Shown here: one piece after another, positions 1-64,000 of the stretch
Position numbering within the stretch: the first letter of the stretch is position 1
Layout of the letters: each line of letters starts with the position of its first letter
Origin: Bacteroidia bacterium
GTDB taxonomy: Bacteria > Bacteroidota > Bacteroidia > UKL13-3
Direction: 5' to 3'
Assembly: GCA_021740845.1 (NCBI GenBank)
Contig: JAIOYZ010000001.1
Location: 1 to 64,000 of the forward strand
DNA: 64,000 nucleotides
Program-made: the position numbers and the translations under genes
The notes under the pieces: generated by a model
What the model was told of the DNA's origin: nothing
Databases searched by the model: none
The model's input: the letters and a program-made list of their open reading frames with translations, nothing else

Positions 1-770
1 CAAGCCGAAGCTTTAACGAATGTTTGTAGGTTTGAGAGTTTGTTTAAAGTTTAAATTCTTAACTTAAAACTTAACACTTAAAACTTAAAACTCTTTTCTC
101 GTCTCTCGCTTCTTTGTCAACTCATAACTCCTGTCTAGACTCCTGGATTCTTCTTCAAGCCTCTGGCTGCTGGCCACTAGCTCCTAGCATTTTATTCATC
201 TTCCGTTGATGCCTAATCTTTAATTGAAGTTTCTAGTTTAATCGTTTATGCGTTTAACTGTTTAAAATTCTTTCTTAACTCTTACCTCTTACCTCATAAC
301 TCCTGTCTAGATTCTGGATTCTGGACTCTGTTATCTAGATTCTTCTTCAAGCCTCTGGCTGCTGGCCACTAGCTCCTAGCATTTTATTCATCTTCCGTTG
401 ATGCTTAATCTTTAATTGAAGTTTCTAGTTTAATCGTTTATGCGTTTAACTGTTTAAGGTGTAAAGTTTAAAATTTTTTCTCGTTTCTCGCTTCTCGCCT
501 CTCGCTTCTTTGTCAACTCATAACTCTTGTCTGGACTCTGTTATCTGGATTCTTCTTCAAGCCTCTGGCTGCTGCCACTAGCAGCTGGCATTTTATTCCC
601 CATTAACCGATGCTTAATTTTTGGATGATGTTTCTTGTTTAACCGTTTATGCGTTTAACTGTTTAAAATTCTTTCTTACCTCTTAACTCTTACCTCTTAC
701 CTCATAACTCCTGTCTAGACTCTGGATTCTGGACTCTTGACTCTGGACTCTTGACTCTGGACTCTTCTTC
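1..770. repeat. Three-copy degenerate repeat array
   Basis: No gene is visible. A block of about 190-210 bp recurs three times. The shared word TCTTCAAGCCTCTGGCTGCT lies near 150, 341 and 551, and CTCATAACTC near 121, 293, 519 and 703. Each block contains a run of GACTCTGGATT-like heptads, a GCTGGCCACTAGCTCCTAGC segment and a TTTATGCGTTTAACTGTTTAA segment. The array ends directly at the stop codon of the universal stress protein gene. The same words, reverse-complemented, reappear at 59650-59935, and relatives of the CTCTGG/CTAGC words occur at 19320-20035. This is an interspersed repeat family of unknown function. Confidence 0.85.
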
Positions 771-773
771 TCC

Positions 774-1616
774 CTATACCCCAAGCGCCTTATGCAAAAC
801 CAACATCGGTAAACCTGCATCCAAAACCATTTTCTGCGAATTACTTCCCAATAACAATTTATCAAGCCAGCTGTGTTCTGCTCTATACATAATCAACATT
901 TGCGTATTGCTGGTATTAAGTTGCCTCTTTAAATTTTCTGATATCGACAAATGAATGTTTCCTTTTTGAATAGATAATTTGATGTTTTTATAGTTGTGCT
1001 CAAAAATATATTGCTGTGCATCCAAAATGTATTTCTCACTATCCGGACCAGCATAATCAAAGTAGAAAATTTCTAATGCTGCATGAAATACTTCTGCAAA
1101 TGGAACCAATACTCCAAGCTCTTCAGTTAAGTTTTGTAGGTCGGAAGAATAAACCATATGATAGATTGGTTCAAACCGATATTCTTTAGGAATTGCAATT
1201 ACAGGAATTCTGTGGTTGGCAATAAATTGTGCAGTATTGCTTCCCAAGAAAACCTTTCTAAAACCACTTGCCCCATGAGTTCCCATAATAACCATATCGC
1301 ATTTGTTATCCAAAAATGCTTGGTTAATTCCATTAGAAATTACATTTTGAATATCAATCTTTACTTCAAATTTTATTTCGTTTGGGTCAAGCAGATGTTG
1401 TTTGAGCAATTGGATAAATGTATCCTCCAATAAATGTAATTCCTCCTCTTCATCAAGATAATAATTTTCGTAAGGGATATCGCTTATTGGAATTACAGCA
1501 GGCATGGCGTGATATAAAACCAAAGAACTTTGCGTGAATTTTGCAAAATGATAGGCATACAAACATGCATTTTTTGCCTCTGGGGAGTAGTCGGTTGGTA
1601 CCAGTATTTTCAACAT
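774..1616 (-). CDS. Universal stress protein, tandem UspA domains
   Basis: This 280-residue protein is probably a cytoplasmic nucleotide-binding stress protein made of two UspA folds in tandem. The first domain opens with LKILVPTDYSPEAKNA and carries the ATP-loop signature GTHGASGFRKVFLGSNT near residues 112-128. The second domain (about 150-280) keeps the final VLDAGLPMLVLH strand, but its loop (LDKLLLGSNSQ) lacks the G-x2-G part, so it may not bind nucleotide. The ATG at 1616 gives a normal UspA N terminus. A GGTTCAAACC motif is embedded in the coding sequence at 1168-1177. A second, separate tandem Usp gene lies at 13867-14748. Family assignment is firm; the physiological role is unknown. 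Confidence 0.93.
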   Translation of the reverse strand: MLKILVPTDYSPEAKNACLYAYHFAKFTQSSLVLYHAMPAVIPISDIPYENYYLDEEEELHLLEDTFIQLLKQHLLDPNEIKFEVKIDIQNVISNGINQAFLDNKCDMVIMGTHGASGFRKVFLGSNTAQFIANHRIPVIAIPKEYRFEPIYHMVYSSDLQNLTEELGVLVPFAEVFHAALEIFYFDYAGPDSEKYILDAQQYIFEHNYKNIKLSIQKGNIHLSISENLKRQLNTSNTQMLIMYRAEHSWLDKLLLGSNSQKMVLDAGLPMLVLHKALGV

Positions 1617-1776
1617 AGTTGAAGCGTTTTTGATGCTAGTCGAAGTTAGGCATTATATTATTAAATGCAAGTTTTCGTTTTGAACCATTTGAAAATGACT
1701 CAATTCATTTAGAGACACTTGGTTTTTATTCTGTCTTTATTTTTATTTTCTACTCCCTTTTCCTTTCTTTTGTTGC

Positions 1777-2250
1777 GTGAAGGTTACCGTATATACAGAT
1801 GGTTCGGCTCGTGGAAATCCCGGTAGGGGAGGTTATGGCGCCGTTTTGGTAAGTGGCCAACACCGCAAAGAATTGAGCGCTGGTTATCGCTTAACTACCA
1901 ATAACCGCATGGAATTATTAGCCGTTATTGTGGCCATCGAATCCATGAAATTAGAGAATCTCGACATTACCATTTATACAGATAGCAAATATGTTTGCGA
2001 AGCCGTTGAGAAAAAATGGGTTTTTGGCTGGGCTCAAAAAGGTTTCAAAGACAAGAAAAACCCCGATTTGTGGCGTAGATTCCTCACGTTATTCCCTAAA
2101 CACAATATCTCTTTTAAATGGATAAAAGGCCATGCAGGCCATCCTATGAATGAGCGTTGCGATGTTTTGGCTACAACCGCCGCCGATGGTGGTAATTTAC
2201 TTATAGATGAGTTTTACGAACAAGAACAAGTGAAATCCAATTTGCTTTAA
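1777..2250 (+). CDS. rnhA: Ribonuclease HI
   Basis: This enzyme hydrolyses the RNA strand of RNA-DNA hybrids, for example at replication primers and R-loops, using two metal ions. The 157-residue length is usual for bacterial RNase HI. The four carboxylates are all visible: D8 (YTDGSARGNPG), E46 (NNRMELLAV), D69 (IYTDSKYV) and D129 (NERCDVLA), with the supporting histidine H119 in KGHAGHP. The only start that keeps the first beta strand is GTG at 1777. It is a stand-alone gene, divergent from the Usp gene and 96 bp upstream of corA. The C-terminal tail of about 20 residues is acidic and unconserved. Confidence 0.97.
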   Translation: MKVTVYTDGSARGNPGRGGYGAVLVSGQHRKELSAGYRLTTNNRMELLAVIVAIESMKLENLDITIYTDSKYVCEAVEKKWVFGWAQKGFKDKKNPDLWRRFLTLFPKHNISFKWIKGHAGHPMNERCDVLATTAADGGNLLIDEFYEQEQVKSNLL

Positions 2251-2346
2251 ATTTTCATAGGCGCTTAAAAAAGATTTAATATTCGTTTTCCTTGCTTAAT
2301 TGCCCAAGTGTGACTTGCTTTGCATTCCTAAACCCTAGACAATCTA

Positions 2347-3282
2347 ATGATCCAGTATTTTAAAAGTGGTTACAATAGTTTGCTCGAATTAGAGGGCATG
2401 GAAAAAGACTGCTGGATAAATGTGGTGAGTCCTACTGGAAACGAAATTGAATTTCTTACTCGCAAATTATTGGTGCCGCCAGAAGTTCTCAGCGATCCCT
2501 TAGATCCAGATGAAAATGCTCGTGTTGAAACACATAAAAATTGCATTCTAATTGTTTGTAGAGTGCCTTATTTAAACGATAAAGAATCTGGCATTCCATA
2601 TTCTACAATCGCTTTGGGTATTTTGCTCAAACGCGATTTAATAATTACCATTAGTAGCAAACCTTTAGATGTGCTGTTTGCTTTTAAAGAATCTAAAGTA
2701 AAAGGTTTCTTTACCTTTTTAAGAGAGCGTTTTGTAATGCAGATTTTTTATAAAACTTCCTTGCTTTACCTCAAATACCTAAAAGACATTAACAATAAAG
2801 CTGGAGATATCGAGCAAATGCTTCACCGCAGCACGCGCAATAGAGAGCTCCTCGATTTATTAATGCTCGAAAAAAGTCTGGTGTTTTTTAATACTTCTCT
2901 AAAAGCAAATGAACTCATGATGCAACGTTTGCAACGCAATAACTTGCCTGAACAAATGAAAGAGCAGGAGTACGAGCTAATAGAAGATGTAAACATAGAA
3001 ACCCGACAAGCCATTGATATGGCAAAAATTTATAGCAATATCTTGGGTAATATGATGGGCGCACACAGCAGCATTATTTCTAATAACTTAAATATTACTA
3101 TCCGCTATTTAACAACCGTTACCATCATTCTTTCTTTGCCAATTTTGGTGGCCAGTATTTATGGAATGAATGTGCCTTTGCCTTTCCAAAATGAGCCGCA
3201 TGCTTTTTGGATTGTAACCTTAATAGCATTAATATTATCTGTACTTGGTGTATTCTTTTTTAGGAAGAAAAACTTGTTCTAA
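2347..3282 (+). CDS. corA: CorA-family magnesium/divalent metal transporter
   Basis: This is a pentameric inner-membrane channel for Mg2+ (and often Co2+ or Ni2+). The 311-residue protein has a long cytoplasmic N-terminal region with a helical stretch (about 120-235). Two C-terminal membrane helices follow, the first ending in the family hallmark YGMNVP near residues 272-277. The loop after GMN (LPFQNEPHAF) holds the acidic residue typical of the periplasmic entrance. The C terminus (FFRKKNLF) is basic, as expected for the cytoplasmic side. The ATG at 2347 is preceded by about 95 bp of noncoding DNA. Metal preference cannot be read from sequence. Confidence 0.95.
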   Translation: MIQYFKSGYNSLLELEGMEKDCWINVVSPTGNEIEFLTRKLLVPPEVLSDPLDPDENARVETHKNCILIVCRVPYLNDKESGIPYSTIALGILLKRDLIITISSKPLDVLFAFKESKVKGFFTFLRERFVMQIFYKTSLLYLKYLKDINNKAGDIEQMLHRSTRNRELLDLLMLEKSLVFFNTSLKANELMMQRLQRNNLPEQMKEQEYELIEDVNIETRQAIDMAKIYSNILGNMMGAHSSIISNNLNITIRYLTTVTIILSLPILVASIYGMNVPLPFQNEPHAFWIVTLIALILSVLGVFFFRKKNLF

Positions 3283-3286
3283 ATCA

Positions 3287-3706
3287 CTACAAGCTAATTT
3301 CACCCAATTCAAGTGCCTTATCCAACTCAACCCAAATTAAGGTAAGCGGATAGGCTGTATACAAAAGTGCAACTCGTTTGGTTTCGCCATCTTTTTCAAA
3401 TTCTTGCAAGGCGCCAATTTTGTATTTTTTTCCTCCCATTACACAAGGCAATCTTTTTGCATCAATGCTTTTATCGTTAAAAAATTCATCCAATAATCCT
3501 TCGCCTGTTAATGAGTCAACATTGGCTTTATTATAAGGATTGGTGCGGGCATACACATCCATAGATTGAAATTCTGCCGCACCTTTTTTGCAGGTATTTA
3601 CTTTTATATAACTTCCTACTTCCAATGCAACTGCAATGGTTTTTTCGGTTTGAGCCAACCCCAATACTGGAAATAAAAATGCTAGGAGATAAATTATTTT
3701 TTTCAT
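3287..3706 (-). CDS. Hypothetical secreted protein
   Basis: Unrecognised 139-residue protein. It begins with a clear Sec signal peptide (MKKIIYLLAFLFPVLGLAQ, probable cleavage after LA-Q). The mature part contains two cysteines (NTCKKGAAEF and LPCVMGGKKY) that could form a disulphide, and no membrane helix. Its start codon overlaps the stop of the upstream secreted protein by 4 bp (ATGA at 3703-3706), so the two are translationally coupled and probably work together in the envelope. Function unknown. Confidence 0.75.
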   Translation of the reverse strand: MKKIIYLLAFLFPVLGLAQTEKTIAVALEVGSYIKVNTCKKGAAEFQSMDVYARTNPYNKANVDSLTGEGLLDEFFNDKSIDAKRLPCVMGGKKYKIGALQEFEKDGETKRVALLYTAYPLTLIWVELDKALELGEISL

Positions 3707-4077
3707 TCAATTAATTGATCAAATCGGTATTTTTCTATTTTATGAATTTGTCCATTGGGTTTGTAATACATCCAAATACTGTCCTTTTCATTGTCTACAT
3801 AAAACCCACTCGACTCTAATTTTCCATTTTCAAAATAGCTCAAGTATGGACCATTTTTTATAATGAGTTTTTCCTTAAATATCTGTTCCTTGGTGTTTTT
3901 GTTTTCAATAAAAACATACCTCAAATCGTGATGGAAAATTTCACATACCTTACTACAAGAACTGTCGTAATAAGTCTTGCCAAAATCACCATCTTTCACT
4001 ATTTGTGCTTCAAGCGAAGATGTGATGAAAATAAAAAATAAAAAAGTAAATGACGAAATTTTAGAAAACATTAACAT
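3703..4077 (-). CDS. Secreted protein with MORN/YwqK-like repeats
   Basis: This 124-residue exported protein has a signal peptide ending near SLEAQ. The start may be the ATG at 4077 or the one two codons later. The C-terminal half contains repeat units of the toxin-antitoxin YwqK/MORN type (GPYLSYFENGKLESSGFYVDN, then DSIWMYYKPNGQIHKIEKY), a beta-hairpin repeat common in exported Bacteroidota proteins of unknown role. It is the first gene of a two-gene operon, with a 4-bp overlap into the next secreted protein. The same repeat type is seen in the GldN-like protein at 34509-35477. Confidence 0.75.
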   Translation of the reverse strand: MLMFSKISSFTFLFFIFITSSLEAQIVKDGDFGKTYYDSSCSKVCEIFHHDLRYVFIENKNTKEQIFKEKLIIKNGPYLSYFENGKLESSGFYVDNEKDSIWMYYKPNGQIHKIEKYRFDQLIE

Positions 4078-4103
4078 TCCAATTTTAATGGAAAGTACAA
4101 AAA

Positions 4104-5054
4104 TTAATTCTCAAATGCACTTCTTCCCCATTCAGCAATCTCTTGTTCGGTAAACAATTCCGGAAAGAAAACGCGCACCTGAAATCTTGGAGGCAAATAT
4201 TTCTGCCAATTTGTTCCGCCAGTTGCAGCCACATCTTGAGGTTGTTTTTGTAAATATTTCACCGCAGATTTATAATGTGCCAATGGCCAATTTACATTTA
4301 CATTATGGTCTAATTGCCTCAATTGCTCAATTAATTCTGCGTGCTTTTGCTCCTCTGCTGGCAAGCTTCTATAAAGTGCCATTAAGTTGCAATCTTTATA
4401 TTCATTTCCCAACCGAATCAATTTAGATGCATACTTATTCTCAAACTGAGTTAAGGTTAATGTCTTTTTACCTGTTGCCAATTCTGTAGCACCATGCTTC
4501 CAATAAATAAACTCAAACATTTCTTCAATGCTGCTTTCGGCTGTAAATAAATCACGTTTGTCTTTGCTTACAAGCCTAAGAAAATCTGCAGAACAAATTT
4601 CAATCATTCGGTATTGTGCCGATTGAAACCCACTTGCGGGTAATAAACTCATCCTAAATTTCAAGAATTGCTCCTTCTCCATTCCATCCACCATAATTTC
4701 AAACGAATGGGTAAGGTTCTTAAAGTAGGAGTTAATTCTCTTCACGCGCTTAGCAAAGAATTCAGCAGTTAAATTGCTTTTCTTCTGCGCCAATTGCTTT
4801 ATTTCATGCAGCGATAACTTAAAATACAATTCAGTTATCTGATGATACATTATAAATATTTCCTCATCGGGAATATTGGTTTTGGGCTTCTGTAAACTCA
4901 AAAGTGTATCCACCATAATATAATCCCAGTAGCTGGTATATTCTTGGTAAACCAAACCTTCTAAATAAGCTTTAAAGTCTTGACTATTTTCCTCGTATTT
5001 ATCCTTTAATTGGTTAATGAGGCTGCTAACATTTTCGTCTATATGTTCCGACAT
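4104..5054 (-). CDS. kynA: Tryptophan 2,3-dioxygenase
   Basis: This haem enzyme opens the indole ring of L-tryptophan to give N-formylkynurenine, the first step of the kynurenine pathway. Family signatures are visible in order: LLSLQKPKTNIPDEEIFIMY followed by H71-Q-x2-E-L-x-F-K, FRMSLLPASGFQSAQYRMIE in the middle, and the C-terminal substrate loop ATGGTNWQKYLPP preceded by the His-containing helix AHYKSAVKYL, the probable haem-ligand region. The length of 316 residues fits the bacterial family. It lies 4 bp downstream of rfbC on the same strand, so co-transcription is possible although the pathways differ. No other kynurenine gene is in the window. Confidence 0.93.
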   Translation of the reverse strand: MSEHIDENVSSLINQLKDKYEENSQDFKAYLEGLVYQEYTSYWDYIMVDTLLSLQKPKTNIPDEEIFIMYHQITELYFKLSLHEIKQLAQKKSNLTAEFFAKRVKRINSYFKNLTHSFEIMVDGMEKEQFLKFRMSLLPASGFQSAQYRMIEICSADFLRLVSKDKRDLFTAESSIEEMFEFIYWKHGATELATGKKTLTLTQFENKYASKLIRLGNEYKDCNLMALYRSLPAEEQKHAELIEQLRQLDHNVNVNWPLAHYKSAVKYLQKQPQDVAATGGTNWQKYLPPRFQVRVFFPELFTEQEIAEWGRSAFEN

Positions 5055-5058
5055 GCAA

Positions 5059-5601
5059 TTAAAATGGGCTGGTAAAATCTTTTAATAAAGGTAGGATTAA
5101 ATCTTTTTCAGATACAATTGGCTCTTGGGTTTGCCAGTTAATGCCCAATTCTGGGTCGTTCCACAACAATCCGCCTTCGCTGCCTTTATTGTAAACATTG
5201 GTGCATTTGTATAAAAATATGGTTTGATCCAAAAGAGTTTCAAATCCATGTGCAAATCCTGGTGGAATAAAAAACATCAATTGGTTTTCGGCTGATAATT
5301 CAATTGAAAAATTTTGTCCATAAGTAGGAGAGCCTTTACGGATATCAACCACCACATCCATTACCGCACCTTGAACCACGCGTACCAATTTTCCTTGTTC
5401 AAAAGGTGGTGCCTGAAAGTGCAATCCTCTTACCGCTCCCGTTTGCGAAAGCGATTGATTGTCTTGTACAAAATTTAATTCTACGCCTGCTTCTTTAAAT
5501 TTTGCCTCGTTATAACTTTCAAAAAAATAACCTCTAGCGTCTTTAAATATTTGAGGCTCAATAATAAGTAAGCCTTCAATTGGTGTTTTAGTAATTTTCA
5601 A
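5059..5601 (-). CDS. rfbC: dTDP-4-dehydrorhamnose 3,5-epimerase
   Basis: This is the cupin-fold epimerase that converts dTDP-4-keto-6-deoxyglucose to dTDP-4-keto-L-rhamnose for surface polysaccharide synthesis. The 180-residue protein shows the family motifs DARGYFFESYN, FVQDNQSLS, RGLHFQ with catalytic H61, GKLVRVVQGAVMDVVVDIRKGS and PPGFAHGF. The other dTDP-rhamnose genes (rfbA, B, D) are not nearby, so this is an isolated copy. It is the first gene of the minus-strand pair with kynA and is divergent from the coiled-coil gene at 5715. Confidence 0.95.
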   Translation of the reverse strand: MKITKTPIEGLLIIEPQIFKDARGYFFESYNEAKFKEAGVELNFVQDNQSLSQTGAVRGLHFQAPPFEQGKLVRVVQGAVMDVVVDIRKGSPTYGQNFSIELSAENQLMFFIPPGFAHGFETLLDQTIFLYKCTNVYNKGSEGGLLWNDPELGINWQTQEPIVSEKDLILPLLKDFTSPF

Positions 5602-5714
5602 AGTGAATGTATTTTAGCACAATTATAAGAAATCAGGTTCAAAAATGGTATGTTACTTCACAATCGTGGAAAAAGGAGAGTTTGCTAATTGGTTTCATTC
5701 CTTATTTTTGCCGC

Positions 5715-6650
5715 ATGCAAAATGAAGAAAAAAAGCTAAAACGATATAGACTTATCATCATATTTCAATCAGTATTGAATATCCTGTTAATTCTATTGTT
5801 GAGTTTCTTTACCTTTAATTATTTTAAAACAGACAAAAAATTGGCTGTTAAAGAGGTGGAGTTATTTCAATCCGATTCTGCAAAGGTTGAATTGGAAAAT
5901 TTATTGAAAGAAACAGACCTAGAACTTACCGAGTACAAAGGAAAAAACAACGAATTAGACCAATTCCTGCGTGAGAAAAACGATTCTCTTCAAGAATTTG
6001 CAGATAGAATTGAGGCAATGCTACGCAAGGGTAAATTAACCCGTGAAGAACTAGCCAAAGCCAATGAAGAATTGGATTTATTGCGTTATTATAAACGCAA
6101 ATACATAGGGCAAATAGATTCCTTAAATACCGTAATCGTTAGTCTTAACACAGAAAATAAAACCCTCAAAACTGATATCGATAAGCAAAAACGGAAAAAT
6201 GAAAACCTAAATATGGACATTGCCCGTTTAAGCAATAAGGTGGCTATTGGCGCAAAACTTACCACACAAAATGTTTTTGTTACTGGTATTAAGTTGCGTT
6301 CAAACGGAAAAGAAAAGGAAACCATCCGTGTTACCCAAATGGATCAGCTTAAAATTAGTTTCGTCCTAAACGAAAATTATGTCACCGAAAAAGGAATGAA
6401 AGACATTTATTTAAAAGTGCTAGGCCCAGATGGAGCAACCGTTTACAACCAAGTTGCAGGTTCGGGTACTTTTAGGTACCAAGATGAAGAATCTCTTTAT
6501 AGTACCAAGAAAACCATTGATTTCAAACAAGAAAACACCACAGTGAGCATTTATTGGGACAAAGGTAGTGAGTTCGTTAAAGGAAATTACAAGGCCGAAT
6601 TGTACTGTGAAGGGTTCAAAATCGGAACCTCAGAATTTGAGTTAAAATAA
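5715..6650 (+). CDS. Membrane-anchored coiled-coil protein
   Basis: Unrecognised. I place the start at ATG 5715 (MQNEEKKLKRYR), because translation further upstream gives an implausible Trp/Ser-rich leader. A single membrane helix (about 15-35, IIIFQSVLNILLILLLSFFTF) follows a basic N terminus. Residues of about 45-170 form a charged heptad-rich coiled coil, and the last 110 residues look like a beta-sandwich domain (VFVTGIKLRSNGKEKETIRV to the final FKIGTSEFELK). Topology suggests a cytoplasmic N terminus and an external stalk with a globular head. Reports of similar proteins are not recalled, so no function is given. Confidence 0.8.
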   Translation: MQNEEKKLKRYRLIIIFQSVLNILLILLLSFFTFNYFKTDKKLAVKEVELFQSDSAKVELENLLKETDLELTEYKGKNNELDQFLREKNDSLQEFADRIEAMLRKGKLTREELAKANEELDLLRYYKRKYIGQIDSLNTVIVSLNTENKTLKTDIDKQKRKNENLNMDIARLSNKVAIGAKLTTQNVFVTGIKLRSNGKEKETIRVTQMDQLKISFVLNENYVTEKGMKDIYLKVLGPDGATVYNQVAGSGTFRYQDEESLYSTKKTIDFKQENTTVSIYWDKGSEFVKGNYKAELYCEGFKIGTSEFELK

Positions 6651-6772
6651 AAGATTTGGTTCGAACCAAAAAAACTTGGTTCTTGCCTTGCATAGAAACT
6701 GATACAAATTTTTATATTCGCACCGCAGATTCAAAACAAAGCGGTTTTGAAGAGCGCCATAAAAGAAAAAAC

Positions 6773-6997
6773 ATGAAGAAAATTTTAGTTGCTTTTGCAT
6801 TTGCTGCTAGCTTAAGTGCTTGCCATTACGGAAGAGAAGAAGCTCAAAAAACATTAGAAACCAACGAAGAGTACAAGTCGGAAAAGGCAGATTATTCTGT
6901 TAACAAAGCCAATGTTAAGGCCGAAGTTGCGGAAACTCCTGCAGCGACACCCGCAGATACTACTGCTGCTCCTGTTGCTCCTGCTGAAGCAAAATAG
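6773..6997 (+). CDS. Small Ala/Pro-rich lipoprotein
   Basis: This 74-residue protein begins at ATG 6773. A short N-terminal signal ends in a lipobox, SLSAC, so C17 would become the lipidated residue. The remainder is low complexity (EVAETPAATPADTT and similar, ending APAEAK), as in many small Bacteroidota lipoproteins. A GGTTCGAACC palindrome lies about 110 bp upstream at 6658-6667. The next gene starts 6 bp downstream on the same strand. Role unknown. Confidence 0.75.
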   Translation: MKKILVAFAFAASLSACHYGREEAQKTLETNEEYKSEKADYSVNKANVKAEVAETPAATPADTTAAPVAPAEAK

Positions 6998-7003
6998 TTT
7001 TCC

Positions 7004-7480
7004 TTGCACTCGGTAGAAATAAATACCACTCAAGGTAAAGAAGAAATATACCTTCAACTCCTGCCTCAGGTAAAAGCCTTGCTGGAAGGAGAGGAGGATA
7101 TAATCGCCAACCTGTCCAACTTTTGTGCAGTTCTTAAAACAACATTCAATTGGTGGTGGGTTGGCTTTTATTTGGTTAAAAACCAAGAACTCGTTTTAGG
7201 TCCGTTCCAAGGTCCTGTTGCCTGCACTCGTATTGCTCTGGGTAAAGGCGTTTGTGGTTCAAGTTGGGCCCAAAATGAAATCCTAATTGTTCCTAATGTA
7301 AACGATTTTAAAGGCCATATTGCCTGCAGTAGCGAATCCCTTTCAGAAATTGTTTTGCCTATCACCAATGCCTCTAATCAAGTTATTGGCGTTTTGGATG
7401 TAGATAGCGAACACCTTGCCCATTTTGATGAGGTGGATGCAACTTATTTAAAGCAATTACTCAGCTACCTAAAATTCTAA
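7004..7480 (+). CDS. msrC: Free methionine-(R)-sulfoxide reductase (GAF domain)
   Basis: This enzyme reduces free L-methionine-(R)-sulfoxide, a repair and anti-oxidant reaction. The whole 158-residue protein is one GAF domain. Three cysteines occupy the family pattern: C74 (PVACTRI), C84 (KGVCGSSW) and C108 (HIACSSES), with the same 10- and 24-residue spacing as in the E. coli enzyme. The start appears to be TTG at 7004, immediately after the lipoprotein gene. An AT-rich inverted repeat follows at 7498-7525. Confidence 0.9.
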   Translation: MHSVEINTTQGKEEIYLQLLPQVKALLEGEEDIIANLSNFCAVLKTTFNWWWVGFYLVKNQELVLGPFQGPVACTRIALGKGVCGSSWAQNEILIVPNVNDFKGHIACSSESLSEIVLPITNASNQVIGVLDVDSEHLAHFDEVDATYLKQLLSYLKF

Positions 7481-7497
7481 TTTTCATTCCTTCTCCT

Positions 7498-7525
7498 AAT
7501 TAAGCATTTTCTTATCTGCTTAATT
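7498..7525 (+). terminator. AT-rich hairpin after msrC
   Basis: A perfect 9-bp inverted repeat, AATTAAGCA (7498-7506) and TGCTTAATT (7517-7525), with a 10-nt loop and followed by TTAGTATTTTG. It could end the msrC transcript. It also lies about 30-60 bp upstream of the MFS gene, so it could equally be a regulatory site. Confidence 0.45.
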
Positions 7526-7556
7526 TTAGTATTTTGCCTTTTATTAATAGTATAAA

Positions 7557-8777
7557 ATGGAGCAAAATAAACGAGTAGCACTCTTAATCATTGTAGCCGC
7601 ATTGGGTTATTTTGTAGATATCTACGACCTCATTGTTTTTAACGTGGTGAAAAATGAAAGCCTGCAAGCTCTTGGTTTTTCTGGCGAAGCGCTTAAAGAA
7701 AAAGAGATTTTGTTATTCAATCTTCAAATGACAGGCATGTTACTTGGCGGAATTATTTGGGGAATTTTAGGCGATAAAAAGGGTAGGGTCTCCGTTCTTT
7801 TTGGTTCCATTTTCTTGTATTCAATTGCCAATATCGTTAATGCCTTTGTTGTTAATATAAACCAATATGCCATCATGCGCTTTATTGCAGGCATTGGCCT
7901 CGCTGGCGAATTAGGTGCAGGAATTACTTTAGTTGCAGAAAATATGCCCAAAGAGAAACGAGGTTATGGAACCATGATTATTGTTACTTTTGGCGCTTTA
8001 GGTGCCGTGGTTGCTGGCTTGGTGGGTAAAAGCTTTGGTTGGCAAAGCACATATATCGTAGGTGGCTGTCTCGGTTTAGGATTATTGCTTATGCGCGCTG
8101 GTGCTTACGAAAGCGGCATGTACCAAAATTTGGTTCAACACGGAAATATTAAAAGAGGAAATTTCTTTTCTTTATTTCAACGTTGGGATTTATTCCTAAA
8201 ATACCTCGCTTGCATTCTTATTGGCTTGCCCATTTGGTATGCCATTGGCGTTTTGGTAAACCTCTCCAACCGCTTTGCAGAAGCACATGGCATGGTAGAA
8301 AAAGTAAACATTGCAGATAGCGTAATGTATGCTTACCTCGGTTTATCTCTTGGCGATTTACTCAGTGGTTTATTAAGCCAACTATTAAAGAGCAGAAAGA
8401 AAGTGGTGTTTATTTATTTAGGACTTTCCTTAATTCTAATGCTGGTATTTCTCTATAATTCCAATGTAGGCGTTGAGTATTACAAATGGATGTGCTTTGG
8501 CTTAGGTTTCGCAACAGGGTATTGGGCTTTGTTTGTTACCATTGCCTCAGAGCAATTTGGCACCAATATTCGTTCTACTGTTACCAATACCGTTCCTAAT
8601 TTTGTAAGAGGTGCTGTGGTTCCAATCACCTTGAGTTTTGCTGCGCTTTCCAAATCTTATGGTGTAATTGATGCGGCTTTATGGGTGGGTTTGGTTTGTT
8701 TAGGTTTGGCATTTTTTGCCACACTTTATATCAAAGATTCGTTTAGCAAAGACCTTAATTATTTTGAGCTGGATTAA
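7557..8777 (+). CDS. Major facilitator superfamily transporter
   Basis: This 406-residue inner-membrane permease has about 12 hydrophobic segments. After the first helix (VALLIIVAALGYFVDIYDLIVFN) comes the cytoplasmic loop-2 signature GDKKGRVSVLFG near residues 72-83. Later there are glycine-rich helices (RFIAGIGLAGELGAGITLVAE), like those of the metabolite/H+ symporter branch. An upstream TAGTATTTTG could be the -7 promoter element. It is convergent with the acetyltransferase gene and overlaps its stop by 4 bp. The substrate cannot be inferred from the sequence or its neighbours. Confidence 0.88.
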   Translation: MEQNKRVALLIIVAALGYFVDIYDLIVFNVVKNESLQALGFSGEALKEKEILLFNLQMTGMLLGGIIWGILGDKKGRVSVLFGSIFLYSIANIVNAFVVNINQYAIMRFIAGIGLAGELGAGITLVAENMPKEKRGYGTMIIVTFGALGAVVAGLVGKSFGWQSTYIVGGCLGLGLLLMRAGAYESGMYQNLVQHGNIKRGNFFSLFQRWDLFLKYLACILIGLPIWYAIGVLVNLSNRFAEAHGMVEKVNIADSVMYAYLGLSLGDLLSGLLSQLLKSRKKVVFIYLGLSLILMLVFLYNSNVGVEYYKWMCFGLGFATGYWALFVTIASEQFGTNIRSTVTNTVPNFVRGAVVPITLSFAALSKSYGVIDAALWVGLVCLGLAFFATLYIKDSFSKDLNYFELD

Positions 8778-9253
8778 TTGCTCAATGCCTCAATTTGTTT
8801 CTCGCTTAATCTAAAGGTAGTCCATTCTTCCATGGGTTCTGCGCCTAAACTTTTATAGAAATCAATGGCTGTTTGGTTCCAATTTAAAACGCACCATTCT
8901 ACTCTTCCGTAATTATTTTCTTTGGCGGTTTGAACCAATTTTAATAAAAGTTTTTTGCCGTATCCTTTTCCTCTATATTTTGGGTCGATATACAAATCTT
9001 CCAGGTAAATGCCGGGTTTGGAGAGAAAGGTGGAGTAGTTTCTAAAATACAATGCAAAGCCTACAGGCGTTTCTCCTTCATATCCCAAATAACAAAATGC
9101 TACCGATTTTGGCCCAAATAAATGTTCTTCAATCAAGGCTTCTGTGGCAATAACTTGATGACTTAACTTTTCAAAATCCGCAATGCCTTTAATAAAGTGT
9201 AGGATCAAACCGCAATCTTCTTTTTGCGCTTCTCTAATAGTGAACTCACTCAT
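8774..9253 (-). CDS. GNAT N-acetyltransferase, SSAT-like
   Basis: This 159-residue protein consists of one GNAT fold. The acetyl-CoA pyrophosphate loop is RGKGYGK (residues 94-100), preceded by the LEDLYIDPKY strand and followed by the CoA-contacting NWNQTAIDFYKSLGAEP segment. Overall it resembles the spermidine/spermine (diamine) N1-acetyltransferase branch, so small amines are likely acceptors, but this is inference from family resemblance. Its start overlaps the stop of the secreted protein at 9253 by 1 bp, suggesting co-translation. Confidence 0.88.
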   Translation of the reverse strand: MSEFTIREAQKEDCGLILHFIKGIADFEKLSHQVIATEALIEEHLFGPKSVAFCYLGYEGETPVGFALYFRNYSTFLSKPGIYLEDLYIDPKYRGKGYGKKLLLKLVQTAKENNYGRVEWCVLNWNQTAIDFYKSLGAEPMEEWTTFRLSEKQIEALSN

Positions 9254-9777
9254 TAAAATACCAATTTCCCTGGTTTAAAATAGCCTTTAAATTTCTTTGG
9301 AATCGCATTTCCTTCTCTTCCCGGGCGTGGTTCTAGCATAATATCAAAGGTAAGTAACCAAGTGTTTTTTCTTACTTTTTTACCAGTAATTGTTCCTTCA
9401 TACAATTGCCTTATTCCTCCATCCGGACAAAAACATCCGCGGTTAAAAATTAGTTTGTGCTTTTCAATATCCTCGCCTGTTATAACAAAACTTTTTCCTT
9501 TTGGCGGAGTCATTTCAAATTCATAAGTTTCATAATATTCATCATCGGCAATCATCACCACATCGGGTGCCATATAGGTATATTTAAAAACCCATTTATC
9601 TCCTGCATCATACGAAATATCAAAGTAAATACTATCGTAAACCCTTTTGGAAATAGTAGTATTGGCTTGGTAAACAAAGCGCTTCATTTCTGGTTTTACC
9701 TCTGGTTTCGGTTGGGTTTCTTGCGCAAAAATTGGCAAGCATAAAAGCATCAAAATAACAGTTAGGATATTCTTCAT
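9253..9777 (-). CDS. Hypothetical secreted protein
   Basis: Unrecognised protein of about 174 residues. The likely start is ATG at 9777 (MKNILTVILMLLCLPIFAQ), which gives a standard signal peptide; the reading frame continues six codons further upstream. The mature part is rich in aromatic beta strands and contains a Cys pair (FNRGCFCPDGG). No known domain could be named. It is the first gene of a pair with the GNAT gene. Confidence 0.72.
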   Translation of the reverse strand: MKNILTVILMLLCLPIFAQETQPKPEVKPEMKRFVYQANTTISKRVYDSIYFDISYDAGDKWVFKYTYMAPDVVMIADDEYYETYEFEMTPPKGKSFVITGEDIEKHKLIFNRGCFCPDGGIRQLYEGTITGKKVRKNTWLLTFDIMLEPRPGREGNAIPKKFKGYFKPGKLVF

Positions 9778-9864
9778 AAAAACAAAAGTAAGCATTCTTG
9801 TCTAAAATTATTTTTGGTTCAAACCGAAATAAAAAATAAACAGAGAATGACCTTTATTTGCCCC

Positions 9865-10524
9865 ATGAAAAAGCAGGAAAGATTTGAAAAGGTAATCGCT
9901 TATTTTTTAGAACACCAGCCTATTGCCGAAACAGAATTGCAATACCACAATCCGTATCAATTGCTGGTTGCCGTAATTCTCTCTGCTCAATGCACTGACA
10001 AGCGTGTAAATATGGTTACACCAGAATTATTCAAAATATTTCCTACTCCTCAAAAGCTTGCCAATACCGATTTTGATACCTTGTTTCCGTATATAAAAAG
10101 TATCAGTTATCCCAATAACAAGGCCAAGCATTTACTTGGTATGGGACAATTATTAATGGAGAAATTTAATGGCAAAGTTCCTTCAACTTTAGAAGAATTA
10201 ATTCAGTTGCCCGGCGTGGGAAGAAAAACGGCCAATGTAATTATGAGTGTTGTTTTTGATAAACCTACAATGGCTGTAGATACGCATGTTTTTAGGGTAA
10301 GCGCGCGTTTGGGTTTAACTACCAATGCCAAAACTCCATTAGCTACAGAGCTGCAATTGATTAAATTTATTCCAGAAGAATTCATCGCAACGGCTCATCA
10401 TTGGTTGATACTTCATGGCAGATATACCTGCTTGGCTAGAAGTCCTAAATGTGCAGAATGTGGCTTAAAAGATTATTGCAAATATTTTGAGAAAAAGCAG
10501 AAAAAAGAATTGAAGGAGGCTTAG
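9865..10524 (+). CDS. nth: Endonuclease III (DNA glycosylase/AP lyase)
   Basis: This base-excision repair enzyme removes oxidised pyrimidines and nicks the abasic site. Starting at ATG 9865 the protein is 219 residues. The helix-hairpin-helix LPGVGRKTANV carries the catalytic lysine K121, and D139 follows in AVDTHVFRVS. Four cysteines, C189, C196, C199 and C205 (spacing 6-2-5), ligate the [4Fe-4S] cluster. The frame is open upstream to a TTG at 9814, but those codons translate a TTGGTTCAAACCGAA copy of the dispersed motif and are probably noncoding. It is convergent with the GSCFA gene with a 4-bp overlap. Confidence 0.96.
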   Translation: MKKQERFEKVIAYFLEHQPIAETELQYHNPYQLLVAVILSAQCTDKRVNMVTPELFKIFPTPQKLANTDFDTLFPYIKSISYPNNKAKHLLGMGQLLMEKFNGKVPSTLEELIQLPGVGRKTANVIMSVVFDKPTMAVDTHVFRVSARLGLTTNAKTPLATELQLIKFIPEEFIATAHHWLILHGRYTCLARSPKCAECGLKDYCKYFEKKQKKELKEA

Positions 10525-11501
10525 GTTTTAGCAAAAAAATGTAGTTCCTTCTCCCAATTTATTCCAGGTATTTCTTGTTGTAGCTTTTTTATTTTTTCGG
10601 TTTGAACCAAACGAAATTTCTGAAAGGCTTCCGTTTCTGGATGCAATGGTCGGTGCTGCATGGCTTGTGCAATCTCAGCAATTTTTGGAAGAATATCTGC
10701 TGCACCGCTATGAATGCAATGAATAACAAATTGCTCCCAAACATATTGGATGGCTTGTTGTGTTGGATGGGCAAAATCTGCTTCATAAAAACGGTAATCT
10801 CTTAATTCGTCTTGAACCAACTCAAATGCTGGAAAATAGTAATGCTTTGGAAACTCTTGCAACAATTGGTTCAAGGCTAAAAACAATACCGATTTGCTTA
10901 GGTTGTTTTGGTGCAAGCCGTCTCTTAAATACTTAACCGGACTAATACTCCAAATTACCTGAATATGTGGGTTGATGGCTTCAATTTGATGGATGAGTTT
11001 TATGTAATCTTCCACAATTTCTTTTGGTTCAAGCAGTCTTTTATGAAATTGCGTATTGGGTACTTTGTGGCAATTGGCAACTACTTTTTTTAATTCTTTG
11101 TGCTCGTAAACAAATGCAGAACCCCAGGTTATAATTAAGAATTTTGCTTTTTTCAATTGTTCATTAGCACTCGCATGAATGCTATCAATTTCTTGTTTTA
11201 GCTCTAATTCGTTGCTTCCGCTAATTTTTCCATGATGCTGCCAAGAATGCCAAAGCTCTTGGTGAAAAAATAAGGAATTACTCTTTTCAAAATCCTCGGG
11301 ATGCAGGTAGTTTCTGAGGTTTTGCGAAATACTCATAGGATTAAACAAAATGCCAGAGGGATTTATTAATGCATTAAATTTATGTTGAACCAAAAGCTCG
11401 CCAATGTTTTGTGCAAAGCAAGAACCAATGGCCAAAACAGAATCGCTTAGTTGAAGTGTGGAAGGATTGGGTTCAAACTGATAGGTTAATTTAAACTGCA
11501 T
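10521..11501 (-). CDS. GSCFA domain protein
   Basis: This 326-residue protein has the name-giving motif near its N terminus: VLAIGSCFAQNIGELL (residues 23-38). The downstream blocks NPSGILFNPMSI, ITWGSAFVY and IWSISPVKYLRDG belong to the same SGNH/GDSL-like hydrolase superfamily. The Ser in GSCFA and a C-terminal DFAHPTQQA His would be the expected catalytic residues. No signal peptide is seen. Substrate unknown; the family is sometimes linked with polysaccharide modification. GGTTTGAACC (10599-10608) occurs within the coding sequence and encodes VQTEK. Confidence 0.88.
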   Translation of the reverse strand: MQFKLTYQFEPNPSTLQLSDSVLAIGSCFAQNIGELLVQHKFNALINPSGILFNPMSISQNLRNYLHPEDFEKSNSLFFHQELWHSWQHHGKISGSNELELKQEIDSIHASANEQLKKAKFLIITWGSAFVYEHKELKKVVANCHKVPNTQFHKRLLEPKEIVEDYIKLIHQIEAINPHIQVIWSISPVKYLRDGLHQNNLSKSVLFLALNQLLQEFPKHYYFPAFELVQDELRDYRFYEADFAHPTQQAIQYVWEQFVIHCIHSGAADILPKIAEIAQAMQHRPLHPETEAFQKFRLVQTEKIKKLQQEIPGINWEKELHFFAKT

Positions 11502-11614
11502 ACCACAAATTTAGGCCTTATTCTATTTAAAAACCGGCCTATATTTAATTATATTTGATAACTTTTATTCAAAATAAAAAAGGTAACTTTGGATAACCTT
11601 TATTGATTATAATT

Positions 11615-13636
11615 ATGAAAACGAGCCTAATGGTTATATCTTTTACATTGCTAGCTTTTGCTGCTTGTAAGAAAACCGACAACAAAACAGATGAAAACCC
11701 CATCAACAATAACCCCAATAGTGTTTTTGAAATGGCAGTTCCTCCCGGATTTACTTATGAAAGTGAGATAGACTTTGATTTGCAAATTCAAGTTCTTAAT
11801 TCAGCTGATCAGCCAGGTAACAAAGTTTCTGTGGTACTAAGCACTGCCGCAAATGATGCCGATGGTAAAATACTGCAAAGAGGTTTGGCTGATAAACAAG
11901 GCGTTTTTCATTGCATTTTAAGAATACCTAGTGCCTTAAAAGAAATTGTATGTAATACCTCTCAATTGGGTATCCCAGAGAATATTATTATTCCCGTTAC
12001 TGGCAATAAAGCTTCCATTGTTCTTGGTGGAAAAAATCCTCAAAAGGTAAAAACAGTAGATGCTAACTTAGCTAATGTTGGAATTTCCCTTCAGAAAAAT
12101 CCAGCTAAATTCTCTAGAAAATATTTGCCTTTGGGTTGGAATTCAACTGGAGTTCCCAATAATTTAATTACTCCCAACGATGTGGTGTCTAACCAACTCG
12201 TAAATGATATTTGGGCGGCCTTGCCTTCTAGGGCTTCTGTTCCAATTAACCATCCAACATGGTTAGATGATAATGCCACCAAAAGAACTTTATTAGTTAC
12301 ACAAACGGCTGATGTTTGGGTTACTTTTATTACAGAAGGCGCAGGTTATAGAAACACTTTGTTCTATTACAAATACGCTAAAAACAATCCTCCAGCAAGC
12401 GCCGCCAATATTGATTCCCTTTATATTATTTATCCAAATGCATCTTTGTACAATTCTGGCGGTGGGCTTTATACCGGCAACAAAGTATATATTGGTCAGG
12501 TTGGCCCAGATACAGTAATTGCCTATGGTATTGCTCCACACGGATACGATATTAATACCGGAACTTTAAGCAATGGATTTGGTTTAATTTATGCGAACAA
12601 AAGTTTCAATTTAGAAGTGAACCCCGACCTTAAACAGCATCTTATTATTTTATACGATGCTCCAAGTAATAAGTATATCATGGGCTTTGAAGATTTAAAT
12701 CGTTCTTCTTCTGGTTGCGACCATGATTTTAACGATGTGATGTTTTATACTACTTGTAATCCTGTCAATGCAATTTCTAGTGATAGCATAATTAGTTTGC
12801 CTCCAAGTGCAGATTTAGATGGCGATGGTGTAAACGATGTTGACGATGAATATCCAAATGATGCTTTACGTGCCTTCAATAATTATTATCCCGCTTTGAA
12901 CCAAAAGGCAACAGTTGCTTTTGAGGACCTTTGGCCATACTATGGCGATTACGATTTAAACGATGTAGTGGTAGATTTTAATTATCAGTTAGTAACCAAT
13001 GCCCAAAATGCAGTGAAGGATGTTAAAGCAAATTATGTTTTAAGAGCAAGTGGTGCACAAATTGAAAATTCCTTTGCGGTTGAATTCCCAACCACTGCGG
13101 CCAATATTGCTTCCATAACTGGCGCTACTTTAGAGTCGGGGCAAACCAAAGCTGTGGTTAAAGTAATTAATAATATTAGAACAGTGCAAAGCAGGTGGAA
13201 TACCATTCCTCTTGAGCCTTTTTCCGACTCTGTTAATTATAATGTGAATATGGTTCTTACCAATCCTGTTAGCTTAAGTACATTTGGCCTAAATGAGTAC
13301 AATCCTTTTATTTGGGGTAATACAGATGGAGGAAGTAGAGGTTTAGAAATTCACCTTCCGGGAAAAACACCAACCGCATTGGCCAATACCAGTATTTTTG
13401 GAACGGGCGACGATAGAACAAATGTTTCCCAAAATACCTATTACCTAAGCAAAGACAATTTGCCTTGGGCCATAGTTATTCCAGAGCGTTTTGATTACCC
13501 AATTGAGAAAGCGGATGTGGTAACTGCTCATCTAAAATTTGCACAGTGGGCACAAAGCAATGGAACTCTTTATACCGATTGGTATAAGAATCTCAGCGCT
13601 TATCGTAATAGCAATAAAATTTACGTAAAACCATAG
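11615..13636 (+). CDS. LruC-domain surface lipoprotein
   Basis: A 673-residue lipoprotein starting at ATG 11615. The signal peptide ends with lipobox FAAC (C18). An N-terminal beta-domain (about 30-130) is followed by two related calcium-type segments, DHDFNDVMFY near residue 368 and DYDLNDVVVDFNYQ near 444. These mark the DUF4114 and LruC (DUF4842) domains; a DLDGDGVNDVDDEYP thrombospondin-3-like Ca-binding stretch lies between them near 401. LruC proteins are outer-surface proteins of Bacteroidota and Leptospira with unclear role. A strong rho-independent terminator follows at 13783. Confidence 0.9.
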   Translation: MKTSLMVISFTLLAFAACKKTDNKTDENPINNNPNSVFEMAVPPGFTYESEIDFDLQIQVLNSADQPGNKVSVVLSTAANDADGKILQRGLADKQGVFHCILRIPSALKEIVCNTSQLGIPENIIIPVTGNKASIVLGGKNPQKVKTVDANLANVGISLQKNPAKFSRKYLPLGWNSTGVPNNLITPNDVVSNQLVNDIWAALPSRASVPINHPTWLDDNATKRTLLVTQTADVWVTFITEGAGYRNTLFYYKYAKNNPPASAANIDSLYIIYPNASLYNSGGGLYTGNKVYIGQVGPDTVIAYGIAPHGYDINTGTLSNGFGLIYANKSFNLEVNPDLKQHLIILYDAPSNKYIMGFEDLNRSSSGCDHDFNDVMFYTTCNPVNAISSDSIISLPPSADLDGDGVNDVDDEYPNDALRAFNNYYPALNQKATVAFEDLWPYYGDYDLNDVVVDFNYQLVTNAQNAVKDVKANYVLRASGAQIENSFAVEFPTTAANIASITGATLESGQTKAVVKVINNIRTVQSRWNTIPLEPFSDSVNYNVNMVLTNPVSLSTFGLNEYNPFIWGNTDGGSRGLEIHLPGKTPTALANTSIFGTGDDRTNVSQNTYYLSKDNLPWAIVIPERFDYPIEKADVVTAHLKFAQWAQSNGTLYTDWYKNLSAYRNSNKIYVKP

Positions 13637-13782
13637 CTATCCCAGCAACGGAATTTTTGTCCTAAATTGGTTCAAACCGAAAAGAAATTAGGTTTGATTA
13701 ACAATGCCTTAACATTTGGACTGATTAATGCCATTACTTATTTGGTTTCTGCATCTTAGGAGGCAGTAGGTTTTCATGGTAT

Positions 13783-13818
13783 AACCCCGTTGAAGAAATT
13801 TAACGGGGTTGTTTTTTT
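13783..13818 (+). terminator. Rho-independent terminator after LruC gene
   Basis: Perfect 9-bp stem AACCCCGTT (13783-13791) and AACGGGGTT (13802-13810) with a 10-nt loop, followed by GTTTTTTT. It lies 147 bp past the stop of the LruC lipoprotein gene. Confidence 0.85.
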
Positions 13819-13822
13819 GCAT

Positions 13823-13846
13823 AAAAAAAGCGGGATAACCCGCTTT
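13823..13846 (-). terminator. Rho-independent terminator after Usp gene
   Basis: Inverted repeat AAAGCGGG (13827-13834) and CCCGCTTT (13839-13846). The T-tract on the minus strand is formed by the A-run at 13823-13829. It ends the universal stress protein transcript 20 bp past its stop codon. Confidence 0.85.
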
Positions 13847-13866
13847 CTAAAATTATTTGTTCAAGA

Positions 13867-14748
13867 TTAAATTATAAACTCACTCTTGTATGTACTGTAA
13901 TTAGGATTTACACAAAATACAGGCACATTACCAGCATCGTTTACAATTTGCTGAGCATAGGTTTCAATAATGTACTCACGAATAGATTTATCACTTTCTT
14001 GCTGTGTCATGATAATGATTAAATCTGCCAATTTAGTTTCAGCAAATTCTAATGTTCTGCGAGCAAAATCATCATCGTCTTTTAATACTGTTTCAGAATG
14101 GTTTACTCCATTTTCATCCAAGATATTTTGGATTTGCTTTAAGTTAGCCATCAATTTCTTGTTTAAGAATTCATCACCAACTTTATAGGTTAAAATATGG
14201 ATAGTAGATTGGTAAGATTTAGCCAAATGAATAGCCCATTTTACCTTTTGTTTTGATTCTTGAGAAAGGTCCAAAGGGAATACAATATTTCTGTAGGCAT
14301 TAGGATTCTTATCTGTTTTAACCACAATTACGGGCATGGTGCTATAGCTAATGGTTCTGCTTGCATTGCTACCAATTACACGCTCCACACCACTAGCTCC
14401 ATGAGTTCCCATTATTACACAATCGCAGCCATATTCATCTGCAGTTTCAATAATGGTTTTGTATATTTTTCCAATCCTCACATCGCATTTGCAATTTACC
14501 CCAAACTGAGATTTTATTTCGGAGGCTTTTTCTTTTAATCTGCCAAGCATGGCTTCCATGGCCAAGTTATCCTTAGATTCGTTTTTGCTAAAACTAAAAA
14601 TATTGCTTAAAAAGTCTTCTTCTAAAATGCTTAATAATACCAAATCATTGTTAAAATGTTTTGCAACTTGTGCAGCATGATTCAACGCATTCAGCGACAT
14701 TTCAGAAAAGTCGACTGGCACTAACATGATATTTTTTTTGTTTTCCAT
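13867..14748 (-). CDS. Universal stress protein, tandem UspA domains
   Basis: A 293-residue tandem Usp. The first domain begins KNIMLVPVDFSEMSLNALN and holds the nucleotide-loop motif MGTHGASGVERVIGSNASRT near residues 111-130. The second domain (about 155-293) starts RNIVFPLDLSQESKQKV and has a degenerate loop (MTQQESDKSIREYIIETYAQ) without the glycine pair. It is a paralogue of 774-1616, sharing the GTHGASG block but with little similarity elsewhere. It is divergent from the nucleoside phosphorylase gene 67 bp away. Likely a general stress response protein. Confidence 0.92.
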   Translation of the reverse strand: MENKKNIMLVPVDFSEMSLNALNHAAQVAKHFNNDLVLLSILEEDFLSNIFSFSKNESKDNLAMEAMLGRLKEKASEIKSQFGVNCKCDVRIGKIYKTIIETADEYGCDCVIMGTHGASGVERVIGSNASRTISYSTMPVIVVKTDKNPNAYRNIVFPLDLSQESKQKVKWAIHLAKSYQSTIHILTYKVGDEFLNKKLMANLKQIQNILDENGVNHSETVLKDDDDFARRTLEFAETKLADLIIIMTQQESDKSIREYIIETYAQQIVNDAGNVPVFCVNPNYSTYKSEFII

Positions 14749-14815
14749 AAAATGGTTCTAATTTTTGTTTACAAAGGTAATTGTTTTACTTAGCAGTCCT
14801 CTACAATTATAAGTC

Positions 14816-15670
14816 ATGAATACTAAAATTCCATCAAGTGAATTAATTTTAAATGCAGATGGTTCTGTTTACCATCTTAATATTTTGCCAGAAGACCTAG
14901 CAGATACCGTCCTTCTTGTTGGTGACCCTGAGCGTGTTCCAGAGGTTTCTAAGTATTTTGATAAAATAGAAATTAAAAAACAAAAGCGCGAATTCATTAC
15001 CCATACAGGTTATATTGGTTCAAAAAGATTTTCTGTAATTTCTACTGGAATTGGCACCGATAACATTGATATCGTTTTAAACGAATTGGATATTTTATCC
15101 CATGTAAATATGTCTACTAGAGAAATTAAATCCGAAAAACGCGATTTAAATTTAGTTCGCATTGGTACTAGTGGCGCACTTCAAGCAGATATTGAGGTAG
15201 ATAGTATTTTGGTATCAACCCATGGCCTTGGCCTCGATCACCTGATTTGGTATTACGATGTGGAGCCAGATTTTGATGTGAGCTACCTGCAAAAAGATTT
15301 AGGTTTAGATTTCTTAAAACCATACTTATTCAATGCCTCACAAAGTCTTTTGTCAAAATTTGATGAAAGAAGTATTAAAGGTATCACCGCAACTTGCAGT
15401 GGCTTTTATGGTCCGCAAGGCAGAATGTTGCGCGCTGGTATTAAATCATTGGATTTGGTTCAAAACTTATCTAATGCCAGAATCAATGGTTTGCGGGTTA
15501 CCAATTTTGAAATGGAAACAGCCGCAATACTTGGATTAAGTAAGCTTTTCGGTTTTCAGGCCATTGCAGTTAATGCAATTGTTGCCAATAGAATCAACCA
15601 TAATTTTAGCACAAAAGCACACCAAACCATCGATCAAACCATTAAATATACCCTCGAGGCACTTAGTTAA
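14816..15670 (+). CDS. Nucleoside phosphorylase (PNP/UDP family)
   Basis: This 284-residue protein is of the hexameric purine/uridine phosphorylase superfamily, which cleaves nucleosides with phosphate to give the base and ribose-1-phosphate. Visible family blocks are TVLLVGDPERVPEVSKYFD (phosphate loop, residues 31-49), a central VRIGTSGALQADIEVDSILV segment, and the ribose-binding NFEMETAAILGLS near residue 230. The sequence is closest in layout to uridine phosphorylases, but base specificity is not decided here. Its stop is 6 bp before dprA, so the two are probably one transcript. Confidence 0.88.
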   Translation: MNTKIPSSELILNADGSVYHLNILPEDLADTVLLVGDPERVPEVSKYFDKIEIKKQKREFITHTGYIGSKRFSVISTGIGTDNIDIVLNELDILSHVNMSTREIKSEKRDLNLVRIGTSGALQADIEVDSILVSTHGLGLDHLIWYYDVEPDFDVSYLQKDLGLDFLKPYLFNASQSLLSKFDERSIKGITATCSGFYGPQGRMLRAGIKSLDLVQNLSNARINGLRVTNFEMETAAILGLSKLFGFQAIAVNAIVANRINHNFSTKAHQTIDQTIKYTLEALS

Positions 15671-15675
15671 TTTTT

Positions 15676-16773
15676 ATGCTACCCCAAGATTTACTCTACC
15701 CAATTGCCCTAAAACAAATTCCCGGAATTGGGGATGTGCTCATAAAAAATTTGATTTCCTATTGTGGAAGTGCCGAGGCTGTTTTTAAAGAAAAGCGAGG
15801 TAAGCTATCTAAAATTCCAGGAATAGGAGAGGTTTTGGCTCAGAACATTGTTTCGCATATAGATTTTGCAAGGGCAGAAAAAGAGCTTTTGTTTATTGAG
15901 AAAAATAAAATCACCTGTTATTATTATTTAGAGAACAACTATCCACAACGCTTGCGAGAAATTTTGGATGCTCCAATATTAATGTATGGTTTAGGTAATT
16001 TCGGTTTGAACCCACCTCGAATGGTAGGTATTGTTGGTACACGCAATGCCAGCGAATATGGCCGACAATTCACTCAAAAATTGGTTCAGGAATTAAAAGA
16101 ACACCAGGTTCAAATTATAAGTGGATTAGCTGTTGGCATTGATGGCATTGCACACAAAGCAGCTACAGATATCGAGTTAACTAATATTGGTGTTCTTGCT
16201 CATGGTTTAGATAGATTGTATCCAAGCGATAATAAAGCTTTGGCAAAAAGAATGCTCAGCCATGGAGGATTATTAACTGAATTCCCTAGCAAAACCAACC
16301 CAGATAGAGAGAATTTTCCAAAGCGAAATAGAATAGTGGCAGGTTTGGCCGACGTATTGATTTTGGTGGAAACTGCAATTAAAGGAGGCGCCAGAATTAC
16401 AGCTGAAATAGCCAATAGCTATAACAAAGATGTAATGGCATTGCCTGGTCGTACCACAGATTATTATTCCCAAGGTTGCAATTACTTAATCAAAGAAAGC
16501 AAAGCAGCCATGATAACTTGTACCGATGATTTATTAGAATTAATGAATTGGAAAAAGTCTAAGAAGGCTCGGTCTGAACCAAATTTATTTTCAGTTTTGG
16601 CCGAAGAAGACAAGTTATTGGTGGAATATATCCGCAAAAAGGTAAAAGTTGGTTTGGATGAAATGGCTTTTGATTTAAATGTTGATCCCGGTAGCCTAGC
16701 CTTAAAATTGCTTGAATTGGAGTTTGCAAAACACATACGCACCTTGCCTGGCAAAACCTATGAGCTTTCTTAA
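15676..16773 (+). CDS. dprA: DNA processing protein DprA (Smf)
   Basis: DprA binds incoming single-stranded DNA and loads RecA during natural transformation. The 365-residue protein has an N-terminal helix-hairpin-helix region (IPGIGDVLIKNL, then IPGIGEVLAQNI). A Rossmann-like DprA domain follows with GIVGTRNASEYG near residue 116, SGLAVGIDGIAHKAA, and FPKRNRIVAGLADVLILVE then KGGARITAEIA. A C-terminal winged-helix-like segment (about 310-365) completes it. Most Bacteroidota carry it, so competence cannot be concluded from it alone. Two GGTTYRAACC-like sequences lie inside the gene, one exact at 16003-16012. Confidence 0.95.
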   Translation: MLPQDLLYPIALKQIPGIGDVLIKNLISYCGSAEAVFKEKRGKLSKIPGIGEVLAQNIVSHIDFARAEKELLFIEKNKITCYYYLENNYPQRLREILDAPILMYGLGNFGLNPPRMVGIVGTRNASEYGRQFTQKLVQELKEHQVQIISGLAVGIDGIAHKAATDIELTNIGVLAHGLDRLYPSDNKALAKRMLSHGGLLTEFPSKTNPDRENFPKRNRIVAGLADVLILVETAIKGGARITAEIANSYNKDVMALPGRTTDYYSQGCNYLIKESKAAMITCTDDLLELMNWKKSKKARSEPNLFSVLAEEDKLLVEYIRKKVKVGLDEMAFDLNVDPGSLALKLLELEFAKHIRTLPGKTYELS

Positions 16774-16834
16774 CAAGAAGATAATTGTATTATTTGCCAT
16801 AGAATTATTCATATTTGTTACCCAATAATATCAT

Positions 16835-17929
16835 ATGAAAACGCGTATTCTTCTTATTGCTAGTTTGTTCATTTCCGTTTTTGGAATTTCTAATCAAGCT
16901 TCAGCCCAAAAATCCAAAACAAAAACACCTAAAAGAGTTGTTTTTCTAATTGGGGATGGAATGGGCTTGGCTCAAATTTCTGGTGCAATGAGCGGCTACC
17001 AAGGACAAAATGCTTTTGAAAGATTTACCTATATTGGCTTAAGCAAAACTAAATCTGCCGATAATTATATTACAGACAGTGGGGCAGGGGCAACCGTTTT
17101 TTCTATTGGCAAAAAAGCAAAGAACGGAGCAATTGGAGTAGATAGTGCTGGAAAGGCAAGTGAAGGTTTGTTTGAAAAATTAAAGAAAGCAAATTGGGGA
17201 ACTGGGGTAGTGGCAACATCATCCATAACTCATGCAACACCTGCATCCTTTTATGCTCATGTTCCTTCTAGAAAAATGGAAGAGCAAATAGCTACCTTTT
17301 TGCTAAAAGGGAATTGCGATTTAGCAATTGGAGGTGGTCAAAAATTCTTCGACAAAAGAACCCTAGATGCTAGAAATGTTTTTGAAGAATTAAAGCTCCT
17401 TGGGTTTACTATTAAAACAGATTCTGTGTTTGAACCAATTGAGGCTAGAAAACTGGTTTATACTTTGGCTCAAAACGGAATGAAAACCATGGAAGAGGGT
17501 AGAGGCGACTTTTTATTGCAAGCAACTAAATTGGCTCAAACCAACCTTTTGAAATACTATGGAAACTACTTTTTAATGGTAGAAGGCTCACAAATAGATT
17601 GGGGCGGACATGATAACAATTACGAATACATGAAGGCTGAATTACTAGATTTCAATTCTGTTTTGAACCAAGTATTGGATGCCGCCATAAAAGATGGAGA
17701 AACATTGGTAATTGTTACTGCAGATCATGAGACGGGTGGATTAAGTTTGTTAGAGAACAAAGAAAACCCTAGCACCTTTACTCCCAATTATTCATCTAAA
17801 GGACATAGTGGAATTATGGTGCCAGTATTTGCTTTTGGTCCCGGTGCAGAAAACTTCACAGGCATATATGAAAATACAGAAATATTTGCCAAGCTTATTA
17901 AATTATTGAACCTAAATGGAAATGATTAA
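16835..17929 (+). CDS. Alkaline phosphatase (PhoA-type)
   Basis: A 364-residue secreted phosphomonoesterase. The signal peptide ends near ASAQ (residue 25). Metal and nucleophile residues of the family are visible: D41 in VFLIGDGMGL, the catalytic S82 in YITDSGAGATVFS, THATPASFYAH, LMVEGSQIDWGGHDNN, TADHETGG and the terminal metal histidine in SSKGHSGIMVPVFA. It would release phosphate from organic esters in the periplasm or at the cell surface. ATATTTG about 25 bp before the start may be a -7 promoter element. The next gene overlaps by 14 bp. Confidence 0.93.
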   Translation: MKTRILLIASLFISVFGISNQASAQKSKTKTPKRVVFLIGDGMGLAQISGAMSGYQGQNAFERFTYIGLSKTKSADNYITDSGAGATVFSIGKKAKNGAIGVDSAGKASEGLFEKLKKANWGTGVVATSSITHATPASFYAHVPSRKMEEQIATFLLKGNCDLAIGGGQKFFDKRTLDARNVFEELKLLGFTIKTDSVFEPIEARKLVYTLAQNGMKTMEEGRGDFLLQATKLAQTNLLKYYGNYFLMVEGSQIDWGGHDNNYEYMKAELLDFNSVLNQVLDAAIKDGETLVIVTADHETGGLSLLENKENPSTFTPNYSSKGHSGIMVPVFAFGPGAENFTGIYENTEIFAKLIKLLNLNGND

Positions 17930-18179
17930 AACAGATACAAATTGGATCTTGGTTGGTACATTAATTACTTTAGCCTTGGCTTTGGTATATCTTGTTTTGC
18001 CAAGGCTTTTCAAAAATTACTCAACAGAGAAAGGCTTTAAACTTGCGTTGTTCTATGGAATGATGGCTTATTTAAGTTACGATTATTACCAGAAGGAAAA
18101 GTATTATTATATAATTTTCTTTGCGGTAGGTGCCGTTATTTTTACCTACCTAATTTGGATTGCCAAGAAGAAAGTTTAG
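17916..18179 (+). CDS. Small two- to three-helix membrane protein
   Basis: Unrecognised 87-residue protein with hydrophobic segments at about 8-28, 43-56 and 62-80 and a basic C terminus (AKKKV). It overlaps the end of the alkaline phosphatase gene by 14 bp in another frame and must be co-transcribed with it. It is convergent with the lysozyme gene, 6 bp away. Confidence 0.65.
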   Translation: MEMIKTDTNWILVGTLITLALALVYLVLPRLFKNYSTEKGFKLALFYGMMAYLSYDYYQKEKYYYIIFFAVGAVIFTYLIWIAKKKV

Positions 18180-18185
18180 GAAATA

Positions 18186-18968
18186 TTATTGTTTGCAAAG
18201 TTTTAAAAGGTCGTTGTAATCACCTTTAAAAACATTGAAATCTACCCCGCCTTTGATGCCTTTAACTCTGCCGCTTTCATTGTGTTGCCAAAAGTTCCAA
18301 CCTTTGGTCAATCTATTTAAATCATCTGTTGCGTAATGGGCAATCCATAAAGGGTATTTCTGAAACTCTTTGCCAGAGAAATAATGTTTATAGAAAGAAT
18401 AGCTAGTGTACAAAATAGGTTTAACACCATATTGTTTTTCTGCTAGTACCAACCAACGCTTTACATTCTTTTGCAACCGAGCAGGAGGGCAACTGCCTCT
18501 CATTTCTACATCTAAAACGGGCGGTAAATCTTCCTTTTGCAATTTAACTACTGATTTAAATAAATTAAATTGCTCATCCGGTGTTAAATGCGGACGATAA
18601 AAATGGTAGGCACCACGAAGTAAATTGTTATCGTGAGCTTTCTTCCAGTTTTCGTTAAAGAAGTTGTCTTTAAGAGTTCTGCCTTCAGTAGCTTTGATAA
18701 AGGCAAATTGAATTCCAACATCATGAGAGGTATGTTCGCTAACTGATTCCCAATTAATTTTCCCCTGATGACGAGAAACATCAATGCCATGGACGTCATA
18801 ATCGGGCGGCAACCAGATGCCAAATCCAGGGAAAATAGCAGCCTTTGCTTTATTAACAGAGGAGCTAAAGCCTTTAAGAGGTGGGTATGTCACCAAAACA
18901 AAAGTTGCCACGGCAACTACTGCTATCGTGATTCCGCCAATTAAAATATTCTTTTTCCTCAATCTCAT
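18186..18968 (-). CDS. GH25 family lysozyme (muramidase)
   Basis: A 260-residue glycoside hydrolase family 25 protein that would cleave MurNAc-GlcNAc bonds of peptidoglycan. A basic N terminus with one membrane helix (residues 8-27) anchors it in the inner membrane facing the periplasm. The GH25 barrel starts HGIDVSRHQGKINWESV with D63. The catalytic strand is PPVLDVEM (D153 and E155), and the terminal strands include FWQHNESGRVKGIKGGVDFN. It resembles the Bacteroidota lysozymes encoded singly in the genome. Role probably in cell-wall turnover. Confidence 0.92.
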   Translation of the reverse strand: MRLRKKNILIGGITIAVVAVATFVLVTYPPLKGFSSSVNKAKAAIFPGFGIWLPPDYDVHGIDVSRHQGKINWESVSEHTSHDVGIQFAFIKATEGRTLKDNFFNENWKKAHDNNLLRGAYHFYRPHLTPDEQFNLFKSVVKLQKEDLPPVLDVEMRGSCPPARLQKNVKRWLVLAEKQYGVKPILYTSYSFYKHYFSGKEFQKYPLWIAHYATDDLNRLTKGWNFWQHNESGRVKGIKGGVDFNVFKGDYNDLLKLCKQ

Positions 18969-19156
18969 AATTCAATTCTTATTGCAAATGTAGCGCAATT
19001 ATAAAAAATGTTTATAATATGTGCGTTATGTCTGTGGAAATCTTTGTGTTTTGTCTTGCTAAGTAGACGCGAGCCATTGCAAGAATTAATAGAATAACGG
19101 AGAAATTTTATAAATGTGATTTTAATAAAAATATTTTTTTTAGTACCCCAATTTTA

Positions 19157-19164
19157 TATATTTG
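19157..19164 (+). promoter_or_regulatory. -7 element of tRNA-Met promoter
   Basis: TATATTTG matches the Bacteroidota TAnnTTTG element exactly and lies 18 bp before the mature tRNA start. No clear TTTG -33 box is seen upstream in the T-rich stretch. Confidence 0.65.
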
Positions 19165-19182
19165 CAGCCCCTTAAGGGAATT

Positions 19183-19256
19183 GGCGGGGTAGCTCAGTTG
19201 GTTAGAGCGTAGGATTCATAACCCTAAGGTGGGCAGTTCGATCCTGCTCCCCGCTA
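19183..19256 (+). tRNA. tRNA-Met (anticodon CAT)
   Basis: A 74-nt cloverleaf. The acceptor stem is GGCGGGG/CCCCGCT, with a G-T first pair. The D stem is GCTC/GAGC, the anticodon stem TAGGA/CCCTA with one A-C mismatch, the loop TTCATAA with anticodon CAT, and the T arm GGCAGTTCGATCCTGCT. CCA is not encoded. The first-pair and stem details do not look like an initiator, so elongator Met is likely; a CAT-anticodon Ile2 tRNA cannot be excluded. A strong terminator follows 10 bp later. The 3' half of this gene recurs twice downstream. Confidence 0.9.
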
Positions 19257-19266
19257 CAACAAAGCA

Positions 19267-19307
19267 ACAAGGCTTTTCAGGATTTCTGAGAAGCCTTGTT
19301 TTTTTTG
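19267..19307 (+). terminator. Terminator of tRNA-Met
   Basis: A 14-bp stem, ACAAGGCTTTTCAG (19267-19280) and CTGAGAAGCCTTGT (19286-19299) with one G-U pair, is followed by eight T residues. Near-identical copies recur at about 19526-19567 and 19785-19826 as part of the tandem repeat. Confidence 0.92.
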
Positions 19308-19465
19308 GAGTCATAATTTTATGGCTTCTGGCCTCTGGCTCCTATCAGCTAGTATTGGCTTACCCTTGTTGATTCATCCTACAAATAATTGCTAGAAGCT
19401 AGAGGCCAGAAGCTGGCTGCCCTGATACTTTCTCCAATAATACCAAAGACCAATACCCAAAGACC

Positions 19466-19514
19466 GCATTCATATCCGCCTGAGGCGGAGGGCAGTTCGA
19501 TCCTGCTCCCGATA
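19466..19514 (+). pseudogene. tRNA-Met 3'-half fragment 1 with palindrome
   Basis: GCATTCATA matches the anticodon arm of the upstream tRNA-Met. The following anticodon-stem and variable bases are replaced by the perfect palindrome TCCGCCTGAGGCGGA (19475-19489), and then the T arm and a changed acceptor (CCCGATA) follow. D arm and 5' acceptor are absent, so it cannot fold as a tRNA. Confidence 0.8.
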
Positions 19515-19725
19515 CAATAAAGCAACAAGGCTTTTCAGGATTTCTGAGAAGCCTTGTTTTTTTTGGAGTCATAATTTTATGGCTTCTGGCCTCTGGCTCC
19601 TAGCAGCTAGCCATTTGCTTTAATGTTGTTGGTTCATTCTCCAAATAAATGCCAGAATCTAGAGGCCAGAAGCTGGCTGCCCTGATACTTTCTCCAATAA
19701 TACCAAAGACCAATACCCAAAGACC

Positions 19726-19775
19726 GCATTCATATCCGCCTGAGGCGGAGGGCAGTTCGATCCTGCTCCCCGCTA
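19726..19775 (+). pseudogene. tRNA-Met 3'-half fragment 2 with palindrome
   Basis: Second copy of the truncated tRNA, with the same TCCGCCTGAGGCGGA palindrome (19735-19749). The acceptor end CCCCGCTA is unchanged from the functional gene. The 5' half is absent. Confidence 0.8.
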
Positions 19776-19836
19776 CTATAAAGCAGCAAGGCTTTTCAGG
19801 ATTTCTGAGAAGCCTTGTTTTTTTTGGAGTCATAAT

Positions 19837-20035
19837 TTTATGGCTTCTGGCCTCTGGCTCCTAGCAGCCATTGGCTTACCCTTGTTGATTCTTCCTACAA
19901 ATAATTGCCAGAAGCTAGAGGCCAGAAGCCAGGAGCTGGCTGCCCATATTCATTGATTCTTTCTCCAAATAATTGCCAGAAGCTAGAGGCCATAAGCTAG
20001 TTGCTAGCTGCCCATATTCCTTGATTCTACTTTAT
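19837..20035. repeat. Degenerate CTAGAGGCCAGAAGC repeat tail
   Basis: Continuation of the spacer repeat without tRNA pieces. GCCAGAAGCTAGAGGCCAGA-type words, GAGCTGGCTGCCC and TTGATTCTTTCTCCAAATAATTG recur two to three times. It belongs to the same word family as 1-770 and 59650-59935. No gene is visible from here to 20339. Confidence 0.75.
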
Positions 20036-20339
20036 TTTGGCATTCTAAAGCAAGCGAAAAGATGAAATTTGCTACCACAATATTTAGGATAAATCCAATC
20101 CACCTCACCTCAAAAAACATTTGGTTCAAACCAAAGAAAACATTGCTTAATATTGGGTTTGTCCTCCTCTCCAAAATTAGTGCAAATGGTTTTCAAAATC
20201 TACCAAAACCAATAGGTTTGAACCAAAGAAAAAACTACTTAATGGTCGTTGATGACTTTTCACATTTGGATTAAGTTCCAATCAATAAATCTAGTTTGGG
20301 TGTAAACCAGTAACTGTAATTTGGTGCCTGAAGATTATT

Positions 20340-20756
20340 TTAATTGGCAATACTTTTCAAATACTCCTCAGCGGTCATAATTGAAATTTGTGATTCTTTA
20401 AAATCTTTTCCGTTACGAGTAATAATGACATTAGAGCCTGAATTCAATGCGCTAAAGTACTGTACGGCATCTTCAAAATCAGAAAATTTTGAATTCAAAC
20501 TCTTTTCAATAATTTCTTGATTTACATCACACACTTGACAAATAATTGCAAACTTTCTCATTTTAGACATCACAGTTTCCATCGATTCAAGTTTTGATAA
20601 AATGTAATTTACTGTTGTAAAAGAAATTGGAGAGGCAATTAAATGTAGTTTCTTTTGATCGGCAAGTGTTGCAATCTTAGCTATAGATTCATAATAAGGA
20701 TTGCGATTGGCTAATAAATCTAGAATTATATTTGTATCTAAAAATAGCTTTTTCAT
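20340..20756 (-). CDS. PIN-domain toxin (VapC-like)
   Basis: A 138-residue PIN-fold ribonuclease, the expected toxin of a type II toxin-antitoxin pair. The first metal-binding aspartate is in KKLFLDTNIILDLLANRNP (D7). Further acidic residues in the fold are the SDFEDAVQYFSA motif and the final ITRNGKDF strand. Its ATG overlaps the stop of the antitoxin gene (ATGA, 20753-20756), the usual VapBC coupling. The catalytic residues look intact, so it is probably active. Confidence 0.88.
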   Translation of the reverse strand: MKKLFLDTNIILDLLANRNPYYESIAKIATLADQKKLHLIASPISFTTVNYILSKLESMETVMSKMRKFAIICQVCDVNQEIIEKSLNSKFSDFEDAVQYFSALNSGSNVIITRNGKDFKESQISIMTAEEYLKSIAN

Positions 20757-21004
20757 TTATATTTTTTTTCTAAATAATCACCTCGATCTTTTTTGTAATC
20801 AAAGTCGGCTGGTAATTTTATTCCTGTTGAAAGGCTCTTTACAAATGGTGAAATTTGTATTTCATCTTCCTCACTTTTTTCAGAGGTTAATGAATTCAAA
20901 TAGTTTTCAATAATTCTTGATAAACTTAATTTTTTTTCAGAAGCATATTTTTTGGCCTTCTCAATAATCTCTTGATTTAATTTTAAAGTCAGTTTGGTAT
21001 CCAT
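20753..21004 (-). CDS. Antitoxin, DUF6364/ribbon-helix-helix type
   Basis: An 83-residue antitoxin partner of the PIN toxin. ATG at 21004 (MDTKLTLKLNQEIIEKAKKY) is preferred; the frame remains open upstream to a TTG at 21025. The N-terminal strand-helix-helix (residues 2-45) is the expected DNA-binding dimer, and the acidic C-terminal tail (SEEDEIQISPFVKSL to YLEKKYK) would wrap the toxin. It likely autoregulates the operon. Confidence 0.82.
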   Translation of the reverse strand: MDTKLTLKLNQEIIEKAKKYASEKKLSLSRIIENYLNSLTSEKSEEDEIQISPFVKSLSTGIKLPADFDYKKDRGDYLEKKYK

Positions 21005-21094
21005 GATAAAATGTTGTACGTGCAAATGTATTAAAATTTGGACGTATTGTCAAATTTGAAATAATTTTTCAGAAATCACCTTTTGAAAGATTAA

Positions 21095-21195
21095 TCCTCC
21101 ATTTACCACGGTAATCAATGAAGTAAATAATAAATGATAGAAAGTTCAATTCAAATTCCCAAGTCACAATGGTCATTATGGTCCCAAAAAGTTTA
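21095..21195. repeat. Dispersed repeat D, copy 1
   Basis: About 100 bp shared with 24235-24327 (CCTCCATTTACC, AATCAATGAA, AATAAATGAT, then ACAATGGTCATTATGGTCCC). A shorter relative is at 23478-23512 (ATTATGGTCCTAAAAAGTTT). This copy abuts the toxin remnant at 21208-21251. Confidence 0.75.
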
Positions 21196-21207
21196 TGATA
21201 TTCTAGA

Positions 21208-21251
21208 TTGTTTTTGTCTTGTAAAGACCAAACTACTTTTCTTTTAGCCAT
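21208..21251 (-). pseudogene. Remnant of a ParE/RelE toxin gene
   Basis: The first 14 or so codons (MAKRKVVWSLQDKNN) match the start of the intact toxin at 23582-23878, and the bases just upstream match the end of its antitoxin gene. The remainder is replaced by repeat D. The open frame runs on to 21069 but has no toxin similarity. This is a truncated duplicate of the nearby toxin locus. The rest of 21252-21474 shows no gene. Confidence 0.7.
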
Positions 21252-21474
21252 TTTTCAAATCTTCCATGTCATGATGATCTGTGAAATTAGTACTTTTAAT
21301 GCATTTTGGATAAATTGTTTTTTTTGTTGAGTCCTTGTTTCATATTGGAGCTTCTGGTTGGGCTAAAGCCCCTTTTTCTTTTTTTTGAAATGAATTTGCT
21401 AAAGCCAATTCCTATTGTTTTTTTTATTTCTTATTGGACTAAGGCATCAATTTTATTTGTTGTTTTGGTTTGGT

Positions 21475-22302
21475 TCATATTTTTCTTTTTACTTTTAGAA
21501 TTGTGGTATAAATAGTTGGGCTTCTTGGATACTTTAAATTAAGAAGGGTGTCCTTTTCTTCCCTTAAAATGCTATGAATCAAGTTCACTTTTGTATACTT
21601 TACTATTCTTCTACTTTCAGTATTCAAGATAGAGGTTTCTCCTTTTGGTTGAAAATAGGTTTGAAGTGAATTTTCAATTGAAATGGATTCTGAACCAGTT
21701 TGCGTATATTGTTTGGTATGGTTCCCTGTAAACACTTCTCTTGATAGGATTTGCCAATTTAGGCTATCGTATTTAAAGTATTCTTTTGTATAAGTATCCC
21801 CAAAAGAATAGGTCCATTTATAGCAATATCTCCGTTTTCCGTAATACTGCATTAACTCTGTTACCCTTTTTAAACTGTCAAAGGTGTTTTGTTCGAAGTA
21901 GACCATCTGAGTGTCTTGCTCCAAAATTCGAAAGGTTTTCTTAATAGTAGTATTGGCAGAGTCGTATTGATGTTCAAAATAGGCGTTTGAATTTGAGGAA
22001 TTCTCTTGGTCATCAGTAAGTTCAATTATCGCATTGTTGCGAATAATATAATGCTCTGTAAAGTCTTTGTAGTTTAGAGTAAGAAGGGAATCGCTTTTTA
22101 TCGAATAGTGAAATACATATTTATACCCTTCTTTTCTGTTATTGTATTTTTGGGTTTGAATGATTTTAAATTTGCTAACCTGATGTTCTTTATGGTTTAG
22201 GATTATTTCTTGGATGTCACCAAAATCAATCCCTTCAAAATGCATCTGACCTTTGCAAATGGTAGCAATAAATAAAACCAATATTTGTCCGATTTTCTTC
22301 AA
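21475..22302 (-). CDS. Hypothetical secreted protein
   Basis: Unrecognised 275-residue protein with a signal peptide (MKKIGQILVLFIATICKGQ). The mature part is a series of polar beta strands with many Tyr/Lys pairs (YKYVFHYSIKSDS, YCYKWTYSFGDTYTKEY), as in the RHS/YD-like or MORN-like exported proteins of Bacteroidota, but no defined repeat can be named. It lies 34 bp downstream of the esterase-like gene on the same strand. Base composition is as AT-rich as its surroundings. Confidence 0.65.
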   Translation of the reverse strand: MKKIGQILVLFIATICKGQMHFEGIDFGDIQEIILNHKEHQVSKFKIIQTQKYNNRKEGYKYVFHYSIKSDSLLTLNYKDFTEHYIIRNNAIIELTDDQENSSNSNAYFEHQYDSANTTIKKTFRILEQDTQMVYFEQNTFDSLKRVTELMQYYGKRRYCYKWTYSFGDTYTKEYFKYDSLNWQILSREVFTGNHTKQYTQTGSESISIENSLQTYFQPKGETSILNTESRRIVKYTKVNLIHSILREEKDTLLNLKYPRSPTIYTTILKVKRKI

Positions 22303-22336
22303 TTTATTTGTGTTTTCATTTTAACGACAAGCTTTC

Positions 22337-23344
22337 TTATTTGTTTGTTAAGTCAACACTTATGGTGTTGAAATAATACAACCAATCATATTCTTTGTAT
22401 ATAGGTAATCTATATTTTCTCTTAAGGTTAAAATCTGCTCCAACAAGATATACGCTATATTTCCTTCTTCTTAATTCTGATGTAGGAATAAGAATTCCTT
22501 CAGTTGGAACATCTTTTAATTTTAGGCCGTATTTGTTATAGTCATATCTTGTTTCGCCGTTTTTTAAGGCAAGCTTAATTTCCCTAGTATCATTTCCAAT
22601 GAGTAAAAATTGCTCCTTGAATCTGCTTTCTAAATAGAATCCTAAATTTGTTTTTCGGTAAGAGTTAACCCTTGATAAATGCCCGCAATGACCAAATATT
22701 ATGGCTTTTGAGTTGTTTTCACTTCCAATTTCCCTAAGAATATATTGAAACATTAAGGAGTCCCTAACGGAATCCCCTTTTGTTTTTTTGTGTTTAAAAT
22801 AGCTTAAATCAAATTCTAATTGCGCTATATATTTTATATCATTTAAATTTAATTTCAACCGTTTTAAATTGTTTAGCTCGTAAATTAAACTGTCGTATTG
22901 GGAGTCGTTTAACGAATACCAATAATATGATTCGTTTGAATCAAGTTTCTGAAATAAGAGTGAAATTTTGTCCCAAAGAATTGGGTTTGATTTCTCCAAA
23001 TCTTCTTTGATAAGTAGAAATGAAGACCTAAGAAGTCCAGGATTATAGCCAATTACTTCAATACTTGTGTCTAATTTTAAGATTTCAGTTTTGATTGCGC
23101 TATTGTTTAAATATAATCCATTGCGTTCGAAAAATACAAATCCAATTTTCTCCTTTTTGTTAACTTCTTTGATTAAATTTAATTGACTTTTTAAGAGTTG
23201 ATCCGAACCATGAATACATTCACATAAAGCTATAATTTTTGAATTCTCTATGTCCTTGTTTAGCCTTTCTGGGTATTTGATAGTTTGGCCTAATACCACC
23301 AATGGCGATATGCTAATAAGTAATATAATGCCAAATAATTTCAT
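22337..23344 (-). CDS. Exported erythromycin esterase-like protein
   Basis: A 335-residue protein with a signal peptide (MKLFGIILLISISPLVVLGQ). Two blocks resemble the erythromycin esterase / succinoglycan-biosynthesis (EreA, ChaN-like) superfamily. The first is IIALCECIHGSDQLLKSQ, corresponding to the family LGEATHGS loop with Gly replaced by Cys. The second is SKAIIFGHCGHLSRV near residue 220, corresponding to the AHNxHV metal/histidine motif. The substrate is unknown and macrolide resistance should not be assumed. It forms a possible operon with the secreted protein at 21475. Confidence 0.6.
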   Translation of the reverse strand: MKLFGIILLISISPLVVLGQTIKYPERLNKDIENSKIIALCECIHGSDQLLKSQLNLIKEVNKKEKIGFVFFERNGLYLNNSAIKTEILKLDTSIEVIGYNPGLLRSSFLLIKEDLEKSNPILWDKISLLFQKLDSNESYYWYSLNDSQYDSLIYELNNLKRLKLNLNDIKYIAQLEFDLSYFKHKKTKGDSVRDSLMFQYILREIGSENNSKAIIFGHCGHLSRVNSYRKTNLGFYLESRFKEQFLLIGNDTREIKLALKNGETRYDYNKYGLKLKDVPTEGILIPTSELRRRKYSVYLVGADFNLKRKYRLPIYKEYDWLYYFNTISVDLTNK

Positions 23345-23581
23345 TCAAAAATTTCTATTTACTTTTTCATTGGAAGAGTTGCTTCCCCAAAAGGTGAAAC
23401 AATTTAGTATATTGGATTGGGTTGTTTGCAATTTCTAGAATTTAGGTTTTTGGTTCGAACCAAATTTTCATTTCAAATTAGCCATTATGGTCCTAAAAAG
23501 TTTTATGATTTCTAATAACTGCGAAACACAAATCTGAGGAGATTCCTTTCAAAATAGTATTCCAGAAATGCCCAGTCTCAT

Positions 23582-23878
23582 TTAGTATTTTAACTTTATC
23601 GGATCTTGTCTGCCATCAAAAATTGTGAGAATTAAGATTTGGTCTTTGTTACTTTCGTAAACAATTAAGTAATCGCGAACAATTATTATTCTAGCTGATT
23701 TATCATCAGTTAATTTACCCACTTCTGGAAATTCAGAAATAAATTCAATTCCTTCTTTAAAAAGATTGTTGATTTTAATACTATAATCTTTTGACTTATT
23801 TCTTTCAATCCAATAGTCAAGAATTTGGATTCTATTGTTTTTGGCTAGTAAAGACCAAACTACTTTTCTTTTAGCCAT
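23582..23878 (-). CDS. ParE/RelE-family toxin
   Basis: A 98-residue toxin of the RelE/ParE superfamily. Typical blocks are AKNNRIQILDYWIERNKSK near the N terminus, GIEFISEFPEVGKLTDD, and the C-terminal ARIIIVRDYLIVYESNKD then ILTIFDGRQDPIKL. Absence of a clear RelE catalytic triad leaves mRNA cleavage versus gyrase inhibition open. It overlaps the antitoxin gene by 19 bp. The first codons are duplicated in the remnant at 21208-21251. Confidence 0.85.
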   Translation of the reverse strand: MAKRKVVWSLLAKNNRIQILDYWIERNKSKDYSIKINNLFKEGIEFISEFPEVGKLTDDKSARIIIVRDYLIVYESNKDQILILTIFDGRQDPIKLKY

Positions 23879-24099
23879 TTTTCAATTTCCGAATTAACTT
23901 CTTCGTTGGTAAGTGATTGGCCATTTTTTATTTGTTCGCGACCTTTTTCTATTGCCATCTTTTGGGCATTAGAAAGGTTATAAACTTTTTCGGTAGCATT
24001 GTCGTTTGAGAAAAATTTATACATTGCCTCAAGCAGATTTTTGTTGGTTGAAGTGCTTATTTCTTCAATAAGTCGCTGTCTAATTTCAATAGTTCTCAT
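23860..24099 (-). CDS. Antitoxin partner of ParE/RelE toxin
   Basis: A 79-residue acidic/basic helical protein (MRTIEIRQRLIEEISTSTN at the start, ending NEEVNSEIEKWLKEK). The size, position directly upstream of the toxin and 19-bp overlap identify it as the cognate antitoxin of the short helical type frequently linked to Bacteroidota RelE genes. DNA binding is not obvious from the sequence. Confidence 0.78.
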   Translation of the reverse strand: MRTIEIRQRLIEEISTSTNKNLLEAMYKFFSNDNATEKVYNLSNAQKMAIEKGREQIKNGQSLTNEEVNSEIEKWLKEK

Positions 24100-24234
24100 T
24101 TCAAAATAATTTCAGAGCTAAGATAATAAATTTCTTATATGATTTTAAAAAGAGGCTTTATTTTCCCAATAGATATTCATAAACAATACCACCGGTTTTT
24201 GCTTCCATAAATGGAAAAAGTAAAAAAGTAACTG

Positions 24235-24327
24235 TCCCTCCATTTACCTCAGCAATCAATGAATTAAAGAATAAATGATAAAAAGTTTCAATTCAAATTC
24301 CAAAGACACAATGGTCATTATGGTCCC
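24235..24327. repeat. Dispersed repeat D, copy 2
   Basis: Matches 21095-21195 over about 93 bp with scattered differences and ends in CACAATGGTCATTATGGTCCC. It is in the same orientation and lies upstream of the second toxin-antitoxin locus on the minus strand, as copy 1 lies beside the toxin remnant. Confidence 0.75.
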
Positions 24328-24375
24328 CATTTATTTTAGGATTTTTAATAACTAAGTTAGGCTTGCACCGTATTT

Positions 24376-24801
24376 CTAAAAACTCCTTCCTTCCAAAACC
24401 TCAATTTTATCTTTCAAATCTTTTGGAAATACAACCTTTTCATTTTTGTTGAAGTCGTACATAACCATTATATCTGCAGCCTCTGCGGCAATTTCACCTT
24501 TGTGGTTTAGTATCTTATGACAAATACTAAAACTGGTGTTTTTTATATAATCTACCTTCGAAAAAATTTGTACCTGACCAGGGAAAAATAGGGGTAGTTT
24601 AAAATCACATTTGCAGGATGCAAGCATGGGGCCAATTTGGGTTTCTAAATGAGATTTTGTTAGGCCAATCTTCTCCCAATAATTAACTCTTGAAGCTTGA
24701 ATATACTTAAAAAAGGAAACGTTGTTAACATGACCAAAATAATCAAGTTCGCTCCAATCAATTCGGAGTTCAAGTTTTACTGGAAAATATAGTTCGCTCA
24801 T
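24376..24801 (-). CDS. Acyl-CoA thioesterase, 4HBT hotdog fold
   Basis: A 141-residue hotdog-fold protein. The YbgC/4HBT signature is LRIDWSELDYFGHVNNVSFF, with the aspartate D20 and the following GHVNN as catalytic loop. The long helix with YIQASRVNYWEKIG follows. It would hydrolyse short or medium acyl-CoA thioesters. It is a stand-alone gene; no fatty acid genes are adjacent. Confidence 0.85.
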   Translation of the reverse strand: MSELYFPVKLELRIDWSELDYFGHVNNVSFFKYIQASRVNYWEKIGLTKSHLETQIGPMLASCKCDFKLPLFFPGQVQIFSKVDYIKNTSFSICHKILNHKGEIAAEAADIMVMYDFNKNEKVVFPKDLKDKIEVLEGRSF

Positions 24802-24956
24802 AATTTCATTTCTTTGTTTTTATAACGACAAGCGTTTTGTTCAACAAGTATAAAAATAATTAGCCAAAGCAAGCTAATCTAGAGACGGTATTTAGCAAAA
24901 ATAGCAGTTTCGTATTTCCCTAAAATCAATTCGGTTTGAACCAATTCTTTTGCTAG

Positions 24957-25334
24957 CTATTTAATTCGCCAAGGTGGATTTAACCTATTGTGGCCGGCAA
25001 AGTATAGAATTATTTGATTGTTATCGGGATCTTTAAGCCTTGCTTCTCTCCATAACCAATTTTTATCGGAAGGCATTTCCTCGAAAACAATTCCCTTGTT
25101 TATCAATTTTTCAACTTGTTCGTCCAAGTTTTCACATTCAAAATATACCCAGATTCCTTCTCCTTTTGGTAATTGTTCTACTAGATGTATCGAAAAAGTT
25201 GCATTTCCATCTAGGCACTCAAACCTTGCATAATGTGGAAGAGACTCTACAATAAGTTTCAATCCCAATATTTGGTAAAATTGAATAGCCTTTGTTAGTT
25301 CTACCGACGGAATTGTTATTTGGTTTAGGTTCAT
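24957..25334 (-). CDS. VOC-family (glyoxalase-like) protein
   Basis: A 125-residue vicinal-oxygen-chelate protein made of two beta-alpha-beta-beta-beta units. Unit 1 covers PSVELTKAIQFYQILGLKLI to FSIHLVEQLP; unit 2 covers IWVYFECENLDEQVEKLINK to ARLKDPDNNQIILYFAGHN. Metal-binding candidates (E, H) are visible at the strand ends. These proteins include lyases, dioxygenases and drug-binding proteins, so the reaction is not defined. GGTTTGAACC lies just beyond the stop (24933-24942). Confidence 0.85.
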   Translation of the reverse strand: MNLNQITIPSVELTKAIQFYQILGLKLIVESLPHYARFECLDGNATFSIHLVEQLPKGEGIWVYFECENLDEQVEKLINKGIVFEEMPSDKNWLWREARLKDPDNNQIILYFAGHNRLNPPWRIK

Positions 25335-25356
25335 TTATTCTCTTACTAATTTTTTC

Positions 25357-26286
25357 TCAATGTCTATTATCGCAATTTATTATGATATCCTTTTCGTTTG
25401 GGTCAACCAGAATAATTGTTGGGCACCCAAAAGAAATATACTCAAACCCAAATATAACAGGAGCTTTGTTCTTAAAAAGATTCCCAGCCCACTGCTCAGT
25501 TAATGGAGCTGGAGAAGCACTTTCATGGTCGTAATACACCCGCTCGCAAATCAATGTTTTTGTGCCTGATTTTACAACAAGCAAACGCCTAGCATTAACT
25601 ATTTCCCCAGCAGTGTATTCCTCCAAAAAACAGGTAAGTCCGTTTAACTTATAAAAATAGGCATTAGTTAATTGTATCGGTGTACGGAGTAATCTTGAGG
25701 TGTCATTTGGGTTTATAGGGAATGCTGGAATAGTACTCTTGTCAATTTTTTTCCAAACCACAGGATGCATTTGATGCAAAACAAAAGGACTCTTTTTGCC
25801 AATACTCACCAAGGTGTTTAAATAATAATTTTCATAGTCGATTAGGTATTTCTTGTCAATTTCTAAACCTATCATATAATCATATTTGGAATAAGGCCAA
25901 TTGCCTCCATACAAATTGAGATGTGCAACCAAGTTTAAATTGCTTACGGGAAAAGAAATTAGTTTGTTCTTTTCATAGGAATAAATATAAACAATATCTG
26001 TTTCTGAAATATGAACCTTGGAAAGAAAGTGCTTACGAGATATTGAATTGAGTTGAATGCGTTGGTGATTTTTGGACTCCTTTTCAGGAATATCTTCTAA
26101 ATCTGGGAGTATTTGGAAATCTGTTGGCTCGTTAAAAGAATAGAGTTCAGAAAGCGACACAAATACAAAGCTTTGCTTGTTTTCTTTCTCTAAGTACATT
26201 AAGCTAAATACCGAAAGGTTTTGAGCCTTCAACACTTGGATCAAACCAAAACAAAAGACAATTATTATTTTAAATCTTTTAGCCAT
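25357..26286 (-). CDS. Hypothetical secreted protein
   Basis: Unrecognised 309-residue protein. The N terminus (MAKRFKIIIVFCFGLIQVLKAQ) is a signal peptide. The remainder alternates beta strands and polar loops without cysteines apart from CFLEEYTAG and ICERVYYD. No domain is recognised. It lies 22 bp downstream, on the same strand, of noncoding DNA rather than of another gene, and its stop is 22 bp past the VOC gene start, so a shared transcript is possible. Confidence 0.65.
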   Translation of the reverse strand: MAKRFKIIIVFCFGLIQVLKAQNLSVFSLMYLEKENKQSFVFVSLSELYSFNEPTDFQILPDLEDIPEKESKNHQRIQLNSISRKHFLSKVHISETDIVYIYSYEKNKLISFPVSNLNLVAHLNLYGGNWPYSKYDYMIGLEIDKKYLIDYENYYLNTLVSIGKKSPFVLHQMHPVVWKKIDKSTIPAFPINPNDTSRLLRTPIQLTNAYFYKLNGLTCFLEEYTAGEIVNARRLLVVKSGTKTLICERVYYDHESASPAPLTEQWAGNLFKNKAPVIFGFEYISFGCPTIILVDPNEKDIIINCDNRH

Positions 26287-26468
26287 ATTTAGTTTGAATT
26301 AGGATTAGATTTTGTTTGATTCTTATTTAGAAGCTGAATTTAAAATTACAAATTTTCAATCGATATTTGGTTTCCTTTTGCAATTAGAAAATTTGGGTAA
26401 TCTCTAAAAAGATCAGAAATCAAAAGGTATATATTTCCTTAACGAATTTTATCTCCTTTTTTTGGTAA

Positions 26469-26879
26469 TTATTCACTCGCTATTTGTTCTATGTTGTTAA
26501 AAAGTTGAGTATGTTGTTTTCTAAATATTCTTTCCATAATAAACTGAATAGGTAGTGGCGATTTAAATTGAATTTTTTCTTCCACCAGCGTAAAATCATC
26601 GTCTGTTTTTAAATTAAATTCAATTTCAATTTTTGTTAGTTTCATTACTGTTGCTTTCATTATTACAATCTGCTCTTTATCGCTTTTTTCAATGCTTATA
26701 GGATAAGTGAATGAAAACGGAATGGGCCCTAACTTTAAGGTTTCATAAACCAAATAATTGTTGCTGCCTTTTGGTTCAATCCTAGTAATTACTGGGTGAA
26801 CCGACGTGAATTTTTGCATGTCGGTTAAATATTCGAAAATAAGATTAACCGACTTTTTGGTTCTAAATAATAGTTTCAT
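26469..26879 (-). CDS. SRPBCC (START-like) protein
   Basis: A 136-residue polyketide-cyclase/START-like fold: FEYLTDMQKFTSVHPVITRI at the N terminus, a run of long strands (NYLVYETLKLGPIPFSFTYP, FTLVEEKIQFKSPLPIQF) and a C-terminal helix (FRKQHTQLFNNIEQIA). This fold binds hydrophobic ligands. It is a stand-alone gene with no informative neighbour. Confidence 0.75.
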   Translation of the reverse strand: MKLLFRTKKSVNLIFEYLTDMQKFTSVHPVITRIEPKGSNNYLVYETLKLGPIPFSFTYPISIEKSDKEQIVIMKATVMKLTKIEIEFNLKTDDDFTLVEEKIQFKSPLPIQFIMERIFRKQHTQLFNNIEQIASE

Positions 26880-27394
26880 GGCAAGTATTTGGGCTGTAAA
26901 TTTAGCTTGAAAAGTTTGTTAGAAAAGACAAGGATGAGTTTTTAGGTTATTAAAAGCAAATCCCAATTGCAAACTAGCAAAACATTTCAAAATAGCTCCA
27001 AAAAATTAAGGACACTCTTTCACCCAGAAATTTAAATTATTTTAGTATTTGTTTGGGTTCGGTTTGAACCAATGAATCCTATAGAAATTGCGAATTTAAA
27101 ATGCGATATAAAATTACTTTTTCTTAATTGCTGATTTTTCTTTGATTGAAAAGTAAAATCTATCTTATTTTCTGCGGGTATAATTGGGTCGCCAAAACTA
27201 TTGCTCTATTAATAAACTTTACTTTTATTTTGTGGAGCAATAGAATTGGGTCGCCTTTGTTGGATTTTTTGTAGGTATTGTTTTTCTGAACCAATTGGCC
27301 AAAATTGAAATCACAGCTTTATTATCCTTTTCATTTTTATAGGGGAGAATTGTTTCATATTAAAGTTTGAGGAAATTTCCGTTTTTTTTGCCTT
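26880..27394. other. Intergenic region with nested direct and inverted repeats
   Basis: No gene seen in 515 bp. It holds one GGTTTGAACC (27061-27070). It also holds a compact structure in which ATTGGGTCGCC occurs twice (27183-27193 and 27245-27255) around the perfect inverted repeat CTATTGCTC (27198-27206) / GAGCAATAG (27235-27243). Confidence 0.6.
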
Positions 27395-27883
27395 TTATTT
27401 CTTCTTTAAATTTTTAAATAGTCTGCTAAAAATATAGATATGACTTAAAAATGTGGTTAAACCATAAGTGATAAACATTAACCAGATGAAGCCTAGGTTG
27501 TGGTCGTAAAGTTTTAATCCGAAGAATTGCGGAAAGGCAGTGATTAAATCTGTGAAGCCAACTATATTGAAAATCCATACCATAGGAATTGCATAGCTCC
27601 ATTTGTTTTTTAATCCTATAGCTGCAATAACGGCAAGTATGGCGGTCGACAAATCCCATATACCAACGGTATTAAGGAAATCACTTGGGAAGCCAGAATA
27701 AAACTGGTCCTTAGCCATAAAGGATAAACCCAAATATCGGAAGGTGTTTAAGAATACAAATGGTAAAAGAGCCTCCTGAAGGGGTAGGTTTGCTACTCGT
27801 GGTTTGATCCACCAATTAAACCCAAGAATAATACTAATGGTGCCGATAATGGCCTGTAAATTGATAATTGTAAAATTGTCCAT
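27395..27883 (-). CDS. Hypothetical four-helix membrane protein
   Basis: A 162-residue integral membrane protein with hydrophobic segments at about 7-25, 65-90, 98-122 and 130-155 and a lysine-rich C terminus (RLFKNLKKK). It resembles the small uncharacterised membrane proteins often found beside short-chain dehydrogenases in Bacteroidota. It is the last gene of the 29125-27395 operon, 14 bp after the next membrane gene. Confidence 0.75.
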   Translation of the reverse strand: MDNFTIINLQAIIGTISIILGFNWWIKPRVANLPLQEALLPFVFLNTFRYLGLSFMAKDQFYSGFPSDFLNTVGIWDLSTAILAVIAAIGLKNKWSYAIPMVWIFNIVGFTDLITAFPQFFGLKLYDHNLGFIWLMFITYGLTTFLSHIYIFSRLFKNLKKK

Positions 27884-27897
27884 AATGATTTTATAGT

Positions 27898-28356
27898 TTA
27901 TTGATTAATTGATTTTTGAAATCCTAAAAGGGCATAAGCACCAGAAGCAATTGCTATTATAACTCTAACCCAATGAGAAATTATCCATCCTTGCAGTTTG
28001 CTAGAAGCTGTAATAGCATCATATTTTAATGCCATAAAATCTAAGTTCATAGGTAAGTGGTAAACGGATGTTTGGATAATGGTAAGCGTAATACCTATAA
28101 AGGCATAGAGCCAATATTTTTTGCTTGCTGATTTGTTTTTACTTTTGGTAGCTACCCATAAACTTCCCAGCCAAGCTGGCATAAGCGTAATTGCGGTTGG
28201 GCTAAGTAATAAGGGGAAGTCAACTTTAAAGCTATTCATAAAGTCGATGGGGTTAAGCGATTGCCAATGGATGGCATAGCTTAAGCCAATGTTTAGCATA
28301 TTGCCAGCAAATGCTCCTATAGCTAAAATGGTAATTATTGAGATGGTGTTTTTCAT
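27898..28356 (-). CDS. Hypothetical membrane protein (anthrone-oxygenase-like layout)
   Basis: A 152-residue protein with four probable membrane helices (about 5-25, 47-67, 77-97, 125-145). The pattern of a polar NPIDFMNSFKVDFPLL loop after helix 1 and a WIISHWVRVIIAIASG last helix is like the DUF1772/anthrone oxygenase-type family; this is a tentative resemblance. It lies 4 bp after the SDR gene in a three-gene operon. Confidence 0.7.
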   Translation of the reverse strand: MKNTISIITILAIGAFAGNMLNIGLSYAIHWQSLNPIDFMNSFKVDFPLLLSPTAITLMPAWLGSLWVATKSKNKSASKKYWLYAFIGITLTIIQTSVYHLPMNLDFMALKYDAITASSKLQGWIISHWVRVIIAIASGAYALLGFQKSINQ

Positions 28357-28360
28357 GCTA

Positions 28361-29125
28361 TTATTTAGTTGGAATTGCTTGTTTGTTCAGTTGTTTGAAA
28401 ATAAACTTGGGTGCCAATCTGCTCATAAATCTCAGGATTTTTGAAACACCTGGAGCTATTTCATTCTTTCCAATTGTATAATCTTTCCAGAAAATGGCGG
28501 CTAATTTTTCGGGAGGCATTGCTTTAAGAAAATCATCTTTTAAATCGGCATCATCGGCCAATTTTGTATCAACAACAGGTGGCAAAAGTTCAACCACTCT
28601 AATTTGGTGTTGTTTTAGTTGCGGCCTTATTGCCATTGTCCAAAAATGCAATGCAGATTTTGTTCCAGAGTAAATGGGTGCTTGCGAGAAAGTAACATAA
28701 GCCAAACCTGATGAAACATTGATAAGCGTTGCATTATTAGCCTTTTTTAGTTGTGGCAAAAAATAATGGAGCATTCGAATGGGCGCATGGAAATTAATCT
28801 CAATTTCCTCCATTTGCTTCAATAAATCATTTCCATCTTTTCCAGAATCCAACAAGTTCATGATGCCCGCATTATTAACGAGCACGTCGATTCCGCCAAA
28901 TTCTTGTTGAGTTAAATCAACTAATTTCTTAATGTCTTCCTCTTTAGTTACATCACTTTGGTAAATATGGATTTGGTTCAACTCTCTTTTTGCATCTTCA
29001 AGTTTTTTAAGATTTCTACCCGTAATTATTACGGTATCTCCATGGTCTAGAAACTTGCGTGCAAGTGATAGTCCTATGCCAGAACCTCCACCTGTTATTA
29101 GAACTTTTTGTTTTGGTTTATTCAT
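28361..29125 (-). CDS. Short-chain dehydrogenase/reductase (SDR)
   Basis: A 254-residue NAD(P)-dependent oxidoreductase. The cofactor loop TGGGSGIG is at residues 11-18, DVLVNNAGIMN near 80-92, and the catalytic Ser in LINVSSGLAYV with YSGTK (Tyr and Lys) near 155-163. The layout is that of the DltE/YdfG-like classical SDRs. It is the promoter-proximal gene of an operon with two small membrane proteins, so a joint role in a lipid or quinone reaction is possible but unproven. Confidence 0.9.
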   Translation of the reverse strand: MNKPKQKVLITGGGSGIGLSLARKFLDHGDTVIITGRNLKKLEDAKRELNQIHIYQSDVTKEEDIKKLVDLTQQEFGGIDVLVNNAGIMNLLDSGKDGNDLLKQMEEIEINFHAPIRMLHYFLPQLKKANNATLINVSSGLAYVTFSQAPIYSGTKSALHFWTMAIRPQLKQHQIRVVELLPPVVDTKLADDADLKDDFLKAMPPEKLAAIFWKDYTIGKNEIAPGVSKILRFMSRLAPKFIFKQLNKQAIPTK

Positions 29126-29478
29126 AAAGTATAGTGATTGTTTTTCTTAATGCTTACCTGAATTTAATCTTGGTGAAATAGGAGAGTGCAATTGTGGTAT
29201 AATCAAAAAATTCAAGAAACTTTTTTGGTTCAAACCGAACCTAAACTTAAACCCAACAACTAATAATATGTGGGTAAATTGTGGTTGTTTGCTTGCTACG
29301 TAATTATGCTTTAAGGCAATGCTAGCTTGCATTGAACTGAATATTTTACTTGCCCAAACTTCATTAATATGAGTCTGGAATAAGCTACTTTTGAATTGGT
29401 TTTTTAATTGCATTCCTTTCCTATTTCTCGTTTAGACAAGAGGAATAGGGATGTGTAAAGACTTTGAGGAAATTTTTC
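29126..29478. other. Intergenic region, no supported gene
   Basis: Between the ECF sigma factor and the SDR operon. Only a GGTTCAAACC copy (29227-29236, in TTGGTTCAAACCGAAC) is notable. A minus-strand frame of 88 codons is open but has no coding look (no domain, random composition). Confidence 0.5.
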
Positions 29479-30354
29479 TTAATTTAAATTCAGTTTACTC
29501 CGCCAATTGGCATCTTCCAGCAATTTTACCAGGAAGTTTTTCTTGTCGAACTGGGTTCTATAACTGTGACCTTGGTGCAATTCGGCATATTTTAATTCAG
29601 ACTCTTCAACTAAGAAATCAGCATCTGGCTCTAATTGCAACTTAAATGTAGAATATTCTTTTCTGTTAAACAGTAAGTTCTTTGCATCTACCATTCCATG
29701 TTTTGTTGCAAAGCTTACTTTTTTATGACAACGGCAAGGATTGGCTTTATTAACTAAACCGCATTTGTTGAGCATGAAATTATATAAATCTTTTCTCGCC
29801 TTACTCAATTTCATTCGGAAATTATCTTTGCTAATTTCCATTATTTCTGAACCAATATTATGGTCGGCACCCATTATTTCACCAATAATATAAATCATTC
29901 TTTGCTCTTGGGTCAAACAAAGCAACATGCCAGATAAACAAGTAAGCCTAACTTCGCGAATGGAATCTGTTTGCTCTGCAATTTCATTTTCAGTGAGATC
30001 TATATTTGGAGTTTGATCTAATCTTTCACCCAATTCATCAAAGCTTTTGGCGAAGATATTGGAGGGTTTTTTTTGATTGTTTAAGAATTGATTTTTGGCA
30101 ATTCGGTAGGCCCAAGTCCTGAAAGAACTCTCTTGTTTAAAGGTTCCTAGATTGGAGATTATCTTTATTAATGTTTCTTGCGTTAAGTCTTCGGCATCTG
30201 CAATAGAACCCGTCATTTTCCATGCGAGGTTGTATATAAATGGTTGGTGCCTTTCAATTAATTGTGTCAGCGAAGTTTTGTTTCCAGCCAATGTTCCTTG
30301 GATAAGTTCTTCATCAGATTTATGGGAAGTATAGGTATTCTTAAATGGATTCAT
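29479..30354 (-). CDS. ECF-type RNA polymerase sigma factor with C-terminal extension
   Basis: A 291-residue sigma-70-family factor. Region 2 spans LIERHQPFIYNLAWKMTGSI and AEDLTQETLIKIISNLGTFK, with the -10-binding part SSFRTWAYRIAKNQFLN. Region 4 is MEISKDNFRMKLSKARKDL (about residues 170-190). After it comes an extension of about 100 residues with a Cys cluster (NKCGLVNKANPCRCHKK), which could bind metal and sense a signal. No anti-sigma gene is adjacent, and the extension may play that role. Targets are unknown; the SDR operon lies downstream on the same strand. Confidence 0.87.
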   Translation of the reverse strand: MNPFKNTYTSHKSDEELIQGTLAGNKTSLTQLIERHQPFIYNLAWKMTGSIADAEDLTQETLIKIISNLGTFKQESSFRTWAYRIAKNQFLNNQKKPSNIFAKSFDELGERLDQTPNIDLTENEIAEQTDSIREVRLTCLSGMLLCLTQEQRMIYIIGEIMGADHNIGSEIMEISKDNFRMKLSKARKDLYNFMLNKCGLVNKANPCRCHKKVSFATKHGMVDAKNLLFNRKEYSTFKLQLEPDADFLVEESELKYAELHQGHSYRTQFDKKNFLVKLLEDANWRSKLNLN

Positions 30355-30805
30355 TGTAAATTCAACTGACTTTTAAAGTGCTTTCTTTTTAATTCTTTAC
30401 GCAACCCTAATTGCGATTCCAAAATTCAAATTAAGACTTAAAAAGATAAAAACTCCAAATTAAATAATCACTTCCATATTCCTAAGTCAATTAAAATTTT
30501 GTCTTTAGTTGCAGATTTTCAAGGTAACCAAGGTTGGTTTAGTTGGATTATGAGTTTCAAATGTTTCCTGATTTTTGGGTGATAGAATATTTGTTTTTCA
30601 TTTATTAGTATCAACTGCCAGCTTACAAATCAGTCCAATTTCTTTATGGAAATGGTTTGACCATCCTCGTGTAAAACGGTCTGGTAGTTGGGTTTTAAAG
30701 CATCATAAAACTTTTTTATTAATATTGCCAAGCTTATACAAGCTAATAAAATAGGTGAAATTAGCCTAAATAAAATTCATAGTTTAACCATAGTGATACG
30801 TAAGA
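30355..30805. other. Intergenic region, nothing recognised
   Basis: About 450 bp of AT-rich DNA between the phosphotransferase and sigma factor genes. I see no open frame, repeat or structured RNA in it. Confidence 0.5.
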
Positions 30806-31834
30806 TTAACTGATACCAATTTTATAAATATCGCAATACCTTTTTACAAGTCCGTTGATATATCTTTTTAAATAATTCTCGCTCAAAAAGCTGTTCGACC
30901 AATTCTCATAGCGCTGGCATTGAATGCCCAAATAGAAGAAATATAAACTTATGCCAAGCATAGGAATAAGTCGTTTTTCTTCTTTGCTAATGCTTAAAAC
31001 AGATTCGTAACCTTCCATAAAACTGTCTACTTTTGGCTGGTAATCCTTGGCCTCATATTTCTCAATATTGTGAAGTTGTAGAATATAATAAGCAATATCT
31101 AAACAAAGCCATCCGTTGCCGCAGAAGTCAAAATCGAAAAGGGTTATTTGCCCGTCATTGCTGAGGTTTAGGTTATCAAACCAAATATCTAAATGTACAA
31201 TTCCTCGCCTTATTTGGGTACTATCAGCATTGGCAAATTCTTTTATTAATTCGGTTTGAACCGAGCGCATAAAAGTCATTTCCTCTGTATCGCTTTTTAG
31301 GAATTCAGAGATTTTTTTCAAGGAATCCACAAAAATAATTTCTGGAGTATAGTGTACGCGTTCTAATTTTAAATTTTGTGTTACCTGATGAAATTTTGCC
31401 ATCAATTGGCCAATTTTAAAATGCGTTTCTTTTGAAATAAGATGTTGTTTTTCTCCTGGAGCAAAAGTAAAAAGCACCGCAAATCTATCGCCTTCTGGTG
31501 CAGGTAAAGTTTGAATATAATTTTGCTCTGTATCACAAAGTGGATAGGAAATTGAAATGCCATTTTCCTTTAATAGGTTCAGCAATTTTATTTCTTCTTC
31601 AATCTCCGTTTTTGCACGCCAGTTAAGGCTATACACCCTAAATATAAATTTATCTGAGGTATCACTTACCAAATAAGTATCATTGATTCCAGCTTTTATC
31701 AATTGACATTTGGTGTCTTTGCTCAAAGAATATTTTTTCTGTAAAAACAGTCCAATATGTTCAGCAGACAGATTAGAATTGGTAACAGGGAAATAGCTCA
31801 TGGGAGGTTTGTTTGTACGACAGTTTTCTATCAC
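30806..31834 (-). CDS. Aminoglycoside-phosphotransferase-fold kinase
   Basis: A 342-residue small-molecule kinase of the APH/choline-kinase fold. The first part carries YLVSDTSDKFIFRVYSLNW (the ATP-loop and Lys strand). The catalytic loop is RRGIVHLDIWFDNLNLS with the D (HLDIWFDN), and ITLFDFDFCGNGWLCLDIAY is the metal DFG-like motif near residue 230. The pattern is that of the homoserine kinase type II/HMG-type phosphotransferases. The start is uncertain: a second ATG 11 codons on would shorten it. No drug-resistance function should be presumed. Confidence 0.82.
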   Translation of the reverse strand: MIENCRTNKPPMSYFPVTNSNLSAEHIGLFLQKKYSLSKDTKCQLIKAGINDTYLVSDTSDKFIFRVYSLNWRAKTEIEEEIKLLNLLKENGISISYPLCDTEQNYIQTLPAPEGDRFAVLFTFAPGEKQHLISKETHFKIGQLMAKFHQVTQNLKLERVHYTPEIIFVDSLKKISEFLKSDTEEMTFMRSVQTELIKEFANADSTQIRRGIVHLDIWFDNLNLSNDGQITLFDFDFCGNGWLCLDIAYYILQLHNIEKYEAKDYQPKVDSFMEGYESVLSISKEEKRLIPMLGISLYFFYLGIQCQRYENWSNSFLSENYLKRYINGLVKRYCDIYKIGIS

Positions 31835-31884
31835 AGAATGATTTTATTGATGTTGACCTAAATATTAATTGTGAACGAAAATGC

Positions 31885-32862
31885 TTACTCTTTTAAAATT
31901 TTATAAGTTGAGTGGAAATTGTTATTGCTAATTGTTAAGAAATACAAGCCACTTTTTAATTCAACTAATCCCTCAATTTGGTTCAAACACCTGCCGCTTT
32001 TTATAGTTTGACCCAATTGGTTGCTGATGCTAAAATTGAATTCCTCATTAATTCCGTCAATAAATAAATTTTGTGTAAATGGGTTCGGATAAATTTCTAG
32101 TTTTTTTACTTTTACTTCGTTAACAGAAGTAATAGGAAGTAGACTACCATAACTGTTTACAAATTCAACGGAGCAATCCCAATAAACATTAAATTTCCAA
32201 AACCTTCTATAGATACATCCCGCTGGGCAATCGCCCCAGCCAATGGAGTATAATAATTCAATATGGTCTGCAAATATGGAATCAATAATATCTGGACCAT
32301 CTCCAATAATTGAATTTTGTTCGCTATAGTAAACATTTGGAAGCAATAGAAACAATTTTGTTAATGGTAAAATATTTAATTGGGAATCAGATTTTAGAAC
32401 CACATAATGGTAGGGCTGAAAATTGTAGTCAAAATACCTACCTGGCTTTAGCCAATAAGCACTCATTAAACTATCCACTTCTTGGTTACCAGTAGGCAAG
32501 ATTCCGTTCCTTAAATTTTTCATCCAATTCAAATTGGAGTCGGCAGCAACTAGAATTGTATTTAAGTCTGGAAATGGAAAAGTATGAATATTGAAAATTG
32601 TATCTCTAGCTTGTAAACTTGTTGCATTATAAACTGCAATCAAAGCACTTAAAGTTGTATCACGGTATTCTTTCGGAATTTGTATGCTATCCTTTATTGT
32701 TAAATTGTTTCGTTGAGCACGTCTTATTGTTAGCCTGTAAGCGTCGGGTAAATACTTATTTACAACACTATCTGCTGCTGTGCAATTGGAAGGAACTGTT
32801 TGCCCAATTGTTAAGTGAATACTAATGTTTAGTAGAGCAAGTAAAATTGCAATTCTCTTCAT
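31885..32862 (-). CDS. Secreted protein with T9SS sorting domain
   Basis: A 325-residue protein from ATG 32862 (MKRIAILLALLNISIHLTIGQ signal). The C-terminal ~75 residues (LEIYPNPFTQNLFIDGI to KSGLYFLTISNNNFHSTYKILKE) form a type A T9SS sorting signal, so it is exported across the outer membrane by the gliding/secretion machinery. The middle part has four cysteines in IGWGDCPAGCIYRRFWK and DCSVEFVN and no known domain. The frame is open for 36 further codons upstream, across a long palindrome, but ATG 32862 fits best. Function unknown. Confidence 0.8.
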   Translation of the reverse strand: MKRIAILLALLNISIHLTIGQTVPSNCTAADSVVNKYLPDAYRLTIRRAQRNNLTIKDSIQIPKEYRDTTLSALIAVYNATSLQARDTIFNIHTFPFPDLNTILVAADSNLNWMKNLRNGILPTGNQEVDSLMSAYWLKPGRYFDYNFQPYHYVVLKSDSQLNILPLTKLFLLLPNVYYSEQNSIIGDGPDIIDSIFADHIELLYSIGWGDCPAGCIYRRFWKFNVYWDCSVEFVNSYGSLLPITSVNEVKVKKLEIYPNPFTQNLFIDGINEEFNFSISNQLGQTIKSGRCLNQIEGLVELKSGLYFLTISNNNFHSTYKILKE

Positions 32863-32923
32863 GAAATCAGGTGATAAAATTAGGTTCAAAAATATATTGG
32901 GACCTAAGAGTAAATGCAAGCTA

Positions 32924-32966
32924 GTCAATTCTATGAAAATTGCATTGCAATTTTCATAGAATTGAC
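32924..32966. repeat. Perfect 21-bp inverted repeat with 1-nt spacer
   Basis: Left arm 32924-32944 begins GTCAATTCTATG and ends AATTGCA; right arm 32946-32966 is its exact complement; the single spacer T is at 32945. It lies 62 bp upstream of the T9SS protein start and about 40 bp past the DoxX gene stop. There is no T-tract, so a simple terminator is unlikely; it may be an operator, a cruciform or a transcript-pairing element. Confidence 0.75.
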
Positions 32967-33006
32967 TCAAATAGATAAATGCTTTATTTGCTGTTCTAGT
33001 TATGAA

Positions 33007-33384
33007 TTAATTACTTGTATAATTTAATTTCCTATCAGCTGGCCTAAAATACCACGACAAAATCACAAAAATAGTTTGGAATAAAGGACCAAAGATTGCA
33101 TTTCCTCCATCGCCTAAAATTAAATGAGAAATCAATGCACCTGTCATTAGAAAGAAGAAACCAGCATAGGCCCATTCTTTAAGTAGCTTAAAATTTGGGA
33201 TAAGGATGGCAATGACCCCAAGGATTTTCCATACACCAATTATATACATAAAGTACAAAGGATACCCAACATGAGCAATTAACTCATTCATTTCTTTGAC
33301 ATGTAAAATTTGTGAAATTCCGCTGCCCAGCATTCCAAAAGATAATAGCGCTGTACTTAGCCAATAGATAATTTTGTTTCTCAT
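33007..33384 (-). CDS. DoxX-family membrane protein
   Basis: A 125-residue protein with four membrane helices (about 6-24, 42-62, 68-90, 95-115). It has the DoxX pattern VGYPLYFMYIIGVWKILGVIAIL. Such proteins are found with thiosulfate/quinone or redox functions but the family is diverse. It is the last gene of an operon with an ArsR regulator and an SRPBCC protein; this three-gene grouping is common in Bacteroidota. Confidence 0.82.
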   Translation of the reverse strand: MRNKIIYWLSTALLSFGMLGSGISQILHVKEMNELIAHVGYPLYFMYIIGVWKILGVIAILIPNFKLLKEWAYAGFFFLMTGALISHLILGDGGNAIFGPLFQTIFVILSWYFRPADRKLNYTSN

Positions 33385-33396
33385 TTTTAAGTGTAT

Positions 33397-33858
33397 TTAT
33401 TTTTGTTTACTAATTTCTTGAAGCCTGTCGTGAGCCATGTTTAGACCAAATGCAAAAGGTAGTTTCATTTGTTCTGCACGGTGTCTTTCCGACTTATAAA
33501 TAATATGAATACTCAATTTGCTGGTTTCATCAGTAAGTTTTTCAAAATCTAAAAACTCTAACTGAACGCCAATTGGCATATTCTCCATTTCAAAAGTTCG
33601 TATAATTTTTTTATTGAGTTCAATTGCATGGATACTTCCATTTGCCTTAAACATAATTTGGCCATTGTGTGAGGTTTCAAATTGGTAGCAACCATGAGTT
33701 TTGTTTTCTAGTTTTATTACCTTGGTTCCCATCCATTGCTCTATTAATTCAGGTTCTGTATAGGCTTTGAATAATAGTTCCAAGGGCAAATCAAATTCTC
33801 TGGTTATCACCAAATCCTGTTTGCCTTCTTCTGCATTTATCTTAGTTTTTTGTTCCAT
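33397..33858 (-). CDS. SRPBCC/AHSA1-type protein
   Basis: A 153-residue START-like protein of the Aha1 (activator of Hsp90 ATPase homologue 1) branch: REFDLPLELLFKAYTEPELI EQWMG near residue 20, and a C-terminal helix with FAFGLNMAHDRLQEI. Ligand unknown. It lies between the ArsR regulator (8 bp away) and DoxX (13 bp), so it belongs to the ArsR-controlled transcript. Confidence 0.85.
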   Translation of the reverse strand: MEQKTKINAEEGKQDLVITREFDLPLELLFKAYTEPELIEQWMGTKVIKLENKTHGCYQFETSHNGQIMFKANGSIHAIELNKKIIRTFEMENMPIGVQLEFLDFEKLTDETSKLSIHIIYKSERHRAEQMKLPFAFGLNMAHDRLQEISKQK

Positions 33859-33865
33859 GTTTATC

Positions 33866-34189
33866 TTATTTTTTAGCTGAATAACTTTTCATTACGGCTT
33901 CCAATTTATTAAATTTATCCTCCCAAGTTTTGCGGAATGGCTCAATAAAATCTGCAATTTCTTTCATTTTATTTGGGTTGAAATGATAGTAAATTTCTCT
34001 GCCCTGTTGCTCTTGTTTAATCAATTCGCACTCCGTTAGTATTTGCAAATGCTTAGATACAGTAGGTCTGGCAGTATCAAAGTTGGCAGCAATGGCACCA
34101 GCTGTCATAGATTGCGAGGTCAACAAAAGAAGTATCGCTCTTCTGGTTGGGTCGGCAATGGCTTGAAATACGTCTCGTCTTAAATTCAT
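33866..34189 (-). CDS. ArsR-family transcriptional repressor
   Basis: A 107-residue winged-helix regulator. [20 protein letters not shown] opens it; [20 protein letters not shown] is the helix-turn-helix and recognition helix, and [16 protein letters not shown] is the wing. No metal-binding CxC motif is present, so it probably senses something other than arsenic. Two palindromic operators overlap its translation start (34193-34208 and 34219-34234), pointing to autoregulation of the three-gene operon. Confidence 0.9.
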
Positions 34190-34192
34190 TAT

Positions 34193-34234
34193 GTAGTTAT
34201 TTGACTACAAATGTATATGTAGTTATTTAACTAC
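34193..34234 (-). promoter_or_regulatory. Double operator for the ArsR-type repressor
   Basis: GTAGTTATTTGACTAC (34193-34208, one mismatch) and GTAGTTATTTAACTAC (34219-34234, perfect 7-2-7 palindrome) lie 26 bp apart start to start, 3-45 bp upstream of the regulator ATG. This spacing puts both on nearly the same DNA face. They are the likely binding sites of the ArsR dimer. Confidence 0.8.
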
Positions 34235-34508
34235 GCAAATTATTTTTCATTTTTTTTTTGATTTTTGGTTCAAACCGAAGAATAGAAATTAATGAAACTT
34301 GAAGCAAGTTTCCCATAGAGAAACCTTTGTCTGCTTAGTGTAATTTATATTTTAAAAGCAATTCGGTTTGAACCAAAGTATATGAAAAAAGCTTTGTTGT
34401 TGTTGGAAACTTCAAAGCAAATAGGGGAGTCTTCAACTTGAAATGCCATTTGCCAAAACCCCTGTAAATATTATTGTCTTCAGCGTTTTTTGAGGCCAAT
34501 TCCGCAAA

Positions 34509-35477
34509 CTAATTTTGATAGTATTGAGCTAGCCCAATTTCTGGATGGCTCAATAAATAAATCCAAATATTATGCTCATTTTCTATCATATCTAGATCTG
34601 CACGCAAGATTAAATTCATGGAATCCTTTTTTTGTAGGTAGTGCGTATTATCTGCATCAAATGAATAAGATTTGCATACTCTGCTTGAAAAACTATGAAG
34701 GAAAAATAAATCATCTAAATTGTTTATGGAAGGTGGCAAATATTTGGAAAAGACACTTTCTTTTACAAGGGAATTTCTCAATTCATCCATGCCAAGCCAA
34801 TACAATTCAATTGTATCGCTTGTGTTTTTGTATACCGCCATGGGGCAAATTCCAATGGTATATTTTTCTATACTAAGTCTTGCCTTTTCCATAAAAGCAT
34901 CTTCCATGGTTTTAAATCCCACAATGCTAAATTCATCGGCATTTATTTTTTCCAAGTCCTTAAGACTTCTTAAAGAGTCGTTTGCGTATGCATGTACTTT
35001 TTTGGTTTGAACCAAAGTGTTTAGCAGATTATATAAGCGATTATTCTCAAATAAAATGGGGTTAAAAATTGGTTCAATAATTCTCCAACTCCTATAGGCT
35101 ACAAAAATATTATCCTCCTTTAACTGGACATGTTTGTATAAACCTAAACTATCTCTTTCTAATTTGTAATTTGCATGGTGTTTTTTTGTTTCTTCTGGGT
35201 AAATTCCAGAATAGTCAAAGGGGTTTTCATAGTTTCTTTTTAGAATTAATTTCCCTTTTTCATCCCATACCGACCAGATTCCAACTCTACAATTAGCAGA
35301 AAAAACACCTTGTGCTTTCTTTTTTCTATTGGGATAATAGGAGGTATACTCACCATTTAACAGTCCGTTTTTAGTTTCGTATTTGCAATAATAATTATAA
35401 GTATTATACCAATGATGGCCTTTATCTATAAAGGATACCAATAGAAAAGCTATCAAAATAAATAGTAATTTCTTCAT
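34509..35477 (-). CDS. GldN-like protein with N-terminal MORN-type repeats
   Basis: A 322-residue protein with a short signal segment. Residues of about 35-90 carry repeats of the YwqK/MORN type (GLLNGEYTSYYPNRKKKAQG, then IWSVWDEKGKLILKRNYENP). The C-terminal half, AYRSWRIIEPIFNPILFENN, the segment FKTMEDAFMEKARLSIEKY followed by TIGICPMAVYK, and ELYWLGMDELRNSL recalls GldN/PorN proteins of the gliding/T9SS motor; this resemblance is my own reading. No other gld gene is in the window. It is followed by the cassette-like region. Confidence 0.55.
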   Translation of the reverse strand: MKKLLFILIAFLLVSFIDKGHHWYNTYNYYCKYETKNGLLNGEYTSYYPNRKKKAQGVFSANCRVGIWSVWDEKGKLILKRNYENPFDYSGIYPEETKKHHANYKLERDSLGLYKHVQLKEDNIFVAYRSWRIIEPIFNPILFENNRLYNLLNTLVQTKKVHAYANDSLRSLKDLEKINADEFSIVGFKTMEDAFMEKARLSIEKYTIGICPMAVYKNTSDTIELYWLGMDELRNSLVKESVFSKYLPPSINNLDDLFFLHSFSSRVCKSYSFDADNTHYLQKKDSMNLILRADLDMIENEHNIWIYLLSHPEIGLAQYYQN

Positions 35478-35612
35478 GCTTATTAAATTAGGTTTGCTAA
35501 TTGCTCTAAACTCAAAAGTATAAAAAAAAGTATGCTAATTGCTATTACTACAGACTGCATATAATTAATATTTCAGCAGAATTAGCCTTAACATTTATTG
35601 CCTAGGGTTATT

Positions 35613-35785
35613 ATTTTAAGAATAATTATAGCTCCCTATCACAAAAAAGATTGGCCTTTGATAAAGCTTTTAATTATTAAGTTAAACTGCCGAAAAGCAC
35701 CAAAGAATAAGAGTTGTTCAGTTCAACACAGGGTTGAAAGTGGAGATGGAGGAAGTTTCGAAACCTTATCTGTTATAAGCCACTT
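35613..35785 (-). repeat. Cassette-end repeat A, copy 3
   Basis: This sequence of about 170 bp follows the stop codon of the DUF2442 gene. Read on the minus strand it begins TTATAACAGATAAGGTTTCGAA and has GTGCTTTTCGGCAGTTTAAC near its end. It is similar to 36480-36605 and 37620-37793, including the far end (AATAATTATAGCTCYCTATC at 35620 and 37630). The start matches the integron R'' core RYYYAAC loosely. Confidence 0.6.
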
Positions 35786-35790
35786 GTATT

Positions 35791-36021
35791 TCAGTCGCGG
35801 TTTTTTAGTATTGCTTCAACTGAAATATCTTCATCTAGCAAGGGCCAATGAATACCATATCCAGAAGGTGAAATTTTATATAGTTCCCTCTCAATTTTAT
35901 TTGCATTATAAAGTTTAGAGGATAAATCATCCAAATTTAGTTTTATCTCTTTCCCATCAATTTGAAGGACCATAAAATTCTCTTCAAAACTTACTTTTTC
36001 AATGTTATGTGTTGCAATCAT
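35791..36021 (-). CDS. DUF2442 protein
   Basis: From ATG 36021 this is a 76-residue protein with the DUF2442 core: DGKEIKLNLDDLSSKLYNA and the terminal HWPLLDEDISVEAILKNRD. DUF2442 proteins are found next to DUF4160 proteins in a putative toxin-antitoxin-like pair with unproven function. Here the DUF4160 neighbour just upstream is broken (36023-36271). A repeat-A element follows the stop. Confidence 0.8.
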   Translation of the reverse strand: MIATHNIEKVSFEENFMVLQIDGKEIKLNLDDLSSKLYNANKIERELYKISPSGYGIHWPLLDEDISVEAILKNRD

Positions 36022-36022
36022 G

Positions 36023-36271
36023 TTATTTTTTAAAAAAGTTATTCCAGGAATCAATTATCAAATCAAAATTCTGGTAGATTATTTTTTTGATTTCTCTTTT
36101 GGCATTTGGTGACATATTAAATGAAAACTCTTCCTTGATTTCAACTTCTTCAACTAAAAGCCAAAATTTACATTCCATATCACCTTTTTCTGCATGGATA
36201 TTAATGGGTTCTTTATTTTCATTAGCTTAAAAGAATAATCTCCAACCATATATGAATAGAACCGTAGGCAT
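36023..36271 (-). pseudogene. DUF4160 protein with in-frame stop codon
   Basis: Not an open frame, but ATG 36271 begins MPTVLFIYGWRLFF, then a TAA at 36227-36229 (codon 15), then ANENKEPINIHAEKGDMECK onward to IIDSWNNFFKK and a stop at 36023-36025. The HVHAEKGD-like and CKFWL blocks are characteristic of DUF4160. One base change (a Tyr-type codon to TAA) explains the break, so it is a recent loss or possibly a sequencing error. The next gene begins 1 bp after the stop. It is the partner of the DUF2442 gene. Confidence 0.85.
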
Positions 36272-36479
36272 TTTCAAATCTAATTAAAACAAATCATTCT
36301 AACAACTCTTAGTAATTTGCAATTAGCTTTAACTGCAGTCCTTCTAAAAACTAAATTTTGCAACTCGAAAATAAAGTATTTTTAAGCAATTTGGCGAGGA
36401 CTTGAAAAATAGTTGGTACAAATAATTTTGAAATTTTGGTGGCTTAAAAGGGGAAAGCAAACCCCATTAAGATTAAGTT

Positions 36480-36605
36480 TACTTAAAAGTTTTTGTCTAT
36501 AAAGTTAATCGACAGAAAAGCCCCAAACCCGAGCGTGGTTCTACTCAACACTGTATTCAAAGTGCGTCTTTCTGGGCACTTCGGCTCTTTATCTGTTAAG
36601 GGTTT
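36480..36605 (-). repeat. Cassette-end repeat A, copy 2
   Basis: Minus-strand sequence beginning CCTTAACAGATAAAGAGCCG and ending near GATTAACTTTATAGAC. About three quarters of its bases match copy 1 (37681-37793), including GTGCCCAGAAAGACGCA and ACCACGCTC. It lies 30 bp past the stop of the small gene at 36636. CTTAAC fits the RYYYAAC core; the far end GATTAAC is degenerate. Confidence 0.65.
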
Positions 36606-36635
36606 GTGTTTCACCCAAAGGCTCCACTTTCAAGG

Positions 36636-36803
36636 CTAAACTAAAGCCGATTTTGGTTTCTTTTTTGTTGCCAATTGTTGTTTTGATTTTGTCCTCCCTT
36701 TTCGAGTTTTTAGAAAATCGCTAAATTCTTTTTCTTCCTTTACCGATAAAGGTCTATTAATGAATACCAAGTCTTTGTCGTCTATTTTTTTAAAATTTAC
36801 CAT
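36636..36803 (-). CDS. Small basic protein, partner of acetyltransferase
   Basis: A 55-residue protein starting at ATG 36803: MVNFKKIDDKDLVFINRPLS, then KEEKEFSDFLKTRKGRTKSK, ending in a Lys-rich tail KKKPKSALV. It overlaps the end of the acetyltransferase gene by 14 bp in another frame. The conserved-looking INRPLSVKEEKEFSDFL segment suggests a real small protein, perhaps an antitoxin-type partner. It would be absent from annotation with a length cut-off. Function unknown. Confidence 0.7.
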   Translation of the reverse strand: MVNFKKIDDKDLVFINRPLSVKEEKEFSDFLKTRKGRTKSKQQLATKKKPKSALV

Positions 36804-37362
36804 GATTGAAGTTTTTAAAATATTGAAGAACTAGCAAAAGTGCTTCCTTCGTATCTATAAACATTCGGTTGCTTCCACGAAATTGTCTCGCTCCCAATGT
36901 CTCTTGATAATGCTCAATAAGTTGCGATTTTGCAATAAATGACACCACCCCATCATAACCTTTCTCAAATGAAACTTTACAAGCATATGCCACCAAATTA
37001 CCTGCAACCCCTTTATAAAGCTTATTTTTTCCTCTATTAAATTTAGCACTTTCTATAAGAGGCATAAAAATGTGGTCATTCTTGTCAGTGAAACAAATTA
37101 AACCATGAATTATATTGGAATTATTAATGGTCGTAAGTTTGTAAATTTCATTTTCATGATTATTGAATTCGATGTGCCAATCAAATGCCCATTCAGTTTT
37201 TTTAATTTGTTTTCTGTCCTTTGGAAATAGCCGATTAATTTCAGTATCAAAAACTTCGCTAGTTACCGCATTTTCGATTGAATTCGTTAGCTTGTCTATT
37301 TCAAAGTCTAATTCTATTTCTAGTCTTTTTTTCACTACTCGAATATACGAAATTAATTTCAA
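36790..37362 (-). CDS. GNAT-like acetyltransferase domain protein
   Basis: A 190-residue protein. The C-terminal half fits a GNAT core: NLVAYACKVSFEKGYDGVVSFIAKS, with KLYKGVAGNL as probable CoA loop (residues ~115-124) and IEHYQETLGARQFRGSNRM as the last conserved helix-strand. The N-terminal part is charged. It overlaps the small gene at 36636-36803 by 14 bp and is preceded by repeat C (37425-37600). The AT-rich codon use and the context suggest an acquired gene. Confidence 0.65.
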   Translation of the reverse strand: MKLISYIRVVKKRLEIELDFEIDKLTNSIENAVTSEVFDTEINRLFPKDRKQIKKTEWAFDWHIEFNNHENEIYKLTTINNSNIIHGLICFTDKNDHIFMPLIESAKFNRGKNKLYKGVAGNLVAYACKVSFEKGYDGVVSFIAKSQLIEHYQETLGARQFRGSNRMFIDTKEALLLVLQYFKNFNHGKF

Positions 37363-37424
37363 AATTAGAACCCATTTAGGCAGATTTCTCAGGCATTCTT
37401 AACTTTTAAAGAGTATCATTAATT

Positions 37425-37600
37425 ATTAGCTACTCGCACTAAATTAATCCCCAACACCTCCAAAAATCAAAGTACAACCCCACCTTAAATAAAATAATTT
37501 TATTTAAGAAGTAGATGTTTTTTCGCATAAAGGCTTGACTAATTGGTTCAGTCAAATATAAATTTTAGAAAGGCATTTCCAAGAGAAAATTGGATGCAAA
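37425..37600 (-). repeat. Platform repeat C, copy 1
   Basis: Direct relatives at 39400-39600, 53716-54176 and 56240-56605. Shared words on the plus strand: CACCYAAAAAT(C/T)GAAG-type segment, GAAGTAG...TTTTTTC, CTTGACTAATTG, AATATAAATTTTA and GCATTTCCAARAGAAAA. It lies 63 bp upstream of the acetyltransferase start and directly after repeat A copy 1. This copy is the most diverged. Confidence 0.6.
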
Positions 37601-37619
37601 AGAAGAAGCCAAGAAAGTG

Positions 37620-37793
37620 TAACGATTAGAATAATTATAGCTCTCTATCACAAAAAAAGATTGGACTTCGATGAGGCTTTGGCCTATAAAGTTAACGGCC
37701 GTAATGCACCAAACCTGAGCGTGGTTTCGCTCAACATAAGGTTCAAAATGCGTCTTTCTGGGCGCTTCGAAACCTTATCTGTTAGGTATAGCT
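37620..37793 (-). repeat. Cassette-end repeat A, copy 1
   Basis: Follows the LRR-like gene stop by 4 bp. The minus strand reads ACCTAACAGATAAGGTTTCG and ends CGGCCGTTAACTTTATAGG. ACCTAAC fits the integron core RYYYAAC exactly; the other end GTTAACT fits GTTRRRY except at one base. An internal hairpin GAGCG-AAACCA-CGCTC and an inverted pair ATAAGGTT/AACCTTAT are visible. Similar to copies 2 and 3. Confidence 0.65.
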
Positions 37794-37796
37794 GTT

Positions 37797-38600
37797 TTAT
37801 TCCGCAAGTTCATTTTTCAGTTTTTCAAAGTCTTTAATGTATTTGTCAATTTTCACTTGGTCTTTGGTTGAGAGTAAAAATGATTTCTTTCGTCCTGTAA
37901 CCATTGTGTCCCCAATTAATTTATTGTCAACCCCCACAATGTGACAAGAGTTTATTGCATGGAACATTTTGCATTTTGTCTTTGGAAGTCTAGTTGCTAA
38001 CCAAGCGTATTCTCTTGTTTCAAATTGATTTGATAAAAACAGAGTTTCTAAATTTTTAAGATGTCCTAATGGATGTAAAGTATCGTCCGCAATTTTTAGA
38101 TTTGTCAGGCTGAGAGTCTTTAAGTTTGATAAATACGTTAGCGGATTAATTGATTTTATTTTCAATGGCTTGTCGTGTCCGCCACCAAGTTTCAAGTCGG
38201 ATATTTGAGTTGCTAATGAAATTTGGTCGATTTCTTCTAGTTTTGAAAAGTCAGTTATTTCAAGTGTCTTTAAGCCTTTGTTTTTGCTGATGTCCCAAAG
38301 TGATGTTAATTTGGTATTCCAATTCAAAATAATCGTCTCGGTCTTGTCAAGTATTTCAAGAATTGTCAAGTCTTTCGCTAATACTTGATATAAGTTTAGA
38401 TACTTTAAATTAACTAATGGAAGTATTTTTCTTAATTCCTTTTCGTTAGCTCCAATAAGCCATAAGTTTTCAATTGATAATTCTTTTAGCCTGTCAAGGT
38501 TCTTAGCAGAAACAGACAAATGTAAAGACTTTTCGTTTTTATCAAACTCATTCAAGTCAGTAATGAATGTTTTTGGTTTCTGTGGTAAATTGTCTGTCAT
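37797..38600 (-). CDS. Leucine-rich-repeat-like protein
   Basis: A 267-residue cytoplasmic-looking protein of about eight irregular leucine-rich repeats: LDRLKELSIENLWLIGANEK, LRKILPLVNLKYLNLYQV, LKTLEITDFSKLEEIDQ, LKTLSLTNLKIADDTL, LKNLETLFLSNQFETREY. The C terminus (STKDQVKIDKYIKDFEKLKNEL) is helical. No signal peptide. Frequent GTC/GAC-rich codons unlike the neighbouring housekeeping genes suggest transfer. Immediately followed by repeat A and preceded (28 bp) by an attC-like element: the layout of a cassette gene. Confidence 0.75.
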   Translation of the reverse strand: MTDNLPQKPKTFITDLNEFDKNEKSLHLSVSAKNLDRLKELSIENLWLIGANEKELRKILPLVNLKYLNLYQVLAKDLTILEILDKTETIILNWNTKLTSLWDISKNKGLKTLEITDFSKLEEIDQISLATQISDLKLGGGHDKPLKIKSINPLTYLSNLKTLSLTNLKIADDTLHPLGHLKNLETLFLSNQFETREYAWLATRLPKTKCKMFHAINSCHIVGVDNKLIGDTMVTGRKKSFLLSTKDQVKIDKYIKDFEKLKNELAE

Positions 38601-38628
38601 TGTCGTCCTTTACAGTTACACATAATAA

Positions 38629-38754
38629 CGTTTAGGGTGCAACTGCAGTGGCCGGCTTGGTGTCACTTCATTGTCCCCTATACGAAACTAAACATAGGAA
38701 ACTAAGGCGCCAAATTAATACAAAAGCGGCCATTGCAATTGCAACCTGTTATGG
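38629..38754 (-). repeat. attC-like structured element, copy B1
   Basis: On the minus strand it opens CATAACAGGTTGCAATTGCA and closes with CAGTTGCACCCTAAACGTTA. The arms GTTGCAATTGCAATGGCC and GGTGCAACTGCAGTGGCC (opposite sense) match at 15 of 18 positions, giving a long imperfect hairpin about 125 bp across with TAAC...GTTA ends, the layout of integron attC sites. It follows the membrane protein gene stop at 38875 by 120 bp, and the next gene (ATG at 38600) starts 28 bp after its end. Confidence 0.7.
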
Positions 38755-38874
38755 TTTGGTAGGTTGCGCAAACCAGTCGCAAGTAATTGTCCGGAGTAGC
38801 TGATTTATAGTCAAATTAAGTTTTGTTTTAATTGCAAGCTTGTCGGGTAAATAAAGTGCCCAATAGACTCCAAA

Positions 38875-39375
38875 TTAATTTAGTTCTTGGAAACAGAATT
38901 TTACTTCTGGCCGTGTCCACAATCTTATAATGAACCCAGATAAAAGGGTCGCCATAAAAGTTAAAACAACTTCAATATGATAATTGAATAGGTCCTTAAG
39001 TGGGTAATAAAATAAACGCCACAGAATATTTGAATCAATTAAAAAATAGAAAAAAAGAACCATTGAAATTCCAAATGTCAATATTAGCAATGATTTATAA
39101 ACAATATATGTCCAGGGTTTAAAGGTTAAAACCAACAAAGTCAAAATACAAATAATAGTATAAAATGAGGCTTCTCCAAAAAGCCAATAAATTGATGGTG
39201 GTTCATAAAAGCAAATGGTTGTACTAGGGTTTCTAACTATTAAATGGTCATAATAATTTTCGATATCAATTATGTCCCACCAGCGTTGAATGACCACTTT
39301 TAGAAGCAATACTGTTGGCAAAAGTCCCAAGACAATTATAATCTTCTTACTGCTATTTTCAATGGTAAACGTCAT
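38875..39375 (-). CDS. Hypothetical four-helix membrane protein
   Basis: A 166-residue protein with hydrophobic segments at about 10-27, 65-84, 90-112 and 132-150 and polar Arg/Trp loops (VVIQRWWDIIDIENYYDH). Not recognised. It is flanked by repeat C on the 5' side (30 bp) and an attC-like element on the 3' side. Base composition is AT-rich as elsewhere. Confidence 0.68.
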   Translation of the reverse strand: MTFTIENSSKKIIIVLGLLPTVLLLKVVIQRWWDIIDIENYYDHLIVRNPSTTICFYEPPSIYWLFGEASFYTIICILTLLVLTFKPWTYIVYKSLLILTFGISMVLFFYFLIDSNILWRLFYYPLKDLFNYHIEVVLTFMATLLSGFIIRLWTRPEVKFCFQELN

Positions 39376-39399
39376 TGTAAAAGTGTCTGCTATTTAAAA

Positions 39400-39600
39400 A
39401 CCAACTGTACTGCTAACTATCAGCTTCCCCCCAATAAATCCCTCCCAATACACCCAAAAATGAAAGCCAACTCAAACTTCAATAAAATAATTTTGTGAAA
39501 GTTGAAGAAGTTATTTCTCGTACAGGCTTAGCCAATTATCATAATCAAATATAATTTTAAGCAATGCATTTCCAAAAGAAAAAGGCTTGCAAAATCAGGT
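39400..39600 (-). repeat. Platform repeat C, copy 2
   Basis: On the plus strand: CTGCTAACTATCAGCTTCCC at its gene-proximal end, then CTCCCAATACACCCAAAAATG, and later AATGCATTTCCAAAAGAAAA. It begins 25 bp upstream of the 38875 gene's start and runs to 8 bp past the LytTR regulator stop, so it is the 3' flank of a resident gene. Copies 3 and 4 match it best in the CTCCCAATACACCCAAAAAT part. Confidence 0.7.
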
Positions 39601-39607
39601 TGAGTAT

Positions 39608-40360
39608 CTATTTTTTTAAGATGCTTATGCGTTTGAGCATCTCATTTACCTTTTCGTAGGATATGGATATTTGCTGGTTATTGGATAAAATTAAACTTCC
39701 TCCATCTGTTTTTACATATTCTTTTACAAAACTTAAATTTACCAAATAAGATTTGTGGCAGCGTAAAAATTGCGTTTGCTCTTGCAATACTTCTTCGTAA
39801 TATTTTAAGCCTCTGCTAGATGTTATCAAGCTTTCATCTTCCAACAAAAACTGGGTATATGCGCCATCTGCTTTGATATAAAGAATCTGGGAAATATCCA
39901 CAAAGCGTATCGCATTTACCGTGTTAATAGCCAGCTTTCTGCTGCCGTCGGTTTTAAAATTTTCTTTGAACTCAGAAATTCCTTGCAAGGGTGTTTTGTT
40001 TTTTATCGCCCTATCAATGGCCGTTTCTAAATCGTTTGCAGTAACTGGCTTTAATAAATAATCGAGGGCAGAGAGCTTAAATGCTTGCACCGCATACTGA
40101 CTATATGCTGTTGTAAAGATGATAGAAAAATTAATGTCCTTTTCGTTTAAAAATGACAAAATTTCTAGCCCGCTATGTCCAGGCATTTCTATGTCTAAGA
40201 AAATAAAGTCGGGTTGGTGTTTGTGTATGGCTTTGATGCCAGATGGTAAATCTGCACATAATTCTACCACAGAAACCTCAGGACGCAATTCCTCAATCAT
40301 GCCTTTGAGTAAGGTTCTTGCCATGCGTTCGTCGTCTATTACTATTGCTTTTAAACTCAT
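39608..40360 (-). CDS. LytTR-family response regulator
   Basis: A 250-residue response regulator. The receiver domain (1-120) has the acidic pocket VIDDERMAR (D9, D10) and the phosphoacceptor D56 in FIFLDIEMPG, with the conserved Lys in DYLLKPV near 109. The C-terminal LytTR DNA-binding domain (about 145-245) contains FVDISQILYIKADGAYTQ and FLRCHKSYLVNLSFVKEY. The ATG is 8 bp after the histidine kinase stop, so both are one operon. The target may be the neighbouring 2245-residue surface protein gene. Confidence 0.94.
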   Translation of the reverse strand: MSLKAIVIDDERMARTLLKGMIEELRPEVSVVELCADLPSGIKAIHKHQPDFIFLDIEMPGHSGLEILSFLNEKDINFSIIFTTAYSQYAVQAFKLSALDYLLKPVTANDLETAIDRAIKNKTPLQGISEFKENFKTDGSRKLAINTVNAIRFVDISQILYIKADGAYTQFLLEDESLITSSRGLKYYEEVLQEQTQFLRCHKSYLVNLSFVKEYVKTDGGSLILSNNQQISISYEKVNEMLKRISILKK

Positions 40361-40368
40361 AAAATGTC

Positions 40369-43272
40369 TTAATTTATTGGAATAATTAAACTGACTCTAG
40401 TGCCATTGCTTGTTCCATCCTCATTTTTCTTGTCTTGAATATCCAACCCAAAATGATTGCCACTTCCTTTATTTAAAATAGACAAACGGGTTTCGTTTGC
40501 TGAGCTTGCAAAAGATTGATGACTCACCAATCTGTTTTGATTGAGTTGGGCAGAACCTTCTCTGCCAATTCCATTATCGTCTATAATTACTTTTATAAAA
40601 CCTTCTTCGTAATTTTCAAATTTTACAAGTAGTTCTTTGTTTCCTTTTTTATGCATGAGCCCATGTTTTAAGGCATTCTCAATAAAGGGTTGAATAAGCA
40701 TGGGTGGCAGTTTTATCATTTCTTCATCCAATTCTTCATCTACTTCAAGTGTGCATCTTAGGTCTTCTTCAAAGCGCATTTGCTCTAGTTCTAAATAGAG
40801 TTTTAAGGCGGTTAATTCTTGGGTCAAACCTACCAAATCCATTTCACTCATTTCTAAAATCATGCGGGTTAGGTTAGAAAATTTTCCTAAATAATTGCTC
40901 GCCCTTTTTTTGTCATTGGTAAAAATATACGATTGAATTGTATTGAGTGCATTGTAAAAAAAGTGTGGGTTCATCTGCGATTTTATAGAACGCAATCGAC
41001 TCATGTTTAAGGCATTTTCTAGCTCCATTTTCTCCGTTGTGAGTCGGTTCTTTTTTACCAAAATACTTATTTGCCATTTATAATAACTTATGCCTAAACC
41101 CAATAAACCAAGGCCGCAAAGCAATTGAAACCAAAGTTGCTGCCAAATGGGTTTTTCAATGGTAAATTCAACCGTATCATCGGGCAAAAGTTTATCGTTT
41201 AATTTGAATTGAATGCGGTATTTCCCTGGTGCCAAATAGGCAAATTGTAAGCTGCGTAAATTTGGATCAGACAGAACCCAATTTTCTTCATTTATCTTAT
41301 ACCACAAATGACTTGGGTTTACAGATGCAAAGTTTAAAATAGCGTATTGTAGGGTAATTTGATTTTGATTATGAGTTAATGTTACCGGCAATGTATTTAA
41401 GCTTTTGCCTGATAACTCGTATCCCGTAACCGCAAAAAATGCCTGCTTCTTTTGCTTGTTTTGGTTAAAAATAGGACTGCTAATAACTCCATTTTTTACC
41501 AATAGGTGCAATTGCTCGTCAAGCAAAATTAAATCGCTTATTTCTGATGTTTTAATGGGAATTTCTAGACTATAAACAAGTTTAGATATATCGTTCATAT
41601 CTAATACTAAAAGCCTGTCTTCGCCCATAATGCAAAGGTGTTTTCCAAATGCTTTGATTGCCTTTATTTCGCTAATTTGAATGTTCTTTTGTTGGTTCAA
41701 AACTCTTATTACCGAATCGTTTTGCAGCTTTAAAAGTTCTCCTTTGGTATTTAAGGCAAATATGCTTTGTCCATAGCCTACCAACTTAGAAATAAACAAT
41801 TGCTCTCCATGATGTTTTATTTCTATTCTGTTGTTTATGGTTTGTTTAAACAGGCCAACATTTGCTCCCACATAAATGGCTTTAGCAACCGTATCGTAAG
41901 CAATAGTTTTCGCTCTAACGCTGGTCATAAATGAAACTAAAGTATCCTTTATTGGACCATTTCCTCCATAAAATAAGGGGTCCCAATACGATTTGTAATT
42001 GGCATTTGCATTAGGAGATTTATACAAACAAGCATTGCCACTGCTGGCAACGGCATAGTATTTTTGATCCAATTTAACCACATCTTTTACGGCAATTTGG
42101 TTGAATAAAGTGCTTTTAAAAGGTTGTGTAGAAAATACATTTACACCCGATGAAGAAGCTATTACTATTTTATTGCTCGTGTCTTGGTACGAATAGTAAA
42201 ATGATGCCTTACTAGCACTTTTATACAATATTTCTTGTTCCTTAAATTTAGCGTCCAAAGGAACAATTTCTCCACTCTGGGTAAATAACAAAAATCCTTT
42301 TTCCGACTTCTCTATTAAATTTGGTTCAAACCGAACTATTGGAGTAAATGTGGTTTGCAGAGAGGGAATTAATTTAAGGCCATTTTGCGTGGTGCTTAAC
42401 CAAATATTACCACTTCTATCTTTGCATACTGCTGATAAACTACTGGAGGGAAAAACGTGGTTTATAAACTTACCTTCTCTAAAAATATAGGCACCTTTGG
42501 GTGTAAGTGCCCAATAAGAATTGTCAATAAAATAGATGGCGTGCATAAAGGTAAATTCGGGCAAATAGATTCTTTCTATCTTTTGTTTTTCATCTAATAT
42601 AGCAAACAAGCCCTTTTCATTAAATCTGCTACTTAAAACAATATTGCCATTACAAATATGAATCTGGTTAAAATTGCCTTCTTTAATATCTACGTTAAGC
42701 TTTTTAAACTGTAAGGTTTTATCAATAAAAAAAAGTCCTTCGCTTCCTAATAAGTAGAATTTATTTTCCCATGTTGCCGTGTGGGAAAGGTCTTTGTTTT
42801 TAAGTGGAAAGGGAATTGTTTTTATTAATTTTAAAGTATTAATATCAAAAACATCTATTCCAGCGGCTTGAACCAAAAATATATTATCGGGGGTGATGCC
42901 AATTGGAAAAAAGCCAATGGGTGTATTTTGTTGCAAGGCGTACATCGCATCGTTTACAACATAATAACAAAAGCCATCAAAATTTTGGTACCAAATTCTT
43001 CCTTTGCTATCTTCCTGAATATTACTTCCTGGCAAAGAGGTTTGCGCGGGATTTTTATACGATTTAAAATTTTTGCCATCATAGCGGCAAAGTCCTTCGT
43101 TGCTGGCTATCCATATAAATCCTTTTCCATCCTGAACCACATTGTAAACATTATTGGATGGCAATCCTGTGGCATCGTTTATAGGGATAAAATAGGGCTG
43201 CTGTGCTTGAGCCAAAACCGAAAACAGAATGCAGAAAAGAGTAAATAAACGTTTCACAATAGGGTAATTCAT
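40369..43272 (-). CDS. Propeller-sensor histidine kinase (LytS-type)
   Basis: A 967-residue membrane sensor. The signal peptide (ending AQAQ, residues 1-24) is followed by a large external region of two-component-regulator propeller repeats (DGKGFIWIASNEGLCRYDG and relatives, ~50-640) and a Y_Y_Y domain (~640-712). A membrane helix lies near 714-736, and a cytoplasmic His_kinase (LytS-like) domain with MNPHFFYNALNTIQSYIFTN, whose His is near 767, plus ATP-binding IENALKHGLM and VIIDDNGIG. It probably signals to the downstream LytTR regulator. A GGTTCAAACCGAA motif lies in the gene at 42323. Confidence 0.92.
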   Translation of the reverse strand: MNYPIVKRLFTLFCILFSVLAQAQQPYFIPINDATGLPSNNVYNVVQDGKGFIWIASNEGLCRYDGKNFKSYKNPAQTSLPGSNIQEDSKGRIWYQNFDGFCYYVVNDAMYALQQNTPIGFFPIGITPDNIFLVQAAGIDVFDINTLKLIKTIPFPLKNKDLSHTATWENKFYLLGSEGLFFIDKTLQFKKLNVDIKEGNFNQIHICNGNIVLSSRFNEKGLFAILDEKQKIERIYLPEFTFMHAIYFIDNSYWALTPKGAYIFREGKFINHVFPSSSLSAVCKDRSGNIWLSTTQNGLKLIPSLQTTFTPIVRFEPNLIEKSEKGFLLFTQSGEIVPLDAKFKEQEILYKSASKASFYYSYQDTSNKIVIASSSGVNVFSTQPFKSTLFNQIAVKDVVKLDQKYYAVASSGNACLYKSPNANANYKSYWDPLFYGGNGPIKDTLVSFMTSVRAKTIAYDTVAKAIYVGANVGLFKQTINNRIEIKHHGEQLFISKLVGYGQSIFALNTKGELLKLQNDSVIRVLNQQKNIQISEIKAIKAFGKHLCIMGEDRLLVLDMNDISKLVYSLEIPIKTSEISDLILLDEQLHLLVKNGVISSPIFNQNKQKKQAFFAVTGYELSGKSLNTLPVTLTHNQNQITLQYAILNFASVNPSHLWYKINEENWVLSDPNLRSLQFAYLAPGKYRIQFKLNDKLLPDDTVEFTIEKPIWQQLWFQLLCGLGLLGLGISYYKWQISILVKKNRLTTEKMELENALNMSRLRSIKSQMNPHFFYNALNTIQSYIFTNDKKRASNYLGKFSNLTRMILEMSEMDLVGLTQELTALKLYLELEQMRFEEDLRCTLEVDEELDEEMIKLPPMLIQPFIENALKHGLMHKKGNKELLVKFENYEEGFIKVIIDDNGIGREGSAQLNQNRLVSHQSFASSANETRLSILNKGSGNHFGLDIQDKKNEDGTSNGTRVSLIIPIN

Positions 43273-43499
43273 ACAAAGATAATTTTAATATCAAAGGCTC
43301 TATTTGGTTTTTGTAAAACTTGCTTTTTTTCTAATGAAACCCCAAAATGGCTATACCAACCCAGTTTTTTAGGGTTTTGGTTTGAACCAAATCTTTTTAT
43401 AAAGTCAAAGCAAGGTTTCATTTACTAAAAACAAGGTTTCACAAAACAAGCAAAATAGCTGGAAATACTACCCTCACTTTTGAGGAAAATTAGTAATAT

Positions 43500-46400
43500 A
43501 TGAAGAAAATAATTCTTTTGGTTTGTGTGTGGTCCTTGCTATTTGTTGCCAAAGCACAAACACCTTTTACCAATTGGCAACATTTTAATTTTGGCACTGG
43601 AGGGTATGGCCAAATTACTTCGAGTGCCTTAGATAATTCGGGCAACCTAATTGTAGGTGGCTACTTTTATGGCACCATCGATTTAGATCATGGTCCTTCA
43701 GAAAAACTGCTTTCTGCTGTTGGGCAATACGATGCCTTTATTGCCAAATACAATAGCTTTGGTGATATTATTTGGGCCTACCGCTTGGGTGGTACCTTAG
43801 CTGAAAGCGTAAACGATATAACGGTAGACAATGTGGGTTATATTTTGCTTACAGGTTTCTTTACGGGTACCATGAATGTTTCTGTGCCCAATGGAAATTT
43901 CCCTTTGGTTTCAAGCGGTGGCTCCTCAGATATTTTTCTAGTTAGACTTAATAGTGATGGCTATCACATAAATTCTTACAAGATTGGTAGCAGTGGCAAC
44001 GACAATGGTAAAGCGGTGAAGGTGGATAATGCAGGTAATATATATTTAACAGGTTTGTATTCTAGTCCTAATAACAATACCACTGTAAACTTTAATATTT
44101 TGGGTGGGAACAATAGTCTTTTGGCTGCTGGTTCGGAAGATGGTTTTGTGGTGAAATACAATTCGGCTTTTGCTTTGCAATGGGTGAAGTCTTTTGGTGG
44201 TAGCGCTTTTAATGATGCTGGTACTACTATGGATGTAGATAATAATAGCAATGTTTATGTGGCTGGTTTGTTTAATGGAACCAATGCCGGTTTTGGCAAT
44301 GGATTACTTTTAACTTCAAACGGCGGGCAAGATGCTTTTGTAATGAAGGTAAACACTGCTGGAACTACCGTTTGGGCCAAGAAAATTGGTGGTGGAACTG
44401 GCGATAATATCAATAAAATTAAACTGGATGGAAAAGGTGCTCTCTTTACTTGTGGTTACTTTACTGGAATCGCTAATTTAAATCCAAATGGCACTGCACA
44501 AAACTTTACGGCTAACAGTAGCGATGCTTTTGTTTCTAAATTAGATACCAACCAAGCTTCTGCTATTTGGGTGAAAGCTCTTGGTGGAAGTGGTTTAGAC
44601 AATGCCTATGGAATAGCTTTGGATACCATTGGAAATGTTTATACCATTGGTTCTTTTCAAGGTACTTCGCAATTTCCTATTGGTACAGCTGCCTCACAAA
44701 TTGTTTGTCCAAGTTTTACAGATATTTTTGTAAGTAAACTTAATTCTAGTGGTAACTATGTTTGGGTAAAACAACTTGGCTATTTAGCCGACGATTATGG
44801 CTTAAGCATTGCCTCTACTTTGAATGGCCAAAATCAATATGCTTTTGGAACTAGTGCCAATGGTATTTCAACTCATTATATGGTTAAACTTGGCACCTGC
44901 GCAGAGATTGGCCCCATAACAGGACCAATAAAATTATGCAATTCTTCGCCTGTTGTTTATTCAGTAGATTCTGTTCCTGGTGCAATTTCTTATACTTGGA
45001 CTTTGCCTTCTGGTTATTCTGGAACTTCTACAACAAGAAGCATAACAATTACTCCAGGAACTAGCAGTGGTGTAATTTCTGTTTATGTAAATACCGCTTG
45101 TGGCAGTGGTTTGCCAAGAACCATAACTACAAACTACGGAAATCTTAATTTAGATGCTAACCTTATAAGATATTGGTCGGCCAATGGTAATACTACAGAT
45201 CTTAAAAATAGTTCTACGCTTACCCTTGTTCAAGCAAGTCACGATACGGATAGATTTGCAAATCCCAACAGCGCTTTTAGAATTAATAATGGAACAGGTT
45301 TGATTAAACTTCAACCAGAAGCTAATTTGCCTTCTGGTGCTACCACCATTTCCTTCTGGTATTATTATGTAAAAAATGGTGGCAATAACAATGTATTAAT
45401 TGGGAGCAATACCAGCACTACACCTGCAGGGCATCCTCTATTATTAACCGATAATCCTAGTGGTAAATTATACCCTTGGTCGGTTACGGGTTCTCCAATT
45501 GGTAGCGGAATTACCTTAGTAGAAAATACATGGAGTCACATTGTACTTGCCAGAAACGGCGCATCTTTTAGCTTATTTGTAAACGGTGAATTTGTTTACG
45601 ATGGAAATAACCTCGCCCTTTCTAATTTCGACCGTCTTGGAAATAACCGTCCTGGTTTTGAAACCCAAGGTGCTACCGGAAAATTTGATGATATAAAAAT
45701 TTACAATGCCTTCTTAACTTCGGCTCAAGCCAAATATATTTACGATTATGGTAGCCTTTCTAATTACACTATTCCAACAAGCTCTTGTTTAAATTCTCCT
45801 TTGAGTTTTCAAGCCAATCATTCTAATGCCAATGCCATTTATACTTGGAAATTAAATGGAAATATTGTGGGTGCCAATTCGCCTACTTATACCAAAACAG
45901 CTGCCATTATGGATTCTGCAATTAGTGTTACCATTAGCAGTCAATGTTTTGTAGAAACGGTTGCTTGGAAATTTAAAGTGAATCAAAAAGATACCATTCA
46001 TATTAGCTCCACAACTTGTGGTGTAAAAGTAGGAAACAAAAACTACTATGTTTCTGGTAGCTATTCCGACACTTTTGTAAATAGATTTGGTTGCGATAGT
46101 ATTGTTTATTTGAACCTAAGCGTAAACAATAGCCAGTTCAATAATTTAAGTGCCAACTTAATTCGCTATTGGACTATGAATAAACAAGATTCTGTACGCG
46201 ATATTATTTCAAACCAAACTCTATTAACACACCCATCTTTGCCTTATACTGTAGATAGATTTGGAATGTCAAATGCAGCACTTAATATTGCTGCCGGAAA
46301 TCATGTTTTTAGGCCAACAGTAGCTCTTCCAGCTAGTAATATCACCATCTCGTTTTGGTATTATTATGTTTCTGGATATACAAATACGCGCAGCCTTTTG

Positions 46401-49400
46401 AGCAATAATTTAACCAATAATGCCGGTTACTATTTATACATTGACCCAAATGGTATTATTAAAGGTAACAATGCTGCGGGTGCAAATTTTTCTGGCACAG
46501 GCACTCTTACCACCAACAAATGGTATCATTTTACTTATACCTTAAGCAGTGCAGGGGTGGCACAAATTTTCTTAAACGGAAATTTGCAATTAACTATCAA
46601 TAGCGTGAGCCTTTCTGGTATTACAAGAATTGGAAATGGCATAACTAACAATAACAATACTCCTGGTATTGGTTCATACGATGATATCCGCGTTTACAAT
46701 ACCGTTTTATCTGCAAATGATATCCGCAATTTACCTATGCGTCCAAGCATCTATGAGTTGCCTTCTAAAAAAGCCTTTTGCAAAGGAGATTCAGGCATTT
46801 TTAAAATCGGTTTGAACCAACAAGTAAGCACGCAAATACAATCTTATAGAAATGGTGTTTTGTTTGGTTCAGACAGTACCTTAACTATTAATAACATGGC
46901 CACAACTGATAGTTTGGTGAGTTTTAAAATTTATAGCCAATGCGCTTACGAAGAATACAAATTTCCATTTATTGTAAACCCAACAAGCGCCATTGTTAAC
47001 GATTCGTTTTGTGGTTCTTATAGCTATAACGGAAAAACATATACCAATCCGGGTACTTATTTTGATACCACTTTAAATGCCAATGGATGTAATTTTATAA
47101 CACAACTTAACTTAAGCAATTCGGGTAGCATAGAAGCCAATGCTGGTTTAATTAGATATTGGACAGGCAATATTGCTGGAGGACAAATTAGTTTAATTGG
47201 CAACGATACCATAACCCCTGTTGGAAGTTTACAAGTAACAGGTTGGCCAGGTAGGGCAGGAAATGCCAATGGTTCTTTCTTTAATGGTTTAATTAATAAT
47301 ACCTATTTAAAAACCAATCTGCCTATAATGAGCACCTATACCATTTCCTTTTGGTACAAAATGGAAGTGAACGGTTATGGAAGACAATTGAACTTAATTG
47401 CCAGCAATTCAACAACTGCGACTGGTTCTATAATCCTTGCAAAAACGGGCTCCAATTCCATTTATGTTTTTACAAGTGCAGGAGCAACAATTGGCAATGG
47501 TTTTTCAATAGGTGCAAATGAATGGAACCATATTACCTTGGTTAGAAATGGAAACAATTTTTCATTTTATGCAAATGGAAACTTAATCTCTAGTGGAAAT
47601 ACTATCAATACTGCCAACCCAGATAATATTGGTAATAATGGAGTAAACAATAATGGCAACAGTGCTATTGGCTGGTACGATGATATTAAAGTTTATGAAA
47701 CTGCTGTTAGTGCAAATCAAGCAAAGGCAATTTATAAATCTCCAAGCTTACTTAGCATGCCAGATTTGAGCAATTATTGCATCGGAACAAATGCTCCTTT
47801 TGCATTTCAGTTTCAAAAAGATTCCATCTCAAGTTTCCAGTTTTTAAGAAATGGGGTTGTAGTGTCAAACGATACTTCCTTTAATTTCAATCCTCTTTTA
47901 TCTACTGATACTTTAATAGGTTACCGCATTATAAGATCATGCGAAATTGAAACGATAAATATTAAATTGAAAAACCAAGGAACAAACCTAAACGATGGCA
48001 TGATTCGCTATTGGACACTTAATGTGGAGGACAATAGAAGAGATTTAGTAACAAATCAGTCTGTTGGTTTTATAGGTACATTTACCCAAGCTACAGGTAG
48101 AACTGGCAAAGCAAATGCAGCCTTAAACGTGGCTTCTTTAGGAAATTTATTTTATCCTAATACCGCCATTCCAAGTACCAATGTTTCCGTTTCACTTTGG
48201 TACCAAAGAACCTCTGCCAGTTATTTTGGTGCTAGAACCATTGTTTCTAATAATCAAGCCAATGGTAATATTGCCAAATACCTATATGTAGATCCAAGTG
48301 GATGGCTTATCTGCGGAACAAATACAGCTAATGGAGGCGTTAATACTAATCAAAACATAACTACTGGCCTTTGGTACCATTTAGTTTACCACATTAGCTC
48401 TACAGGTACTGTAAAAGTATATGTTAATGGTGTTCTTAAATTTACCCAAACTGGCGTACCTGTTCACCCAATTACCTATTTTGGAAACAGACCAGATGGC
48501 AATGAGCCGGGTGTAGGAAATTACGATGATGTAAAGATTTACAATAGAGAATTATCAGCAGTGGAAGTGAGTAAACTATATGCCATGCCTTCCTTGCTCT
48601 CACATCCTTTAAACGTGAGTGCTTGCCAAGGCAGCAGCTTGCTATTAACGTATCATTTTGCAAATGTTGCAGGCAGAAGTTTCTCCTTTTCTAAAAATGG
48701 AACCGTGTTAAGCACAGATTCATTTTTAAGAATAAACAGTTTGAACCTAACAGATACACTTTATAACATGACCTTAAATACCAATTGTGGTATAGAAAAT
48801 TATAGTATCAAAATTACTGTAAACCCTGCAGGCGGCGTCGGTCCAACCTTAACTTACACCAAAGCAACTTCAAGAATCACTGCTAGCTCCACTTTTAATG
48901 GTTTTAAATTATTTAGAAATGGAGTGGCAGTTGATTCGAGTAGTACCACTGGAAACATTAATTACCTAAGCACTAAATGCGGAAATTATTTTGCCCAATA
49001 TTTTAATAACGGTAGCGCTGCTTGTCCTTCTGTTTCGCCAACCTTAACTATTAGCTTGGATACGGTAATTGTAAATGCAAGTTTATGTAGCGGCAAAGCC
49101 TATGTTTTTGGTAGCCAAAGTTTAACCGCCGCTGGTACCTATTACAGGACCGTTCTAAGTTCCCTTGCATGCGATAGTACCATTAGGCTGAACCTAAGTT
49201 TAAAACAAACTAGTTCGTCTGTTATCACTCGCTCAGGTTGTGGTTTAATAAGCATTTTTGGAAAGGTATATTCTCAAACTGGTCAGTACGAGGATACCTT
49301 AATAAATGCAGCTGGTTGCGATAGTTTGGTGACCTTAAATTTAACTGTATTTTCTGGCACACCTAGCGTTTCTAATGTAAGTGCAGATGTATGCAAGCAA

Positions 49401-50237
49401 TTTGTTTATAGAAATAAAACCTATACGCAAACAGGCATTTATAGAGATACTTTGTTTGGCGCAAGTGCCACTGGCTGTGATAGTATAATCGTTTTGAACC
49501 TAACTATTCAACAAATAAATAGAGGTATCAATAAAGCTGGAAATACCTTAACATCATTGGAGACTGGTGCCAACTATGTTTGGTATAATTGTACTACTAA
49601 TAGCTTAATTGCCAACCAAACCAATAGCAGTTATACGCCAACAGTAAGCGGTAATTATGCGGCCATTATTACAAAAAACAATTGTACAGATACCAGTTTT
49701 TGCACGCAAATACTTATCAATAATTGCAATATAGGAATCACGTATACGGTATTAAATCCACAAGATTCTATTGCCTGCAAAAGTTTAAGAGTTGCTATTA
49801 GTGGTGCTACACTTCCTATATTTACAAACGTATCTTGGACAAACAATCCAACAGGTGTAGATATTCAAATTACAGATTCTGTACATGTCTATAACGACCT
49901 TTGTCCGGAAACGTATTTGCTACGCATAACCGATGCAACAGGATGTAAAGACTCCATTAATTTCACCATCAATCAGCCAAGTGTGGGCTTACAAGGATAT
50001 GGTGTTTCAAACATCAATATCTATCCAAACCCAGCGCAAGAGGTGGTGTTTGTAGATGGTTTAAGAGTTGGTTCGAACCTAATATTAAGAGACCTTAACG
50101 GAAAAGAATTGATTGCAACAAAAGCAACAGAAGAGAATATTCTAATGCCTTGCAGTCAATTAGCCGAAGGAGTTTATATCCTCTTGATCCAAGAAGGCGA
50201 AAACACCATCACCAGAAAATTAATTATCACAAGGTAA
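43500..50237 (+). CDS. Giant multidomain cell-surface protein with T9SS sorting domain
   Basis: A 2245-residue exported protein. Signal peptide (MKKIILLVCVWSLLFVAKAQ). Residues ~40-470 are SBBP-like beta-propeller repeats (FIAKYNSFGDIIWAYRLGG, VKYNSAFALQWVKSFGG). A PKD/Ig-like segment follows at ~480-550. Four LamG/concanavalin-like domains start with LIRYW at about 555, 886, 1214 and 1499 and end with a FDDIKIYN-type strand. Several CDSIxxLNL repeats then lie at ~1880-2020. The C terminus IYPNPAQEVVFVDG to TRKLIITR is a type A T9SS sorting domain. Likely a cell-surface adhesin or glycan-binding protein. Divergent from the LytTR/histidine kinase operon. Confidence 0.9.
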   Translation: MKKIILLVCVWSLLFVAKAQTPFTNWQHFNFGTGGYGQITSSALDNSGNLIVGGYFYGTIDLDHGPSEKLLSAVGQYDAFIAKYNSFGDIIWAYRLGGTLAESVNDITVDNVGYILLTGFFTGTMNVSVPNGNFPLVSSGGSSDIFLVRLNSDGYHINSYKIGSSGNDNGKAVKVDNAGNIYLTGLYSSPNNNTTVNFNILGGNNSLLAAGSEDGFVVKYNSAFALQWVKSFGGSAFNDAGTTMDVDNNSNVYVAGLFNGTNAGFGNGLLLTSNGGQDAFVMKVNTAGTTVWAKKIGGGTGDNINKIKLDGKGALFTCGYFTGIANLNPNGTAQNFTANSSDAFVSKLDTNQASAIWVKALGGSGLDNAYGIALDTIGNVYTIGSFQGTSQFPIGTAASQIVCPSFTDIFVSKLNSSGNYVWVKQLGYLADDYGLSIASTLNGQNQYAFGTSANGISTHYMVKLGTCAEIGPITGPIKLCNSSPVVYSVDSVPGAISYTWTLPSGYSGTSTTRSITITPGTSSGVISVYVNTACGSGLPRTITTNYGNLNLDANLIRYWSANGNTTDLKNSSTLTLVQASHDTDRFANPNSAFRINNGTGLIKLQPEANLPSGATTISFWYYYVKNGGNNNVLIGSNTSTTPAGHPLLLTDNPSGKLYPWSVTGSPIGSGITLVENTWSHIVLARNGASFSLFVNGEFVYDGNNLALSNFDRLGNNRPGFETQGATGKFDDIKIYNAFLTSAQAKYIYDYGSLSNYTIPTSSCLNSPLSFQANHSNANAIYTWKLNGNIVGANSPTYTKTAAIMDSAISVTISSQCFVETVAWKFKVNQKDTIHISSTTCGVKVGNKNYYVSGSYSDTFVNRFGCDSIVYLNLSVNNSQFNNLSANLIRYWTMNKQDSVRDIISNQTLLTHPSLPYTVDRFGMSNAALNIAAGNHVFRPTVALPASNITISFWYYYVSGYTNTRSLLSNNLTNNAGYYLYIDPNGIIKGNNAAGANFSGTGTLTTNKWYHFTYTLSSAGVAQIFLNGNLQLTINSVSLSGITRIGNGITNNNNTPGIGSYDDIRVYNTVLSANDIRNLPMRPSIYELPSKKAFCKGDSGIFKIGLNQQVSTQIQSYRNGVLFGSDSTLTINNMATTDSLVSFKIYSQCAYEEYKFPFIVNPTSAIVNDSFCGSYSYNGKTYTNPGTYFDTTLNANGCNFITQLNLSNSGSIEANAGLIRYWTGNIAGGQISLIGNDTITPVGSLQVTGWPGRAGNANGSFFNGLINNTYLKTNLPIMSTYTISFWYKMEVNGYGRQLNLIASNSTTATGSIILAKTGSNSIYVFTSAGATIGNGFSIGANEWNHITLVRNGNNFSFYANGNLISSGNTINTANPDNIGNNGVNNNGNSAIGWYDDIKVYETAVSANQAKAIYKSPSLLSMPDLSNYCIGTNAPFAFQFQKDSISSFQFLRNGVVVSNDTSFNFNPLLSTDTLIGYRIIRSCEIETINIKLKNQGTNLNDGMIRYWTLNVEDNRRDLVTNQSVGFIGTFTQATGRTGKANAALNVASLGNLFYPNTAIPSTNVSVSLWYQRTSASYFGARTIVSNNQANGNIAKYLYVDPSGWLICGTNTANGGVNTNQNITTGLWYHLVYHISSTGTVKVYVNGVLKFTQTGVPVHPITYFGNRPDGNEPGVGNYDDVKIYNRELSAVEVSKLYAMPSLLSHPLNVSACQGSSLLLTYHFANVAGRSFSFSKNGTVLSTDSFLRINSLNLTDTLYNMTLNTNCGIENYSIKITVNPAGGVGPTLTYTKATSRITASSTFNGFKLFRNGVAVDSSSTTGNINYLSTKCGNYFAQYFNNGSAACPSVSPTLTISLDTVIVNASLCSGKAYVFGSQSLTAAGTYYRTVLSSLACDSTIRLNLSLKQTSSSVITRSGCGLISIFGKVYSQTGQYEDTLINAAGCDSLVTLNLTVFSGTPSVSNVSADVCKQFVYRNKTYTQTGIYRDTLFGASATGCDSIIVLNLTIQQINRGINKAGNTLTSLETGANYVWYNCTTNSLIANQTNSSYTPTVSGNYAAIITKNNCTDTSFCTQILINNCNIGITYTVLNPQDSIACKSLRVAISGATLPIFTNVSWTNNPTGVDIQITDSVHVYNDLCPETYLLRITDATGCKDSINFTINQPSVGLQGYGVSNINIYPNPAQEVVFVDGLRVGSNLILRDLNGKELIATKATEENILMPCSQLAEGVYILLIQEGENTITRKLIITR

Positions 50238-50257
50238 TTAGCAACTGAATAAAAATA

Positions 50258-50294
50258 GGGGGGAAGAGCTGAAGGTTCTTTTCCCCTTTTTTTT
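50258..50294 (+). terminator. Terminator after giant surface protein gene
   Basis: A GGGGGGAAGAGC / TTCTTTTCCCC imperfect stem (50258-50286), loop CTGAAGG, followed by a run of nine T residues. Confidence 0.75.
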
Positions 50295-50373
50295 TGGGTG
50301 GGAAGTTTTGAGATCATTTATTTAATAAGTATTCCAAAAACAAATAGATTTGATTTGAAAATATTTTAAAATT

Positions 50374-50964
50374 ATGAAACAAAAGAAACTAATCCTATTT
50401 GGCTTTTTGATAACCTTAGCGATTATTTGTTATTCCCAAACTAAAGAGCCTAAAACAATAACAGTTAAAATACCACAAATAAAAATTGCACCAAGTTTAT
50501 GTTTAGGTTATGTAAGTCCAGTTATGAATCTTGGAGGGAATACTGGATGGGGGCTTAATTCTCAAGTTAATTTCCCAGTAGGAAAATACTTTTATTGTGG
50601 TCTAAATTATGCTTTTCAAATAACTGGTCGTAGTGACAACTTCGAAAAAGGATTTAATTCTAAATTATACCAATTTGGAGGAGCAGCTGGGGTTAAATTT
50701 CAGGTAAAAAGAGATTTGGCATTCTCACTTGGAGCGATAATCAATAAAGGGTTTTTCATTCCACCAGGTGAATTAAAAACATGGAATAATGTTTATATGA
50801 TGGAAATGGCTTTGAAATATAAATTAAACAACAGATTTAATTTTATTAATAAGATTCAATTTGGAGGAGGAAATGATATGGTATATAATTATTCTTACTA
50901 TCCAGTTAATTATTTTGTGAACTATAGAACGGTAAATTTCATGTTTGGTGTTGAATTTAATTAA
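50374..50964 (+). CDS. Outer-membrane beta-barrel protein (hypothetical)
   Basis: A 196-residue protein with a signal peptide (MKQKKLILFGFLITLAIICYSQ). The mature part consists of amphipathic strands with aromatic edges (LGYVSPVMNLGGNTGWG, YFYCGLNYAFQITG, LYQFGGAAGVKFQVKRDLAF, ending NFMFGVEFN), the look of an eight-stranded OMP-wall barrel with a C-terminal Phe/Asn. It begins 80 bp after the terminator of the giant protein and may be a separate unit. Function unknown. Confidence 0.75.
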   Translation: MKQKKLILFGFLITLAIICYSQTKEPKTITVKIPQIKIAPSLCLGYVSPVMNLGGNTGWGLNSQVNFPVGKYFYCGLNYAFQITGRSDNFEKGFNSKLYQFGGAAGVKFQVKRDLAFSLGAIINKGFFIPPGELKTWNNVYMMEMALKYKLNNRFNFINKIQFGGGNDMVYNYSYYPVNYFVNYRTVNFMFGVEFN

Positions 50965-51240
50965 TCCTAAAGACAATTTCATTTTAGGTTTACAGGTAGG
51001 ATAGAATTTCTGTTGGAGTTGGATGGATTGAATAGTGAATCATTAATCAGATTTAATGTTTGACGGATTATTAGATTTGATTTTTAACTTTCGATTGAAT
51101 AATCTGCTTAGAAGAATTTATTTTTCAGGTATAATTGAAACTAAATGTTGGCTCCAAAGGTATTTGGTATTTATTGGTAGGCTGAGGGTTTGTAAATCAA
51201 GCAAAGCATCCCTCAGGGGGCTATGATTTTAGTGTTATTT
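50965..51240. other. Intergenic region, nothing recognised
   Basis: Contains a short inverted repeat CCCTCAGGGGG near 51210 and AT-rich sequence only. No gene or known RNA seen. Confidence 0.4.
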
Positions 51241-51876
51241 TTATCCGTTTATAAGGTCTAAAAGCTCTTTTCTGGTATAATTTCCTTCTATTCCTTCTAA
51301 TGGAAATAGATAGTCACAAATTTCATTATCATCAAAAGGAAAAACCTCTTTGATTCCCTCAATTATGGTTTTTAAATATTTTCTGTCAGGTCGGTTTATC
51401 AGGTGAGAGAAATCTTCTTTAGATGTGAAGGTGAAAATTGGTTGTTGATTTTGCTCTCCTAAGTATATTAGATTTCCATACCACGATGGGTCCTTAAAAA
51501 TCAACGAACCATTATTTATGCATTCATCGAAATTGATTTCTAGATTCCCTTTGAATTTTGTTTCTTGTTTTACAACATCAACGAATTGTTCTTTGGTAAT
51601 TAGATACATGCGAGCTAAGGTTTGACTTTTATTATCAAAGGTATTAGAAATAAAACCAACCCCACCTTTGTTCCAACCACTCGATTCTTTTGCAAAATAA
51701 AGCCGACTACATATGTAGAATTCCTCATTATCTTCTGGTAGAGTTTTGTCCAGACATCCTTCATAAATATCTGGTCTACCATAGGGTTGGCCTCCTCTTA
51801 TATAACATAAGAACCTTTCCATTTGTAAATTGGAGCCGTATGAGGCATACCAGACTTTATTGTGATCTTTCGTCAT
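51241..51876 (-). CDS. Gamma-glutamylcyclotransferase-fold-like hypothetical protein
   Basis: A 211-residue protein beginning with VWYASYGSNLQMERFLCYI, a YGSN loop that is the signature of the GGCT/butirosin (BtrG) fold. The rest (LYFAKESSGWNKGGVGFIS, PIFTFTSKEDFSHLI) matches a family found widely in bacteria without assigned reaction. Acyl-transfer to or from glutamyl amines is possible. First gene, in the reverse orientation, of the cassette-like group beginning after repeat C copy 3; an attC-like element lies 25 bp upstream. Confidence 0.68.
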   Translation of the reverse strand: MTKDHNKVWYASYGSNLQMERFLCYIRGGQPYGRPDIYEGCLDKTLPEDNEEFYICSRLYFAKESSGWNKGGVGFISNTFDNKSQTLARMYLITKEQFVDVVKQETKFKGNLEINFDECINNGSLIFKDPSWYGNLIYLGEQNQQPIFTFTSKEDFSHLINRPDRKYLKTIIEGIKEVFPFDDNEICDYLFPLEGIEGNYTRKELLDLING

Positions 51877-51904
51877 TTTTAAATTTTATCTAAAGTTTTG
51901 CTGC

Positions 51905-52015
51905 AATTCGGCGAATCCGAAGCACAAAACTATCTGCCTGTAATGAACTTGATACGAAGCACAGAGCTTCAATTAACCACTGAACCGCCAATTTCTTGCA
52001 GGTGCTGTTATGTGA
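51905..52015 (-). repeat. attC-like element, copy B3 (degenerate)
   Basis: On the minus strand: CACATAACAGCACCTGCAAG at the start and CGCCGAATTGCAGCAAAAC near the end. The CTGCAAGAAATTGGCG / CTGCAATTCGGCG arms are related as an imperfect hairpin. One end (CATAACAGC) resembles the other B elements; the far end lacks the GTTA core. It follows the CDI immunity gene stop by about 15 bp. Confidence 0.5.
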
Positions 52016-52029
52016 AGCCTTTCTTCTCA

Positions 52030-52428
52030 TTATCTGTGTTTGCAGTTGTCAAATTTAGAAATGTCAAACTTCATTTTTTCAATTTCATGTCGTCTGTCCT
52101 TGATTATTTCGTTTAATTGTTGCCAGTAATTTTTATTGTCGTCCCAAAATTTCGTGTCTGTTTCTAAAACATTTTTTAATAACGGTCCAATATCACCTTC
52201 CGCTAATAGGTCGTCTGTTAAGGTTTCAATTGCTAAAGGCATTAAAAAATAAAGCCCAATTTCTTGTCCAATCATTATTCGCAAGTCTTCTGTCGTAAAA
52301 TCTTGAAGTTGTTTTTTGCGTAACGAATTACAAGTCTTTATTAAATATGAACCTTCGTCAGAACTTAATGTCGGCCAAACTTTTTTCTCAAGATTTTCAA
52401 GTGTCTTATGTCGCCAATTGTTTTCCAT
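52030..52428 (-). CDS. Contact-dependent growth inhibition (CDI) immunity protein
   Basis: A 132-residue protein with the CdiI-type immunity family pattern: SLRKKQLQDFTTEDLRIMIG and QEIGLYFLMPLAIETLTDDLL AEGDIGPLLKNVLETD. Such proteins neutralise the toxic C-terminal domain of a CdiA/polymorphic toxin. No toxin gene or CdiA is present within the window, so this is an orphan immunity gene. It overlaps the preceding membrane gene by 1 bp. Orphan immunity genes in cassettes protect against neighbours. Confidence 0.82.
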   Translation of the reverse strand: MENNWRHKTLENLEKKVWPTLSSDEGSYLIKTCNSLRKKQLQDFTTEDLRIMIGQEIGLYFLMPLAIETLTDDLLAEGDIGPLLKNVLETDTKFWDDNKNYWQQLNEIIKDRRHEIEKMKFDISKFDNCKHR

Positions 52429-52733
52429 TAGCTTGCTTTTGTCAATGCGGCAAATGCCATAAGTCCAATTGTAAATAGGAATATTAACAAGTTGCTAATA
52501 AGTCCAATTCTATTTTGCGTTTTTGATTTTTTTTCGTCTGTCTTGTGCTTAAAACCTGTATAAATTCCAACTGTCGTAAAGGCTAAAGCAACAAACATAA
52601 AAAATGCTAAAATCATAGAGTATTTCTTGTCAACCTGATAATAGGAAAAAAAGGTAGCTGTCAAGAAAACTAAAGCCGTAATCGTAATTACTGCAATGAA
52701 AATTTTGAATGATGTCGGTTTTTTTTCTGTCAT
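52428..52733 (-). CDS. Small three-helix membrane protein
   Basis: A 101-residue protein with helices at about 10-30, 38-58 and 75-95, and a KHKTDEKKSKTQNRIG cytoplasmic loop. Not recognised. Its stop overlaps the CDI immunity gene's start by 1 bp, so the two are expressed together, and an attC-like element lies 50 bp upstream. Confidence 0.72.
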   Translation of the reverse strand: MTEKKPTSFKIFIAVITITALVFLTATFFSYYQVDKKYSMILAFFMFVALAFTTVGIYTGFKHKTDEKKSKTQNRIGLISNLLIFLFTIGLMAFAALTKAS

Positions 52734-52780
52734 GCCGCTTTGATGTTTTCGTTGTCTGTTTCGTGTCTGCTAAGGTTACA

Positions 52781-52909
52781 CATAACGTTTTGGCGCCTTG
52801 CGATGTTGCCAGATGCGTAGGCGTATGTTTCAGCTAAGATATAAAAATCTGCGTAACACAAAACAATCAACAATAACAGTTTCGGCAATATTGCAAGGCG
52901 CCTGTTACC
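52781..52909 (-). repeat. attC-like structured element, copy B2
   Basis: On the minus strand it begins TGGTAACAGGCGCCTTGCAA and ends GCAAGGCGCCAAAACGTTATG. The arms GGCGCCTTGCAATATTGCC and GGCAACATCGCAAGGCGCC (reverse sense) pair over about 19 bp with few mismatches. TAAC...GTTA ends and ~128 bp span match copy B1, including the shared outer word ACGTTATGTGTAAC-type end. It lies 20 bp past the stop of the 52929 gene. Confidence 0.75.
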
Positions 52910-52928
52910 AGCTGGCAATTCTGTCGAG

Positions 52929-53702
52929 TTACATAAATATTCCATAAGTCGTCAATGCTGTTAATGCTGCAATAATACCGATTGTCCTAAACATATATTT
53001 CTTGTCCACCGAGTAAATTTCCCTAATTTCTTCATTGCAAATTGTCCAAAGTGTCCCTGCAAAAAACAGCAATGTCATAATATGTGTTGTCGGTGAAGTC
53101 TGAGGAAATATGTTGTCCAGTGCAGGAAAAGCTGATGGTTCTCTTTTTAGCGTCAAAATAAAAAGTCCAATAGAACTAACAGCCGAATACGATAGAAAAA
53201 TTGCTAAAAGTGTCCACCCTATTTTTTTACGTTTGAAAAACAAAATTGTCACTGTCGGAACAATAAGCAACGGTAAAAAATACAAAACCATACAAAAGTC
53301 CCATTTTGCTCCGCTGTCAGTAAACATAAAGCTAATCATTCCAAATTCTTTGTAGAGTTGAAACAGGAAAAGTCCACCGAAAACAATACTTACGATTTTA
53401 ATAATCTTGTCAGAGTTTGGTGTCTCGGCTTGAATAGGGTTAACAGTTGAAAAAACCGAAGCTGCAATATTTTTCACTTTGTTTTCTACGTCCTTTCTCT
53501 TTTGGTCTTTTGCTTCTTTTTCTTGTTTTAGTGCATCAAGTTCCGCAGTCGCAATTTCAATGTCCCTGTCACTTAGTTGTCGAGATGCAAAGATTGTTTT
53601 TGCTGTCTCAACTGCTAATGGTTGAAAGTCGTCTGGACTATCAATAATTTTAAGTAAGTCTGTGTTACTGTATGTCCTAAATTTTTCTGTAAAATCGGTC
53701 AT
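52929..53702 (-). CDS. Hypothetical membrane protein with N-terminal helical segment
   Basis: A 257-residue protein. The N-terminal 90 residues are soluble and charged (DLLKIIDSPDDFQPLAVETA, then AELDALKQEKEAKDQKRKD coiled coil). Four to five membrane helices follow (about 100-115, 125-150, 158-178, 205-225, 237-255). Not recognised. It is flanked upstream by repeat C copy 3 (within 15 bp of the ATG) and downstream by an attC-like element, i.e. a single-gene cassette layout. Confidence 0.7.
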   Translation of the reverse strand: MTDFTEKFRTYSNTDLLKIIDSPDDFQPLAVETAKTIFASRQLSDRDIEIATAELDALKQEKEAKDQKRKDVENKVKNIAASVFSTVNPIQAETPNSDKIIKIVSIVFGGLFLFQLYKEFGMISFMFTDSGAKWDFCMVLYFLPLLIVPTVTILFFKRKKIGWTLLAIFLSYSAVSSIGLFILTLKREPSAFPALDNIFPQTSPTTHIMTLLFFAGTLWTICNEEIREIYSVDKKYMFRTIGIIAALTALTTYGIFM

Positions 53703-53715
53703 TGTTATCGCCTGT

Positions 53716-54176
53716 TTGCTTGCTGGTAACTTTCAGCTTCCCCGCAAAAAAATCTCCCAATACACCCAAAAATTGAAGATAACCCTAAGCTAGGCAAAAT
53801 CATTTTATATATGTAGAAGTTGTTTTTTCTCATAGGGCCTCGTCTAATTGACTAAATCAAATATAAATTTTACCCATGCATTTCCAAAAGAAAATACATT
53901 GCAAAATGCAGCCTAATGAAATGGGTATTCTTGGGGTATTTGGGATAGGTAGATTTACTTAAATAGAGTAGGGTATTTGTTTTTGGTGATTGGCTTAAGG
54001 CTTTTTCTTTGTTTGTATTTATACCAACTGTTTATATAACCTAGGCCAAAACTTACAAGGTATTTACCGACGCAATAGATGTTTAGGCCAATTCTATTGG
54101 ACTATTACATATATGCTTTCTGTATTGGTGGTTTGCTGGCGCGGTTTTTTGGTTCAAACCGAATTGCTTTTTTGTT
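53716..54176 (-). repeat. Platform repeat C, copy 3
   Basis: Closest to copy 4 (56240-56605). Shared words on the plus strand: CCCAATACACCCAAAAATTG, AAGATAACCCTAAGCTAGGC, CTCGTCTAATTGACTAAATC, GCATTTCCAAAAGAAAATAC, GCAAAATGCAGCCTAATG, ATTCTTGGGGTATTTGGGAT and, after an insertion, GCGGTTTTTTGGTTCAAACC. The gene-proximal end reads AGCTGAAAGTTACC on the minus strand. No gene between here and 54363. Confidence 0.85.
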
Positions 54177-54362
54177 TTTGTTAGTTTTGCTTACCAAGTT
54201 TGTTTCTACTTAAATTATGCTCAGCACAAGTGTGAAAGCGTAGGGTGAAATTTTCTGCGATACTCGATTAGCAGTCGGCTTTCTTTTCTGTCGCCTATTT
54301 GTGGAGTGGCTTCCATTTTCTTTTTTTGAAATAAACGTTGTTAAACTTCGGTGAATAAAATA

Positions 54363-54617
54363 CTAAATGAAAACTCCAAGCCCGGATATTCCTAGCAAAA
54401 TTATTATAAGGGTTTTACCAAAGATTTTCTTTCTAGTTTGTAACCAAGTCGCCATGATAATTACTGTCAATGGTACAAGGATAAAAACGAAGAATAAACT
54501 GAAACCAAATCCCATTTTTTTGCTTTGTTTATTGTTAGCTGTGATATCTTTTAAGCTGCCGCATATCGTTTCGCGCACTGGCGCTGTTGCCTCTTGGTAA
54601 GAATTTTTGGCGTTCAA
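54363..54617 (-). CDS. Possible small two-helix membrane protein
   Basis: An 84-codon frame with hydrophobic stretches at about 38-58 and 67-83 (FGFSLFFVFILVPLTVIIMA and LIIILLGISGLGVFI). No recognisable family. An internal ATG would give a shorter product starting MGFGFSLFFVF. The region has no clear promoter or partner, so it may be a decayed end of a cassette. Low confidence. Confidence 0.35.
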   Translation of the reverse strand: MNAKNSYQEATAPVRETICGSLKDITANNKQSKKMGFGFSLFFVFILVPLTVIIMATWLQTRKKIFGKTLIIILLGISGLGVFI

Positions 54618-54720
54618 TGATACTGTTTCTTAGGAATACAATTTTCCCTTGATTGCAAATTTGGCAATAGTGACAGTGCGATGATTGACGTATTTGCTTT
54701 TTTGTCCACTTTTCTAAATT

Positions 54721-54747
54721 AAAAAAAATCGGAACATAATTGTCCCG
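54721..54747 (-). terminator. Terminator after DoxX-like gene
   Basis: CGGAACA (54730-54736) and TGTCCCG (54741-54747) form a 7-bp imperfect hairpin, and the eight-A run at 54721-54728 is the T-tract on the minus strand. Confidence 0.6.
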
Positions 54748-54758
54748 ACATGAAAAAT

Positions 54759-55190
54759 TTAATCTCGTGTTAGTTTACCGATTACTCTTTTGTCTTTAGC
54801 TACAAATTTTGCAAATGCCAGCAATGCTCCTGTGACCATTATATTTCGGAAAAAGTTTACCATTTCCAATTCCTTTTCTCTCATTAAATCGGCAGTCATA
54901 TTTTCTGTTCCTAACTCATGTCCCATTGCTCTTGGCAAATGAACCAAAACTGCCATTAAGATAACATACAATGCCATCAACGTATAGGCTAATTTATCAT
55001 ATTTCCCAATTACAGCACTTACAATGAAAAGTAGAATACAAACCAATGTAAAGTAGTTCCAAAAATAAGGAAATGGAATATAGTCAGGCACGAATGATGC
55101 CCCAACTTCAGGTTTACCAAAATGCAAACCAACATAAAGCAAAAACGAAAGTGGAAAAATATATTTTCCTGAGTTCAAAATTTTGTCCAT
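54759..55190 (-). CDS. DoxX-like membrane protein
   Basis: A 143-residue membrane protein with four helices (about 8-20, 45-65, 68-88, 108-130) and the DoxX-like FVPDYIPFPYFWNYFTLVC and MRE..MVNFFRNIMVTGALL segments. It lies 11 bp after the YCII gene on the same strand, and the crp-like regulator is upstream, suggesting an operon regulator-YCII-DoxX. Foreign codon use (GTC/GAC rich) is shared with the regulator. Confidence 0.8.
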   Translation of the reverse strand: MDKILNSGKYIFPLSFLLYVGLHFGKPEVGASFVPDYIPFPYFWNYFTLVCILLFIVSAVIGKYDKLAYTLMALYVILMAVLVHLPRAMGHELGTENMTADLMREKELEMVNFFRNIMVTGALLAFAKFVAKDKRVIGKLTRD

Positions 55191-55201
55191 TGTTTTGTTT
55201 G

Positions 55202-55555
55202 TTAGTTTGTTGGAAATGGAATAATTGGTCTGATTTCAACTGAACTCATTGGGTATTTCAGAATTGGGCAGGTTTTGCTCCATTCTTGCACTTCTTCTAT
55301 GTTGTCTGACTTGCAAATTAGAAAACCTGAAACCAAAACACTGTCCGCTTCTTTATGTGGGCCAAATTTTACTTCATTGTTGTTTACAATTGTACCGTCA
55401 TAGCGAATAGGTGCTGTATGAACCAATTTGCCTTGCATTGCGATATTGCCAATCCAAGATTGCCACTTCGGCATATCTTCAGCCATATCTTGTGATGTTG
55501 ATACGTAGCCATTTTCGGCACCTGCATTGCGAAATAATAATAAATACTCTGTCAT
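55202..55555 (-). CDS. YCII-related (DGPF) protein
   Basis: A 117-residue YCII-domain protein: MTEYLLLFRNAG start, WQSWIGNIAMQGKLVH and SGFLICKSDNIEEVQEWSKTCP, the usual ferredoxin-like layout with a His/Asp-type active pocket. Function in this family is poorly known. It sits between the Crp-type regulator and the DoxX-like gene. Confidence 0.82.
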   Translation of the reverse strand: MTEYLLLFRNAGAENGYVSTSQDMAEDMPKWQSWIGNIAMQGKLVHTAPIRYDGTIVNNNEVKFGPHKEADSVLVSGFLICKSDNIEEVQEWSKTCPILKYPMSSVEIRPIIPFPTN

Positions 55556-55635
55556 TGTTTTGAAATTTAAATTGTTAATAATGAGGCAAAATTCAACAAT
55601 TAAATTTCTGTGGATGATGACAAAAGTCTACAATT

Positions 55636-56205
55636 TCAAAGCTGTGCTTTTAGACGGCTGAAAACATCTTTATTGATACCCAAATAGGATGCGATAAGTT
55701 TACTTGATACTCTTGTCATAAGCATTGGTCGGTATTCCATCAACCACTTTATCCTTTCTAAGGAAGATAGTGAAACAAAGGTATTTATGCGATAGACGGA
55801 ATTGGCGTAAGAGGCTTCAAGAATTTGTTTGTACACTTTGTCGAACTGAGGAACAGTTTCCATCATTGTTTGAAAAGATTGTCTGTCAATTGCAAAAAGT
55901 TCACAAGGTTCAACCGTCCTAATATTTTCCGTCGCTGGATTGCCACTTCCAAAACTCAAAAGTTCAGAACACCAATTGTCTTCAATTACTATGTCTCTTG
56001 TTGTTTCGTTAAAGTCTTTGTCATAAACATAAACTTGTAAACAGCCTTTGGCAATAAAATAAACGTAATTGCAAATGTCGCCTTGATTTAAAAGTTGTTC
56101 GTTTCGTTTGGCGGTGATATGCTTAAATGTTGAAAGAACCTTGTCTAAATTTTCAAGGTCGTTTCCAAGTCGAGTTGTTATATGATTGCCTAAAACTTCT
56201 ATCAT
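55636..56205 (-). CDS. Crp/Fnr-family transcriptional regulator
   Basis: A 189-residue regulator. Residues 1-120 form a cyclic-nucleotide-type effector domain (NYVYFIAKGCLQVYVYDKDF, CELFAIDRQSFQTMMETVPQ). The C-terminal winged helix ends SKLIASYLGINKDVFSRLKAQL, the HTH. No cAMP-specific residues can be confirmed. It is the promoter-proximal gene of the YCII-DoxX group, and repeat C copy 4 lies immediately upstream. A second such regulator is at 62449-63024. Confidence 0.88.
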   Translation of the reverse strand: MIEVLGNHITTRLGNDLENLDKVLSTFKHITAKRNEQLLNQGDICNYVYFIAKGCLQVYVYDKDFNETTRDIVIEDNWCSELLSFGSGNPATENIRTVEPCELFAIDRQSFQTMMETVPQFDKVYKQILEASYANSVYRINTFVSLSSLERIKWLMEYRPMLMTRVSSKLIASYLGINKDVFSRLKAQL

Positions 56206-56239
56206 TTATTGTCTGTTGTTGATGTTTGCAGTGTATCTT

Positions 56240-56605
56240 TTAGCATTAAGCCTAACCTTAAGCCCCTCCCGCAATATAATCTCCCAATGCACCCAAAAAT
56301 TGAAGATAACCCTATGCTAGGCAAAATCATTTTGTGTAAAAAGAAAATGTTTTCTCTCATCGAAGCCTCGTCTAATTGACTAAATCAAATATATATTTTA
56401 CCCATGCATTTCCAAAAGAAAATACCATGCAAAATGCAGCCTAATGAAATGGGTATTCTTGGGGTATTTGGGATAGGTAGAATTTCTTTAATGGGAGAGA
56501 GCTATTTGTTTTTGGTGATTGGGCTATGGCTTTTTCTTTGGTTTTGTTTTGGTGTGTTTGCATACGCGGTTTTTTGGTTCAAACCGAATTGCATTTAATT
56601 TGGTT
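56240..56605 (-). repeat. Platform repeat C, copy 4
   Basis: Nearly the same sequence as copy 3 (53716-54176). Together they are direct repeats flanking the 54363-56205 genes, so this segment could be lost by recombination. The gene-proximal end on the minus strand reads CTTAAGGTTAGGCTTAATGC, in which GTTAGGC is a perfect GTTRRRY core. Ends with the GGTTCAAACC motif (56576-56585). A 64-codon frame inside is not supported. Confidence 0.85.
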
Positions 56606-56797
56606 TGAACCTAAGAAAAAAAAACAATTACTTAAATATTTTGTCTGTTTGAACCAAATTTAAATGCAGCGCAAAAAAGCTCAATAGGATTTGATGATGC
56701 ATGTTTTTATGGCCTTAATTTTTTTAGGCAATTGTGCATTTCAAACCTTTTTTTTTTGATTATGGATTTACCGTAATTTTCAATGATTAGGAATGCC

Positions 56798-57280
56798 TTA
56801 TTTTTCCCTTATCGGAATCCAAATTTCTTCTTCCGAATCTTCTGAATTGTTCTTGTATTTAGGACCAATTAGTTCGAAGTGAATTCTATCGTCTAAAACA
56901 TATTTTGATTGTGGAACCCAAGTTTGGAAAATATATTGAAATGCTGCCGCCGCGCCTGCTGGTCCGCCTTTGTATAGAAACACCACATACAAACCGCCTT
57001 TAAGTTCTATGCTTTCTAAACCATCAGGAATATTTTCTATGGAAGTTACCTCAACCGCTGCCCATTTTTTAAACATGGTTTCAAAGGTTAAATCCTTTGC
57101 CACATCTATGCCTTCAAAATCTTGCATCGAAAAAAGGTTTGGTTCAACCCGATTTTTTATAGATGCTATTAAGGGCCCAAAACTTTGCCATAGCACCCTA
57201 GTTTGATCATTTTTGTATGAAGTGTATAGGCTTTTTCCTATCAATAATTTATCTGCTAAGGTTTCTATTCTATGCTCCAT
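56798..57280 (-). CDS. GyrI-like small-molecule-binding protein
   Basis: A 160-residue protein of the AraC effector-binding/GyrI-like (SOUL) fold: ADKLLIGKSLYTSYKNDQTR at the start, IPDGLESIELKGGLYVVFLY KGGPAGAAAAFQYI in the middle, and DDRIHFELIGPKYKN at the end. Such stand-alone proteins bind small hydrophobic ligands. It is alone, between repeat C and the hydrolase gene on the opposite strand. Confidence 0.83.
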   Translation of the reverse strand: MEHRIETLADKLLIGKSLYTSYKNDQTRVLWQSFGPLIASIKNRVEPNLFSMQDFEGIDVAKDLTFETMFKKWAAVEVTSIENIPDGLESIELKGGLYVVFLYKGGPAGAAAAFQYIFQTWVPQSKYVLDDRIHFELIGPKYKNNSEDSEEEIWIPIREK

Positions 57281-57480
57281 TTTGTAAATTTTATTAAAGC
57301 AAAATAAGTAAAAATAATTTGAGCAGTAAAGAGAATTTTATGATAGACTAAAAATTAATTGAAAATTTTTCTCCTCTATTCTCTAAGCTTTTCGGGCATC
57401 GTATTATTAAAGCGAAAATAGTTTGTAACATTTTATAGGTGCTCGTATCTAAACACCAAACAAATTTTAATACACCCAAA

Positions 57481-58329
57481 ATGAACAAACTAAAATTCTT
57501 ATTGATCCTAATTCTTTTTTCTATTTTATGTTTAAACGTATTTGGCCAAAACAATACTTATCCATTTGAGGTAGAAATAAGCGGTAAGGGAAAACAGGCC
57601 ATAATTTTTATTCCAGGTTTTGCTAGCTCTGGCGATGTGTGGAAAGAAACTAAAATGAAATACGAAAAGGACTTTACCTGCTATACCCTTACCATGGCTG
57701 GTTTTGCAGGAGTAAAGCCACAACCCAATGCTACTTTTGTTAATTGGGAAACAGGCATTGCCATTTATATTAAAGACCATAAAATTGAAAAGCCCATCGT
57801 CATCGGACATAGCATGGGTGGTGGTTTGGCATTGGCTTTAGCATCAGATTACCCTAATCTTATTGGGAAAATAATTGTGGTAGATGCACTTCCTTGTTTG
57901 GCTGCTTTGTTCGACCCAAAATTTAAGGCTAAAGAAAAAACAGATTGCAGCGCAACGGTTCAGCAAATGACTACTGCTAGCGACGAACAATTTTATCAAA
58001 TGCAAAAACAATCTATTCCCAAATTATTAGCCGACACCTCCAAGCAAGAAATGGTGATTGGCTGGAGTGTAAAATCGGATAGAAAAACCTTTGCAGAAAT
58101 GTATTGTGATTTTTCGAATACCGATTTAAGAGAAAAGATAAAATCTATCAAATGTCCTTCTCTGATTTTATTGGAAGAGTATTTCCAAAATGTAAATCCA
58201 ATAATTGTTGAACAATACAAAAACCTTGAAAACGCCAGTCTTCGTTACTCAACCAAAGGTTTGCATTTTATTATGTACGACGACCAAGACTGGTATTTTG
58301 AACAAATTGCTACCTTTATCCAATCCTAA
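57481..58329 (+). CDS. Secreted alpha/beta hydrolase
   Basis: A 282-residue protein from ATG 57481 (MNKLKFLLILILFSILCLNV, signal). The catalytic nucleophile elbow is VIGHSMGGGLALAL (Ser near residue 110). The oxyanion region is IFIPGFASSGDVWKET, and the probable acid and His are in LILLEEYFQN and LHFIMYDD. The frame extends upstream without a better start. The 51-residue membrane protein and ECF sigma gene follow with 2 bp spacing. Confidence 0.88.
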   Translation: MNKLKFLLILILFSILCLNVFGQNNTYPFEVEISGKGKQAIIFIPGFASSGDVWKETKMKYEKDFTCYTLTMAGFAGVKPQPNATFVNWETGIAIYIKDHKIEKPIVIGHSMGGGLALALASDYPNLIGKIIVVDALPCLAALFDPKFKAKEKTDCSATVQQMTTASDEQFYQMQKQSIPKLLADTSKQEMVIGWSVKSDRKTFAEMYCDFSNTDLREKIKSIKCPSLILLEEYFQNVNPIIVEQYKNLENASLRYSTKGLHFIMYDDQDWYFEQIATFIQS

Positions 58330-58331
58330 GA

Positions 58332-58487
58332 ATGAATAACTTAATCTATTTTATTCCCACCAAACAAGCACTCCTAATAGGAGCAGGTATTGGAATTGCA
58401 ACTAAAAGTTTAGCCATTGGAATAATTATCCTATTCCTTTTTGGAATGGTTGCTTATATAAAATCCAAAAAATCTACCTCGTGGTAA
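58332..58487 (+). CDS. Small single-helix membrane protein
   Basis: A 51-residue protein from ATG 58332 (MNNLIYFIPTKQALLIGAG) with a hydrophobic stretch of about 35 residues (LLIGAGIGIATKS then LAIGIIILFLFGMVAYIKS) and a basic tail ending STSW. It starts 2 bp after the hydrolase stop and overlaps the ECF sigma gene's GTG start by 7 bp. A possible role is in signalling with the sigma factor. Confidence 0.68.
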   Translation: MNNLIYFIPTKQALLIGAGIGIATKSLAIGIIILFLFGMVAYIKSKKSTSW

Positions 58488-58954
58488 ATTTCGAAGAACT
58501 ATATAAAACCTATTGGCAAAAGATATTCCGGCTCTGCATGGGATATGTTAACGATGCAGATATTGCAAAGGATATGGCTCAAGAAACATTTATAATTGTT
58601 TGGGAGCAGCTTCCAAAATTTAGAAATGAGTCGAGCATAAGCACATGGATTTTTAGAATAGCCACCAACAATTGTTTGCGACAAATTGAAAAGCAAAAAC
58701 GATTTCCAAAATCGGAGATGCCAATTAATTTGGAAGAGGAAAAACCAGAGAGCCAGGAACCACAAATTCAATTTTTATACCAATGCATTTCAGAATTGCC
58801 AGAGATGGATCGCGTGATTATTTCTCTTGAATTGGAAAACATAAAGCAGGCAGAAATAGCCAATATTGTTGGACTATCAGACGCCAATATCCGCGTTAGG
58901 ATACATAGAATAAAAGAAAAATTAACTCAAAAATTTGCCAGCCATGAATACTAA
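58481..58954 (+). CDS. ECF sigma factor
   Basis: A 157-residue extracytoplasmic-function sigma factor beginning at GTG 58481. Region 2: FEELYKTYWQKIFRLCMGYV, ADIAKDMAQETFIIVWEQLP with the -10-recognition part SISTWIFRIATNNCL. Region 4: ELENIKQAEIANIVGLSDANIRVRIHRIKEKLTQ. Its start overlaps the small membrane gene, and its own end overlaps the next membrane gene by 11 bp, implying tight co-translation. The partner may act as its anti-sigma factor. Confidence 0.9.
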   Translation: MVNFEELYKTYWQKIFRLCMGYVNDADIAKDMAQETFIIVWEQLPKFRNESSISTWIFRIATNNCLRQIEKQKRFPKSEMPINLEEEKPESQEPQIQFLYQCISELPEMDRVIISLELENIKQAEIANIVGLSDANIRVRIHRIKEKLTQKFASHEY

Positions 58955-59531
58955 TATAAACTTCAATGAGTTGTGGGCAAAGCAAACTTCACCACCACCA
59001 AATACAGAAAATTTGTTAGTGCAGGTAAAGAAATTAAAGAAGGCCAATTTGAGAAAATTGCTGCTCACCAATATTTTGCTTTTGGCAACTTCCATCTTCA
59101 TAATTTTAATTTGGGTGAAATACCAACCACAATTTATTAGTACAAAAATTGGGATTATACTAATCATTTTGGCAATGACTATTTTCCTTTTTGTTTATAA
59201 TAAGAGCTATTCACTTTTCAAAAACGGAAAGAATTGGCAAAGCAATAAAGACTACCTCAAAGATTTATTAGCCATAAAAGCCAAACAGCAATTTATGCAA
59301 AGCACTTTATTGAACCTCTATTTCATTTTACTTTCAACAGGATTGGCGCTTTACATGTACGAATACACTTCCAGAATGAAACCATTAATCGGAATCCTAG
59401 CCTATGTTATTACGGCACTTTGGATTCTATTTAATTGGTTTTACATAAGACCCAAGCAAATCAATAAACAACAAAGCGAGGTCAATAACCTAATCAACAA
59501 GTTTGAAGCTATTACCAAGCAATTGGAGTAG
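58944..59531 (+). CDS. Membrane protein, candidate anti-sigma factor
   Basis: A 195-residue protein from ATG 58944 with a soluble N terminus (~40 residues, MNTNINFNELWAKQTSPPPN) and four membrane helices (about 40-58, 68-88, 122-140, 150-170). The topology, one soluble N-terminal domain before membrane helices, and the overlap with the sigma gene fit an anti-sigma factor, though no anti-sigma motif is recognised. The last gene of the hydrolase operon. Confidence 0.72.
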   Translation: MNTNINFNELWAKQTSPPPNTENLLVQVKKLKKANLRKLLLTNILLLATSIFIILIWVKYQPQFISTKIGIILIILAMTIFLFVYNKSYSLFKNGKNWQSNKDYLKDLLAIKAKQQFMQSTLLNLYFILLSTGLALYMYEYTSRMKPLIGILAYVITALWILFNWFYIRPKQINKQQSEVNNLINKFEAITKQLE

Positions 59532-59539
59532 AATGTCTT

Positions 59540-59935
59540 TGGGTATTTGTCGTTGGTCTTTGGTTTGGTCTTTGGTCGTTTGTCATTTGTAGTTGGTCTT
59601 TGGTCATTCGTCGTTGGTCGTTGGTTTTTGGGTCGGTTTGAACCGAAATTAAGAAGCGAGAAACGAGAAACGAGAAACGAGAAGCGAGAAAGAGTCCAGA
59701 ATCCAGAATCCAGAATCCAGCCTGCCCGAAGGAGCTTCAGCGAAGGCGGGAATCCAGAAACCAGACCATAGAACTTAAACGATTAAACGCATAAACGATT
59801 AAACAAAAAAACTTGCCCAAAGATGAAACAACAATCTAAGAGAAACAACAGCCAACAGCCAGCAGCCAGCAGCCAGAGGCAGCAGCCAGCAGCCAACAGC
59901 CAGCAGCCAGCAGCCAGCAGCCAGCAGCCTAAAAA
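59540..59935. repeat. Low-complexity repeat array related to the left end
   Basis: Composed of TTGGTCTTTGGTCGTT-type words, GAAACGAGAAACGAGAAGCGAG runs, CAGAATCCAGAATCCAG, AACGATTAAACGCATAAACG and tandem CAGCCAGCAGCCAGCAGCC. Most are reverse complements of the words at 1-770 (for example CTCTGGATTCTGGACTC and TTTATGCGTTTAA). A GGTTTGAACC copy lies at 59635-59644. No gene. Confidence 0.85.
59721..59751. repeat. GC-rich imperfect palindrome inside repeat array
   Basis: CCTGCCCGAAGGAGCTTCAG followed by CGAAGGCGGGA. The flanks are CAGAATCCAG and AATCCAG, so it looks inserted into the CAGAATC repeat. GC content is far above the surroundings. Related in style to the palindromes inside the tRNA-derived copies. 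Confidence 0.6.
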
Positions 59936-60040
59936 AACATCAATTTACACCCCACCTTCAGTTTCTAGCTCTGTTTGAACCAAGAAAATGCAAGTAAAAA
60001 TGCTTTAAATCAAAGCGATGAATAATTTCAAATAAAAAGT

Positions 60041-60071
60041 TTGGCAAAAAAGTTCAAAAGTCCTTTATTTG
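60041..60071 (+). promoter_or_regulatory. Promoter before the tRNA-Arg region
   Basis: TTG (60041-60043) and TTTATTTG (60064-60071) with a 20-bp gap fit the Bacteroidota TTTG/TAnnTTTG promoter type. It would transcribe the pseudo-tRNA and the intact tRNA-Arg. Confidence 0.6.
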
Positions 60072-60090
60072 CACCTCGATTTTGGGCACT

Positions 60091-60118
60091 TAGCCTCCCG
60101 AAGTATTGGGAGATAAAG
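60091..60118 (+). pseudogene. tRNA D-arm-like fragment
   Basis: The TTAGC-TCCCGAAGTATTGGGA-GATAAAGCC layout resembles the D arm of the pseudo-tRNA-Arg 45 bp downstream, with a decayed copy of its palindrome (60096-60111). No other tRNA parts are present. Confidence 0.5.
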
Positions 60119-60126
60119 CCACAAAT

Positions 60127-60217
60127 GGTCTCTTAGCTTCCCGAAGTTTCGGGAGATAGAGCAACGGTTTTCTAATCCGCTGGCCAGCGGACGAAGGTTC
60201 GAGTCCTACAGGGACAC
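60127..60217 (+). pseudogene. Decayed tRNA-Arg copy with two palindromic inserts
   Basis: Matches the intact tRNA-Arg at 60260 outside two inserts. In the D arm the palindrome TCCCGAAGTTTCGGGA (60139-60154) replaces CAGCTG. After the anticodon loop (TTTCTAA retained) TCCGCTGGCCAGCGGA (60176-60191) replaces the stem and variable bases. The T stem (CCTAC) and the acceptor (AGGGACA) each carry a mismatch, so it is probably nonfunctional. Confidence 0.8.
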
Positions 60218-60259
60218 AAGATATTGAGTTGGTTTTATCTCATTAAAAATGAAACAAAT

Positions 60260-60336
60260 GGTCTCTTAGCTCAGCTGGATAGAGCAACGGTTTTCTAAAC
60301 CGTAGGTCGAAGGTTCGAGTCCTTCAGGGACTACCA
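60260..60336 (+). tRNA. tRNA-Arg (anticodon TCT)
   Basis: Intact cloverleaf with acceptor GGTCTCT/AGGGACT (G-T first pair, one G-U), D stem GCTC/GAGC, anticodon stem ACGGT/ACCGT around TTTCTAA (anticodon TCT), T arm GAAGGTTCGAGTCCTTC. The 3' CCA is encoded (60334-60336). A strong terminator follows 12 bp later. Confidence 0.93.
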
Positions 60337-60348
60337 GCATTTTGTCAG

Positions 60349-60388
60349 AAAGCCTGTCAGACAGTTAGTTTGACAGGCTTTTTATTTT
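60349..60388 (+). terminator. Terminator of tRNA-Arg
   Basis: AAAGCCTGTCA (60349-60359) and TGACAGGCTTT (60371-60381) form an 11-bp perfect stem with an 11-nt loop, followed by TTATTTT. Confidence 0.92.
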
Positions 60389-60572
60389 CAGGGGACAAGG
60401 GCGGGGACATTTTTTATTTAATTGTTTTTATTTGTTTAATCTTAAAAATTGGAACAAATCCCAAATAATCAAAAAAATATGTTTGAAAAAAAGGTTTACT
60501 AATTGTTAAAAATGATTCTTAAAACTAACTTATAATTGAAATTAGAGTAGGAAAAAAATAATTTAATTTTGT

Positions 60573-61262
60573 ATGCTTTACGAAAGACAAATAATACTTG
60601 ATAAAATTTTAGGATGTTTAAATGGAAAAGACACTTATGGAATTGGCATTTTACTGAGGGAAACAAGGATTCTTTTAGAATTAGAAGAAAATAAGAACAA
60701 ATATGAAACTTTACGTTTTTATTGTACCTGGTCATTACACAATTCTCTTGATAGAAATCCTTTATTATATGATATTTTGGATAAAATTAATATTGGCTTT
60801 GCATTATTAAATAATAATGAAGTAAATGAAAATGGCAGAAATCATATGTCTGAAGTTATTGACGCACTTCAATTGGAAAGTTTGCAAGATGACTTTGTTA
60901 AACTATTAAACACGTATTTTAAACTAAATAAGTTTTTAATAGAGATTACAAATTATATTATGTCGAATGATTTTTTAATAAAAGTCTTTGAAAATGTAAT
61001 TCATAAAAAAATTTATTATTCTGAAAATGTTGGAGCTAAGTTACTTAATAAAATGAAGTCTACAATTGAAAATACGGTAAAAATAAATGAAATTAGAAGT
61101 TCATTTATTGATGAGAGTATTGAAAATATTGATTTAAGAATAAAGAAATCAAATTCAACTATAGTGCATTCAATTACTATAAGCCAAGTAAGCGAAAGAG
61201 CGGTTACTTTTACATTGACAACTCAAAGTCAAGGGAAAATTATAGGAAATGTATATTTTTAA
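60573..61262 (+). CDS. Hypothetical protein of low-GC island
   Basis: Unrecognised 229-residue protein of high Asn/Ile/Lys content (MLYERQIILDKILGCLNGKD, FENVIHKKIYYSENVGAK). No signal peptide or membrane segment. It stands directly after tRNA-Arg, is much more AT-rich than core genes, and lies next to the rolling-circle replication remnant, so it is probably part of a mobile element. Its C-terminal portion has beta strands (STIVHSITISQVSERAVTFTL). Confidence 0.65.
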   Translation: MLYERQIILDKILGCLNGKDTYGIGILLRETRILLELEENKNKYETLRFYCTWSLHNSLDRNPLLYDILDKINIGFALLNNNEVNENGRNHMSEVIDALQLESLQDDFVKLLNTYFKLNKFLIEITNYIMSNDFLIKVFENVIHKKIYYSENVGAKLLNKMKSTIENTVKINEIRSSFIDESIENIDLRIKKSNSTIVHSITISQVSERAVTFTLTTQSQGKIIGNVYF

Positions 61263-61623
61263 TATCATGTTGTTTTTAAAAAGATTTTAATCGGAATAAG
61301 GCTTAAGTAAACATTATCAATTTTAGAATTGAATTGTTAATTTTAAAAAAATCCTTTTTGCAAAAAGAAGGCTCTGAATTGATTGTTTTAACGTTATTTG
61401 GCATAAAACAATTAAAATAAAACTAACAAATTGAAACATTTCTTTTTTAATTTATAATTACAATAAGCTTTCAAATGAAACCAGCCTTAAAAGAATTATC
61501 CCTATAACTTGCCTTTACAATTAATACACAGTCAAAGTCCCAAACAATCCACAACATTTGGTAAATCAATTTTATTGTGAAAAGTGTGGGAGTATTTAAC
61601 TTGGAATTTTGCAAAGTAAAAAG
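61263..61623. other. AT-rich intergenic region
   Basis: About 360 bp of very AT-rich DNA with A/T runs; no gene or recognised element. Confidence 0.5.
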
Positions 61624-61845
61624 CTATTTCAATTTTTCTTCGTGATTTATTTCTTTAGCTATATTTATTGCACCTTGAAGGAATATTTCTAATATTGGAT
61701 TTGAGTAAATAGCTAAAACTACTAACTCCATTTCTGCCGATGAAAAATTAGAAATACTATACTTTTCCTCTCCATCTGGCATTTTATAAAAAGCCAAATA
61801 TGGCTGATTGTTTCTCTCTAATTCTTTTTCTATTCTGTTTTTCAT
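61624..61845 (-). CDS. Small protein coupled to the replication-gene remnant
   Basis: A 73-residue protein (MKNRIEKELERNNQPYLAFY start, then NPILEIFLQGAINIAKEINH). Its ATG overlaps the stop of the upstream replication-gene remnant (ATGA, 61842-61845), the usual coupling of phage/plasmid genes. Possibly a phage accessory protein; not recognised. Confidence 0.6.
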   Translation of the reverse strand: MKNRIEKELERNNQPYLAFYKMPDGEEKYSISNFSSAEMELVVLAIYSNPILEIFLQGAINIAKEINHEEKLK

Positions 61846-62340
61846 AAGTTGTTTTGATTAAATTTTATTGATTGATTTTTTTCTTTTAATCGGTCGTAAA
61901 ACCTAAATGTTGTTTTGTCTAAGGGAATGAGGTGGAGGATTGTATATTCCATAGGGATTACTTTTATCTCTTTCCCTTTTAAACTTTGCAGCTCTTTAAG
62001 GAACTCCATTCCAGTATAAAAGCCCGTGTTTAAGTTTGAAACACCTTGAGAGCAATTCCATACTTGACAACTGAATTGAGCTATGTTTTTGGTAATGTAC
62101 TTTGTGAGGTAGGAGGGAATTGACCTTGGATTTTTTAAAGCAATTCTTTTTACATCAAAAAGCCGAAGAGGGTTTGAAATTTTCTTCCCTTGGATGAATT
62201 CCGCTTATTGCTTACAACTCTATACCGTATTTCCATACTTTTTTAATATCCCAGAATTTATCAGTAATTAAATGAAAGTGGATATTTCCCTCAAAAACTT
62301 CGTTACTTATTTGTTTCTGATTACCCACTTAGCATAGTAA
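61842..62340 (-). pseudogene. Rolling-circle replication initiator (HUH) remnant
   Basis: The minus strand shows YYAKWVIRNK, then in a shifted frame GNIHFHLITDKFWD, which carries the HUH metal-binding His pair (HFH). After a stop and another frame change comes RSIPSYLTKYITKNIAQFSC, which holds the catalytic Tyr/Lys helix. The last frame runs about 107 codons to a stop at 61842. Frame breaks near 62305 and 62165-62185 make it nonfunctional. It resembles Rep proteins of small ssDNA phages or rolling-circle plasmids. Confidence 0.72.
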
Positions 62341-62448
62341 AGTTATTTTCACAGGCATATACCGCAAATTATAATAGATTGTATAACTTTATTGCTCATA
62401 TATAACCGTTATAAACAACCCCAAAAAACGACCGAGAACCAGAAATAA

Positions 62449-63024
62449 ATGGAAAAAATTATAAAGCATTTCGACAAATACCTTCCTTTGGGCGACAACG
62501 AAAAAGAAGCCTTGACAAGTCGGTTGACGGAGCGTAAAATAAAACGGAAACAATACATTTTACAAGAGGGCGACACTTGCAAGTATTTTAGTTACGTTGT
62601 TGATGGGTGTTTTAAAACTTATGGAGTGGACAATTCTGGCAAAGAACATAACCTTCTATTTACTGCCGAGGACGACTGGATTACGGATATTGACAGCTTA
62701 CACAAAGAGCGACCCTCCAAATTGTTTATTGAGGCAGTTGAACCTTCTGTTATTCTTCAAATATCTAAAGGCGACCTTTGGTATTTATACACCAATTATC
62801 CAAAGTTTGACAGGAACTTCCGAGTAATTATCGAAGACAAATATATTGAACTTCAAAACCGACTTCTTCAAACTTTCAGCACGACGGCATACCAACGCTA
62901 TGAAAGTTTCTTGGATCAATATCCGAACCTTGCTAACCGATTACCCAATACACAAATTGCATCCTATCTTGGAATTACTCCCGAATTTTTAAGTAAAATA
63001 AGGAACGAGAGAGCAATAGAATAA
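62449..63024 (+). CDS. Crp/Fnr-family transcriptional regulator
   Basis: A 191-residue regulator: KQYILQEGDTCKYFSYVVDG and VDNSGKEHNLLFTAEDDWIT in the effector domain; LPNTQIASYLGITPEFLSKIR as the HTH at the C terminus. No iron-sulphur cysteine set is visible. It starts a group with an NAD(P)-binding protein and a lipoprotein, which may be its targets. Codon use (CGA, GAC rich) resembles the regulator at 55636, suggesting a related source. Confidence 0.88.
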   Translation: MEKIIKHFDKYLPLGDNEKEALTSRLTERKIKRKQYILQEGDTCKYFSYVVDGCFKTYGVDNSGKEHNLLFTAEDDWITDIDSLHKERPSKLFIEAVEPSVILQISKGDLWYLYTNYPKFDRNFRVIIEDKYIELQNRLLQTFSTTAYQRYESFLDQYPNLANRLPNTQIASYLGITPEFLSKIRNERAIE

Positions 63025-63140
63025 ATTACCCTTAATCTACATTAAGACTATTTCTTAAACCAGTTCATAGGTGTGTGCTTTGCTTTCATCTCATCTTTGT
63101 ATTGTCAATTTTGACATAAAACAAATTCAATACAACAGAT

Positions 63141-63803
63141 ATGAATAATTCAAAAACAACAGTAGCGGTAATTGGACTTGGCAACATTGGGAAAGCCATC
63201 GCAACAAATCTAGTAAAAGGAAATCATACCGTAATTCTTGCTTCAAGAGATAACGAGAAAACAAAATCATTAGCAGAACAATTGGGCAACCTGGCTACCA
63301 CGAAAGAAATAGTGGATGCTATAAAAGAAGCGGAAGTTATTATTCCTGCTATTTATTTCAACGCCTTAAAAGATTTTTTTCAAACGTTTTCAAAAGAACT
63401 GGACGGAAAAATAATTATTGATGTATCAAATCCCATTGCTCCTGATGGGAATGGTGGGTTCAAGAAAATTATTGCCGAAAATGAATCCGCTGGAAAAATT
63501 CTTTCTGATTTAATTCCCAAAAACGCTAAACTAATTAAGGCTTTTGGAACTTTAGGTGCTGTTTCACTAATAAATTCATCATTTAATGAGCCTGATAAAA
63601 AAGTTCTTTTTTATGCTTCCGATAGCACCAATAGTAGCCAACAAATTGAAGAGCTTATTACAAGTAGTGGTTTCGTTCCAATCAACGTTGGAGGTATTGA
63701 CCAGTCAATAAAAATAGAAGTATTTGGCGACCTGCATGAATTTGGAGCTTTGGGCAAACCTGTTTCACTTGCCGAAGCGAAAAGCAAAATTTCTCACTCA
63801 TAA
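63141..63803 (+). CDS. NAD(P)-binding oxidoreductase (F420-type Rossmann)
   Basis: A 220-residue protein: VAVIGLGNIGKAIATNLVKGN is the dinucleotide loop at residues 9-29, and IIIDVSNPIAPDGNGGFK and LIKAFGTLGA are the substrate-side blocks of the NADPH-dependent F420-oxidoreductase/dinucleotide-binding family. Cofactor F420 itself is unlikely in this host, so it may reduce another substrate. Probably co-regulated with the Crp-type gene upstream. Confidence 0.83.
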   Translation: MNNSKTTVAVIGLGNIGKAIATNLVKGNHTVILASRDNEKTKSLAEQLGNLATTKEIVDAIKEAEVIIPAIYFNALKDFFQTFSKELDGKIIIDVSNPIAPDGNGGFKKIIAENESAGKILSDLIPKNAKLIKAFGTLGAVSLINSSFNEPDKKVLFYASDSTNSSQQIEELITSSGFVPINVGGIDQSIKIEVFGDLHEFGALGKPVSLAEAKSKISHS

Positions 63804-63813
63804 AAACAATGTA

Positions 63814-64000
63814 ATGAAACAATTAATAATATCTGCAATGTTGCTTATATCTATAGCATCTTGCCAAAACGAAACAAAAAATCAATCAAAAAATTCAACA
63901 CAAGATAATATGGAACAGTCAACAGAAAAATCAGCATTAGAAAAATTACTTTTCTCTTATCGTGATGCTTTAAACACATCAGACGTAAATAAAGTATTGC
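63814..64000 (+). CDS. Lipoprotein, SnoaL/NTF2-like (partial)
   Basis: Open frame from ATG 63814 to the window edge with lipobox IASC (C17). The signal reads MKQLIISAMLLISIASC, followed by a polar linker and LEKLLFSYRDALNTSDVNK, the first helix of an SnoaL/nuclear-transport-factor-like domain. The gene is truncated by the window end. It is 10 bp after the oxidoreductase gene, so it is part of the same operon. Confidence 0.7.
   Translation, partial: MKQLIISAMLLISIASCQNETKNQSKNSTQDNMEQSTEKSALEKLLFSYRDALNTSDVNKVL

What the first reader, a model, noticed from the sequence alone, without database searches (positions are those of the whole stretch)
60127..60217. Two GC-rich palindromes inserted into the arms of a tRNA-Arg copy
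TCCCGAAGTTTCGGGA sits in the D arm and TCCGCTGGCCAGCGGA after the anticodon loop, while the flanking tRNA sequence is preserved. Such exact replacement of stem-loop parts by foreign palindromes is unusual. A further decayed D-arm-like copy lies at 60091-60118. It may reflect a small palindromic element that targets tRNA arms, or template switching.
Basis: seen in the sequence. Interest (0 to 1): 0.72.

Follow-up and report, generated by a model that had tools for sequence, protein, structure and literature searches.

The report
tRNA copies with palindrome-swapped arms
Next to a working tRNA gene lie broken extra copies of it in which pieces of the folded arms have been swapped exactly for small foreign mirror-image sequences, and the same thing is found at tRNA genes of many Bacteroidota and allied bacteria, with no paper found that describes it.

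Summary
Upstream of the intact tRNA-Arg(TCT) at 60260-60336 lies a broken copy (60127-60217) with CAGCTG replaced by TCCCGAAGTTTCGGGA and ACCGTAGGT by TCCGCTGGCCAGCGGA; a more decayed copy precedes it. It is one case of a widespread pattern: across 161 tRNA contexts, 125 palindromes have both flanks matching the neighbouring tRNA collinearly (reversed-tRNA control 0), at 15 tRNA species; 58 of 69 stretches of the one species-wide scan are from Bacteroidota. Five junction positions hold 86 of the 125. Upstream copies are 5' parts, downstream copies 3' parts. The replaced native segment has complementary end bases in 46 of 46 distinct cases (shifted controls 3-18 of 46), with an exception found later. 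GIY-YIG nuclease genes lie just downstream of 14 of 58 such tRNAs against 6 of 82 others, in places as tandem tRNA|terminator|GIY|broken-copy units, much like phage SegB amplification. Best model: amplification at tRNA genes driven by GIY-YIG nucleases, with displaced copies disabled by hairpin-for-hairpin swaps. The swap mechanism is inferred; the window itself holds no GIY-YIG gene.

The parts
60260..60336 (+). intact tRNA-Arg (anticodon TCT)
   Evidence: ARAGORN, Rfam RF00005 68.7 bits
60127..60217 (+). displaced pseudo-copy of tRNA-Arg(TCT) with two arm segments replaced by palindromes
60139..60154 (+). palindrome TCCCGAAGTTTCGGGA replacing D-loop CAGCTG (bases 13-18 of this tRNA)
60176..60191 (+). 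palindrome TCCGCTGGCCAGCGGA replacing ACCGTAGGT, the 3' strand of the anticodon stem plus variable loop (junction 38|48, anticodon counted as 34-36)
60084..60126 (+). more decayed 5'-part copy (acceptor strand and D arm) with imperfect palindrome TCCCGAAGTATTGGGA at 60096-60111
60040..60078 (+). promoter-like stretch (TTTGGC .. TTTATTTGCACC) that in relative G003 lies directly before the intact tRNA and here lies before the copies
   Evidence: alignment of empty site L050 with the window; promoter label is inference
19183..19257 (+). second case in the window: intact tRNA-Met with displaced 3' copies downstream
19470..19510 (+). displaced 3' part of tRNA-Met; TCCGCCTGAGGCGGA at 19475-19489 replaces ACCCTAAGGT (junction 37|48)
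19730..19770 (+). second displaced 3' part of tRNA-Met; same palindrome at 19735-19749

Best explanation
These are displaced, disabled tRNA copies left by repeated tandem (segmental) amplification at tRNA genes, most likely started by small chromosomal GIY-YIG nucleases in the manner of phage SegB. A cut in or beside the tRNA gene is repaired so that a complete tRNA is re-formed and an old 5' part (with its leader) is left upstream, or an old 3' part (with its terminator) downstream, with or without a GIY-YIG gene in between. In the displaced copies, short segments with complementary ends in the D, anticodon or T arm have been swapped for longer palindromes, so the copy can no longer fold or be recognised as a tRNA gene. 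Shown: the copies, their polarity, the recurring junctions, the complementary-end rule, empty and filled sites, and the excess of GIY-YIG genes. Inferred: that the nuclease makes the arrays, that the swap happens at hairpin bases, and that it protects the real gene or the copy from further cutting or recombination.
For: Own genome: interrupted tRNA copies lie beside Arg-TCT, Arg-CCG, Arg-CCT (x3), Ser-GCT (x3), Ala, His (x2-3), Asp, Phe and Met. 125 junctions against 0 in the control; junctions 12|19, 11|19, 27|35, 26|44 and 38|48 make 86 of the 125. Polarity: anticodon/T class hits 33/1 upstream against 10/11 downstream, Fisher p=2.8e-5. Empty and filled sites in the same genus: L050 against the window and L042 against L033. 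A TAnnTTTG-like box within 40 nt of the first copy in 16 of 56 contexts, of the real tRNA in 3 of 56, never both; 37 of 56, the window among them, show neither. GIY-YIG ORF ending within 700 bp downstream: 14 of 58 against 6 of 82, p=0.005. Tandem units tRNA|terminator|GIY|palindromised 3' copy in L160; similar layouts in L112, L104, L101 and L199. Five such ORFs tested are PF01541; the L160 protein is nearest in the PDB to two UPF0213 proteins (E 3e-6, 8e-6), then weakly to Slx1 (E 0.04, 0.07). Complementary-end rule 46 of 46. SegB precedent: cuts within tRNA genes and tandem tRNA-segB units with shared bases between the tRNA 5' end and the segB 3' end (PMC13096335, abstract and passages).
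Against: 44 of 58 such tRNAs have no GIY-YIG gene within 700 bp downstream; only 3 of 30 fetched GIY-YIG loci hold a tRNA within about 1.5 kb, so most GIY-YIG genes are not tRNA-linked; the window has none (0 of 405 frames). The association test is not corrected for phylogeny. No cutting was measured. Nothing in this model explains why TCCCG..CGGGA or TCCGC..GCGGA letters recur. The window copy keeps its T-loop GTTCGAGTC, close to what I infer to be the SegB motif, so protection from such cutting is not general. The complementary-end rule has one clear exception (L290, lost AGTCC), another by eye in G286 (lost GTT), and L048 may be one. Tandem copies can be near-identical to each other, which does not fit a simple anti-recombination role; the longest exact run touching a palindrome reaches 146 nt.
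Confidence: 0.4

Rival explanations
1. The palindromes are a small mobile element of their own (REP-, RPE- or SDR-like), moved by an unidentified transposase that picks short dyads; tRNA copies are simply places that tolerate it.
For: TCC..GGA ends in 107 of 125; TCCCGAAGNNTCGGGA occurs in 39 of 196 genomes (own and relatives), several with about ten places, and most of the 29 contexts read by eye, one locus per genome, show no tRNA-like flanks; dyad-ended targets fit a symmetric enzyme.
Against: No common target letters at the junctions beyond C..G ends in 12 of 21 classes; in the own genome half of the 16 places are in tRNA copies, though tRNA flanks of 700 bp are about 1% of it (my arithmetic), and the other 8 are no more than the reversed control's 8; 90 distinct palindromes; no linked transposase was seen, but RAYT genes were not searched for.
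Confidence: 0.3
2. Selection on RNA: upstream copies are transcribed leader elements, and hairpins replace arms so that the copy cannot mispair with, or be processed as, the real tRNA, or so that it acts as a decoy.
For: Upstream copies lie between a promoter-like box and the real tRNA; one strand of a stem is often what is lost; a double compensatory change TCCGC..GCGGA to TCCAC..GTGGA in L027; a His copy (L209) folds better than its shuffles (z -2.70, 1 of 200 as good), though by pairing its two palindromes with each other.
Against: The window copy folds no better than its shuffles (z 0.15, 107 of 200 as good); acceptor strands, the most likely to mispair, are often kept (by eye); presence varies among species of one genus.
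Confidence: 0.13
3. Local mutation: template switching or quasi-palindrome correction turns weak native dyads into perfect palindromes in unneeded copies.
For: The lost segments have complementary ends, as quasi-palindromes do; in L031 (genome G056) one copy reads ACCGCTAGTTAGCGGA, which looks intermediate (by eye).
Against: Arm letters mostly do not come from the tRNA and recur in unrelated tRNAs and phyla; first and last letters of palindrome and lost segment differ in 119 of 125.
Confidence: 0.1
4. Ordinary tRNA fragments left by tyrosine-integrase elements (phages, ICEs) inserted in tRNA genes.
For: Such fragments are common (PMC9897764, passages read); the polarity of 5' and 3' parts is of that sort.
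Confidence: 0.04
5. Chance or assembly artefact.
For: Many loci come from metagenome assemblies.
Against: Control count 0 against 125; cultured isolates such as Robiginitalea aestuariiviva, Crocinitomix algicola, Belliella calami, Salinimicrobium catena and Marinilabilia rubra show it on contigs of 81 kb to 1.5 Mb.
Confidence: 0.01

Closest known systems
Phage T4/T6 SegB, free-standing GIY-YIG homing endonuclease of tRNA regions
   Same: GIY-YIG gene beside tRNAs; cuts within tRNA genes; tandem tRNA plus nuclease units, with shared bases between tRNA 5' end and nuclease 3' end (PMC13096335, abstract and passages; T4 table in PMC2988022, passages)
   Different: Here in bacterial chromosomes, short UPF0213-like proteins, displaced copies disabled by palindromes at recurring arm positions, and most arrays have no nuclease gene within 700 bp
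Rickettsia palindromic elements (RPE) and GTAG/CGTC REPs
   Same: Short palindromic repeats that can lie inside genes (PMC3733652, passages)
   Different: No GTAG tag, replacement rather than insertion, very many different sequences, tied to tRNA copies; further facts on RPE are recalled
Repetitive hairpin elements / double hairpin elements of mitochondria
   Same: Hairpin elements, also found in rRNA genes (PMC2800124, passages)
   Different: In the passages seen, not described as exact swaps of tRNA arm segments in tandem tRNA copies
tRNA gene fragments from integrating elements
   Same: Partial tRNA copies left beside intact tRNAs (PMC9897764, passages)
   Different: No integrase seen at the window locus, palindromes in the arms, short tandem units

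Membership tests
SegB-like GIY-YIG tRNA amplification | GIY-YIG catalytic domain encoded in the unit | tested here: inconclusive
   met in a subset: PF01541 in 5 of 5 array ORFs tested, GIY ORF at 14 of 58 tRNAs with such copies; not met in the window
SegB-like GIY-YIG tRNA amplification | Tandem tRNA plus nuclease repeat units | tested here: inconclusive
   met in L160, L112 and L101; not met at the window locus
SegB-like GIY-YIG tRNA amplification | Nuclease cuts tRNA genes and is needed for amplification | not testable with these tools
   no cutting assay possible
GTAG REP / REPtron | Terminal GTAG next to the palindrome | tested here: not met
   flanks are tRNA sequence; palindrome ends are TCC..GGA in 107 of 125
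GTAG REP / REPtron | RAYT transposase in the genome | not tested
   no search for Y1 transposases was run
Tyrosine-integrase tRNA island | Integrase gene near the tRNA | tested here: not met
   six window ORFs at 57.4-63.8 kb: four with Pfam matches, none an integrase; two without any match
Functional tRNA | Cloverleaf recognised by tRNA finders | tested here: not met
   ARAGORN and Rfam report only 60260-60336 and 19183-19257 in the window
Phage-borne element | Same D-loop pattern in viral contigs beside tRNAs | tested here: not met
   one pattern only: 8 viral hits, all one conserved region without tRNA

The most novel reading that the evidence does not exclude
A previously undescribed DNA process in Bacteroidota and allied bacteria swaps one dyad for another: it picks short segments with complementary ends in tRNA-gene copies and replaces each with a longer palindrome at hairpin-base boundaries, working together with Slx1-like GIY-YIG nucleases that amplify tRNA genes in tandem.
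Probability: 0.33. Interest if true: 0.92.

Novelty: new variant of a known kind. Interest (0 to 1): 0.8.

Why it matters
It gives a widespread, testable fossil record of what happens at tRNA genes, which are favoured landing sites of mobile DNA. If the model holds, a chromosomal counterpart of SegB amplification exists in bacteria, and there is a way to replace hairpins exactly by other hairpins, which no mechanism known to me predicts. It also matters for annotation: in the own genome about 9 of 30 tRNAs read by eye have hidden disabled copies that the tRNA finders used here skip.

Tried and rejected
Chance or random scatter of palindromes: rejected. Phage carriage: one viral scan gave 8 hits in one conserved region with no tRNA. 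Palindrome inside a sole functional tRNA: L131 looked so, but its genome holds an intact tRNA-Gly(GCC) (L241). Known RNA family: Rfam on 12 loci gave 19 tRNA matches and one 16S end. RNA stability: the window copy is not above shuffles, a His copy is, so RNA structure is left as a rival. Anti-recombination by short homology runs: median run 15 nt but up to 146, and no proper null, so left open. NCBIfam named none of four GIY proteins above its cut-off. The first GIY regular expression was badly written and printed nothing; it was rewritten. Part of the printout (about L114-L126) was cut and not read by eye. In one search, 6 of the 8 GIY-YIG places of the own genome were listed, 2 were not; the window was therefore checked on its own. 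Literature searches; among the listed rows none describes palindrome-swapped tRNA copies, but several searches had more hits than rows shown, and the library holds only open-licence PMC papers.

Full report
What is there. The window holds an intact tRNA-Arg(TCT) at 60260-60336. Before it, at 60127-60217, is a copy that agrees with it except that CAGCTG (its bases 13-18) is replaced by TCCCGAAGTTTCGGGA and ACCGTAGGT (39-47, counting the anticodon as 34-36) by TCCGCTGGCCAGCGGA, with a few changes at the 3' end. A decayed 5' part with an imperfect palindrome lies at about 60084-60126. A second case is in the same window: downstream of tRNA-Met (19183-19257) are two 3' parts with TCCGCCTGAGGCGGA at 19475-19489 and 19735-19749, in place of ACCCTAAGGT, nearly the same stretch as 39-47.

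It is genome-wide. Thirty tRNA loci of the own genome (of 32 Rfam hits) were read without regard to palindromes. By BLAST and by eye, interrupted or partial copies with palindromes lie beside 9 tRNAs: Arg-TCT, Arg-CCG, Arg-CCT, Ser-GCT, Ala, His, Asp, Phe and Met. A finder that asks for exact 9-base matches on both sides within 600 bp gave 11 gaps at 7 of 30 distinct tRNAs, all with hairpin arms of 5 or more; 2 of the 11 are native anticodon arms of neighbouring tRNAs, leaving 9 gaps at 5 tRNAs. A finder with real tRNAs masked gave inserts at 5 of 30 tRNAs here and 4 of 31 in G003, another species of the genus; 4 of 8 and 4 of 9 of those inserts are perfect palindromes from end to end, the rest off-register or unrelated. 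So the share depends on the finder.

It is widespread. Of 196 genomes (own and relatives), 29 matched the window copy region at E <= 1e-8, but many of these matches are just the real tRNA; palindromised Arg copies, some decayed, were read by eye in 11 of them: G010, G043, G063, G062, G053, G056, G007, G009, G061, G015 and G017. A scan of one genome for each of 84,980 species with a D-arm pattern gave 69 stretches: 58 Bacteroidota by their titles, 5 Neomarinimicrobiota (Marinimicrobia), 1 Calditrichaceae, 1 Ignavibacteria, 1 Peregrinibacteria bin, 1 unnamed bacterium and 2 Chloroflexota, which look like coding DNA. 49 of the 69 pass the junction test; of the other 20, several are at contig ends or repeat loci already held (and by eye). 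The looser pattern hit 4 of 395 genomes, reversed control 0. A pattern that fixes only the tRNA flanks and lets any 12-26 bases stand in the D loop found 8 places in 7 of 395 genomes; 7 of the 8 inserts are palindromic, one of them imperfectly, and the reversed control gave 0.

Junction statistics. In 161 distinct tRNA contexts, 128 palindromes had both 9-base flanks matching the neighbouring tRNA (one mismatch allowed in each); three were native anticodon arms and were dropped, leaving 125, and the control with reversed tRNA sequence gave 0. There are 90 distinct palindromes, 14-22 bases long, at 15 tRNA species and 24 junction pairs, of which five hold 86 of 125. D-arm counts and TCCCG ends are inflated by the search patterns that brought in most loci. 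Upstream hits are D 68, anticodon 33, T 1; downstream D 2, anticodon 10, T 11 (Fisher on anticodon against T, p=2.8e-5). So upstream copies are 5' parts with leader, downstream copies 3' parts with terminator.

Empty and filled sites. In the same genus, L050 (G003) has the intact tRNA directly after the promoter-like stretch that in the window precedes the copies; the two align over 59 bases. L042 and L033 align over 65 bases, which end at the intact tRNA in L042 and at the broken copy in L033. A TAnnTTTG-like box lies within 40 nt before the first copy in 16 of 56 and before the real tRNA in 3 of 56, never both (sign test p=0.004); 37 of 56, the window among them, show neither. The copies thus seem to sit between promoter and tRNA and should be transcribed, which was not tested.

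The complementary-end rule. The replaced native segment begins and ends with complementary bases in 46 of 46 distinct isotype-junction cases; moving one or both boundaries gives 3-18 of 46. Many of the 46 are not independent (D loops are alike, whole anticodon arms are stems). Collapsed by hand into 22 classes, 21 obey, and without the whole-arm class 20 of 21 (binomial against 0.26, p about 3e-11). The exception, AGTCC in the second unit of L290, came from the later finder, in which G003 gave 2 of 3 and the own genome 4 of 4 obeying; G286 (GTT) is another exception by eye, and L048 may be one. Twelve of the 21 classes are C..G. The I-TevI CNNNG cleavage motif (term seen only in a search listing; details recalled) has the same symmetry but fixed length, so this is a hint only.

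The GIY-YIG link. With a home-made HMM, a GIY-YIG ORF ends within 700 bp downstream of 14 of 58 tRNAs with palindromised copies and 6 of 82 without (p=0.005); with four own-genome loci added by hand, 15 of 60 against 5 of 80 (p=0.002). Loci fetched because of GIY-YIG (L158-L187) and tRNAs with under 600 bp held downstream were left out; phylogeny was not corrected. Two of the 'without' loci with a GIY (L036, L145) do carry a palindromised copy that the strict test missed. Against this, only 3 of 30 GIY-YIG loci fetched hold a tRNA within about 1.5 kb, and the window has no GIY-YIG frame. In L160 the order is tRNA-Met, terminator, GIY, copy with palindromes in the anticodon and T arms, terminator, GIY, copy; L112, L104 and L101 are alike in plan, and in L199 the order is tRNA-Asp, GIY, palindromised 3' copy. 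In L112 the GIY reading frame runs into the broken copy. The proteins are PF01541 (5 of 5); the nearest solved relatives of the L160 protein are two UPF0213 proteins and, weakly, Slx1.

Reading. Phage SegB cuts within tRNA genes and drives tandem tRNA-segB units, with shared bases between the tRNA 5' end and the segB 3' end (PMC13096335, abstract and passages). Some arrays here have the same plan in chromosomes. I infer that the SegB motif RAWTSGAAC is the T-loop sequence read from the other strand. The best model is amplification of this sort followed, or accompanied, by swaps of small dyads for palindromes in the displaced copies. The swap could be done by structure-specific cutting at hairpin bases. 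What it gains, protection from cutting, from recombination or from misfolding, is open. On rechecking I lowered the model's odds slightly (0.42 to 0.40) for the 3-of-30 result and raised the RNA rival (0.12 to 0.13) for the His fold.

Novelty. Ten searches of open PMC papers listed no description. As a membership question it is not a REP (no GTAG), not an integrase island by the six ORFs tested, and only in part SegB-like. I file it as a new variant, with a real chance that the swap process is new in kind.

Noticed in passing
window 19183-20020: tRNA-Met with tandem repeats of about 260 bp downstream; two of them hold a palindromised 3' tRNA part and a terminator copy.
   Followed up: partly
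window 3640-56660, e.g. 10592-10617: Dispersed CGGTTTGAACC palindromes at many places.
   Followed up: no
window 59535-59931 and 90-750: Long low-complexity tandem repeats (GTCTTTGGTCGTT, AGAATCCAG, CAGCAGCCAG), some with inverted partners at the other end of the window.
   Followed up: no
window 60573-61262: 229-aa ORF right after the tRNA without any Pfam match at E 0.01.
   Followed up: no
L132 1-1499: Two palindromised tRNA-Ile copies between the end of a 16S rRNA gene and tRNA-Ile, i.e. inside an rRNA operon.
   Followed up: no
L144 4726: A palindromised tRNA-Lys copy in a Peregrinibacteria bin, far from Bacteroidota; possibly a binning error.
   Followed up: no
L212 downstream of tRNA-Glu: Inverted and direct tRNA 3' parts frame larger repeats in the own genome.
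   Followed up: no
L107 3762-4000: T arm of a tRNA-Gly copy holds three palindromes in a row with different outer arms (by eye).
   Followed up: no
L173, L172: TCCCGATAGCTATCGGGA-type palindromes also lie near GIY-YIG genes of the other subtype, without a tRNA.
   Followed up: no
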